This document shows, piece after piece, positions 1-46,302 of a DNA stretch of 46,302 nt (its first letter is position 1; every line of letters starts with the position of its first letter). This DNA is from Erysipelothrix sp. Its GTDB lineage: Bacteria > Bacillota_I > Bacilli_A > Erysipelotrichales > Erysipelotrichaceae. Under the pieces are notes generated by a model. It was not told the DNA's origin and made no database searches. It was given only the letters and a program-made list of their open reading frames with translations. The position numbers and the translations under genes were made by a program. Where the stretch lies: contig JAAYEW010000128.1 in the NCBI GenBank assembly GCA_012728555.1, forward strand, positions 1-46,302, given 5' to 3'.

Positions 1-762
1 AATCTTGGATAAATTATCCACAGCCGTCATCCGCACTTCAATCTTAGGATCTTGAGTCAAAATAAACGACAACAGCTTTACAAGCGAATGGGTGTCTTTA
101 TAAACAACTTCATCAACAATTACTTTTTGATCATGACGAACTAAACGAGTATAAGCACGCAAGTCTTGATTATTATAAACACCGATAAATTCTCCATTTT
201 CAGCTTTCACACACTCCATCATTTCTAGATAGTAAGCTTCATCTTTACAAAAATATCCGGTAAAGTACTGAGCATAATATAAGTATGCTTCTAATAAATC
301 CTTCGGGTCTAACCGCAATTTTATTCCGTGGGAATCCATTGGACGAATCATCGATCGTCTTAGTTCATACACATTTTGTTCATAGACTGATTCGAACCCA
401 AAAGGTTCATACATTTCTGGTGAATAACCTTGAATCAACGTCAATAAAAATGTGTTTTCTAACTCTTTAAGCACATAATTCATCAATGTTTTCATATAAC
501 CTTTGTGTTGGTAATCTGGACGTGTGTAGACTCCAACAATATACGCCACTTTCACTATTTTCTGATGGAGCACCATATCATGAGGATGAACCATCAAACT
601 TGAAATAATCTGCTTGTTTTCTTCTAAGATGTAACAGTTACTTGGATTAAAGCGTTTCTGAAAATAATAATCAATCGAGCCAAAATCATCATGACTAAAA
701 ACAGTCTTCCAGTCTTGATAAAGAATCTTTTTGTCAAGGAATGTTGCTTTTCTAATTCTCAT
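1..762 (-). CDS. GNAT/Eis-like N-acetyltransferase, 3' end beyond left window edge
   Basis: Manual minus-strand translation from ATG at 762 gives an open frame to position 1: MRIRKATFLDKKILYQDW...VAYIVGVYTRPDYQHKGYMKTLMNYVL.... It has a GNAT acetyl-CoA-binding-like motif. Absent from the ORF track because no stop lies in the window. Confidence 0.8.
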   Translation of the reverse strand, partial: MRIRKATFLDKKILYQDWKTVFSHDDFGSIDYYFQKRFNPSNCYILEENKQIISSLMVHPHDMVLHQKIVKVAYIVGVYTRPDYQHKGYMKTLMNYVLKELENTFLLTLIQGYSPEMYEPFGFESVYEQNVYELRRSMIRPMDSHGIKLRLDPKDLLEAYLYYAQYFTGYFCKDEAYYLEMMECVKAENGEFIGVYNNQDLRAYTRLVRHDQKVIVDEVVYKDTHSLVKLLSFILTQDPKIEVRMTAVDNLSKI

Positions 763-1012
763 GGTCCTTCAGCTCTCTTTCTTCAAAGTCGACGTCAATG
801 ACATTTGAATCCTGCTTTGTTTGCTGAGTGGAACCATTATAATCACTATATGTTTCGCGATAATTTACTTTTGGTTTTTTCATAAAGAACGAGCGAATAA
901 CGACATACACAATAAAAATTAAAACAAATGGCCACAATACTCGAATCAATGTGACTACTATAAAAACGCTAATGATAAATATTAAAATCCCTAGAAAGCT
1001 ATTGTTGTTCAT
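752..1012 (-). CDS. small membrane protein, unknown function
   Basis: 86-aa ORF with N-terminal hydrophobic segments and an acidic C-terminus (NVIDVDFEERELKD). Overlaps the start of the acetyltransferase gene by 11 nt. Confidence 0.7.
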   Translation of the reverse strand: MNNNSFLGILIFIISVFIVVTLIRVLWPFVLIFIVYVVIRSFFMKKPKVNYRETYSDYNGSTQQTKQDSNVIDVDFEERELKDHEN

Positions 1013-1958
1013 TTAAGTTCTCCTTCTCTTCAATTTTGTTGGCTATCTGTATTAATTTATCCAACCGATGCTTTATCCCTGATTTAGACATCGCAATACC
1101 ACTCTCTTTTTCATAAATTTGGGCTAGTTCTTTTAATGATGCTTCAGGGTTAGAAACACGAAGATTTGCAATATCTATTAATCGTTCATCTAAAAATTGT
1201 AACCGATGATGTTTTTCCAACGTGTTAATCGCAGAAACTTGTTTAGAACCTGCATTTAGACTTTTAACTTCATTCGCTAACTCACAGTTATCAAGACGAG
1301 TCAGTGAATTATGAAAATCTCTTTGAATTCGAATATTCTCATATTCCATAAGTGATTGATGAGCTTTCATTAACCGTAACACATCAGCAATCTGATCACT
1401 TGCTTTGATATAAACAATAGTTTGATTTCTGCGACTGGTTACTTTCGCGTTGATAGCATACCTTGATAACAATTCTATTAAATGATCTCTATGAACGTTT
1501 TTATTAACCCTGAACTCTAAGTGATAATTGCTAGAACGCGGGGAATTAACAGAGCCACTTGCTAAAAACCAGCCTGCGATATAGGCAGAAATTGTTTGAT
1601 CACTCGCAACTAAACGAACCGATAATAAGTCGTGTAACCCTTGATTAGTCCATAGACCTAAGTCCTCTAAAATAATCTTTGTTTTTTCATGAACAACAAT
1701 TTCATAAATGTTATCCTTTTTTAAGTTCACTCGTTTAAACGTATTTAACTTCGTTTGAACTTGGTAAATCTGTTTGACTAATTGAACGAATCGTTTCGCA
1801 ATTAACGCTTGAGAAAACGTCGCTTGTAACTGAAGATTCTTATTCGAAATCACGATCGAGGCGTTGCCCATAATTAAGGCAGCTAATTGGGCTTTCGCTT
1901 CATTATCAGATAAATCATTTAAGGTAATTTCATTCTTTACATATTGAGTAAACGACAT
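999..1958 (-). CDS. whiA: DNA-binding protein WhiA
   Basis: WhiA/LAGLIDADG-like sequence with C-terminal HTH (NPEASLKELAQIYEKESGIAMSKSGIKHRLDKL). Located next to yvcK and rapZ. Confidence 0.95.
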   Translation of the reverse strand: MSFTQYVKNEITLNDLSDNEAKAQLAALIMGNASIVISNKNLQLQATFSQALIAKRFVQLVKQIYQVQTKLNTFKRVNLKKDNIYEIVVHEKTKIILEDLGLWTNQGLHDLLSVRLVASDQTISAYIAGWFLASGSVNSPRSSNYHLEFRVNKNVHRDHLIELLSRYAINAKVTSRRNQTIVYIKASDQIADVLRLMKAHQSLMEYENIRIQRDFHNSLTRLDNCELANEVKSLNAGSKQVSAINTLEKHHRLQFLDERLIDIANLRVSNPEASLKELAQIYEKESGIAMSKSGIKHRLDKLIQIANKIEEKENLNEQQ

Positions 1959-1960
1959 AT

Positions 1961-2905
1961 TTATAAAACCTTATCTAAAACATTTTGGAAAGTTTCTTTT
2001 ATTTTAAACGGACTATGACGAATCATATCCTCTTCAAAACTTAATAACTTAGTACAAACGACTTGGTAAGGATGATTTTCTTCAGTTATCTTGATGACAG
2101 TTTGTGAATGTTCATCATATTTATTCAGTAATCTCTCTGGAATATTATCATCCGCATAGACAACAGCATCTACTTTGACACCATGTTTTTCTATCATATT
2201 TACGTGTTCTTCCATATTGTATCCATCTGTTTCCCCTGGTTCACTCATAATATTACAATAATAGACCGTCGGACACGGATTGTTATTGACTGCATCCGCA
2301 ATTTCTTCAATTATTAAATTCGGTAAAATACTCGTAAACAGAGAACCAATACCAAGAATAATCAAATCTGCTTTACGAATAGCTTGTAACGCTTGATAAC
2401 TCGCTTTGACTCGATGATCAAAAAACACCTTACTGATACTGTTATGAACATTAGGAATATTTGCTTCACCTTTAACAATTGTTTCATCTTTCATACGTGC
2501 ATACAACGTAATTGATTCTAATGAACTTGGAAAGATGTCTCCTTTAACATTTAATACTTTTGAGATCGTTGAGATCGCTTCAGAAAGATTACCACCAGAA
2601 CGATCAATCAACGCTTTCATAATTAGGTTCCCTAAATTATGTCCGATGACATCGACATTGTTCTCTCCTTTAAACCGATAATCCATTAAAAACTGGAACA
2701 TTGTTTCTTCTTCTGCCATCGCCGTCATGACATTTCGAATATCTCCTATTGCCGGTATATTATATAGTTCTCGTAAACGTCCTGTTGACCCTCCATTATC
2801 ACTAACCACAACAATCGAGGTTAAATGAATATTATTAAGATGTTTTAATCCTCTCAACATCGTTGCAGAACCATGCCCGCCTCCAATAACAACGACTCTT
2901 AACAC
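1961..2905 (-). CDS. yvcK: YvcK/GlmR (CofD-like) protein
   Basis: VVIGGGHGSATMLRGLKHL...VVSDNGGSTGRLR...IPAIGDIRNVM; conserved neighbourhood. Confidence 0.95.
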   Translation of the reverse strand: MLRVVVIGGGHGSATMLRGLKHLNNIHLTSIVVVSDNGGSTGRLRELYNIPAIGDIRNVMTAMAEEETMFQFLMDYRFKGENNVDVIGHNLGNLIMKALIDRSGGNLSEAISTISKVLNVKGDIFPSSLESITLYARMKDETIVKGEANIPNVHNSISKVFFDHRVKASYQALQAIRKADLIILGIGSLFTSILPNLIIEEIADAVNNNPCPTVYYCNIMSEPGETDGYNMEEHVNMIEKHGVKVDAVVYADDNIPERLLNKYDEHSQTVIKITEENHPYQVVCTKLLSFEEDMIRHSPFKIKETFQNVLDKVL

Positions 2906-3840
2906 TATTGTTTACTCTCCTTAGCTTCTTTGACCACAGAACTCAAGTTCTTTTCTGTATCGCGATGATTGACCATAATGTTTAAAGTACGGTGTTCTTC
3001 ATGTGGATTTATAATGGATTCAAATCGCTTGGATGAATAATGATTCGCTAGATATTGAGCAATAACTACCGATCGATGTTGCCCACCAGTACAACCAATC
3101 GCAATCGTGACTGTCGAACGATCCATATTAAGGACACCATCGATAACGACATCTAATAGAGACACTAGCCGATGTAAGAAATTATCACTCTTGCTGTCAC
3201 CTAAAACAGCATCAACAACTTCTTGATCAAGTCCTGTTTTCTCTCTTAACGTTTCTTTCCAATAAGGATTATCTAAAAAACGTACATCAAAAATATAATC
3301 AGCATCGAGAGGGATTCCATAGCGATAGCCAAAGGAAGCAAAAACAATGGCAGCATTAAAACGAAAACTCAGCTCCGTTCGTCTTTCAATTTGTTGAATC
3401 AATTGACGCTTATTCAAATAAGTTGTATCAATCATTGTTTCATCAAATCCTAATAAACGATTCATTTCTTTATACTCAATCTGTATAGCATCGACCTCTG
3501 ATTTAGCTTTCTCTTGTTTCACAAGAGGGTGGACACGACGATTGTACTTGTATCGTTTTAGCAACTCATCACTCGAAGCAGTTAACATGAATACTTGAGG
3601 ATTCAATATATTATAGGCTTCACTGGATAAAAAACGGTTGAAATCCATTATATTTATGCCCAACACTACTTTGTTGTAAAATTCGGTTTCATCATTTTCA
3701 ATTAGTTTATAGAGTTCTTTTAACAAGCTATGAGGAAAGTTATCGATACATAAATAGCCCATGTCTTCGAAAATAGACATTGCTGTTGTTTTTCCTGCAC
3801 CGGACATCCCTGTAATGACAATAACTTTTTTATTTTCCAT
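2905..3840 (-). CDS. rapZ: RNase adapter protein RapZ (YvcJ)
   Basis: Walker A GMSGAGKTTA, C-terminal IGCTGGQHRSVVIAQYL; conserved neighbourhood. Confidence 0.95.
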   Translation of the reverse strand: MENKKVIVITGMSGAGKTTAMSIFEDMGYLCIDNFPHSLLKELYKLIENDETEFYNKVVLGINIMDFNRFLSSEAYNILNPQVFMLTASSDELLKRYKYNRRVHPLVKQEKAKSEVDAIQIEYKEMNRLLGFDETMIDTTYLNKRQLIQQIERRTELSFRFNAAIVFASFGYRYGIPLDADYIFDVRFLDNPYWKETLREKTGLDQEVVDAVLGDSKSDNFLHRLVSLLDVVIDGVLNMDRSTVTIAIGCTGGQHRSVVIAQYLANHYSSKRFESIINPHEEHRTLNIMVNHRDTEKNLSSVVKEAKESKQ

Positions 3841-3848
3841 AAGCCCTC

Positions 3849-5102
3849 CTACCGAATCATTAGAATCGGATTATTAATTAACTCTATTTTACCATTATTC
3901 ACTGTTGATTTCGAACCATCTCTTAGATTCAATGCGATACCATTCAATACATCCACTTTTTTGCTTTCAAGATCAAGGTTCAGTAACAGTTCAAGTTCTT
4001 GGGTTGGTGTATACACTACAAGTCTTAAAACATTGTCTTTATTACTTAATCGATAATCTAACACACCATCTTTGTAGAATCTTTTTCTTAATAGATTCAA
4101 GCGAGTAATCAGGTTACATAGTTCTTCATCAAAATCTCGATTAATCATTTCTTTCTCAAACAAAGGAGTTTCTTGCTGTTGATAACTTTCTTGACCAGCA
4201 TAAACAAAGGCCATCCCCGGTAGCATCATGATATAGCTTAACCATAATCTCTCAAGTTTTTTTCGCTTTAAAACCCTCATGCTTCGTGGTTGATCATGAT
4301 TTTCAATAAAACGCCACTTTATTTTTCCTTTAGACAATGAAGCTGCTTGATAATTGACCAGAGCACAATATACATCAAGGTTTTTTTCACCCTGAAGCAC
4401 TTTAGAAAACTCTTTCCACAAGTCATAATCATAGGAGCCATCGAATATCGAAAGAATTTCAACATCACTGTTAGCTAAATGGTTCTCTTTACGAAGGTGA
4501 TGCAAGAAATCTAAGTCAATACTTTCAGAGAACCACATAAACTCCGGATGAGTTACATTTACTCTTTGTCTTGCTTCTTTCCAGAAATCTAATGGAATTA
4601 AGGATGCGACATCACAACGGACACCATCAATTCCTTTGTTAGACCAATAATAAAGAACATTAATCAGTTCTTCCCACAAGTCTTTGTTATCAAAGTCAAA
4701 ATCAGCAATATCATACCAATCAGCTACACGAGCTGTTGGGTTTTTTTCATTGTCTAAAACATAATATTCTGGATGAGTTGTGATATACGTGTGATCTCTT
4801 CCTGTATGATTAAAGACGATGTCCATGATAACTTTCATATTTAACAAATGAGCCTTATTGATTAGTTCTTGCAGATCATCTAAGGTCCCCAGATCTTCAC
4901 TGACTTCATAATAGTTTGAAATTGCATAAGGACTGCCATAAGTTCCTTTACGATTTAAAACTGAAATGGGATGAAATGGCATTAAATAAAGAATATCAAA
5001 ACCCATCGACTGAATTCGATCAATGTCTTTGATTAACGCCTTTATCGACCCTTCTTCTGTATGATTTCTAATAAATACTTGATAGATTGATTGTGTTAAC
5101 AT
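3849..5102 (-). CDS. GH13 alpha-amylase family glycosidase
   Basis: GH13 motifs: DIVFNHTG, GIDGVRCDVAS, MWFSES, IENHDQPR. Likely start is MLTQSIYQV at 5102 with SD AGGAGAG; the track start at 5120 is a TTG. Confidence 0.9.
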   Translation of the reverse strand: MLTQSIYQVFIRNHTEEGSIKALIKDIDRIQSMGFDILYLMPFHPISVLNRKGTYGSPYAISNYYEVSEDLGTLDDLQELINKAHLLNMKVIMDIVFNHTGRDHTYITTHPEYYVLDNEKNPTARVADWYDIADFDFDNKDLWEELINVLYYWSNKGIDGVRCDVASLIPLDFWKEARQRVNVTHPEFMWFSESIDLDFLHHLRKENHLANSDVEILSIFDGSYDYDLWKEFSKVLQGEKNLDVYCALVNYQAASLSKGKIKWRFIENHDQPRSMRVLKRKKLERLWLSYIMMLPGMAFVYAGQESYQQQETPLFEKEMINRDFDEELCNLITRLNLLRKRFYKDGVLDYRLSNKDNVLRLVVYTPTQELELLLNLDLESKKVDVLNGIALNLRDGSKSTVNNGKIELINNPILMIR

Positions 5103-5148
5103 AAATCTCTCCTTTATCAAAGTTTAACAAATACGGTCTCAATAGAAA

Positions 5149-5179
5149 AGGAAAACCACATAATTCCTTTGGTTTTCCT
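5149..5179 (-). terminator. intrinsic terminator downstream of trxB
   Basis: Perfect 10-bp inverted repeat AGGAAAACCA / TGGTTTTCCT followed by TTTTC on the minus strand. Confidence 0.7.
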
Positions 5180-5186
5180 ATTTCAA

Positions 5187-6107
5187 CTATTTATTTAAAT
5201 AAGCAATTGCTTCTTGAGCAGCTATCGCTCCATCTGCAGTAGCCGTAACAATTTGTCTCAATGTTTTTTGATTCATATCTCCAACTGTGTAAAGACCTTG
5301 AACTGAAGTTTCCATTCTGTCATTCGCAATTGAATACCCTTGGTCATCCAATACACCTAAGTTCTTAAGGTAGGCAGTAGCCGGATCCGATCCTATATAT
5401 GGAAATAAGCAGGACCCTGGTATAATTTTTTGTTCTTTAGTATCGACATGTTCAACTTTTAGTCCACTGAAAACTCCATTTTCAGTCATAATTTCTACTG
5501 GTACGTGTTTCTTAACAATCTCAATCTTAGGGTTATTATAAACTTTTTCTTGAGTTCCAATTTCACCTCTAAAGACATCGCGTCGAATAACAATCGTCAC
5601 TTTGCTAGCGAACTGTGTTAAGTAAAGAGATTCATCAAGAGCAGAGTTTCCTCCACCAACAACAACTACTTCTCTTTCTTTGTAAAATGCTCCATCACAG
5701 ACCGCACAGTAAGAAACTCCTTTTCCAACAAGTTCTTCTTCTTGATCTAGACCAATTTTTCTTTCAACAGTACCAGTCGCTGCGATAACTACTTTAGAAG
5801 TAAAAGTTTCTCCATGCTCTGTTACTACTTCAAAGCCCCCAACGATTTGTTTGACATCAATGACATTACCATAAGCATAAGTTGCACCAAATGATAATGA
5901 ATGTTCATGCATCTTCATTGATAGGTCTACCCCTGTGATAGATTTCTCTCCAGGATAGTTTTCTACAAGATGGGTTTTTACCATCTTTCCTCCAGGTGCA
6001 CTTGATTCTACAATAAGTGTTTTAAGTTCGGCTCTACTAGCGTACACAGCAGCTGACATTCCTGCAGGTCCACTTCCGATAATTATTAAATCGAATAATA
6101 TATCCAT
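5187..6107 (-). CDS. trxB: thioredoxin-disulfide reductase
   Basis: GSGPAGMSAAVYASRA, redox CAVCDG, VVGGGNSALDE, TVGDMNQKTLRQIVTATADGAIAA. Confidence 0.95.
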   Translation of the reverse strand: MDILFDLIIIGSGPAGMSAAVYASRAELKTLIVESSAPGGKMVKTHLVENYPGEKSITGVDLSMKMHEHSLSFGATYAYGNVIDVKQIVGGFEVVTEHGETFTSKVVIAATGTVERKIGLDQEEELVGKGVSYCAVCDGAFYKEREVVVVGGGNSALDESLYLTQFASKVTIVIRRDVFRGEIGTQEKVYNNPKIEIVKKHVPVEIMTENGVFSGLKVEHVDTKEQKIIPGSCLFPYIGSDPATAYLKNLGVLDDQGYSIANDRMETSVQGLYTVGDMNQKTLRQIVTATADGAIAAQEAIAYLNK

Positions 6108-7546
6108 TGTCTTTCCTCCTTCACAATTGAATTTATTTCGTCAATTGACTGTATCATTCTATTTGGTTTTGCGTTTATTAGTTGATCTACACGATTCCCA
6201 TTCGTTGTAAATCCAATGGTATATGCATTCGCATTAATTCCAGTTTCTATATCAACAACACTATCTCCTACAAAGATGACATTATCGTGATAGCCATCGA
6301 GTTGATTCACAATTGTTTCGACAACTCGTTTGTCTGGCTTTACGTATTCTACATTATCAGGGCCAATAAATAAATCAATATACTCTAACATCCCCGTTTG
6401 ATCCAATGCTAGTTTAATCATTTCTGTTTTCTTGTTACTAGCAATCGCAATACAATACCCTTGTGCTTTCAAATCTTTTAGTGATTCCATCGCATGATCC
6501 ATCGGCTTGACTGTCGTTGGATGAAGTTCGATCGCAATTTGACGATATTGGCTAATGAGTTCATCGATATTTGGATTATCCACAACTTTCCTAAAACTCT
6601 CGACCAATGTTGGTCCAATAAAGGAATCCAATACTTCTTCGGATAAATCCATCGTCAATTGTTTACCCTTAAGTACATGTATAAAAGCTTGTTTAATGTT
6701 ACTTTCAGTATCCATTAGAGTCCCATCAAAATCATAAATAATAATCGGTTTCTTGGTTTTAAAGATTTTTCTAATAACACCGAAGTATCCAATAAGACCT
6801 ACAACAATAAATGCTACCGATGTGACTTGGGCAATTTTAAGTCCAGTACCAAAGAATGGTAAATAGTCGGTTCTAAAGGACTCAATGTAGAAACGTACAA
6901 TTCCATACCAGATTAGATAGGCATAGACTAGGTCTCCTTTTTTGTATTGATTTCGTTCATGTAAACCAAAATGAATTACTAAAAAGCCAAAAACATTGAG
7001 AGCTGATTCCATTAAAAACGTTGGCATTCTGTAATGACCAGCAATCAGCATACCTTCTTTAATGAATGTTGGTAATAAAGCAAAGAAACTTTCGTCGACC
7101 ACTGGTCCAAAAGCTTCTTGGTTCATAAAGTTACCCCAGCGTCCTAATGCTTGAGCGACAAGTACGGTGTATAAAATTTGGTCTGCTAAATGTAGAAATT
7201 GAAGCTTTCTTTTCTTAGCAAAATAGTAGCCATAGAGTACTCCAAAAAAGAGACCTCCATGAATCGCAAGTCCACCTTGCATAAAGTTGAATATTTGGAT
7301 TGGATTTTGTAAATAACTGGATAAATCATAGAAAACGACATACCAAAGTCTAGCTCCTAAAATCCCTGATAATAGCGCACCAAAGAAAAGATCTTCAGCG
7401 ATTTCCTTTGAATATCCTTTTTTCTTTAGATTTCGTGCACTGATCGCATACGCGAAGATTGCTCCTAATAAAATAAAAACTGCATAATATTTAATTTCTA
7501 AAGGTCCAACACTGATTAAAGTCTGACGGTCTGGAAAAAACTTCAT
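6086..7546 (-). CDS. lgt: fusion protein: prolipoprotein diacylglyceryl transferase (Lgt) + HAD-family phosphatase (PpaX-like)
   Basis: N-terminal Lgt sequence (GLAIHGGLFFG, ALGRWGNFMNQEAFG) continues in one frame into a HAD domain (IIIYDFDGTLMDTE...VKPDKR...FVGDSVVDIETG). Likely start MKFFPDRQTL at 7546 with a GAGG SD. Confidence 0.93.
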   Translation of the reverse strand: MKFFPDRQTLISVGPLEIKYYAVFILLGAIFAYAISARNLKKKGYSKEIAEDLFFGALLSGILGARLWYVVFYDLSSYLQNPIQIFNFMQGGLAIHGGLFFGVLYGYYFAKKRKLQFLHLADQILYTVLVAQALGRWGNFMNQEAFGPVVDESFFALLPTFIKEGMLIAGHYRMPTFLMESALNVFGFLVIHFGLHERNQYKKGDLVYAYLIWYGIVRFYIESFRTDYLPFFGTGLKIAQVTSVAFIVVGLIGYFGVIRKIFKTKKPIIIYDFDGTLMDTESNIKQAFIHVLKGKQLTMDLSEEVLDSFIGPTLVESFRKVVDNPNIDELISQYRQIAIELHPTTVKPMDHAMESLKDLKAQGYCIAIASNKKTEMIKLALDQTGMLEYIDLFIGPDNVEYVKPDKRVVETIVNQLDGYHDNVIFVGDSVVDIETGINANAYTIGFTTNGNRVDQLINAKPNRMIQSIDEINSIVKEERQWIYYSI

Positions 7547-7623
7547 AAAACACCTCAATTCAAGTTTAATTATATCATCCCCAAGAATTTGCAACAATAC
7601 AAAGACTTCCAACATCTTTTTCC

Positions 7624-7660
7624 AAAAAAAAGACCTGACTATTATTTATCAGGTCTTTTT
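7624..7660 (-). terminator. strong intrinsic terminator between hprK and lgt
   Basis: AGACCTGA / TCAGGTCT stem flanked by A7 and T-runs, so potentially active on both strands. Confidence 0.8.
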
Positions 7661-7800
7661 TATTGTTTTTTATTCAATAAGGGGAAAGAGAGAGTGCAAA
7701 CCAGTATCTTAGGGGGAGAATCTGCTTGCAAGTAAGTTATATTTAACTTACACCCATAGTATACTGGAGAACCCTCTTTAAAATAACGAAAATCTATGTG
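7661..7800 (-). ncRNA. candidate structured RNA (6S-like rod or 3'-UTR/leader element); strand inferred from the terminator
   Basis: Three nested complementary arms: 7685-7690/7774-7779, 7701-7707/7761-7767, 7732-7738/7745-7751. Followed on the minus strand by the 7624-7660 terminator. No ORF in this interval. Confidence 0.35.
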
Positions 7801-7811
7801 AGATTATGGGA

Positions 7812-8765
7812 TTATTTATTTTCTGAATTTTTCTTTTTAATCATATTGTAAACACGTTCTTCAAAATCTTTACTCGAATCAAATCCTCTACGTTTTAAAG
7901 TAAAATCGATTACAGCAGATTCAACCAACATAGCCATGTTTCTTCCTTCTTTAACCGGGAAGACTAATCTAGGGACTTGAATACCTAAGATACTGTAAGG
8001 TTCTGTTTCTTCAATCCCTATTCTCAAATAATCTTTTTGATCATCCCAACTTTCTAAGTTGATTACAAAATCGATCACCGAACGACTCATAACGGCGGAG
8101 GCACCAAACATTTGGGCAGCATTCATAATTCCGATACCTCTTATTTCAAGCATACCACTTAACAATTCAGGAGCATGACCAATAAGCTGTCCATGAGTAC
8201 GTTTAACATCGACTCGATCGTCTGCGATTAAAATGTGTCCGTTACGAATTAATTCTAACGCAATCTCTGACTTACCCATTCCAGAGTCTCCTGTCACCAA
8301 AACACCTTTACCATGAACGTTAACTAATACTCCATGGACATATTCGACTGGAGATAATGCTTCATCTAAATAAGTAACAGTGTCTATTAATAGTTGTGAG
8401 GTTGATAAAGATGATACAAATATCGGGAAGTTCTTACGATTAGCAAGCTCATTTAGAATTGGTGGGCATGGTAAATCATGAGCAATAATAATTGCCGGTG
8501 TCCAACCATCGGTTAACATTTCGAATCGTTCCCATTGGTCTTCTTCTTTCATTTGATTGACATATGCCATTTCTTTAAGTCCCATAATGACGACTCGACG
8601 AGGTTCTGTGTGATCATAAAATCCAGCTAATTCCAGCCCAGGTCGATTGACATCGGGAACAATAATCCATCGTTCCAACGATTGATCATTTCCTGTAATT
8701 TGTTCAAAATTAAAATGCTCTTTAAAATCACGAATCAAACATTTGATTTCTTCTTGATGCTCCAT
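7812..8765 (-). CDS. hprK: HPr kinase/phosphorylase
   Basis: Walker A GDSGMGKSEIALELI, signature MLEIRGIGIMN; adjacent to lgt. Confidence 0.95.
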   Translation of the reverse strand: MEHQEEIKCLIRDFKEHFNFEQITGNDQSLERWIIVPDVNRPGLELAGFYDHTEPRRVVIMGLKEMAYVNQMKEEDQWERFEMLTDGWTPAIIIAHDLPCPPILNELANRKNFPIFVSSLSTSQLLIDTVTYLDEALSPVEYVHGVLVNVHGKGVLVTGDSGMGKSEIALELIRNGHILIADDRVDVKRTHGQLIGHAPELLSGMLEIRGIGIMNAAQMFGASAVMSRSVIDFVINLESWDDQKDYLRIGIEETEPYSILGIQVPRLVFPVKEGRNMAMLVESAVIDFTLKRRGFDSSKDFEERVYNMIKKKNSENK

Positions 8766-8774
8766 ATTTTCTCC

Positions 8775-11591
8775 TTATAGCACTTTCTTTAAATAGAATC
8801 CAGTGTAACTTTCATCAACACTCGCTATTTTTTCAGGAGTTCCAGTCGCAATGATGGTTCCTCCATTTTCTCCACCCTCAGGACCTAAGTCAATAATGTG
8901 GTCGGCACTTTTTATTATATCTAAATTGTGTTCAATCACAAGAACAGTGTCTCCATTATCTACAATTCTTTCTAATACTTCGATTAGTTTTGAGACATCG
9001 TAGGAATGAAGTCCAGTTGTTGGTTCATCCAAAATAAAGAGGGTTTTACCGGTCGCAATTTTTTGAAGTTCGCTCGCTAGCTTAACACGTTGAGCTTCAC
9101 CTCCAGATAACGATGTCGACGATTGTCCAAGTTTAATATATCCTAAACCAACGTCAAAGAGGGTTTTAAGTTTATTAGAGATCGAAGGCATCGCATCAAA
9201 GAACTCTACCGCTTCCTCTACTGTCATCTCTAAAACATCATAAATGTTTTTCTCTTTATATGTTACTAATAGCGTCTGATCATTGTAACGACGGCCATGA
9301 CACTCTTCACACTCGACATAGATATCTGGTAAAAAGTGCATTGAAATTCGTTTCACTCCATCTCCTTGGCATACTTCACATCGTCCTCCTTTAACATTAA
9401 ACGAGAAGCGTGATTTATCGAACCCTAACATTTTGGCATCGATTGTACTCGCAAAGAGATCTCTAATTTGATCAAAAACACCAGTGTATGTGACCGGATT
9501 TGATCGAGGTGTACGACCTATCGGTTGTTGATCAATAACAACTAATTTATCGATATTTTCTAGTCCTTCAATTGCTTTAACTTTTCCTGGCTTAACATGA
9601 GCTCTTTTAAAAGCAACCATGACTCCATTGGCTAAAACATCGTTGACTAAACTCGATTTCCCTGAACCTGAAACCCCGGTTACGACAACTAACTTCCCTA
9701 AAGGAATATCTACGTTCACATTTTTTAAGTTGTTTTGAGCTGCTTTTTTAATCTTGATAAACTTTCCATTTCCTTTACGACGAAGTGTTGGAACAGCAAT
9801 TTTAAGCTTGCCACTTAAATATTGACCGGTAATTGAATCTGGTGTATTCATGATGACATCAATTGGCCCATTCGCAATAACTTCTCCACCATGGATTCCT
9901 GCATACGGTCCAATATCAACAATCCAATCCGCTTGCATCATCGTCTCTTCATCGTGTTCTACAACAATGAGTGAGTTCCCTAAGTCTCTCATTTCTTTTA
10001 AGGCATTAATAAGTTTTTGATTATCTTTTTGATGCAAACCAATCGATGGTTCATCCAATACATACAGCACCCCCGATAGTTGTGATCCAATTTGATTCGC
10101 TAAACGAATACGTTGTGCTTCTCCACCTGAGAGTGTTCCGGCTAAACGATCAAGGGTTAAATACTCAAGACCAACATTTCTTAAAAAAGAAAGGCGATCA
10201 ATAATTTCTTTTATAATTAAACGGGATATTTCTTGTTGGGTTCTCGATAATTCTAATTGATGAATACAATCGATCATTTCAACAACACTTTGTTGTGTTA
10301 ACTCAGAAATACTCTTCATCCCTACTTTGACACTGAGTGCTTTTTCGTTAAGTCTTAATCCTTGACAACTTTGGCAGGTTTGAGTAGACATAAAACCACT
10401 AACCCATTCTTTATAAAATGATGACTGGGTTTCTTCATAACGACGTTCTATCAGTTTTCCAATGCCTTCAATAAATTGAGTCTTTTTATAATGATTCCCT
10501 CCACGAGAACTCAGTTCATATGTAATTGGCTCTTTGGATCCATTAATCACAATATCGAATTCTTTTTTTGTCAACTGATTGATTGGTTTTGATTTATCAA
10601 TGTTGTAATGACTTAAAAGCTTATCAAACACTTGCCACTCAATATTCTCAGTATTAACTGTGTTTTTAAAGTAACGAATCGCTCCATCATTGATTGATTC
10701 AGTTGGATTAGGAATCAACAAGTCGGTATCAAGATGTTGGGTTTCTCCAATTCCTTTACATGTATCACAAGCTCCTAGTGGAGCATTGAATGAAAATAAT
10801 CTGGGTTCTAAATGTTCTACAGAAAAGCCACATTCTGGACAAGAGTGATTGGCTGAAAACTGAATTTCTTTGTTGCCAACAAGGATAACGACTAGTCCTG
10901 CTGAAAGTTTCAGTGCTGTTTCAATAGAATCGGTGAGCCTGGTATCGATCCCTTCTTTGAGGATAAGACGGTCTATAACAACATCGATGTCATGGCGTAA
11001 GTTTTTGTCTAACATTGACACTTCATCAACTAATTTAATATCATTGTCGATACGAACTCGAACAAAACCATCTTTTGATAAGTTCTCTAACAATTCTTTG
11101 TGAGTGCCTTTTTTGTTTCTGATAATCGGAGCTAAGATGCTTAATCGTGAGCCTTCCTCTTCTTCATGAATTCTTGTTACCATTTGAGCTGGTGTTTGAG
11201 ACGTAATTTCGATATTGTGTATCGGACAATAGGCAACACCAATGCGAGCATATAGTAGTCTCAAGTAGTCATAAATTTCAGTAACTGTCCCTACTGTAGA
11301 ACGAGGGTTATTGTGAGTGGTTTTTTGATCGATAGCAATTGCAGGCGAAAGACCTTCGATACTTTCGACATCCGGTTTTTCAGTATTTCCTAAGAATTGA
11401 CGAGCATATGTAGACAGTGATTCAACATAACGACGTTGCCCTTCCGCATAAATCGTATCAAAAGCTAGCGACGTTTTGCCTGAGCCCGATAGTCCAGTCA
11501 TAATCACGAGTTTATCCTTAGGGATTTCTAGGCTAATGTTTTTTAGGTTATTAACCTTTGCCCCTTTTATAATTAATTTATCTTTTGCCAT
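8775..11591 (-). CDS. uvrA: excinuclease ABC subunit A
   Basis: Two ABC cassettes ([29 protein letters not shown]), CPECGFS...CDTCKG zinc motifs. Confidence 0.98.
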
Positions 11592-11598
11592 AATTCCT

Positions 11599-13572
11599 CT
11601 AATTTTCTAATTCTACAATAATGTCACGGAGTTCAGCAGCTCTCTCAAAATCAAGGACTCTAGCTGCTTCACGCATTTCTTGGCGAAGATTTTCAAGCAT
11701 CTTTTCTTTCTCTTTCTTATTCTTCTTAAGTTTCTTACTCATGTATTGAAGTGACATTTCTTTAGTTTCTTTACTATGGATTGCATCTCTAATCTCTTTT
11801 TTAATGGTCATAGGGATTAATCCATGGTGCTTGTTGTGGGCTTCTTGAATCGTCCGACGACGTTTCGTTTCATTAATAGCATATTCCATCGAATCTGTCA
11901 TTTTATCTGCATACATGATTACTTTTCCGTTAACATTCCGTGCTGCTCGTCCTATTATCTGTACCAGCGATCGTTTCGAACGTAAGAATCCTTCTTTGTC
12001 TGCATCCAGAATAATGATTAAACTGACTTCAGGTAAGTCGAGTCCTTCTCTTAACAAGTTTATTCCCACTAACACATCAATTTTACCTTTTCTTAAATCA
12101 CGTAATATATCAATTCGTTCTAAGGTTTTTGTTTCATGATGGAGATACCCAACTTTTAGATTCAATTTCTTTAAGTGGGCTGTTAAATCCTCTGCCATCG
12201 AAACTGTTAGCGTTGTTATCAAGACGCGTTCGTCTTTATTAATTCGTTCTCTAATTTCATGAATGAGATCATCAATCTGACCTTCTGTTTTTCTGACTTC
12301 AATTTCCGGATCAATTAGTCCAGTCGGACGAATGATTTGTTCGATTACTTCATTGTTTGCTAACTCAACTTCGTAATCACCAGGAGTGGCAGAAACATAG
12401 ATTGCTTGATTAATACAACCACTGAACTCTTCAAAAGTCATTGGACGATTATTGAGTGCACTTGGCAGTCTAAAACCATATTCAACCAAGTTTAGTTTCC
12501 TTGCCCTATCTCCATTATACATGCCTCTAACCTGAGGTAAAGAAGCATGACTTTCATCGACAACTAATAAAAAGTCTTCTGGAAAATAATCAAACAAATT
12601 AAAAGGTCTTTGATCCGATGTGCGACCATCAATATGTTGTGAGTAATTTTCGATTCCGCTACAGATACCTAGTTCGCGTAATGATTCTAAGTCATAGCGG
12701 GTTCTTTGTTCTAATCGTTGTGCTTCTAGAAGCTTATTTTGACTCTTCAGTTCAATTAATCTTTCTTCAAGTTCAGCTTCTATCTTGTTACAAGCAACTA
12801 AAATATCTTCTTTTTTGCGGGCATACTCATTCGCAGGAAAAATATTGTAAACTGTAAAGACATTGCGGACAACACCTGTTAAAGGATCAACTTCGCTAAT
12901 TCTTTCAATTTCATCCCCAAACATTTCTATCCGGACGGTACGATCATCACTGTAACCTAATGTTACCTCAATAACATCGCCTCTGACTCGAAAGGTTCCT
13001 CGTTTTTGTTCTAAGTCGTTGCGTTTGTATTGACGATTCACCAGTTCTTTTAAAAGTTCTTGTCGACTTAAAATATCCCCAACTCTAATGACGTATAACA
13101 TGTCTTTGTACAAAGATGGATCACTCGACCCATAGATACAGGCAACAGAAGCAACGATGATGGTGTCTCTGCGTTGTAAGACAGCATTGAGTGCTGCTAA
13201 ACGTAACATATCTAATTCTTCATTGATCATTGAAGATTTTTCAATATAGGTATCTGTTCGAGGCATGTAGGCTTCTGGTTGATAATAATCGAAGTTAGAG
13301 ACAAAATACTCGACACGATTGTTTGGGAAAAACGATTTAAATTCAGAATAGAGTTGACCTGCTAACGTTTTGTTATGAGCAAAAACCAAGGTCGGTTTAT
13401 TGACCTTGGCGATAACTTGTGAAATAGTATAAGTTTTTCCAGTACCAGTTGCGCCTAATAATACTTGATGCTTTTTATTTTCTTGTAATCCTTTAACAAG
13501 TTGTTCGATTGCTTTGGGTTGATCGCCTTGAGGCGAGTATTCAGATACTAACTGAAATTTTGGTGAACTCAT
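11599..13572 (-). CDS. uvrB: excinuclease ABC subunit B
   Basis: [12 protein letters not shown], beta-hairpin [18 protein letters not shown]-terminal UVR domain. Confidence 0.98.
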
Positions 13573-15071
13573 TGTAGATACTCGATTGCTTCAGACAATT
13601 GAAGATCATGTTTTTCTCGATTTATGTTCCATTCTCTTTGAATTGCTGCTGAAAGCTGAGAAATAGTTTCATTTGTAATGGTTGGATTGACTGGAATCTT
13701 TCTATTTTCTTGAAATGTTTTTAAGGAGTTTTCTGTTGCTAGTGAATAATACCCATCGGTGCGATCTGGATTATATCCTAAGAAATCTAGAGCTTTTTGA
13801 ACATATTCAATCGCATCAGAAACATCATCCAATTTATAGTTGAATGGTTCTTCATCTTCTTTTTGAAGTGGTATTGCGTGGTAAAAAACTTCATGTAATT
13901 TCACCTCAATCGTTGGTTCAATTCCTAATTTATGAATTCGTTCACCATTAGGGCCTAACCATTGCGCTGCAGTGTACTTGAGAGCATACCCTTGTGATAA
14001 ATCTTCTGTCATTTGAACCGTACCTTTTCCAAAGGTTTTTGTTCCAATCACGTCGATGTTTAAGTTATCGTGTAATGCTGCTACAAGTACTTCTGAAGCT
14101 GATGCGGAACCTTCATTCGCAAGTAAGACAATTTTTTCGAAATTTGCATAATTGTTCCCAGATGCTTTGGTTTGATTTATCAATCCCAATACATCCTCTT
14201 GTTGTAGTATGACTTGCCCTTTGGTTAAAAAGAAAGAAGCTATTTGGTTGAGTGCACTTAAATAGCCACCACCATTATCACGCACATCGATAATAATCTT
14301 GTTTACTTTTTGTTCTGTGAACATGTCTAAGTTGTATTTTACTTCACTCCCACTGTTTAAACCAAAGGAATCTATTTCTAATAGACCAATTTCGTCGTTA
14401 ACAAGAGAAGCAAAGACAGTCTGATTCACTTGACCACGAGAAATGTCTAACTTTACTATCACATTGTCTCGTTTGAATTCTATGACAACTTTCGTGTTTT
14501 CTTCGCCACGAACCAAAGCACTGATATCTTCTGAGGACATACCAACAACGGATTGATTGTCTACCGTCCAAAAGATATCTCCAGCCATGACTCCGGCTTT
14601 TTCTGCAGGGGAGTTTCTAAAAACATTTTTAACAATACTATAGTCATCGACTTGATAATACTGTACTCCAATTCCTACAAAGTTTTGATTAATTGCTTCT
14701 TCAAACGCTTGTTTTTCTTCAGGAGTCATATAATCGGTATATGGATCTCCGTTTTGTTCTAACATCCCTATAATTGCGTTATCCACTAGTTCAACCGTTG
14801 GATTTTCCATGTCTTTTGAGAAATACCAACGATTCTTGAGAATACTGAGAACAGTGTTAAAGCGTTTCATCGATTCTGATGATAGGTTTTCGGTTGGTGT
14901 ATTTGAAGTGATTGTTGGATTAGCTGCTTTCGCAAAAATAAATCCAGACCCAAAGGATAACAACATCGCAACTAAAACACCAAGAATAATCAATCGCTTT
15001 TGTTTTCTTTTTCGTTGTTCATCTGGCCATAAATGTTTTTCTAATTTTATATTTACTTTGTTGTTATCCAT
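13569..15071 (-). CDS. ctpB: S41 C-terminal processing peptidase with PDZ and C-terminal peptidoglycan-binding-like domain
   Basis: PDZ region ([20 protein letters not shown]), S41 motifs ([32 protein letters not shown]), N-terminal TM, C-terminal [28 protein letters not shown]. Confidence 0.9.
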
Positions 15072-15086
15072 ATTTTCCTCCTAAAC

Positions 15087-16616
15087 TTAGTAGCTTGCTC
15101 CTACTTTAAATCCATACCAAGTTTGTGGATTAACACGACATGGTGCTTGATTTCCACGGTTTTCACAAGCCCACGAGAGATCCATCCATTGTCCATTTGG
15201 TGTAAAATTAAGCGTTCCACTCCATGTTTCTAAAAACTGATCCAATGGTTTATTGGATACATAAATAATTTCATGATGTAAGTGGGGTCCTGTCGAGCTG
15301 CCTGAAGACCCTAAAGTACCGAGTTGTTGTCCTTTTGTAACTACTTGTCCTTGGCGCACATTGACAGATTGCATATGGGCATAAAGTAATGAATATAACT
15401 TATTGTTCATACTATAGAGAACTTGAACCTTGTTACCTCCACCATAACCACACATATTTCCTAAATAACCCCAAGTAGGGCATCCTGTATTGGTATTGAT
15501 TACGATACCAGGTCCTGTTGCGACAATCGGTGTCCCCATCGATGCAGCAATATCTACACCATAGTGAACATTACCAAAGGTGCTTCCTTGGAAACTTCCT
15601 GGATAATACCATGCTCCAGCAGTTACTCTGAAATTACCATTCACTGGTTAGATCCACCCGCTTCCTGATCCTTGAAGGACATCGGATGGTACAGGAGGAG
15701 GTGTCGGTTTTGGTTTGTTTGCTTCTGCTGCTTTTCGTTCTGCTTCAAGTCTTTCTTGTTCAGCTTTCTTACGAGCTGCTTCTAACTCTTGTTTGTAAGT
15801 CGCTAGTCCGCTTTTAATCGTATTCAGACTTTTTGCTTGATTGGCTTTATTATCTTCTAGAGCTGCTTGTTGTGCTAATAGTTGTGCTTCTTGTTCACGG
15901 TAAGTAACAATTAATTTGTCTAATCCTGCTTTAGCGATTTCGAGTCCTTTTTTCAGTTCAGTCACACTGTGAAGACTATCTTGCAAAACAACTTGTTGTC
16001 GTTGTACTTCAACTTTGTCGTCATTCAATTGAACAACTACTTTCTCGTATTCATTCATCAGATCTTGATCTTGTTGATTAATTCGAGAAATAATATCAGC
16101 ATTTCTTTGCATTTCAGTGTAGGATTGTGCACCAAAAATAAAATTAACCATGTTGTTCACAAATAAATCGGATTGTTTTGCTAACATTCTTGAACGAATT
16201 TCTTCATCAATTCGGCTAATTTCTGCTTCACTTTCTTTTATCTGTACTTCTAAATCAGCAATATTGTTTTCAACAACGACAATTTGATTTTCAAGAGAAA
16301 CGATATCTTTTTCAGCTTGTTCAATTTCTTGTTGTTTGTTTTTGGCTTGTTCAAGATACGTTTGAAGATTAGCTTTGATGTCTTCAATCGAATTTGCGGT
16401 TGACTTTAAATCTTTCGATAACTTATCTAGTTTTCGATTCACATAGCCTTGGTATTGATTACACGTTTCTTGCGAGTCTTTTGTAATTTTGGTACTACAG
16501 AGTTTACGGTAATAGTCTTCATTGGCGTCAAACTCACTATCAGTAATCGCACGGATACTGCGAGGCATAACCAAAGATAATACGACCATCAAAACAAGTA
16601 ACATAATTTTTTTCAT
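15087..16616 (-). pseudogene. EnvC/CwlO-type coiled-coil M23 peptidase interrupted by one in-frame TAA at 15648-15650
   Basis: ORFs 15648..16628 (signal peptide plus coiled coil) and 15087..15644 (M23: HYGVDIAASMGTPI, HLHHEI) are in the same frame. Junction reads GSGWI-TAA-PVNGNFRVTAGAWYYPG. Total span is exactly 510 codons from ATG at 16616. Confidence 0.8.
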
Positions 16617-17497
16617 TATCGCACCCACCTTAAATTTCTAGTGACAGAAATAAAACTTCCGATTAATCCAACAGAGACAGAGGTTATCAAAATAATTACT
16701 GAAATCTCATAAACCATTGGAACGGCTGGTGTAATTTGAAATAAGCCAAAGATTGTAGAATCTGCTAGCTTATTTACTAAATAATCATATCCAAAAACAA
16801 TAATAACAATCGGAATAATGGATCCAAAGATACCAATCAGAATTCCTTCGATCAAAAATGGTGATCGAATAAAGTTATTCGTTGCTCCGACGATTCGCAT
16901 AATTTCGATTTCATCTTGTCTTGAATAAATTGATAACTTTATTGTATTCGAAATCAGAAAAACAGCAAGTAGTGTTAGAGCAATAACAAAGGCAGAACCA
17001 CCGGTTCTTAACATATTTAAGCTATCTAACAAGTTGTTAGTCGCATCTCCTCCATCCATTACTTCAAAGGCCCATTGAGCGCTTTTAACTTTGTTTGATA
17101 CTTCTTCTAAATAACGCCCATCCGTTACGTAAATTAAATACCCATCGAGCAATGGATTATTTTCTTTGAATCGTTCGTAAGCGTCGCCATAGGTTGCTAT
17201 ATATTGTTCAAGTGCATCTTCTTTTGTTATCTCTTGAATGCGTGAAACTCCTGTTATTTGTTTAATTTCTTCTTCAATTTGTGGTTTTTCATTTTCATAA
17301 TCAGCTTTAATAGATACCCAAATATCAATATTGCCCTCAATATTTTTAGTTGTACTATTAATATTGTTAGTTAGAATCAGAATAATACCAAGAAATAACA
17401 TGGTGAAGGTGACGACTGCTATACTCGATAGAGATACAGAGAAGTGACGAAAAAAGCCAATAAAGCCTTCTTTTAAGGTTCTAAAAATTCGTCTCAT
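16616..17497 (-). CDS. ftsX: cell division protein FtsX
   Basis: Permease with LSIYSRQDEIEIMRIVGATNNFIRSPFLIEG; adjacent to ftsE. Confidence 0.95.
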   Translation of the reverse strand: MRRIFRTLKEGFIGFFRHFSVSLSSIAVVTFTMLFLGIILILTNNINSTTKNIEGNIDIWVSIKADYENEKPQIEEEIKQITGVSRIQEITKEDALEQYIATYGDAYERFKENNPLLDGYLIYVTDGRYLEEVSNKVKSAQWAFEVMDGGDATNNLLDSLNMLRTGGSAFVIALTLLAVFLISNTIKLSIYSRQDEIEIMRIVGATNNFIRSPFLIEGILIGIFGSIIPIVIIVFGYDYLVNKLADSTIFGLFQITPAVPMVYEISVIILITSVSVGLIGSFISVTRNLRWVR

Positions 17498-18176
17498 TTA
17501 GATACCCTCCTATATTTAAGTCAGCGACAACATGTCCTTCAGAAAGTACGATTGTTCTTTTCTTATAAAGATTGACAAGCGCTTCATCGTGAGTCACCAT
17601 AATGACTGTTGTGTTTTCTTCTTTATTGATTTTCTCTAAGAGTTCTATAATTTCTTTTGATTTCTCAGGGTCCAAGTTACCAGTTGGTTCATCCGCTATA
17701 AGGACGAAAGGCCGATTGGCAATAGCACGTGCGATTGCTACTCGTTGTTGTTGGCCACCAGATAATTGATTGGGATAAGAGGTTGATTTTTCAGAAAGGT
17801 CAACTAAAGAGAGTACTTCTCGAACTCTTTTTCTGATTAATTTTGATGGCATATTGACGACTTCTAGAGCAAACGCAACATTTTCGAATACCGTCTTACT
17901 TGGCAATAATTTAAAATCTTGATAGACCACACCTACATGACGTCTAAAATAAGGGATTTTCCCTCTTCTTATTTTCCCAACATCAACATCGTTGACTTTC
18001 ACTGAACCTGATGTTGGTTTTTCTTCAGCATCCATTAGTTTAATTAATGTAGATTTACCTGATCCAGTTTGACCAATAACATAGATAAACTCACCTTTTT
18101 TGACATGAAGATTCAAATCAAAAAGGGCATTAGTTCCATTTTTATACTTTTTGTAAACATTGTTAAAAACAATCAT
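17481..18176 (-). CDS. ftsE: cell division ATP-binding protein FtsE
   Basis: ABC ATPase [36 protein letters not shown]; upstream of ftsX. Confidence 0.95.
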
Positions 18177-18190
18177 TGTCGTTTCCTCTT

Positions 18191-19042
18191 CTAAATCTTG
18201 TACTCAAATGAGAAACCTTCCCCTTTGACTTCGGTTGCATCCGATACAATAAAAAATGCATTTGGATCGATACTTACAACTAAGTCATGTAATAACGGAT
18301 ACTGATTCGCAAACACTACTGTCAGTAGCATTGGTTTTTCATCCCCTGTAAAACCACCTTTTGCGGAAATAATCGTTGTCCCTCTATCTAATTCTTTTTG
18401 AATATTAAACAATATTGTTTGGTATTTGTCAGATATAATATATACCATTTTTGCGTGTTGTCCACCTGAAACAAGAACTTTGTCGACTGCGAACCCGGTT
18501 GTTACTACTGAAACCAAGCCGATTAACACAGCTTCAATTCCTCGGGTCCAAACACCGAGTACAATCGTTAATGCATCGATAATCATGACTAATGTAGATA
18601 ATTTTACATGAGTTACTTTGTGTAATATTAAAGCAGGTACATCCATACCTCCAGTACTAGCTCCTGTTTTAAAGACTAATCCAATGCCTATTCCAGCGAT
18701 AAGACCTGCGTACAACGAGGCTAAAACTGGGTCTATATTAATATGGATTGGGTAATCTAACAAGATAATCAGAAACAATGGATATAAAATAGCTGAAACA
18801 ACTGTTTTTATTGCAAATTCTTTACCTAGAAAAATTGCTCCTAAAATAAATGTCGTAACAACGATAATGTAAATTATCATTTCCTCACTGATATTGACCA
18901 GTGGTTGAATAGCAACTGCTACCCCGGCCATTCCTCCTGATAAAATTTTAAAAGGAATGATAAAATAAGCAACGGAACATACTAAAATAAAGTTTCCTAA
19001 AATTAGGTATATTGCATCTTTTAGTAAGGATGTTCTTTTCAT
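18191..19042 (-). CDS. YitT family membrane protein (YvjA-like)
   Basis: Multiple TM segments, GGMAGVAV, FKTGASTGGMDVPALILHK, C-terminal DUF2179-like region. Confidence 0.85.
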   Translation of the reverse strand: MKRTSLLKDAIYLILGNFILVCSVAYFIIPFKILSGGMAGVAVAIQPLVNISEEMIIYIIVVTTFILGAIFLGKEFAIKTVVSAILYPLFLIILLDYPIHINIDPVLASLYAGLIAGIGIGLVFKTGASTGGMDVPALILHKVTHVKLSTLVMIIDALTIVLGVWTRGIEAVLIGLVSVVTTGFAVDKVLVSGGQHAKMVYIISDKYQTILFNIQKELDRGTTIISAKGGFTGDEKPMLLTVVFANQYPLLHDLVVSIDPNAFFIVSDATEVKGEGFSFEYKI

Positions 19043-19054
19043 TTGTCGCTCCTT

Positions 19055-20156
19055 TTATTTTAAGTTTTGTTTTAAGTAACCTTGAATAAATGGGTCTATG
19101 TTGCCATCCATGACCGATTCGATATTCCCAACTTCTACTGAAGTGCGATTGTCTTTGACTAAAGTATATGGCATAAAGACATAACTTCTTATTTGAGATC
19201 CCCATTCAATATTCTTCTGCTCACCTTTTATGTCAGATATCTTTTGAGCTTGTTCTTGAATCTGAAGTTGAAGCAATTTTGACTTAATTAACTCCATTGC
19301 TTGCGCTTTGTTTTGTAGCTGCGATCTTTCTGATTGAACATGAACACTAATCCCAGTGGGAAGGTGTGTTATCCGCACAGCTGAATCTGTTTTATTGACA
19401 TGTTGTCCGCCTGCTCCAGAAGAGCGGTGAGTATCAATTTCTAGTTCATTGATATCAAGTTCCAGATCTGTATCATTTTCGATAACTGGCATGATATCGA
19501 CACTCGCAAAACTGGTGTGACGTCTGCCTGATGAATCAAATGGTGAAATGCGTACTAACCGATGAACACCTTTTTCTCCCTTCAAATAACCAAAGACGTA
19601 ATCGCCAGTTATAGAGAAAGTAACACTTTTTATTCCTGCCGCATCTCCTGGTAAATAATCAATAACTTCTACTTTATAGTCATGACGATTTGCCCAACGA
19701 GTATACATGCGGTACAGCATCTGTGCCCAGTCTTGACTTTCAGTTCCACCTGCTCCAGGGTGAATCTCGACAATAGCACTGTTGACATCGTATTCTCCAG
19801 AGAGTAAAACCTTAATTTCATAAGTATCAAAGTTTATAAGCTCATTCAGTATGTCTTGTTGAATCATTTCGAAAAGCTCTGGATCACTGTTGTGTCTTAG
19901 TTCGTCTAAAATTTGAGAGAATTCTTCAAATTTGGATTCAAGTGATTGTGACTCTTCAACCAAATTTTTCAATCGATTCATTGTTTTGATGGTTGTTTGT
20001 GCTTTCTGAGAATCGTTCCAAAAGGTCTCATGTAACATTTCTTGGGATAAATCTTCGATTTGTTGTTGTTTACCAGCTAAGTCAAAGAGACTCCTTTAAT
20101 TGGTTCAATTGATTGATTCTTTTAGCAACTTCATTTCTTAGTTCATTAAATTCCAT
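19055..20156 (-). CDS. prfB: peptide chain release factor 2, expressed by programmed +1 frameshift
   Basis: GGQHVNKTDSAVRI GGQ motif. Upstream ORF from ATG 20156: MEFNELRNEVAKRINQLNQLKESL, then CTT TGA C, then a +1 shift into DLAGKQQQIEDLSQEMLHETFWND. Confidence 0.96.
20081..20096 (-). promoter_or_regulatory. RF2 programmed frameshift site (SD-like AAGGAG TCT CTT TGA C)
   Basis: Minus strand reads AAGGAGTCTCTTTGAC with SD-like sequence 3 nt before CTT TGA. Confidence 0.95.
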
Positions 20157-20157
20157 A

Positions 20158-22602
20158 TTAACGTTTTCTTTTCTTTTTCTTAGGATTTAGGTTAACTTGA
20201 TTCCCTTTTTTAGCTGGTTCTTCTTCTTGGTTGGTTTCAAGTTCTTTTTGTGAGTGCTCGTCTTCATCACGGAAACGGATTTGAACATTTAAACAGAATT
20301 GGACTACTTCTTGAGCAATCGTTTGGACTAGTTGTTCAAACATATCATACCCTTCTTGAATATAGGCCTGTAAAGGATTTCCTTGTGCATAGGATCTCAA
20401 ATGAATTCCATTTCTTAGTTTATCCATAGCGTCGATATGATCCATCCAGTTACGATCAAAAACCGATAAAACCATGCGTTTTTCTATCGGATACACTTGT
20501 TCTTTATAGGGTTCTATCTTATGGTCATAGCTATTGAATGCAGACTGAACAATACGATCAGAAGCTTCTTCAAACGATAAGTCTTGTAAGTTTTCTAATG
20601 GTACTTCACTTTTGAATCCAATGTGGTCTAATGACTCTCGCAAGCTAACAAAATCAATAAAACGGTTTTCTTTCTTATCAATCGTTGTGTTTGCTAAGAT
20701 TACATTACGAATAACCCGATCAAACAGGTCTTTTACTATAGAGTGAACATCCTGGTTCTCTAATATTTCGTTTCTTAGATCGTACATTGTTTCACGTTGT
20801 TGACGTAAAACATCATCATAATCTAGTAAATTCTTACGGATATCAAAGTTGTAGCCTTCAACACGTTTTTGAGCTGATGTAATTGCTTTAGATACTGTTT
20901 TATTTTGAATCGCATCTTCACCAAAGTTATCAAACATTCCTGAGAATCGATCGGTACCAAAGCGTACCATTAAATCATCTTTCATCGAAACATAGAATTG
21001 AGATACCCCTGGATCTCCTTGACGTCCTGCACGACCTCTTAATTGATTATCAATACGACGCGCTTCGTGACGTTCTGAACCAAGGACCATTAACCCTCCT
21101 AATTCACGAACTCCAGGACCTAACTTAATGTCGGTACCACGACCAGCCATGTTGGTAGCGATGGTGACTGAACCAATGTTTCCAGCATTTTTGATGATTT
21201 CTGCTTCTCGAGCATGGTTTTTAGCATTTAATACTTCGTGTTTTACTTTTCGTTGTGTTAACATTTTTGAAATGTGCTCACTGATTTCAACAGATACAGT
21301 ACCAACGAGTATCGGTTGTCCTGTTTGGTGAACACGAATAATTTCTTGGACCAAAGCTTCAAATTTTGCTTTTTTAGTCCCATAAATCTTGTCGACTCTA
21401 TCATCACGAGCAATAGGTTTGTTTGTTGGTATCTCTAAGACACGCATATTGTATGTCTTTAAAAATTCTTCTTCTTCGGTTTTGGCAGTACCTGTCATCC
21501 CCGCAAGTTTATTGTAGAGTCTAAAGAAGTTTTGATAAGTAATCGTTGCCATTGTCGAGGTTTCTTCTTTGATTTTGACACCTTCTTTAGCTTCTAGAGC
21601 TTGATGTAGTCCATCCGAAAACTCACGACCTTCCATTAAACGTCCTGTGAACTGGTCGACAATAACGACTGCATCATCTTTTACAACATATTCGACATCA
21701 TTTTCCATAATGTAATTGGCACGCAGTGCATTCTTGATGTGGTGAACAAGTTGTGTGTTTTCTACATCGTAGAGATTATTTAATTTAAAGTGCCGTTCAG
21801 CTTTTTCGTTTCCTGAATCACTTAGTGCAATTTGTCTTGTTTTTTCATCGATCTCATAATCTTCTTTTGTTAGGGTTTTAACAAATTTATCTGAATTAAT
21901 ATAAAGATTTGCTGTTTTGCGTGCTCCCCCAGAAATAATGAGTGGTGTTCTTGATTCATCAATTAAAATTGAGTCGACTTCATCAACAAGCGCAAAATTC
22001 AAAGGACGTTGTACCCTTTGATCGACATTCATCACCATGTTATCCCGTAAGTAATCAAATCCTAATTCTGAGTTTGTGGAATACATTACGTCACAGTTAT
22101 ACGCTTCTCTTTTTTCTGTTGCTGACATGGAACGAACGTTACATCCGACAGTTAAACCTAAAAAACGATGGATTTCGCCCATCCATTCTGAGTCACGTTT
22201 CGCTAAGTACTCGTTAACCGTAACGATGTGGACTCCTTGAGAATTAAGTCCGTTTAAATATGTAGGCAAGACAGCGGTCAAGGTTTTACCTTCTCCAGTA
22301 CGCATTTCGGCAATGTCTCCTTGATGAAGGACAATTCCACCCATAATTTGTACGAGATAAGGAAATTCCCCAATAATTCTTTTGGCTGCTTCTCTTGCTG
22401 TCGCGAAAGCTTCTACTAAAATATCGTCGAGGGTCTCCCCATTTTTTAATCGTTCTCTAAATTCAGGAGTTTTTGATTGAAGCTCTTCATCTGTTAATTG
22501 AGCGAATTCATCTTTAAGAGCATCGACTTGTTGTGCCTGTTTTTCGATTTTAGTGAGTATTCGCTTGTCATCACTAAATAAGTTTTTAATAAAATTAGTC
22601 AT
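20158..22602 (-). CDS. secA: preprotein translocase ATPase SecA
   Basis: MRTGEGKTL, DEVDSILIDESRTPLIISG, GRAGRQGDPG. The C-terminus lacks a recognisable zinc-binding motif. Confidence 0.98.
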   Translation of the reverse strand: MTNFIKNLFSDDKRILTKIEKQAQQVDALKDEFAQLTDEELQSKTPEFRERLKNGETLDDILVEAFATAREAAKRIIGEFPYLVQIMGGIVLHQGDIAEMRTGEGKTLTAVLPTYLNGLNSQGVHIVTVNEYLAKRDSEWMGEIHRFLGLTVGCNVRSMSATEKREAYNCDVMYSTNSELGFDYLRDNMVMNVDQRVQRPLNFALVDEVDSILIDESRTPLIISGGARKTANLYINSDKFVKTLTKEDYEIDEKTRQIALSDSGNEKAERHFKLNNLYDVENTQLVHHIKNALRANYIMENDVEYVVKDDAVVIVDQFTGRLMEGREFSDGLHQALEAKEGVKIKEETSTMATITYQNFFRLYNKLAGMTGTAKTEEEEFLKTYNMRVLEIPTNKPIARDDRVDKIYGTKKAKFEALVQEIIRVHQTGQPILVGTVSVEISEHISKMLTQRKVKHEVLNAKNHAREAEIIKNAGNIGSVTIATNMAGRGTDIKLGPGVRELGGLMVLGSERHEARRIDNQLRGRAGRQGDPGVSQFYVSMKDDLMVRFGTDRFSGMFDNFGEDAIQNKTVSKAITSAQKRVEGYNFDIRKNLLDYDDVLRQQRETMYDLRNEILENQDVHSIVKDLFDRVIRNVILANTTIDKKENRFIDFVSLRESLDHIGFKSEVPLENLQDLSFEEASDRIVQSAFNSYDHKIEPYKEQVYPIEKRMVLSVFDRNWMDHIDAMDKLRNGIHLRSYAQGNPLQAYIQEGYDMFEQLVQTIAQEVVQFCLNVQIRFRDEDEHSQKELETNQEEEPAKKGNQVNLNPKKKKRKR

Positions 22603-22643
22603 TGAATTCCTCCATTTTGTAATTATAACATGACTAAGCGTTT

Positions 22644-22675
22644 AAAAAAAGGTTGAAGTATTTCAACCTTTTTTT
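22644..22675 (-). terminator. intrinsic terminator downstream of cspA
   Basis: A7-GGTTGAA-GTAT-TTCAACC-T7. Confidence 0.85.
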
Positions 22676-22685
22676 AACATCCAGC

Positions 22686-22883
22686 TTATAGTTTTACAAT
22701 ATTATGTGCTTGTGCGCCTCGTTCACCTTCAACGAGTTCAAACTCAACTACTGCGCCTTCTTCGATGGTTTTGAAACCTTCCATCACTAATTGTGAATAG
22801 TGAAAGAATACATCTCTGTCATCTTCAAGTTTAATAAATCCATAACCTTTTTCCTTATTAAACTTTTTAACTTTTCCTTGCAT
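22686..22883 (-). CDS. cspA: cold-shock domain protein
   Basis: MQGKVKKFNKEKGYGFIKLEDDRDVFFHYSQL...AHNIVKL. Likely start at 22883 with an AAGGA SD. Confidence 0.93.
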   Translation of the reverse strand: MQGKVKKFNKEKGYGFIKLEDDRDVFFHYSQLVMEGFKTIEEGAVVEFELVEGERGAQAHNIVKL

Positions 22884-22954
22884 ATTAAATCCTTTCTTAC
22901 TAAGTAGCACGCCAGTCTACTAATTAATTATAACATTATATGTTATTTATGCAA

Positions 22955-23626
22955 TTAATTTTCTCGTGGAGTCATCGCTATACAAAACACACAAATCTCT
23001 AAGTCATAAGGTTTTAACAATCGAAGTGCCTCTTTGATAGTTGACCCCGTTGTAATTACATCATCGAGCAAAACAATTTTCTTTTGCACTTTCATTATTT
23101 CATCATTTAACTCAAAATGAACTTTGCTTCTTTGAGCTTTACCAAGTTGAGCTTGCTTAGTATTGTCTAACTTGTTAAATACAGACAGTAACTCATCATC
23201 TAACTTACTAAACATCAGTTGCAGATGATTAAACCCTCGTATCTTCAATTGCGTTTCACTGGAGGGCATCATAATTTTTTGGTACTTTCGATATTTCCAT
23301 TTTATTTTTAGCAGATGACCATCAAGAAAAACATCTTTCAATCCAATATCTCTTTGTTCTTTGTATTGAATTAACAGTCGTGAAAATCCTTCGTTGTATT
23401 CATAAAGTGTAAAAACTTTGACTCCTTCAATTTCAAAATGTTGTGGTTTATAGATCAAGCGATGCTGACATTTTTTACATAAAAGCGACTGGTGATCCAA
23501 TAAATCAATTAGTAGTGTTATTGAGTCGTAGGGCTCAAGACACCATTGGCACGTTGATTGTGGTTCTTTAAACGCATTAGACACGAATTCACAGAGCTGT
23601 TTTTTGAACTGGTGATAAACCAACAA
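22955..23626 (-). CDS. comFC: ComF family protein (phosphoribosyltransferase-like)
   Basis: CQWC...CKKC zinc motif and PRTase signature VLLDDVITTGSTIKEA. Exact start uncertain because of overlap with comFA. Confidence 0.85.
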   Translation of the reverse strand: MLVYHQFKKQLCEFVSNAFKEPQSTCQWCLEPYDSITLLIDLLDHQSLLCKKCQHRLIYKPQHFEIEGVKVFTLYEYNEGFSRLLIQYKEQRDIGLKDVFLDGHLLKIKWKYRKYQKIMMPSSETQLKIRGFNHLQLMFSKLDDELLSVFNKLDNTKQAQLGKAQRSKVHFELNDEIMKVQKKIVLLDDVITTGSTIKEALRLLKPYDLEICVFCIAMTPREN

Positions 23627-24645
23627 TCTCCCTCACTTTCTTTGAAACTTCGACCAACTCTACCGCTGATTTGAATTAACGATGCTTCATCAAAGACAAC
23701 ATGATCTGCTTGATAAACGATGACATTCACTTTTTCAAAAGTCATGCCTCTTTCTAAGACCGTTGTACAGATTAAATGATTAAAAAGGCTGTTTTCGAAT
23801 TCAGTCAACATCCGATCTTTTTCTTCACTTTGAGATGTTATTTTTTTTAACTTCAATCCTTTTGATAGTTTATTAGCTAACTCTATGGTTGGAACAAAGA
23901 TTAGAACTTGTTTGTATTGTAGTTGTTTTAACAGATAAAGCAAATAAATAAACCCAATGCTTTTAAAACTCTTAAACACCTTAGGTATCACCAGTGGTCG
24001 GTTATGAGCACGGCTATCCAGCGTTACATGTTGAGTCACACTCTTCATGATTTTACTGTTTGGAGTTGCACTTAGATAGATTTTGGTTCCTTTACTACTG
24101 ACTTCGAGGATCCCTTCTAACATCTTATTTCCTTTGTATGGATAGGCATCGGGTTCATCCACTATCAAAAGATCAAATCGATTTGGAAATCGATACAACT
24201 GGTGAGCTGTACAAATAATTAAGTCTGCTTGTAAATCAGAGGTATAACCCGATGTCACCGCAAGAACTTTTACACTATTAAATGCTTTCTTCAGTCGATG
24301 GTGTAATTGCAATACCACTTGTCGCCTAGCAACCATCCAGCCTACTGATAAACCTTTTTCAAGAGCTTTATGGATAAGTTCCATTACTAATTCAGTTTTG
24401 CCTGCTCCACAAACTGCTTCAACCAATATATCTTCATACAGCCCATGTTCACAAAGAAAGGTTGATATTTTTTGTTGTAAGCTCGTTAACTCAAAGTCAA
24501 GCGATAAGGGGGTTAATACAAAATCATGTGTCTCTTGTTCTTCACTGAGCTTTCCCATTAAATGAATGCAGACACGGCACAATGCTTCACCTTTTATAGT
24601 AATGAATAAATTTTTATCTTGGTTTAAACAGCGTTTACATATCAT
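23518..24645 (-). CDS. comFA: ComFA-like DNA helicase
   Basis: N-terminal Cys pairs, AVCGAGKTELVMELI, DEPDAYPY, SATPN, QISGRVGRS. Confidence 0.88.
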   Translation of the reverse strand: MICKRCLNQDKNLFITIKGEALCRVCIHLMGKLSEEQETHDFVLTPLSLDFELTSLQQKISTFLCEHGLYEDILVEAVCGAGKTELVMELIHKALEKGLSVGWMVARRQVVLQLHHRLKKAFNSVKVLAVTSGYTSDLQADLIICTAHQLYRFPNRFDLLIVDEPDAYPYKGNKMLEGILEVSSKGTKIYLSATPNSKIMKSVTQHVTLDSRAHNRPLVIPKVFKSFKSIGFIYLLYLLKQLQYKQVLIFVPTIELANKLSKGLKLKKITSQSEEKDRMLTEFENSLFNHLICTTVLERGMTFEKVNVIVYQADHVVFDEASLIQISGRVGRSFKESEGDCWFITSSKNSSVNSCLMRLKNHNQRANGVLSPTTQ

Positions 24646-24731
24646 TTTCCCTCCTGCTTATCATAGTAACCCTGTCAATAATCTCCTAAGTGAATGAAAC
24701 GATTTCTTGTTGATAAACCATGAATCACTAA

Positions 24732-25419
24732 TTAAAAAGATGTTAAAGAAACAACCATTTTCTCTAACATCTTTTTTTGTTCAAGTGTTTTTACATTAAC
24801 AATCGTAATGCCACCTAGCGAACAAACGGCATCTTCTTTCATAAGATTTGGATGTGGCTTATTGACTAATTGCAATTTCCCTGTGCAAATTATCATTTGA
24901 ATTACTATTTTGTATGATAACTCTTGTGGTAAACCATAAAGGATATTAACATCAGATAGAAATTCATTACATACTGGTGAAAGATGGACCACATCCACTT
25001 ATTGATTCAGCAATCCCAAAATTCGTAATGAATGTTTAATCTCACAAATAAACATTTCCTCTTTTACTGAGACTAAAGTGTTTGTGTCTAGAATCTTTTC
25101 ATACTGATCAAATACGTAATTTGCTACTACGGTGATAACGATTTATTGATAAGTTTCTCTTTAATCCAAAGAATGACTTCTTTGACTAGATGAGGCATAA
25201 TTGTATGAATCCTATGTCTGCATTTTCAACTAATTCATAGCAGTCATAACAAGAATTGAATCCTTTAGGGATTATGTTTTGGCAAAGCTTGTCACATTTT
25301 TGAGCAACCAAATATTTGATGAGCAGCTATTGCTTTTTTATAAACAAGACCCGTTACAAGTGCTTGAGCCCTCTTTCTTAATCCTATAAATTTAGTGTTC
25401 AGCCGGTCTCTTTTGGCTT
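24732..25419 (-). pseudogene. decayed gene of unknown family
   Basis: Continuous protein-like segments in changing frames: QAKRDRLNTKFIGLRKRAQALVTGLVYKKAIAAHQIFGC / AQKCDKLCQNIIPKGFNSCYDCYELVENADIGF / MPHLVKEVILWIKEKLINKSLS / ITVVANYVFDQYEKILDTN...GLLNQ-stop-VDVVHLSPVC...SLTSF. Confidence 0.65.
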
Positions 25420-25428
25420 GTTACTTGT

Positions 25429-26157
25429 TTATTTCAAGTATCGGTGATATTTTTCAAACAATGTTGCATTGTATTCGTCGGCACCATCGAGATTGGAACT
25501 TCTAAATACTTCCGGATCCAATCCTTTTTCTATTAATAACTCGACAACTTTTACCATAACTGTTTCAATAAGAAGAACACCAATCAGTGTTGAAGTTGGT
25601 CCAGTTGGTACTGCATAATCTCTAACCAAGAAACTGGCATCCCCTTGTTGTCCATGATTATCCAATACAATATCTGCGATTTCGAAGATTCTTAATCCGC
25701 TAGAATGTCTTGATGACACAGCTTTTGAGTGATTCAAAGAAGTAATGACAATTACTTTACATCCTTTTTTCTTAGCTTCTAGACACATTTCAACCGGTAC
25801 TGCATTTCTACCTGAATTTGAAATAACAATAATGGTATCGCCTTTATCAACTTTGTATAAATCTAATATTGGTCGAGCATATCCTTCTAACCGCTCAATC
25901 GCAGTGGATTTAGTAGCAAGTTCATGGATCATTAGTTCCGGTGACAGAATTGCTTTAAAACTCGCAAGCCCACCTGCTCGAACAAAAACCTCTTCCGCAA
26001 TCATGTGGGAGTGACCTGTTCCAAACAAATAAGTTCGCCCACCTTGTTCGATTGTTGTTGCTATGGTTTGGGCTGCTTGTTCAATTGCTTTGTCTTCGTG
26101 TTCAAATACTTCTTTAATTAATTGTTCAATATGTTGTTGGTATTGTTTAATTATCAT
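25429..26157 (-). CDS. SIS domain protein (UPF0309-like phosphosugar-binding)
   Basis: YLFGTGHSHMIAEEVFVRAGG, IIVISNSGRNAVPVEM. Start MIIKQYQ at 26157 with an AAGGAG SD. Confidence 0.88.
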   Translation of the reverse strand: MIIKQYQQHIEQLIKEVFEHEDKAIEQAAQTIATTIEQGGRTYLFGTGHSHMIAEEVFVRAGGLASFKAILSPELMIHELATKSTAIERLEGYARPILDLYKVDKGDTIIVISNSGRNAVPVEMCLEAKKKGCKVIVITSLNHSKAVSSRHSSGLRIFEIADIVLDNHGQQGDASFLVRDYAVPTGPTSTLIGVLLIETVMVKVVELLIEKGLDPEVFRSSNLDGADEYNATLFEKYHRYLK

Positions 26158-26171
26158 TTTATGGCTCCTTT

Positions 26172-26762
26172 TTAATCCCATCTTTTTTCTGTATCGACCA
26201 AGACCTCTTGAGGCCACTCACGAATCGATTGACCTTCGACGACATATGCCTTAGCAGCTAATTTTGCCATGGGTGTATCCGATAGAGAATCAGAGTAAAA
26301 CTCAGAGATTGGTGTGTTGTTGAACTCTTCTTTATAGCGAACTACTTTTTCTTCACCATAGCAATTTAAACCATCATAAGTCCCTGTTTCTGGATTAAGT
26401 CTTGATGCTATGCTTCGTATGCCTAAGCGATCACAAATTGGTTTGATTAAGAATTCTGGTGAAGCAGATATAATTAAATCATCGGGTTGTTTTTGGTTGA
26501 AGTACCACTCTTTGATTAAGTGTTCATGATGAAACCAAAAATCATCAACCAACTCTTCTAAATTATCAAGATGCGTAACATATTGATAAAGTGTTTCTTT
26601 AAGTTGTGTTCTTGTGATTCTCTTTAATTTAAATTTTAAAAAATCTTTAAGTAACTTTGGCCAGTATTTACTTAAGCTTGGTTTACTTTTAAGGACATAT
26701 TTGTAAAAATGGGTAGCACAATCGTGCCAGTAGATTGTTTTATCGAAATCATAAACGTTCAT
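26172..26762 (-). CDS. HAD-IB family phosphatase
   Basis: MNVYDFDKTIY motif I, LIISASPEFLI motif II, FYSDSLSDTPMAKLA motif IV. Confidence 0.88.
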   Translation of the reverse strand: MNVYDFDKTIYWHDCATHFYKYVLKSKPSLSKYWPKLLKDFLKFKLKRITRTQLKETLYQYVTHLDNLEELVDDFWFHHEHLIKEWYFNQKQPDDLIISASPEFLIKPICDRLGIRSIASRLNPETGTYDGLNCYGEEKVVRYKEEFNNTPISEFYSDSLSDTPMAKLAAKAYVVEGQSIREWPQEVLVDTEKRWD

Positions 26763-26858
26763 AATTATTCCTCACTGCTTCTATTCTAGCATATCACAGA
26801 TTGTTTTTGACTAAAAGAAAGCACAGCGCTATAATTACCAAATAGAAAGAAGGATTTT

Positions 26859-28196
26859 ATGATTATTACAGATAAACAATTAACTAGATTTCAGCAAGAT
26901 TATGACGCAAATCCTAACAATCGAGTTGTAGAAAATGCTATTGCTAATGTTGGTTTGCAAGAAGCATCGCTTGACAGTTCTTTAAACAGACGACACCCTT
27001 TTACTTTTAGCCATACAACCACTAAAGGTGAAATTACAAATCAAAAATCAAGTGGACGTTGTTGGATGTTTTCTGCGCTAAATACTGCACGGGTTGATAC
27101 CATGACAAAGCTCAATCTTGAAACGTTTGAATTCTCTCAAACGTATACTCTTTTTTGGGACAAACTTGAAAAATCGAACTATTTCTTAGAAAGCATTTTA
27201 GAAACCGTTGAAGAGGCAACCGATTCCCGTATCATTATGCATTTATTGACTGCCCCTGTTCAAGATGGAGGTCAATGGGATATGTTTGCGGGGATTCTTT
27301 CAAAATATGGTGCTGTTCCTAAGAGCATTATGCCAGAAACTTTTCATTCTTCCAATACAATGGGACTTAATCGTGTATTAACTTCTAAGTTACGTGAAAA
27401 TGCTTATACATTGAGAACTGCCTATAGAGATGGAAAAAGCATGGAAGAACTACGTGAACTAAAAGAAGCGATGTTATCTCATCTCTATTCAATTTTAGTG
27501 AAATCATTAGGTCCTGTTCCTACTACTTTTACGTTTGAATATACGGACAAAGATGAGAAATTTCACCGTATTTCAGACATTACCCCTGTTGATTTCTTTA
27601 AGGAATATGTTGGATGGAATTTGGAAGATAAAGTGTCTTTAATTAATGCTCCTACCACATCCAAACCTTTTGGACGGGCTTATACTGTTAAATTTTTAGG
27701 GACAGTTAAGGAACTGTATCCAATTCGTTATATTAATGTCGATTTGGATACAATGAAAAGAGCCGCAATTGAAAGCATTAAAAATAATGAACCGGTTTGG
27801 TTTGGTTGCGATGTTGGTAAACAATCGACACGAACCACTGGTATTTTGGATGCTAAAGCTTATCAATATGAGTTAACATTGAATCAAGACATCACTCTTA
27901 CGAAAGGTCAACGACTAGATTATGGTGAATCATTACTAACTCACGCAATGGTCTTTACAGGTGTTAATCTTGATAACGATGGCAACCCACTGACATGGCA
28001 AGTTGAGAACTCATGGGGGGATCAAGTCGGTCAAAAGGGTATCTTCTCAATGAGTGATGATTGGTTTGATGAGTATAACTATCAAATTATGGTTGATAAG
28101 AAGTATCTTAGTCCAACTGTTCTTGAAGCACTTAAGAAGGATATTATTGAGTTAGAACCATGGGATCCAATGGGAGCACTAGCTCTAGCAAAATAA
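26859..28196 (+). CDS. pepC: aminopeptidase C / bleomycin hydrolase family
   Basis: Peptidase C1B motifs: KSSGRCWMFSALNTAR, LTHAMVFTGVN, VENSWGD. SD AAGAAGG. Confidence 0.97.
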   Translation: MIITDKQLTRFQQDYDANPNNRVVENAIANVGLQEASLDSSLNRRHPFTFSHTTTKGEITNQKSSGRCWMFSALNTARVDTMTKLNLETFEFSQTYTLFWDKLEKSNYFLESILETVEEATDSRIIMHLLTAPVQDGGQWDMFAGILSKYGAVPKSIMPETFHSSNTMGLNRVLTSKLRENAYTLRTAYRDGKSMEELRELKEAMLSHLYSILVKSLGPVPTTFTFEYTDKDEKFHRISDITPVDFFKEYVGWNLEDKVSLINAPTTSKPFGRAYTVKFLGTVKELYPIRYINVDLDTMKRAAIESIKNNEPVWFGCDVGKQSTRTTGILDAKAYQYELTLNQDITLTKGQRLDYGESLLTHAMVFTGVNLDNDGNPLTWQVENSWGDQVGQKGIFSMSDDWFDEYNYQIMVDKKYLSPTVLEALKKDIIELEPWDPMGALALAK

Positions 28197-28205
28197 TATA
28201 TCAAG

Positions 28206-28246
28206 AGAGAGTCAATACAGAATGCTGATGACTCTCTTTTTTTTTG
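28206..28246 (+). terminator. intrinsic terminator downstream of pepC
   Basis: AGAGAGTCA / TGACTCTCT stem followed by a T-run. Confidence 0.9.
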
Positions 28247-28320
28247 GCTAAAACAACCTGAAATCTGCAAATTGAAAAGTATGTTATAATCAGTGGTAAT
28301 AATGAATGGAGATTAGATAA

Positions 28321-28644
28321 ATGAGTTTACCTGCATGCCCACAATGCAATGAAAATGTCACATATGAAGAAGGTCATACCTTTGTGTGTCCAATGTGTTT
28401 TTTTGAGTGGACAGAACAGTCGATGATGGATGCTCTTGTTAAGGATAGTAATGGGAACCCGTTAAACGATGGTGATGATGTAATCATTATCAAAGATTTG
28501 AAACTTGGAAGAGATACGCTTAAACAAGGGACTCGTGTTAGAAATATAAAAATTCTCGACCGAGTGGTTGATAGTCATGATCTTCAAGCTCGAGTGGATG
28601 GACATGGAATGATTTATTTAAAAGGGTCTGTTGTTAAAAAATAA
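28321..28644 (+). CDS. yjdM: PhnA/YjdM family zinc-ribbon protein
   Basis: LPACPQCNENVTYEEG...CPMCFFEW, then VKDSNGNPLNDGDDVIIIKDLKL. Upstream TGTTATAAT extended -10. Confidence 0.93.
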   Translation: MSLPACPQCNENVTYEEGHTFVCPMCFFEWTEQSMMDALVKDSNGNPLNDGDDVIIIKDLKLGRDTLKQGTRVRNIKILDRVVDSHDLQARVDGHGMIYLKGSVVKK

Positions 28645-28700
28645 GTTAGCTAAAATCTTGTTCTATTCAAACCTTTAATGTCTGTTTTGATGATTACATA

Positions 28701-28725
28701 AGTGAGTCAATTGTCTCACTTTTTA
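28701..28725 (+). terminator. intrinsic terminator downstream of yjdM
   Basis: AGTGAG-TCAATTGT-CTCACT followed by TTTTT. Confidence 0.75.
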
Positions 28726-28860
28726 TTATGGTTTGTTCTTTGATTAACGAGAAAAGACTCCAAGAGTAGAAACAATCTGTAAATTGATGTTTCTATTTTT
28801 GGGGTCAGTACTTAAAAATTCATTGTTCAACACATGTCTTAAATGTCATCTTCTCAGGTG

Positions 28861-29184
28861 TTAATTTTCTTTCTTTTTGCGTGAAACTATCAGTAATAAG
28901 AATCCCGATAGAACAACTATAGCTGATAGAGTTTGAAGTTGGATTTCATTTGAGCCTGTGTCTGGAAGATTGCTAATTTCTTCTTTGGTGTTTGATACAG
29001 TTAGAAGTACTGTTTCGGGTGTTGCTTGGCATTCTTTGCGGTAATCATGTATACAGTTATTGATTGATGCAGTAGATACACCCTATTCATTAGAAAGGCT
29101 TGACATGGTGCGTTAATCTTGGATATTCACTGTAAAGATTTTCTTCTTCATTTCTGTGCTATTACGTTTCATTTGTTTACTCAT
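28861..29184 (-). pseudogene. decayed chimera: transposase OrfA-like HTH N-terminus joined in frame to an LPXTG sorting signal
   Basis: From ATG 29184 (SD AGAGG): MSKQMKRNSTEMKKKIFTVNIQD*RTMSSLSNE*GVSTASINNCIHDYRKECQATPETVLLTVSNTKEEISNLPDTGSNEIQLQTLSAIVVLSGFLLLIVSRKKKEN*. Two in-frame stops. Confidence 0.75.
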
Positions 29185-29462
29185 GTTTCCTCTATTGTAC
29201 TAGATTATACACAGGTGTAATAAATTCAATATACCATTACATCCTAATAAGTGTTCAACATGTCTCTTTTGTAGAGTTATACTTTCAGGCAGAGTTTATT
29301 TAAGATTTAGATTTTTGGCCGTTATCCAATTTTATTTTTTCATTCCATCTGTTTCAATCACTTAAGATTCAATTTAGAGACCTATGAAAATGGCTTTCCA
29401 TAAAAAAACCTCATGACATGACAACTGAGTGATTCTTAGTTGTCTGCTTTGAGGATGGGATC

Positions 29463-29792
29463 TTAGTCTTTATAAATCCAAGACATAACTTTTTCAGGAG
29501 AATATCCGGTTTTATTATCCAAATATTTATACTTATCAAAAAATTGCACAAACTCTTCTAAACTTTCTGAATCCGTAATTTTGGTTGCGCTTGCTAACTG
29601 CGGATTGATATGATTATTGTTTAAAGTAAGAATCCATACTTCTTTATCATCCACGGAAATTAAATGATACGGACTATGATACGCTTTCTTTTTAATGAGA
29701 TTAACTTGAAACCGTGTATTTAAGTTTTGTTTTTTAATGATTTGATTATTGAAAAAATCAACTAAAACAAAGCCCAGATAAACAATGACCAA
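29463..29792 (-). CDS. hypothetical protein with N-terminal TM segment
   Basis: 109-aa ORF using a TTG start; frame is open upstream (DNDIVRFFVP). Directly downstream of the 29823..30215 gene. Confidence 0.6.
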   Translation of the reverse strand: MVIVYLGFVLVDFFNNQIIKKQNLNTRFQVNLIKKKAYHSPYHLISVDDKEVWILTLNNNHINPQLASATKITDSESLEEFVQFFDKYKYLDNKTGYSPEKVMSWIYKD

Positions 29793-29822
29793 TGGAACAA
29801 AGAAACGAACAATATCGTTATC

Positions 29823-30215
29823 CTAATTAATTGGCGATGAAACTAGATGAAAGACCACTGAAATAATTAGATAAATACTCCCTAATGCTAAAACCATGTG
29901 AGCAATAATACTTAATAGTTTAGATGTTTTGTAGCTCTCACTATCCTCTTCTGATTTAACTTGTTGGGATACTAAGTTTAACAATAGAGCTTTTTCTTTT
30001 TCTCTGATACTTTGTGTCGTATATAAAAGCACATACTTTTCATTATTTAAATGTTTTTGAACCCAATCAATTTCCTGCTCACTCAATCGATTGATATAGA
30101 GACGGATAAACCTATCAGCCATAACCTCATCAAAAAGAGAATCAACATCCATTTGATTTTCCATTGTTTGTTGGTACTTCTTAATAAGATACAGTATGTC
30201 TTGATTGAATGTCAT
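29823..30215 (-). CDS. hypothetical membrane protein
   Basis: 130-aa ORF with C-terminal TM segment, SD AGGAG, and TGATATAAT promoter upstream. Confidence 0.7.
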   Translation of the reverse strand: MTFNQDILYLIKKYQQTMENQMDVDSLFDEVMADRFIRLYINRLSEQEIDWVQKHLNNEKYVLLYTTQSIREKEKALLLNLVSQQVKSEEDSESYKTSKLLSIIAHMVLALGSIYLIISVVFHLVSSPIN

Positions 30216-30257
30216 ATGTTAATTATCTCCTAAATAATTATATCACAGTCTATCACG

Positions 30258-30274
30258 AAACAAACGGTTTGTTT
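30258..30274. promoter_or_regulatory. 17-bp perfect palindrome, candidate repressor operator
   Basis: AAACAAAC-G-GTTTGTTT, overlapping the -35 region of a minus-strand promoter (extended -10 TGATATAAT) for the 30215 gene. Confidence 0.6.
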
Positions 30275-30344
30275 ATCCAATCCTTTCTAGATGCTCGCAT
30301 TAAAGACGACAAATTCTTCCATAGGCAGAACATAGCCGACAGCA

Positions 30345-30372
30345 TAAAAAAACTGGTTCATTTCTAAACCAG
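30345..30372 (-). terminator. intrinsic terminator downstream of the nrd operon
   Basis: CTGGTT / AACCAG stem followed by a T-run on the minus strand. Confidence 0.75.
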
Positions 30373-30385
30373 CTCTATTAGAAAA

Positions 30386-30634
30386 TTATTGGTTCGCTTT
30401 AATAAAACTCTCAGCATTACTAACACTAGGATTTCTTAAAACATCTTTTTCAGCAATCAGTGCAGGTGTCGAAGTAATTCCATGCAGTTTTACCAACCTC
30501 ATAAATTCTTCAGGGTTATCCTCTTTTTTAATTACTTCAATGACATCGTTGTATTTACCCCGAAGACCTAAATCTAAATATTTTTTTAGTGCGATGCATT
30601 GTCCGCAATTATCTTGTGTTAACATTTTTATCAT
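30386..30634 (-). CDS. NrdH/thioredoxin-like small redox protein (CGQC)
   Basis: MIKMLTQDNCGQCIALKKYLD...GITSTPALI (cis-Pro region). Adjacent to nrdF. Confidence 0.8.
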   Translation of the reverse strand: MIKMLTQDNCGQCIALKKYLDLGLRGKYNDVIEVIKKEDNPEEFMRLVKLHGITSTPALIAEKDVLRNPSVSNAESFIKANQ

Positions 30635-30635
30635 A

Positions 30636-31691
30636 CTATCTATTTATTGCTGGTTTCTCAAAATAGAAGTCATCATCTGCCAGAGCTTCTGATTTCATTT
30701 TTTGATAACCATTTCCTTTCATTGAAAAATTATCCATTGTCTTTGTTTCAGTATTCAAACCATTTAAAACAACAGGGTTGACCTCTTCATAATCAAAGAA
30801 ATTGTCAAATCCCAAGTTCATCAGAGCTTTATTGGCATTGTACCGAACAAATATTTTAACATCGTGTGACAAATCAACTTTATCATAAATTTGTTCAATC
30901 AGTAATAATTCTTGCTCATAGAGTTCTTCTAATAAATCAAGCGTAAACTTCTTCATTTCTTCTTGTAACTCTCGATCAAAGTTTTCATAGAGCAGAGTAG
31001 CAAGTCTGCCAACATAAAGTCCATGAATCGATTCATCTCTTAAAATTAGATTAATGATTTCACCTGCTTGCATCAACTTTCCTTGACCATAGAACCAAAG
31101 CGGATAATAGAAGCCCGAATAAAATAACCATGACTCTAAGAAGACACTCGCAACCATTGCTTTGTATTGAGCAATTTCAAATTCCAGTTGAGAAAAATTC
31201 ACATTCTGCATATTATAGTTCCGTTGATAGGTCATTTTGTCCAAATGTCGATAATGTCCAACAATAATATCTAGTATTTTTTGTAGATACTCATTTTTTT
31301 CACCCCAAACAAAAAGCTCATCAATTTGTTCATTAGACATATAGGTCATAAAAATATTGGAATAACTTTTTGCGTGAACTGCATTTTCCATCGCAGCCAT
31401 AAAGTTCAGAACTGATTTAGCTTGATGCATATCCTCAGGCATCGATCTAGAGACAACAGGCATCCCAATGTCTCCTTGATAAGTATCCAAAAACGTCAAA
31501 ACTTGTAAGTTTTCTGCATAAGCATCTTGGACATTTTTAGGCAAAATATGCCAAACATTTAGATCCGCTTGCATCGCAATATCTTCAGGTCTCCAAAACT
31601 GAGACAAGTTTTGTTCATAAAAACTTTGAGTGAATTCATCTTCAGGAACGTTCCAGTTCGCTCCAGTATATTGTCTGTTTTTCTTCATCAT
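30636..31691 (-). CDS. nrdF: class Ib ribonucleotide reductase beta subunit
   Basis: [57 protein letters not shown]. Confidence 0.95.
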
Positions 31692-31700
31692 CTTCTCTTT

Positions 31701-33818
31701 CTAGACTGCGCACGATTCGCATTCATCAATCTTGAGTTTTTGAGTTCGTGTATAATAAAGGGTCTTAATTCCCATATGATGTGCATAGAGATAATAACGT
31801 TGTAACTCTCTAGTCGTTATATCTGAGGTAATACAGAGCTCAAAACTTATACCTTGATCAACATGCTTTTGAGCAGTCGCAATGACATCAATTAACTTAT
31901 ACTTGTCCATACGATAAGCTGTTTCATACATAAATTCTGCGGTATCTAAAGCGGGTGAGGGAAAATATGTTTTTGAATTACCATACGTTCTTTCTTCTAT
32001 CAGTTGTTTAACCGGAGTAATCGAGGGAGTTGCACTCATCACATAGGCGATGGAGCCATTCGGGGCAACCGCTAAACGATTTGAGTTGTACAAGCCATAG
32101 GCAATTACCTCTTCTTTAAGTTCTTGCCATTCTTCATCCGTCGGAATATGAATATCCTTAAAGAGTTCTTTGACAATATCGGTTTTAGGAAGGATTGCTT
32201 TCCGATTTTCAAAGTATTCACCACTTGCGTATTTCGATTCTTCAAATCCATAAAACACTTTTTTAGTTTCTCTTGCTTTTTCCATCGAATGTTTTAACGA
32301 ATAGAAATTAATCATATTGAAAAAAACATCAATCAAATCTAAATCTTCTTCACTCCCAAAGGCAATATAATTTTCAGCTATAAATCCGTGATGACCCATG
32401 ATACCAAACCCAACCGAACGCATTAAACGATTTGCTTTAGCAACTGCGGGGACATAGTCAATGTTTGTTTTCTCTGAGACAGAATTCATCACATCCATAG
32501 CCGCATAGACTGTCTCTTTAATACTGTTGTGTTTAATCATGTTGCCCATATGACCAGAAGATAAATTACAGGACACATCTAGCCCAATTTCATCTTTTTC
32601 ACGTTCGTTATAATCTGCAAACTTTGAAACAATCGTTGGTTGCAAGATTTCAGAACACAAATTAGAGAATTTAATCTTGTCTTTTAAAGGATTTTGGTTG
32701 TTAACATTATCCGCAAACATGATGTAAGGATATCCCGATTCCCCTTGAACTTGAGCAATCAAATCCAAAATCTTTCTAGGATTCATCTTTTTCTTACGAA
32801 CCTTAGGATTTTCCATGAGTTTGTCATACCATTTGTCCATTTCAATGGCAATGTCTCCAAAGACAATTCCATATTCATCAAAAACAGTTTTTGGATAAAA
32901 AGCATACATATCTTTGTCTTCTCTTGCTAACTCAATAAACTTATCAGGAATCACAACTCCAAGAGATAAGGTTTTGACACGGATATCATCATCAGCATTC
33001 AATTTTTTTGTCATCAAGAAGTCTTCGATATCCGGATGAAAAACAGTGAGATAGGCTGCTCCTGCGCCAGGACGTTGACCCATTTGATCTGCATAGCGAA
33101 ACGCATTGTCAAGTAGTTTAATAACCCCAACAACCCCTTTTGCGACATTTTCTACTCCTTTGATACTCTCTCCTTTAGCTCGCAAGTTACTTAAATGTAA
33201 CGAAACTCCACCCCCAATTTTCGATAATTGCATCGAAAATTCTTGAGCTCTTGCTATATCATTTAACGAATCATCTACTTCTAACAAGAAACAGGATACA
33301 AATTCTCCCCGACGTTTCTTCCCTGTGTTTAGTAATGTTGGTGTCGCTGGTGTAAAATCTTGAGCAATTAATCGCTCGATTAGTCGCCTTGCTTTAGCTA
33401 TATCCCCATCCCCATGATAAAGTGCTGTGAAAGCTAATCGGTCTTCATAGCGTTCAAGAAAGACTTTCTTATCATTGGTCTTAAGAGCATAGTCATTGTA
33501 AAACTTGAAGGCCCCCATATAGGTAGGAAATCTAAATTTTTGTTGATAAGCATAGTCAAAAATTGATTGTATTTGATCAAAGGTGTATTGATCCAAAAAT
33601 TCTTTTTCAATATATTCATTTTTAACAAGGTGAGCAATTTTTTCTTCTAACGAATGAAAGAATTGTGTTCGTTTATTAACTTCACCAATAAAATAAGCAT
33701 GAGCAGCTTCTTTATCTTTATCTAAATCCTTAATTCTTCCTTCCTCATCAACTATCTGATTATTCAACAAAATCCAATTAGGAATTTGTAAATTAACAAC
33801 TTCTTTCTTTTCACTCAT
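31701..33818 (-). CDS. nrdE: class Ib ribonucleotide reductase alpha subunit
   Basis: TPATPTLLNTGKKRRGEFVSCFLLEVDD, NLCSEI, C-terminal CESCAV. Confidence 0.97.
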   Translation of the reverse strand: MSEKKEVVNLQIPNWILLNNQIVDEEGRIKDLDKDKEAAHAYFIGEVNKRTQFFHSLEEKIAHLVKNEYIEKEFLDQYTFDQIQSIFDYAYQQKFRFPTYMGAFKFYNDYALKTNDKKVFLERYEDRLAFTALYHGDGDIAKARRLIERLIAQDFTPATPTLLNTGKKRRGEFVSCFLLEVDDSLNDIARAQEFSMQLSKIGGGVSLHLSNLRAKGESIKGVENVAKGVVGVIKLLDNAFRYADQMGQRPGAGAAYLTVFHPDIEDFLMTKKLNADDDIRVKTLSLGVVIPDKFIELAREDKDMYAFYPKTVFDEYGIVFGDIAIEMDKWYDKLMENPKVRKKKMNPRKILDLIAQVQGESGYPYIMFADNVNNQNPLKDKIKFSNLCSEILQPTIVSKFADYNEREKDEIGLDVSCNLSSGHMGNMIKHNSIKETVYAAMDVMNSVSEKTNIDYVPAVAKANRLMRSVGFGIMGHHGFIAENYIAFGSEEDLDLIDVFFNMINFYSLKHSMEKARETKKVFYGFEESKYASGEYFENRKAILPKTDIVKELFKDIHIPTDEEWQELKEEVIAYGLYNSNRLAVAPNGSIAYVMSATPSITPVKQLIEERTYGNSKTYFPSPALDTAEFMYETAYRMDKYKLIDVIATAQKHVDQGISFELCITSDITTRELQRYYLYAHHMGIKTLYYTRTQKLKIDECESCAV

Positions 33819-34179
33819 GGCCTCTCTCCTCTATATATTTCTTAACAATCTCAGATTCATGCTCAAAGCCAGAACCCTCGAATTTTAAAACCAGTGGAAT
33901 TTTATAGATCTCTTGAATCTTATCTCCTGCTGCTCCATAATTTGTGCCCCAATTACGATTACCACTTACAGCAACCCCAATACACTTCTGGTAATGTTTT
34001 CTTAAGACACGAATTGTGCTAATGGGAATTTCCCCAAAATTAAAGCTTCGAGTTATTAAAAAAAACTCTCCTTGATCAAATGGAATCTCATCTTTATCGA
34101 TTTGATAGACAGGATACCCAATTTTTCTAGCGAATCTTAGTGATAATCCTGTGAGACTATCTACAATTATGAACATCAC
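33811..34179 (-). CDS. nrdI: flavodoxin-like NrdI
   Basis: GVAVSGNRNWGTNYGAAGDKI. Overlaps the nrdE start by 8 nt. Confidence 0.93.
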   Translation of the reverse strand: MMFIIVDSLTGLSLRFARKIGYPVYQIDKDEIPFDQGEFFLITRSFNFGEIPISTIRVLRKHYQKCIGVAVSGNRNWGTNYGAAGDKIQEIYKIPLVLKFEGSGFEHESEIVKKYIEERGHE

Positions 34180-34342
34180 AATCTCCTTTACAGTGTAATG
34201 CTATTGTACATAATTGACGAGCCCATTTCGATTCAATTAATCACAGATTAATGTTTCACATTAAACTTTTAACTTTATTTGTTTATTTCTTTTTTCACAT
34301 CTGAAATTAATAAAAAAAATGAAGCACTTCACTTCACCTATT

Positions 34343-34600
34343 CTAATGAATTTCTTCGATCCGACTAAAAATTGATTCTACTGATGCATCAATTCGCTCT
34401 AAATAAACCTCAATCTCTACATATATTGTGACATCGAATACCTTGAACTGTGTCCGATGGTGATATCAACTTGGCAAGAGGGGCTTAATATTTTCAAAAG
34501 TATCACTAAACAGATGCGTGTCAGCTTTTTCATCATGAGAAATACGATAAATCGACCAATGAATTAAGATATCTGTTTTCGCTAACAGTATTCGTTGAGA
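34343..34600 (-). pseudogene. decayed coding fragment, unidentified
   Basis: Minus-strand SQRILLAKTDILIHWSIYRISHDEKADTHLFSDTFENIKPLLPS*YHHRTQFKVFDVTIYVEIEVYLERIDASVESIFSRIEEIH*. One internal stop and no start. Confidence 0.4.
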
Positions 34601-34636
34601 ATCTTATCTTTTCTTCTTATGGATTTAGTCGAGAAA

Positions 34637-34689
34637 CAAAAAAAGAAGGAAAAGAATAACATTTTTATCTCATCGTTACTTTTCCTTCT
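34637..34689 (-). terminator. intrinsic terminator downstream of htpG
   Basis: AGAAGGAAAAG / CTTTTCCTTCT long stem followed by a T-run on the minus strand. Confidence 0.75.
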
Positions 34690-34704
34690 AATATTAATTT
34701 TGAT

Positions 34705-36552
34705 TTAACGATTGGCTTCAATCATTAAGTCAGCGAGCCTCTTAGAGAAAGCTACTGGATTTTCAATAGGTAATCCTTCGATTAACAAGGCTTGATCGTA
34801 TAACAAACTAGCGTAATCAGCAATGCGATCTTCTTTTACTTTCTGTAATGTTTGAAACAATGGATGATCCGGATTAATTTCTAATATTCTCTCTGCTTTC
34901 ATGCGCTGTGATTCATCTGGATTCATTGCTAGTACTTTTTCCATTTCAAAGCTTAACCCTTCACCACTTACCAAACAGACTGGATGTGTCTTTAACCGTG
35001 ATGTTAATCGTACATCACTGACTTTATCTTTGAGTGCTTCTGACAAATGTTCAATAAGTGATTGATTGTCTTGTGTTAGTTTTTCTAACACTTCTTTTTT
35101 AGAGTCATCAAGTTCAAGATTGCCTTGATTTGCTGCCTTAAACTCTTTTTCATCATAACTATTCATAACTCTAATCGCAAATTCATCGACATCATCCATG
35201 AAAATCAGTACTTCGTACTTTGCATCGAGTAATGTTTCTACAACTGGAAGTTGTCTTGCTTTGAGAACTGACTCACTTGGAACATAGTAGATTTCTTTTT
35301 GATTCTCTTTCATGCGTGACACATATTCTGCAAGGGTCACTAATTTGTCTTCATGAGTCGATGTAAAGAGTAAGAGATCTTTAAGTTCTTCTTGATGTTG
35401 TCCAAAATGATTGTAGACACCAAATTTTAACTGCATCCCAAATTCTTTGTAGAATGCTTCATATTTCTGGCGATCGTTTTTAAGTAATAACTCAAGCTCG
35501 CTTTTCACTTTGCGATTAATCCGATTCGCAATAGCTTTTAATTGACGATCATTTTGTAACACTTCACGAGATATATTGAGATTTAAATCACTTGAATCGA
35601 CTACCCCTTTAACAAACCCAAAGTGATCTGCTATCAGAGCTTCATTATGATCTTGGATAAAGACACTTCGTGAATAGAGTTCTAAGCCTTTCTTGAAATC
35701 ACTTTGATAATAATTAAAAGGGGCATGATTTGGAACAAAGAGCAAGGCATTGAATGACAACGCTCCTTCTACTTGCATATGGATTGTTTTTAATGGGGCT
35801 TCATAATCATTAAATCGAGATTTATAGAACTCATCATACTCTTCTTGTGTTATCTCACTTTTTGCCCGTTTCCATAAAGGAATCATCGAGTTTAAGGTTT
35901 CTGGTTCCCCTTCTTCATTGTTCATTACAATTGGGTAGCGAATGTAATCTGAATATTTCTTTACTAATTGTTTTATTTTGAATTCATCAAGATACTCATC
36001 AAAGTTCACATCTTCAGTATTCTCTTTTAAGTAAAGAACAACTTCGGTTCCTCTGTCATTCTTATCTACTTTATTGATTGAATAGCCATCGGCTCCTTGT
36101 GACATGAATACATACGCAGCATCTTCTTGTTCACTTTTACTAAGAACATGCATCTCTTTGGCTACCATGAAACCAGAATAGAAACCAACACCAAATTGAC
36201 CAATAATATCGACATCCGCTATTTCTTTTTCTAATGCTCTTTTGAATGCGCCACTATCAGAATGAGCGATTGTTCCTAGATTTTTTTCTAGTTCTTCTTT
36301 TGTCATTCCAATACCATAGTCTTTAATACTAATTGTTCTTAAATCTTTATTAACACGAACTTCAATTTTTAAATCTTCTTTATTAAAGGACACTTTGTTA
36401 TCTTCTAAAGATTGAACATACAGTTTATCCATAGCATCTGAAGCATTTGAGATTAGTTCTCTTAAAAAGATTTCTTGATTGGTGTAAATTGAATGAATCA
36501 TTAAGTCTAGTACTTTTTGTGATTCAGCTTTAAATTGTTTTAACTTTGCCAT
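34705..36552 (-). CDS. htpG: molecular chaperone HtpG (Hsp90)
   Basis: IYTNQEIFLRELISNASDAMDKL, SIKDYGIGMT, GQFGVGFYSGFMVA. Confidence 0.98.
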   Translation of the reverse strand: MAKLKQFKAESQKVLDLMIHSIYTNQEIFLRELISNASDAMDKLYVQSLEDNKVSFNKEDLKIEVRVNKDLRTISIKDYGIGMTKEELEKNLGTIAHSDSGAFKRALEKEIADVDIIGQFGVGFYSGFMVAKEMHVLSKSEQEDAAYVFMSQGADGYSINKVDKNDRGTEVVLYLKENTEDVNFDEYLDEFKIKQLVKKYSDYIRYPIVMNNEEGEPETLNSMIPLWKRAKSEITQEEYDEFYKSRFNDYEAPLKTIHMQVEGALSFNALLFVPNHAPFNYYQSDFKKGLELYSRSVFIQDHNEALIADHFGFVKGVVDSSDLNLNISREVLQNDRQLKAIANRINRKVKSELELLLKNDRQKYEAFYKEFGMQLKFGVYNHFGQHQEELKDLLLFTSTHEDKLVTLAEYVSRMKENQKEIYYVPSESVLKARQLPVVETLLDAKYEVLIFMDDVDEFAIRVMNSYDEKEFKAANQGNLELDDSKKEVLEKLTQDNQSLIEHLSEALKDKVSDVRLTSRLKTHPVCLVSGEGLSFEMEKVLAMNPDESQRMKAERILEINPDHPLFQTLQKVKEDRIADYASLLYDQALLIEGLPIENPVAFSKRLADLMIEANR

Positions 36553-36564
36553 TTTCCCTCCTGA

Positions 36565-36591
36565 TTAGCACTTTCAAATAGTGAGTGCTAA
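36565..36591. promoter_or_regulatory. CIRCE element (HrcA operator)
   Basis: TTAGCACTT-N9-GAGTGCTAA; matches TTAGCACTC-N9-GAGTGCTAA with one mismatch and correct spacing. Confidence 0.93.
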
Positions 36592-36595
36592 TACT

Positions 36596-36623
36596 ATTTT
36601 ATATGAATTTCTATAAATGTCAA
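36596..36623 (-). promoter_or_regulatory. sigma-A promoter of htpG
   Basis: Minus strand TTGACA (36618-36623), 16-nt spacer, TAAAAT (36596-36601), immediately upstream of CIRCE. Confidence 0.75.
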
Positions 36624-36683
36624 ACCAGTATCTCACAATTTGTATTACATTTTTGTCATCCTGACACAAATAAATCAATTCTC

Positions 36684-36692
36684 TGTTATAAT
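36684..36692 (+). promoter_or_regulatory. extended -10 promoter TGTTATAAT
   Basis: TG-T-TATAAT ends 7 nt before the ATG at 36700. Confidence 0.75.
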
Positions 36693-36699
36693 AGCTCAT

Positions 36700-37338
36700 A
36701 TGGAAAAATTTGATAAACAGATTGAAAAAGCGACACAAATGTCTCCAAAAACAAAAAAATGGATCGCTAATGGGATTAGTGTTTTTGGACTTATCATAAC
36801 GGCTATTATCACAATTTGGGCTTATCAAGAAGGTCTTTTGACAGATACACAAAAAATGGCTAATTTTATTGGTCAATTTGGTTTGTGGGGAACATTGATT
36901 TTTATCCTGATCCAAATCTCTCAAACAGTCATTCCTATTATTCCAGGAGCATTAACCTGTGTTGCCGGTGTGGTTATTTATGGTTATGCGTGGGGACTTT
37001 TATGGAACTATGTTGGTATAGTAATTGGTTGTGCCATTCTTTTTAAACTAGCTAAACGTTATGGAAAAGGATTTGTTCGCTTATTAGTTAGTGACAAGAC
37101 TTACAATAAATATATTGGGTGGCTAGACGAAGGGGATCGTTATGAACGGTTCTTTATCTTTATGATGATTTTTCCGGTTTCTCCAGCTGATTTCTTGTGT
37201 GCGCTAGCAGCACTAACAAAAATGACTTTTAAACGGTATATGACCATCATCATCCTGACAAAACCCTTCTCTATCTTTGTGTACTCGTATGGTTTAACCA
37301 AGTTGATAGAGATTGTCTATAACTTCTTTGTGCATTAA
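36700..37338 (+). CDS. DedA/SNARE-associated (TVP38/TMEM64-like) membrane protein
   Basis: IPIIPGALTCVAGVVIYGYAWGLLWNYVGIVIGCAILFKLAKRYGKGF, MIFPVSPADFLCALAALTKM. Start MEKFDKQ at 36700; the track start at 36640 is upstream of the promoter. Confidence 0.85.
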   Translation: MEKFDKQIEKATQMSPKTKKWIANGISVFGLIITAIITIWAYQEGLLTDTQKMANFIGQFGLWGTLIFILIQISQTVIPIIPGALTCVAGVVIYGYAWGLLWNYVGIVIGCAILFKLAKRYGKGFVRLLVSDKTYNKYIGWLDEGDRYERFFIFMMIFPVSPADFLCALAALTKMTFKRYMTIIILTKPFSIFVYSYGLTKLIEIVYNFFVH

Positions 37339-37410
37339 TTGAAGTTTTCGGAATTAAAATAATTTATTCTATCCTGTAGTAGTCAATCGTCTTAAAAAAT
37401 CTGAATACTT

Positions 37411-37438
37411 AAAAAGAGCGACTCAATCGCTCTTTTTT
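37411..37438. terminator. bidirectional intrinsic terminator between convergent genes
   Basis: AAAAGAGCGA / TCGCTCTTTT stem. Confidence 0.8.
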
Positions 37439-38093
37439 AACGTCTACCTCTTGATTGACAACCCTTGTTTTGTTTGAATCGGAAGGATTCACCATTTTCA
37501 AATGCTTTAATTGCAGCGTCATATTGTTCTTGGGTAATTTTTCCTTCTTCTAGTAGTTCAGTTAAACGTTCTTGGTGCTGTTTTAGCATCACTTTCTTTT
37601 CAGCTTCACCAACATTGCTGAGATCTCCACGTCGACGACTCGCTAGTTGAGGAAGATTTCCTGCTTCAATTTCTTTAATTGCGGCATCATATTCTTCTTG
37701 AGTAATTGTTTTGTCGGTTAATTGAGCTTGAAGACGTTCTTTGTGTGCTTCTAACATTTCTTCTGTTGGTTCAATGTTTCTCATTCTGTTCCCACGACCA
37801 AACATATTGCGTTGAAGTAGTTCTGGGAACTCACCCTTTGCTATTGAAGCAATTGCGGCATCATATTCTTCTTGAGTAATTAATTTATCAGCAAGTTTAG
37901 CATCCAGCATTTCTTTACAGTGTTCAAGCGCTTCTTTCTTTTCTTCATCACTTAGCTCATCTTCTGATTGCATCCGATTAACATCTCTTATTCCAAAGTG
38001 TTGAAAGCCTTTGGCGCTTACGGCTGAATAACCTACAAATCCAAAAAGAACAATGACTAAGAAAGCGATTAAGCCTTTTTGATACGTTTTCAT
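37437..38093 (-). CDS. secreted/anchored protein with three SHOCT-like helical repeats
   Basis: N-terminal signal/TM segment, then three repeats containing DKLITQEEYDAAIASI, DKTITQEEYDAAIKEI and GKITQEQYDAAIKAF. SD AGGAGG. Confidence 0.8.
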   Translation of the reverse strand: MKTYQKGLIAFLVIVLFGFVGYSAVSAKGFQHFGIRDVNRMQSEDELSDEEKKEALEHCKEMLDAKLADKLITQEEYDAAIASIAKGEFPELLQRNMFGRGNRMRNIEPTEEMLEAHKERLQAQLTDKTITQEEYDAAIKEIEAGNLPQLASRRRGDLSNVGEAEKKVMLKQHQERLTELLEEGKITQEQYDAAIKAFENGESFRFKQNKGCQSRGRR

Positions 38094-38161
38094 ATTTACC
38101 TCCTATAAGCTCTCTGCTTATACTGTTATATTAAACCAGTAAACTTGAATGAACCTTTAAT

Positions 38162-39391
38162 TTAAAATAAATTCATTTTAAAACAAATTCTATTGTTATT
38201 CGTCAATGAAACACTCAATTCACCATTTAATTGAATAATCAAACTTTTCGCAATACTCAACCCGAGTCCATAGCTGTCATTTCTTTCACGTGCATCATCT
38301 TTACGATAAAAGCGATCAAACAGATGTTCTAAATCACTTGGTTGAAGGGATTGGTTGGTATTACAAATTTTAACTTCCATGGTTTTATCATTCTTTGTCA
38401 ACACGATGTCGATTTGTTGATGAGCAGGACTATATTTAATCGCATTGTCTAACAAAATAAAGAGAATTTGTCGAAGAGTTTCTGTATGACTCTTGTGAAA
38501 AACTGATTCATCAATTGTCGAGACAATGGTTAAATCTTTTTCAAAAGCAACAGCTTCAAAAGATAACAGAACTTCTTTTACAAGCGCACTAATATTAATT
38601 GTGTCCAGTGTCAGTACTTCTTGTTTTTCACTTTGAGCAAGACGTAACATCTGATTAATTAACTGATTCATTCTATCGGTTTCAAAACTAACTGTCTTTA
38701 TCCATTTCTTTTGAGTTTCACTACTCTCATCGTCAATTATTTCAAGATTAGCTTTAATCACACTCAAGGGGGTTTTTAATTCATGAGATACATCTGCAAT
38801 AAATCGTTTTTGTTTTTCATAGGCTTGTTCCACTGGGGTGATGGCTTTTTTCGCAAACATTTTTGAAGCAAAATAAACAGCGACCAGGGAAACAACAAAT
38901 GAAGCTACCAATGTATATAGCAAATTCTGGGTGCTTTTAACACTCTCTGTCACATTCAAAAAAGCGTATTGGGTTGTCATGGTATTGCTAGTTTTGGATT
39001 TAAGCACCATCCAGTGTTCATGATCAACGATCACAGTATTATAATTTGAAAGATTTTTGGACTGATTAATTGCATTGATCATTGATGTTTCTTCTAAATC
39101 AACAAAACTATACACTTTTTTAATCATATTGTTTTGAACCAACACAGTAAAAGAGACAGAGTCATTGATTTGTAGTTTTCCAATTTGACCATGCATCGGT
39201 CCAGTCATTCCATTTCGGTATTCTGTAACATACCCTCTTGGACTATTCGCAATCGTTTGTAATTTTGTTTTGTTTGCTTCAAGTTGTGATGAATAGGTTA
39301 CAACAAAAATAAGTGCAAATACACCGAGCAATATAATTGAGATAGAAAATAGAACAAACCTTAATAATTTGCTTTTTAATTGTCTAAACAT
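38162..39391 (-). CDS. sensor histidine kinase
   Basis: Two TM segments with an extracytoplasmic domain; DVSHELKTPLSVIKANLEI H-box; ILLDNAIKYSP; YGLGLSIAK. Confidence 0.92.
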   Translation of the reverse strand: MFRQLKSKLLRFVLFSISIILLGVFALIFVVTYSSQLEANKTKLQTIANSPRGYVTEYRNGMTGPMHGQIGKLQINDSVSFTVLVQNNMIKKVYSFVDLEETSMINAINQSKNLSNYNTVIVDHEHWMVLKSKTSNTMTTQYAFLNVTESVKSTQNLLYTLVASFVVSLVAVYFASKMFAKKAITPVEQAYEKQKRFIADVSHELKTPLSVIKANLEIIDDESSETQKKWIKTVSFETDRMNQLINQMLRLAQSEKQEVLTLDTINISALVKEVLLSFEAVAFEKDLTIVSTIDESVFHKSHTETLRQILFILLDNAIKYSPAHQQIDIVLTKNDKTMEVKICNTNQSLQPSDLEHLFDRFYRKDDARERNDSYGLGLSIAKSLIIQLNGELSVSLTNNNRICFKMNLF

Positions 39392-40073
39392 TGTCATTCT
39401 CTTTTTTCTTAAGGACATACCCTAAATTACGAATCGTTACAATAGTACACTGAGCATTTAGACTTAACAACTTTCTTCTTAAAAAAGATATATACGTTTC
39501 AACATAATTATCGTCAGCATCTGAATCAAACCCCCATATTTTCTCTATCATCTGACTTTTAGAAATCACATTGTTTTGGTTTTTCATCAATATTTCTAAA
39601 ACTTGTGATTCCTTCAGTGTAAGTACAAAGTGTTGATGACCATTACTTAAGGTTAAGCTCTGAGGATCTAACGAAATGTTGGTCATCGTTAGTAGATCAG
39701 GACTGTAATTGGTAGTGCTGCGTCTTGCTAGAGCTCTGATTCGCATCACTAGTTCTATCGATTCGAATGGTTTTGTTAAATAGTCATCGGCTCCTTTATT
39801 AAATCCTTCGACTTTATCATCTAGACTACTTCTTGCTGTTAAAAGAAGTACTGGGGTTGTATTATTCTCTTTGCGTAATTTCGAAAGAACTTCTAGACCA
39901 TTCAGGTGCGGTACCATAATATCTAATAGGATGACATCATAAAGACCACTTGAAGCGAGTTCATAGCCCTCTTGACCATCTCTAGTGGTCTCAACCGTAA
40001 TTTTGTTTTTCTTTAAAATCTCAACAATCGCTTCTTGTAAATAGCGATCATCTTCAACCAGTAGTATTTTCAT
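39384..40073 (-). CDS. OmpR-family response regulator
   Basis: ILLVEDDRYLQEAIVEIL, DVILLDIMVPHLNG, KGADDYLTKPF, C-terminal winged helix. Confidence 0.95.
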   Translation of the reverse strand: MKILLVEDDRYLQEAIVEILKKNKITVETTRDGQEGYELASSGLYDVILLDIMVPHLNGLEVLSKLRKENNTTPVLLLTARSSLDDKVEGFNKGADDYLTKPFESIELVMRIRALARRSTTNYSPDLLTMTNISLDPQSLTLSNGHQHFVLTLKESQVLEILMKNQNNVISKSQMIEKIWGFDSDADDNYVETYISFLRRKLLSLNAQCTIVTIRNLGYVLKKKENDNV

Positions 40074-40120
40074 GCTCTTATTTTACACTGATTAGCTTTA
40101 ATGAATCTGTATTTTGCATT

Positions 40121-40145
40121 AAAAAAGTCCAATCGGACTTTTTTT
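40121..40145 (-). terminator. intrinsic terminator overlapping the argS stop codon
   Basis: AAAAAAGTCC-AATC-GGACTTTTTT. Confidence 0.8.
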
Positions 40146-41790
40146 ACATGCTTTCTGGTGCACTGACACCAATCAGATCTAATGCGTTTCTTAACGTTAT
40201 TTTTGTTGCTAAGGACAAGCCTAGACGTTCATTAGTTAATTCAGGTTCTTCTAAGTTAATCACTTGGCTTACAGCATAGAATGAATGAAACAGTTGAGCA
40301 AGCTTATTAACATAATTACAGATCTTATTAACTTGACGTGAAACTGCGGCATCTGCTACGACATCTGTAAATTGACTGAGGTGTTTTAGAAGTTCAATTT
40401 CTTTTTCACTGGTTAAGTGGGTATAAGTCTCTGTTTTTTGGTAATCTATCCCTTTTTTAAAGATAGAACAAATCCGTGCATAAGCATATTGAGCATAGAA
40501 AACAGGATTGTCGTTTGATTTTGAACGAGCTAAACCTAAATCAAAATCAAAATGGGTATCGAGTGCTCGAGACACAAAGAAGTAACGCGCTGCATCGACA
40601 CCAATATCATCAATGAGCTCTCGAATTGTGATGGCATTTCCTGTACGCTTACTCATTTTCACCTCTTGGTTATTTTCGACCATTCTCACCATCTGAATGA
40701 TATCGACTTCCAAGACTTCTTTACCATAACCAAGTGCTTCAAGTGCCGCTTTCATCCGCGCAATGTACCCGTGGTGATCAGCACCCCATAAGTTGATTAG
40801 CTTTTGGTAACCTCGTTCAATTTTATGAACATGATTGGCGATATCTGGAGTTAAATACGTATACAGTCCATCTGATTTTCGTAAAACACGGTCTTTGTCA
40901 TCTCCATAATCGGTTGATTTAAACCAAAGCGCTCCTTCTGATTCGTACAATAAGCCCATTTGGTTCATACGATCAACGACGTGTTCAATTCGATGTTGTG
41001 AAACAAGTTTTTTTTCAGAAATCCAAGAGTCCATTTCAACTCGATAATACTCAAGATCTTCTTTAATTCGATCTAACTCGAGTTGAACACCAATTGATTC
41101 TATTTCTGACAATGCTTCCTCTTTGGACAGATGTAAATATTTATCACCAACTTGTTCTTGAATCTTTTTAGCAATATCGACAACATCTTGGCCAAAATAA
41201 CCATCTTCCGGCATTTCTGCTTGTCGATCATACAATTCCATGTATCGCGCATAAAGAGACAAGCACAGATTATAGATTTGGGCACCTGCATCATTAATAT
41301 AGTATTCCCTTAAAACATCATAGCCGCTTTTTCTAAGAATTCGGGTTAAACTATCTCCCCAAGCAGCACCACGAGCATGACCCAAATGTAAAATACCCGT
41401 TGGGTTAGCAGAAATATACTCTACTAATACTTTGTCGTTTTGACCAATTGAGTTGCTACCATAATTGTCTTGTTGTTTTATAATTTGATTAATAACATCC
41501 GCATGCTTCTCAGGCTTAATAAAGAAGTTTAAGAATCCTGGTCTAGCTACCTCTACCTTTAATACACTTGGACACTCTTTTTCAAGAATACTCTGAAGAG
41601 TTGTCGCAATGTCAAATGGATTTTTCTTTAATATTTTCGCTAACCTCATCGCTAAGTTGCTTGAATAATCACCATTACTGCTATCTTTGGGTATTTCTAC
41701 CATTATTAAAGAATCCTCAACAGGAATATCGGTTAATAGATCCAATGCTGTCTTTAGTCCATTGACTAATTCGTGTTCAATATAATTCAT
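40144..41790 (-). CDS. argS: arginyl-tRNA synthetase
   Basis: EYISANPTGILHLGHARGAAWGD, class I KMSKRTGNAITIRELIDDIG. Confidence 0.97.
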   Translation of the reverse strand: MNYIEHELVNGLKTALDLLTDIPVEDSLIMVEIPKDSSNGDYSSNLAMRLAKILKKNPFDIATTLQSILEKECPSVLKVEVARPGFLNFFIKPEKHADVINQIIKQQDNYGSNSIGQNDKVLVEYISANPTGILHLGHARGAAWGDSLTRILRKSGYDVLREYYINDAGAQIYNLCLSLYARYMELYDRQAEMPEDGYFGQDVVDIAKKIQEQVGDKYLHLSKEEALSEIESIGVQLELDRIKEDLEYYRVEMDSWISEKKLVSQHRIEHVVDRMNQMGLLYESEGALWFKSTDYGDDKDRVLRKSDGLYTYLTPDIANHVHKIERGYQKLINLWGADHHGYIARMKAALEALGYGKEVLEVDIIQMVRMVENNQEVKMSKRTGNAITIRELIDDIGVDAARYFFVSRALDTHFDFDLGLARSKSNDNPVFYAQYAYARICSIFKKGIDYQKTETYTHLTSEKEIELLKHLSQFTDVVADAAVSRQVNKICNYVNKLAQLFHSFYAVSQVINLEEPELTNERLGLSLATKITLRNALDLIGVSAPESM

Positions 41791-41965
41791 AATTGCACCT
41801 CTGATTCTATCAAAGTTTACTCTATTTCAGCGTTTTTGTCTATTAGCACGAAAACAACAAATGTCGATTGCTGCTTTTTTGAAAATTACTGACATCTTCC
41901 TATTATCTTTCGTTACTTTTGAAAGTGATTGTGTTATACTTCCCAAGTATGAAAGCGAGAAACGA

Positions 41966-43600
41966 ATGAATTTTAATGAATTAAACCTAAATGAGCAGTT
42001 ATTAAGAGCTGTTACAGAAATGGGATACCAAGAACCATCCGAAATCCAAACAGCCGCAATTCCTGTTATGTTAAGTGGAAAAGACCTTATTGGTCAATCA
42101 CAAACAGGTTCTGGAAAGACTGCTGCTTTTGGTTTGCCAATTTTACAAATGATTGAACCTGCCAAAGACAGAAAAACTCAAGCTCTAATCTTAGCACCAA
42201 CTCGTGAACTCTGTTTACAAGTAGCAGATGAAATGAGAAAGTTTGCGAAGTACATGGAAGGTGTCAGAATTATTAGTGTCTACGGTGGTCAAGATATCCA
42301 AAGACAAATAAACGACATCAAAGGTGGAAGCGACATCGTCGTAGCAACACCCGGACGTTTACTAGATCACATGAGAAGAAAGACCTTAAGATTTCATAAC
42401 TGTAACCAAGTTGTTTTAGATGAGGCAGATGAAATGTTAAACATGGGATTTCTTGATGAAATCAAAGAAGTCTTTGCTCAATTACCAAGCGAACGACAAA
42501 CTGTATTGTTCTCAGCAACAATGCCAAAACCAATCTTAGAATTAGCGAATGTTATTCTTAAAAATCCAGAACACATTAAATTGAATCAAAAACATTTAAC
42601 TGTCTCAACGATTAAACAAGACGCTTACTTAGTATTACCTTCTCAAAAAACGGATTTATTAATCCAGCTAATTGAACTAAACAATGTTAATCAAACCATG
42701 GTTTTCTGTAACACAAAAAGAATGGTCGACGACTTAAATGCAGCCCTCAACAAACAAGGATTCTTGTCAATGGGACTACATGGAGACATGAAACAAGAAA
42801 TGCGCACAAGCATTATGAAGCGTTTTAAAGAAAAACAAATCCACTTGTTAATTGCGACAGATGTTGCTGCTAGAGGAATTGATGTTGACGACATGGACAT
42901 GGTCATCAACTATGATTTACCACAAGAAATTGAATACTATGTTCACCGTATCGGTCGAACAGGCCGTGCAGGAAGAGAAGGACGCGCCATTTCATTTGTT
43001 AGTCCAAGACAACGAACCGTGTTGAGCCAAATTGAAAAAATTACCCGTCAAAGTGTTGAACTTAAACCTCTTCCTACCAAAGAAGATTTAGAAGTAATGA
43101 CAACCGATTTAATTGAAAACGAAATCAGAAAAGGTCTTGCACTTAATGTTAGTGTCCAAGACATTATCTCTCAGTTAAGTGACAGAGGTCTCGATGCAAA
43201 ACACATTATTATTGGACTGCTTTCAAAAGTTGTTGAATCTCATCAATTAAAAGCAATTCAACCAGTCAATGATCGTAAATCCAAAGACAGAGGTCCAAGA
43301 GACCTAAGTACCCTAGTCTTTAATCTTGGGAAAAATCAAGGAATTGCTCCTGCTCACTTAATTAGTGCAATTGCTGAAAGTTGCAATATCCGTGGAAGCG
43401 AAATTGGAAAAATTATTATTAATGATCGTCAAAGTATGGTAGAGGTTCCTCGCCATATGGAAAAAGAAATTGTTGAAATAATGAACAAAACCCCAATTAA
43501 AGGAAAAGTGCCTTATGTTTCAATTACCGGAAAACCAGTAAAAGAAAAACAACGTCGCAGTAACAAGGGACACTTCAATAAACCTAAATCATCACGTTGA
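41966..43600 (+). CDS. DEAD-box RNA helicase with DbpA-type C-terminal RNA-binding domain
   Basis: GQSQTGSGKTAAFGLPIL, VLDEADEML, SATMP, HRIGRTGRAGREG, C-terminal RDLSTLVFNLGKNQGI. Likely start MNFNELNL at 41966, downstream of extended -10 TGTTATACT. Confidence 0.92.
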   Translation: MNFNELNLNEQLLRAVTEMGYQEPSEIQTAAIPVMLSGKDLIGQSQTGSGKTAAFGLPILQMIEPAKDRKTQALILAPTRELCLQVADEMRKFAKYMEGVRIISVYGGQDIQRQINDIKGGSDIVVATPGRLLDHMRRKTLRFHNCNQVVLDEADEMLNMGFLDEIKEVFAQLPSERQTVLFSATMPKPILELANVILKNPEHIKLNQKHLTVSTIKQDAYLVLPSQKTDLLIQLIELNNVNQTMVFCNTKRMVDDLNAALNKQGFLSMGLHGDMKQEMRTSIMKRFKEKQIHLLIATDVAARGIDVDDMDMVINYDLPQEIEYYVHRIGRTGRAGREGRAISFVSPRQRTVLSQIEKITRQSVELKPLPTKEDLEVMTTDLIENEIRKGLALNVSVQDIISQLSDRGLDAKHIIIGLLSKVVESHQLKAIQPVNDRKSKDRGPRDLSTLVFNLGKNQGIAPAHLISAIAESCNIRGSEIGKIIINDRQSMVEVPRHMEKEIVEIMNKTPIKGKVPYVSITGKPVKEKQRRSNKGHFNKPKSSR

Positions 43601-43609
43601 TTAGTAATT

Positions 43610-43634
43610 GGACCAACAAATGTTGGTCCTTTTT
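43610..43634 (+). terminator. intrinsic terminator downstream of the DEAD-box gene
   Basis: GGACCAACA-AA-TGTTGGTCC-TTTTT. Confidence 0.9.
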
Positions 43635-43637
43635 CTA

Positions 43638-43670
43638 TAAAAAGTACCAAAGTATATACTCTGGTACTTT
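43638..43670 (-). terminator. intrinsic terminator downstream of the lipoprotein gene cluster
   Basis: AAAGTACCA / TGGTACTTT inverted repeat with a T-run on the minus strand. Confidence 0.75.
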
Positions 43671-43688
43671 CTTTCATTAAACACTGAG

Positions 43689-44234
43689 TTAATACGGAAT
43701 TAACTCTTCGGTGGGTTCCCAAAGATCAAGTTCATCATAGATATCAAACAAGGATTGATAAAGATTAAGTTCTTTGATAGAATCAATCTTCCATTCACCA
43801 TCTATATAAATGACAGGGATATTAAGAATAATCTCTTTTGTTTTATCAGCACTGATAATCAGGTTTCTTAACGAGTTTAGAACATTGTCTCTATCGATTG
43901 TCAGATTTTTAAGTAGCATTGGGTCGACTACATGATATATTATTTCAACGGACCCTTGATTGTTGTTCTTGTCAGAGAAACGTTTTGATCCGATATCAAA
44001 TGGTTGACTCAACACCTCTTTAACAAATAAAGTATCTTGATAACTAAACCGTTCTCCATCGTAAAAATAGTCGATTAACAATGCCTCTTCAGGATAAGCC
44101 AGATGTTCACGTAGTTTTTGCGAGTTCAATTCACTTAATGATTGATTAAATAACCCAACCCGTACAGCCATCTTGTCATCACTACAACCAATCAAAGCAA
44201 CCAGTACTGCTAGTAAAGTTAATGTTTTTTTCAT
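43689..44234 (-). CDS. lipoprotein, unknown function
   Basis: MKKTLTLLAVLVALIGCSDDK lipobox; C-terminal VIYIDGEWKIDSIKELNLY. Confidence 0.8.
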   Translation of the reverse strand: MKKTLTLLAVLVALIGCSDDKMAVRVGLFNQSLSELNSQKLREHLAYPEEALLIDYFYDGERFSYQDTLFVKEVLSQPFDIGSKRFSDKNNNQGSVEIIYHVVDPMLLKNLTIDRDNVLNSLRNLIISADKTKEIILNIPVIYIDGEWKIDSIKELNLYQSLFDIYDELDLWEPTEELIPY

Positions 44235-44261
44235 AAAGTAATTATAACACATTCAGAAGCA

Positions 44262-44837
44262 TTACTCTTCTTTAAACAATCCTTCAATGTCTTTGTAAAT
44301 CGGTGCTAAAAATTCTTGATTCTTTCCACTCAAATCATCAACTTTCCATTCGCCATTAGCCTTAACCATATAGAGTATCAATTCCTGTTTAACTAAATCA
44401 ATATCTGTTGTCATTTCATCAAGTTTTTCAAAGATTATCTGCTGCTGTTCTTTTTCGCTTTTATCTGAAAATCCAGGCTCAAAAGCAACACTAAATGTAG
44501 CAACAACATACTTTTCCATTACATCCTTTAAATTCGCTGTTTCAGCTTCAACCAATACTTCAGCTGTTTTCTTATCATCACTTATCGTTTCACTCTTTGC
44601 GATAAACCCTTTTCCCATTAATTTCTTAAGAAATGGTTTATAGGGTTCCATTTCTTCTAGCTCTTTTTCATCTTGATTAATTTTGACATCAAGATATCGA
44701 TTCATTTCAGCAACATCTAAATTTTCAAACCCCTTTAAAAACTTGTTAGCAACTTCTACAGACGATAATTCTTGTGGCATTGATGTACAAGAAGACAGTA
44801 CAAATACCACTAAGAAAATACTAATTATCTTTTTCAT
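44262..44837 (-). CDS. lipoprotein, NTF2/DUF-like, unknown function
   Basis: MKKIISIFLVVFVLSSCTSMP lipobox; C-terminal MVKANGEWKVDDLSGKN. Confidence 0.8.
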   Translation of the reverse strand: MKKIISIFLVVFVLSSCTSMPQELSSVEVANKFLKGFENLDVAEMNRYLDVKINQDEKELEEMEPYKPFLKKLMGKGFIAKSETISDDKKTAEVLVEAETANLKDVMEKYVVATFSVAFEPGFSDKSEKEQQQIIFEKLDEMTTDIDLVKQELILYMVKANGEWKVDDLSGKNQEFLAPIYKDIEGLFKEE

Positions 44838-45693
44838 TTGCGTTTGATGGAAATAGCTTATAACCTACTGAGATTGTTTTTTGAGGCTTTAGCTCAGTGA
44901 TTGCTTTTTTCTCATTTAATTGTTGATTACTAAAAGTGCAATCAGGCATTCCTAACCAGGGTTCAATGCAAATCATGTTCGAAAGTTTTTCAGTTTTCAC
45001 ATCAAGCGCACTCCATAATGCTAGATAATCCATCTGATTACAATTCATTTCTATCACTATCTCATCGTTTTCTAAAACTATCTTTTCGACATTATCATAG
45101 ATAAAGGTATCATTCAGTGGCGATGATTGATTAACAACAAAGGATGTATTCTCTAGTGGTTGCGCATCACTAATAAGCCCCTTCTCATTAAAATACTGAT
45201 AGATTTTTCTTTTCTTCTTAGGAATCAATGTTATGGTTGATTCTATATTCAAATTCAATAGAAACCCAGGATGAGATCCAACACTAAAAAACATCGATTC
45301 ATCTCCAAAGTTTTCAATCGTGTAGGTAATTTTTAGTCCTTTTTTTAGGAGTTGGTATTCTACCCAAAATTTAAAATCAAAAGGATAAATTTTTCTTGTT
45401 TCTTGATTACTCACAAAAATAAACCGCAAATGAGTATCACTTTTTTCAACTAAGGTTAATTCTTGGTCACGTAAAAAACCATGTTGTCCCATAGGATAAG
45501 TTTTTTGTTTATAAATATACTCATTATTAATAAGTTTACCCACAATAGGAAACAAGTGCGGCGCTTGGCGATTCCAACTCGTTTCAGTCGGTTGAAAAAG
45601 AAACTCACGTTCAGGATTCTTAACAATGAGATGGGTCATTTCTGCACCTTTGGTTTTTACTTCTAAAAACAAATATTCATTTTCTATTATCAT
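44821..45693 (-). CDS. aldose 1-epimerase family protein (LacX-like)
   Basis: TKGAEMTHLIVKNPEREFLFQ, HGFLRDQELT, VGSHPGFLLN, CIEPWLGMPD. Confidence 0.88.
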   Translation of the reverse strand: MIIENEYLFLEVKTKGAEMTHLIVKNPEREFLFQPTETSWNRQAPHLFPIVGKLINNEYIYKQKTYPMGQHGFLRDQELTLVEKSDTHLRFIFVSNQETRKIYPFDFKFWVEYQLLKKGLKITYTIENFGDESMFFSVGSHPGFLLNLNIESTITLIPKKKRKIYQYFNEKGLISDAQPLENTSFVVNQSSPLNDTFIYDNVEKIVLENDEIVIEMNCNQMDYLALWSALDVKTEKLSNMICIEPWLGMPDCTFSNQQLNEKKAITELKPQKTISVGYKLFPSNANEKDN

Positions 45694-45697
45694 CGAA

Positions 45698-46302
45698 CTA
45701 CCTCGATTGAATAGGCATCATTGAAAAGAGCTTGTTAATTGGTAATGTTTGAAGAATGATTCTGCCTGGTCCTGTCACCACGGTATTAAATAAACCTTCG
45801 CCACCAAGTAATGTATTCTTAACTCCTCCCACAGATCGAACATCCAGGGTCACGGTATCATCCATAAGAGCGAGGTGTCCCGTGTCAATAATCATTTGTT
45901 CACCATCTTTTAAATAATATTCAATGCCATGGCCATCAATTTCGATAAACGCCGTACCTGATCCAGAAAGTCTTTGCATGATGAACCCTTCTCCACCAAA
46001 AAATCCGGATGCTAGTTTTTTCCTGAAATGAATACTGAGTTCAACTCCTGTTTCACAAGCCAAAAAGCCAGTTTTTTGGACAATCACGCTTTTAGATGGT
46101 GTAATTTCAATAGCCCGAATTGACCCTGGCATAGAACTCGCAAAAGCAATCCTACCTGGTTTATTGAGCGCTGTATAATAATTCAGAAATAAACTCTCAC
46201 CAGAAAACATTCTTCCTAGCACTTTACCAACACCACCAGCTGAAGTCTTCATCTCTAGATTATTACTCATCCAAGACATGCCTCCTCCTTCAGTAACAAT
46301 GG
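45698..46302 (-). CDS. AIM24/TIGR00266 family protein, 5' end beyond right window edge
   Basis: Frame stays open to the edge (IVTEGGGMSWMSNNLEMKTSAGG). The annotated M at 46279 is internal to the usual family motif. HGIEYYLKDGEQMIIDTGHLALMDDTV. Confidence 0.88.
   Translation of the reverse strand, partial: IVTEGGGMSWMSNNLEMKTSAGGVGKVLGRMFSGESLFLNYYTALNKPGRIAFASSMPGSIRAIEITPSKSVIVQKTGFLACETGVELSIHFRKKLASGFFGGEGFIMQRLSGSGTAFIEIDGHGIEYYLKDGEQMIIDTGHLALMDDTVTLDVRSVGGVKNTLLGGEGLFNTVVTGPGRIILQTLPINKLFSMMPIQSR

Follow-up and report, generated by a model that had tools for sequence, protein, structure and literature searches.

The window, by which we mean the whole 46,302-nucleotide stretch of Erysipelothrix DNA that was analysed, carries on its minus strand a single frame that encodes a whole Lgt followed by a whole HAD-family phosphatase. 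Lgt, an antibacterial target, carries out the first step in the modification of bacterial lipoproteins, and PpaX is the HAD-family pyrophosphatase of Bacillales, the gene for which lies beside lgt. An earlier note on this DNA, which gave no strand, had described the frame as an uninterrupted fusion of Lgt and a PpaX-like HAD phosphatase inside a conserved operon. Both points held: the 2 halves of the product, P0001, are complete (residues 9–254 for Lgt and 269 to about 480 for the C1-cap phosphatase), and the gene lies within a conserved uvrA-hprK-lgt-ppaX-trxB-rapZ neighbourhood. The features of the locus are collected in Table 1. The 22-bp overlap with trxB is the commonest arrangement in fused loci, and hprK adjoins upstream in nearly all f1, f11 and f21 loci. 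A 2008 genome-context paper on the PTS (PMC2405797) described hprK (ptsK) as a neighbour of lgt and trxB in Firmicutes and Mollicutes; its passages on hprK context make no mention of a fusion. We found no earlier description of the Lgt-HAD fusion in a literature search that covered a minority of subscription journals.

Table 1. Features of the lgt-HAD locus, in positions of the window
Feature	Positions	Strand	Basis or remark
trxB-like thioredoxin reductase gene	5187..6107	-	start overlaps the end of the fusion gene by 22 bp
Lgt-HAD fusion gene	6086..7546	-	single frame, 486 aa plus stop (P0001)
HAD half, residues 263–486, C1-cap phosphatase	6089..6760	-	Pfam HAD_2; NCBIfam PpaX; fold matches
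Junction/linker, residues 255–268	6743..6784	-	sequence inspection; alignment of fusions
Lgt half, residues 9–254	6785..7522	-	Pfam PF01790; PDB 5azb by sequence and fold; residue mapping
Spacer; holds a candidate small RNA with a terminator hairpin at its end	7619..7765	-	
hprK, upstream neighbour of the fusion	7812..8765	-	

The longest open reading frame around the fusion gene runs from 7615 to 6086, and its conserved start is the ATG at 7546, with TTGAGGTG upstream. The junction itself (nt 6743–6784) contains neither a stop nor a frameshift; a missed stop or frameshift near 6740–6780, which the earlier note had raised against its own reading, was not borne out by the relatives, which share an uninterrupted frame of about 477–524 aa. 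We also considered an internal start for a separate HAD protein, and rejected it: residues 225–277 contain no in-frame ATG, GTG or TTG and no Shine-Dalgarno-like motif, and the first in-frame start of the HAD half, Met278, lies downstream of the nucleophile Asp272, so that a separate active HAD cannot be made in this way. It should be noted that the sequence comes from a fragmented draft of 171 contigs, in which an assembly or sequencing error might hide a stop or a shift of frame in the junction. However, the identical frame is found in a same-genus genome, in isolates such as Erysipelothrix anatis and in more than 100 loci, and we give such an error practically no weight. Chance and misassembly are excluded by this conservation over more than 100 loci, together with dN/dS ratios of ~0.02–0.1 in both halves, and the Lgt-HAD fusion is confirmed as a real gene fusion and not an artefact.

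The Lgt half matched the Pfam LGT family over its whole length (E 1.9e-64), scored above the curated cut-offs of 2 models (199.4 vs 118.9 bits for TIGR00544 and 217.7 vs 24.9 for PF01790) and aligned with E. coli Lgt (PDB 5azb) in both sequence and fold. All 8 of the catalytic residues checked are present in P0001: Y21, H96, R136, N139, E144, G147, R218 and E222, equivalent to E. coli Y26, H103, R143, N146, E151, G154, R239 and E243, respectively. P0001 and the E. coli enzyme have in common the whole Lgt domain and the residues of the catalytic network, and differ in the C-terminal phosphatase of ~220 aa that P0001 adds. His103 has been described as essential to the E. coli enzyme, in which the H103Q/Y mutants did not complement (PMC4728403). 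At the corresponding position, fused Lgts of the family have Gln in 37 cases (for example L005, L007 and L084) and Tyr in 5 (for example L098 and L102), with the other residues intact.

For the HAD half, the Pfam HAD_2 match covers residues 269–445 (E 1.4e-39), and motifs I–IV (DxD, S/T, K and the acidic pair) are complete, being represented by D272, D274, S370, K403, D428 and D432. Fold matches were 3d6j, 2ah5 and 2hsz. The phosphoglycolate phosphatase-like C1-cap HADs (PDB 2nyv, 2yy6, 3d6j, 2ah5, 2hsz) have the same fold and motif residues as the HAD half, but are only ~18–26% identical to it, and its substrate is not to be read from theirs. PpaX was the best NCBIfam model for all 10 of the HAD proteins tested. 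The HAD half scored 142.2 bits against this model (NF009804), under the equivalog cut-off of 218, as compared with 346.1 bits for a Bacillus neighbour and 325.3 for a Listeria neighbour, which served as controls; the fused HADs of f11 and f21 scored 215 bits. Gene neighbourhood, orientation and best family model are thus the same as for PpaX of Bacillales, whereas fusion to Lgt, a score well under the cut-off, and retention of the linked HAD in lineages without HprK and HPr set the HAD half apart. Since its best match is PpaX at a score that falls short of the cut-off, we regard the HAD half as PpaX-like by its position; its putative substrate is either pyrophosphate or a phosphate monoester. 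The designation PpaX-like in the earlier note can be kept for the best model and the place beside hprK; the score falls short of establishing identity with PpaX itself.

The earlier note had proposed a search for further genomes with such a polypeptide and a mapping of the fusion on a phylogeny. These revealed a family-wide fusion in Erysipelotrichaceae, and further cases in f11, f21, g135 and g81. Within the genus, G001 carries this uninterrupted fusion at 54% identity, and full-length single-frame matches were found in 30 of the other relatives sampled within the family (35 in all). Among the ~150 Lgt matches listed for 196 family genomes, almost all lie in open frames of 477–524 aa, and the named carriers include Erysipelothrix anatis, Erysipelothrix aquatica, Amedibacillus dolichus, Holdemanella biformis and Faecalitalea cylindroides. 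The short exceptions comprised some frames at contig ends, one frameshift (in G101) and a number of decayed HADs. The frameshift (L247, 2470–3755) splits the HAD half, has an ambiguous base near the break and is possibly an assembly error. Lgt, HprK and HPr all went unmatched in G016 and G080, 2 family genomes listed as 98–99% complete; they are possibly masked or unusual records. Closest relatives with separate genes, which would have told against a fusion, were not encountered, as G001 and nearly all family members are fused. Separate genes, as the earlier note had stated for hprK, lgt and ppaX of B. subtilis, occur in Bacillaceae, Listeria, Lysinibacillus and Vagococcus, where Lgt and the HAD are encoded by distinct ORFs, either adjacent or ~1 kb apart, and the sister family f2 has a stand-alone Lgt of ~270 aa, with an adjacent but separate HAD in genus g46.

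Outside the family, fused frames occur in f11 (Acholeplasma-like), f21, g135 of f6 together with L032, and genus g81 of f8; L019, which is assigned to Acholeplasmataceae, groups with f11. In a tree of the concatenated Lgt and HAD sequences, the Erysipelotrichaceae fusions formed one clade (99), as did f11 with f21 (95) and g135 with L032 (100), and the g81 pair was nested in f8, a family whose other genera keep the 2 genes apart; the long f8 branch leaves exact placement in this tree uncertain. Parsimony required 3 changes between the fused and separate states, and we rejected a single clade of all fused proteins on the basis of an AU test (p 1.3e-33). The fusion is the rule across Erysipelotrichaceae, and fused genes occur also in at least 3 other lineages of Bacilli. 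By these phylogenetic criteria the fused or separate state has changed several times in Bacilli, and some of the changes could be fissions. In 4 f8 loci (L231, 2776–4023; L238, 2538–3881; L239, 2723–4099; L235, 2981–4966), we observed an Lgt with an extra N-terminal membrane region of ~150 aa that has no Pfam match; this Lgt directly follows uvrA, at the usual place of hprK.

Between close pairs of intact fusions, dN/dS was 0.02–0.10 for the Lgt half and 0.02–0.11 for the HAD half, ratios that are approximate because many dS values were near saturation. Both halves are thus under strong purifying selection. In a survey of 105 distinct aligned proteins, one of them cut by a contig end, both active sites were kept in 95, and these intact proteins retained all HAD motif residues and all of the Lgt residues checked except position 103. 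Eight had lost most Lgt catalytic residues and kept every HAD residue (8/8); in one, the HAD had decayed and the Lgt was intact. A dead 7-helix Lgt is still fused to HAD in g28, g31 and g68, and G004 has a 6-helix Lgt remnant. The HAD stands alone beside hprK in g5, G085, G173 and part of g31, and alone also in part of g4, and in g71 the whole fusion gene is gone and hprK runs into trxB. On an HprK tree, the Lgt-decayed cases fell into about 4 lineages nested among intact fusions. The reverse decay was seen in g52, g66 and g13 (2 or 3 lineages), where Lgt is kept and the HAD nucleophile and cap are lost. Judged from these residue patterns, either half of the fusion can decay alone, a property that is new here. 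Functional coupling of the halves is therefore not obligatory, and the survival of each after loss of the other argues for 2 autonomous enzymes in one chain.

A second, stand-alone Lgt was present in every Lgt-decayed family genome that we checked (in g4, g5, g28, g31 and g68). It was of another type, and the sequences that were read carry a GRIGCFLAGCCYG-like motif. Examples of this second Lgt are L125, 3834–4664, and L132, 5318–6091. G114, which has an intact fusion and a second Lgt, is possibly an intermediate towards decay of the Lgt half.

HprK makes pyrophosphate when it dephosphorylates P-Ser-HPr, and the earlier note had suggested that the HAD half is coupled to the neighbouring gene in this way. 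On such an account the HAD would be PpaX proper, held at the membrane to clear pyrophosphate from HprK; the adjacency of hprK in almost all family loci, the best NCBIfam model, and the presence of both HprK and HPr in the genome of the window (G000) are all in its favour. However, HprK and HPr were absent from 7 of 7 f8 genomes, which are 95–99% complete, and from 3 of 3 g135 genomes, two of them at 65–71% completeness and the third at 95%, and these lineages keep Lgt and HAD fused or adjacent; in the loci of f8, trxB and/or rapZ also lie close by. Because Lgt-HAD is retained where HprK and HPr are missing, clearance of pyrophosphate from HprK cannot be the general reason for the linkage, and we rejected it as such. 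The account is weakened further by the shortfall from the PpaX cut-off, by g52, which lost the HAD yet keeps HprK and HPr, by a separate DHHA2-family pyrophosphatase candidate in G000, and by the terminator-bearing spacer that parts hprK from the fusion in this genus. Overall, we consider it unlikely that the HAD half is a PpaX serving HprK, and possible that an HprK-pyrophosphate link exists in some lineages.

An AlphaFold model of P0001, made with 20 aligned fusions, had a pLDDT of 87.1 and a pTM of 0.80, with both domains confidently predicted. In E. coli Lgt, the active site is towards the periplasm and the cytoplasmic side is positively charged (PMC4728403). The HAD of P0001 follows the seventh and last Lgt helix, and with the orientation of the E. 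coli enzyme it would lie on the cytoplasmic face, in agreement with the inner-face location given in the earlier note. It has also to be asked whether the HAD might act on the by-product of the Lgt half, since Lgt releases glycerol-1-phosphate (PMC8048626) and the fold is near that of phosphoglycolate phosphatase-like HADs. We rejected channelling of glycerol-1-phosphate, and consider dephosphorylation of its sn form by the HAD half very improbable: the exit described for this compound is periplasmic (PMC8048626), on the opposite side of the membrane from the HAD, and the HAD outlives its own dead Lgt half and dies where Lgt is intact.

We propose that, in an ancestor of Erysipelotrichaceae, lgt and a neighbouring ppaX-like HAD gene were joined in frame to give a single membrane protein with 2 functions. 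With its 7 helices, the Lgt half would work from the outer face, transferring diacylglycerol to prolipoproteins, and a linker of ~14 residues after the last helix would place a competent HAD phosphatase at the cytoplasmic face, there to hydrolyse a small phosphate, either pyrophosphate or a phosphate monoester. The 2 enzymes would act autonomously, with the fusion providing 1:1 expression and a membrane location without obligatory coupling, so that one half could decay and the other persist in some lineages. Probably, then, P0001 consists of 2 autonomous enzymes co-tethered in one chain, with the HAD cytoplasmic; we infer the HAD substrate, the autonomy of action and, from E. coli Lgt, the topology. 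Counting against autonomy, the recurrence of the fusion in several lineages hints at a benefit of linkage beyond chance. Of the physical coupling of lipoprotein modification to HPr signalling suggested in the earlier note, the shared chain of Lgt and HAD holds; hprK is here parted from the fusion by 265 bp with a terminator hairpin, and a functional coupling is not obligatory, as the halves decay alone.

Alternatively, the Lgt half might be mainly a membrane anchor, its activity being no longer needed in genomes that have a second Lgt. This would fit the dead Lgts with 6–7 hydrophobic segments that are fused to an intact HAD in g28/g4, g31 and g68, and the constraint on the membrane part of a dead Lgt. 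In the single close pair with a dead Lgt, G031/G099, dN/dS was ~0.12 for the membrane half vs 0.03 for HAD, values that point to relaxed but not neutral evolution of the dead half; since it is still constrained, attachment of the phosphatase to the membrane may itself be selected. Yet this constraint rests on that one pair, the HAD became soluble in g5 and in parts of g4 and g31, and most family members have an intact Lgt half. As a general account we consider an anchor role rather improbable. More narrowly, and still tentatively, several Erysipelotrichaceae lineages may have a new kind of protein, a phosphatase kept at the cytoplasmic side of the membrane by a dead 6–7-helix Lgt relic that selection maintains as its anchor, with lipoprotein modification carried out by the second, unlike Lgt. 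If the anchor reading were true, the fusions would have recurred because selection favoured a phosphatase located at the membrane. A family-wide fusion of which either half can decay offers a natural deletion series of which half each lineage can spare. About 7 genera of the family carry a dead Lgt or HAD relic, and product names that refer to one domain could misreport the gene.

The gap between hprK and lgt-HAD is 265 bp in the window and includes a terminator hairpin, as compared with -74 to +21 bp in most other family loci; such a terminator-bearing spacer is a feature of this genus and of a single neighbouring one. The spacer contains a candidate small RNA, found in the window and in L256, L257 and L258, with a -10-like start, 2 stem-loops that have a C-rich apical loop, and the terminator. 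It had no Rfam match, and its fold z was about -4.8 to -5.8. The exact sequence CTCTCTCTTTCCCCTTAT is common to all 4 candidates, and the shared 18-mer occurs once each in 4 of the 196 family genomes (g1 and g9), lying in the same hprK/lgt-HAD spacer in the window and wherever its position was checked.
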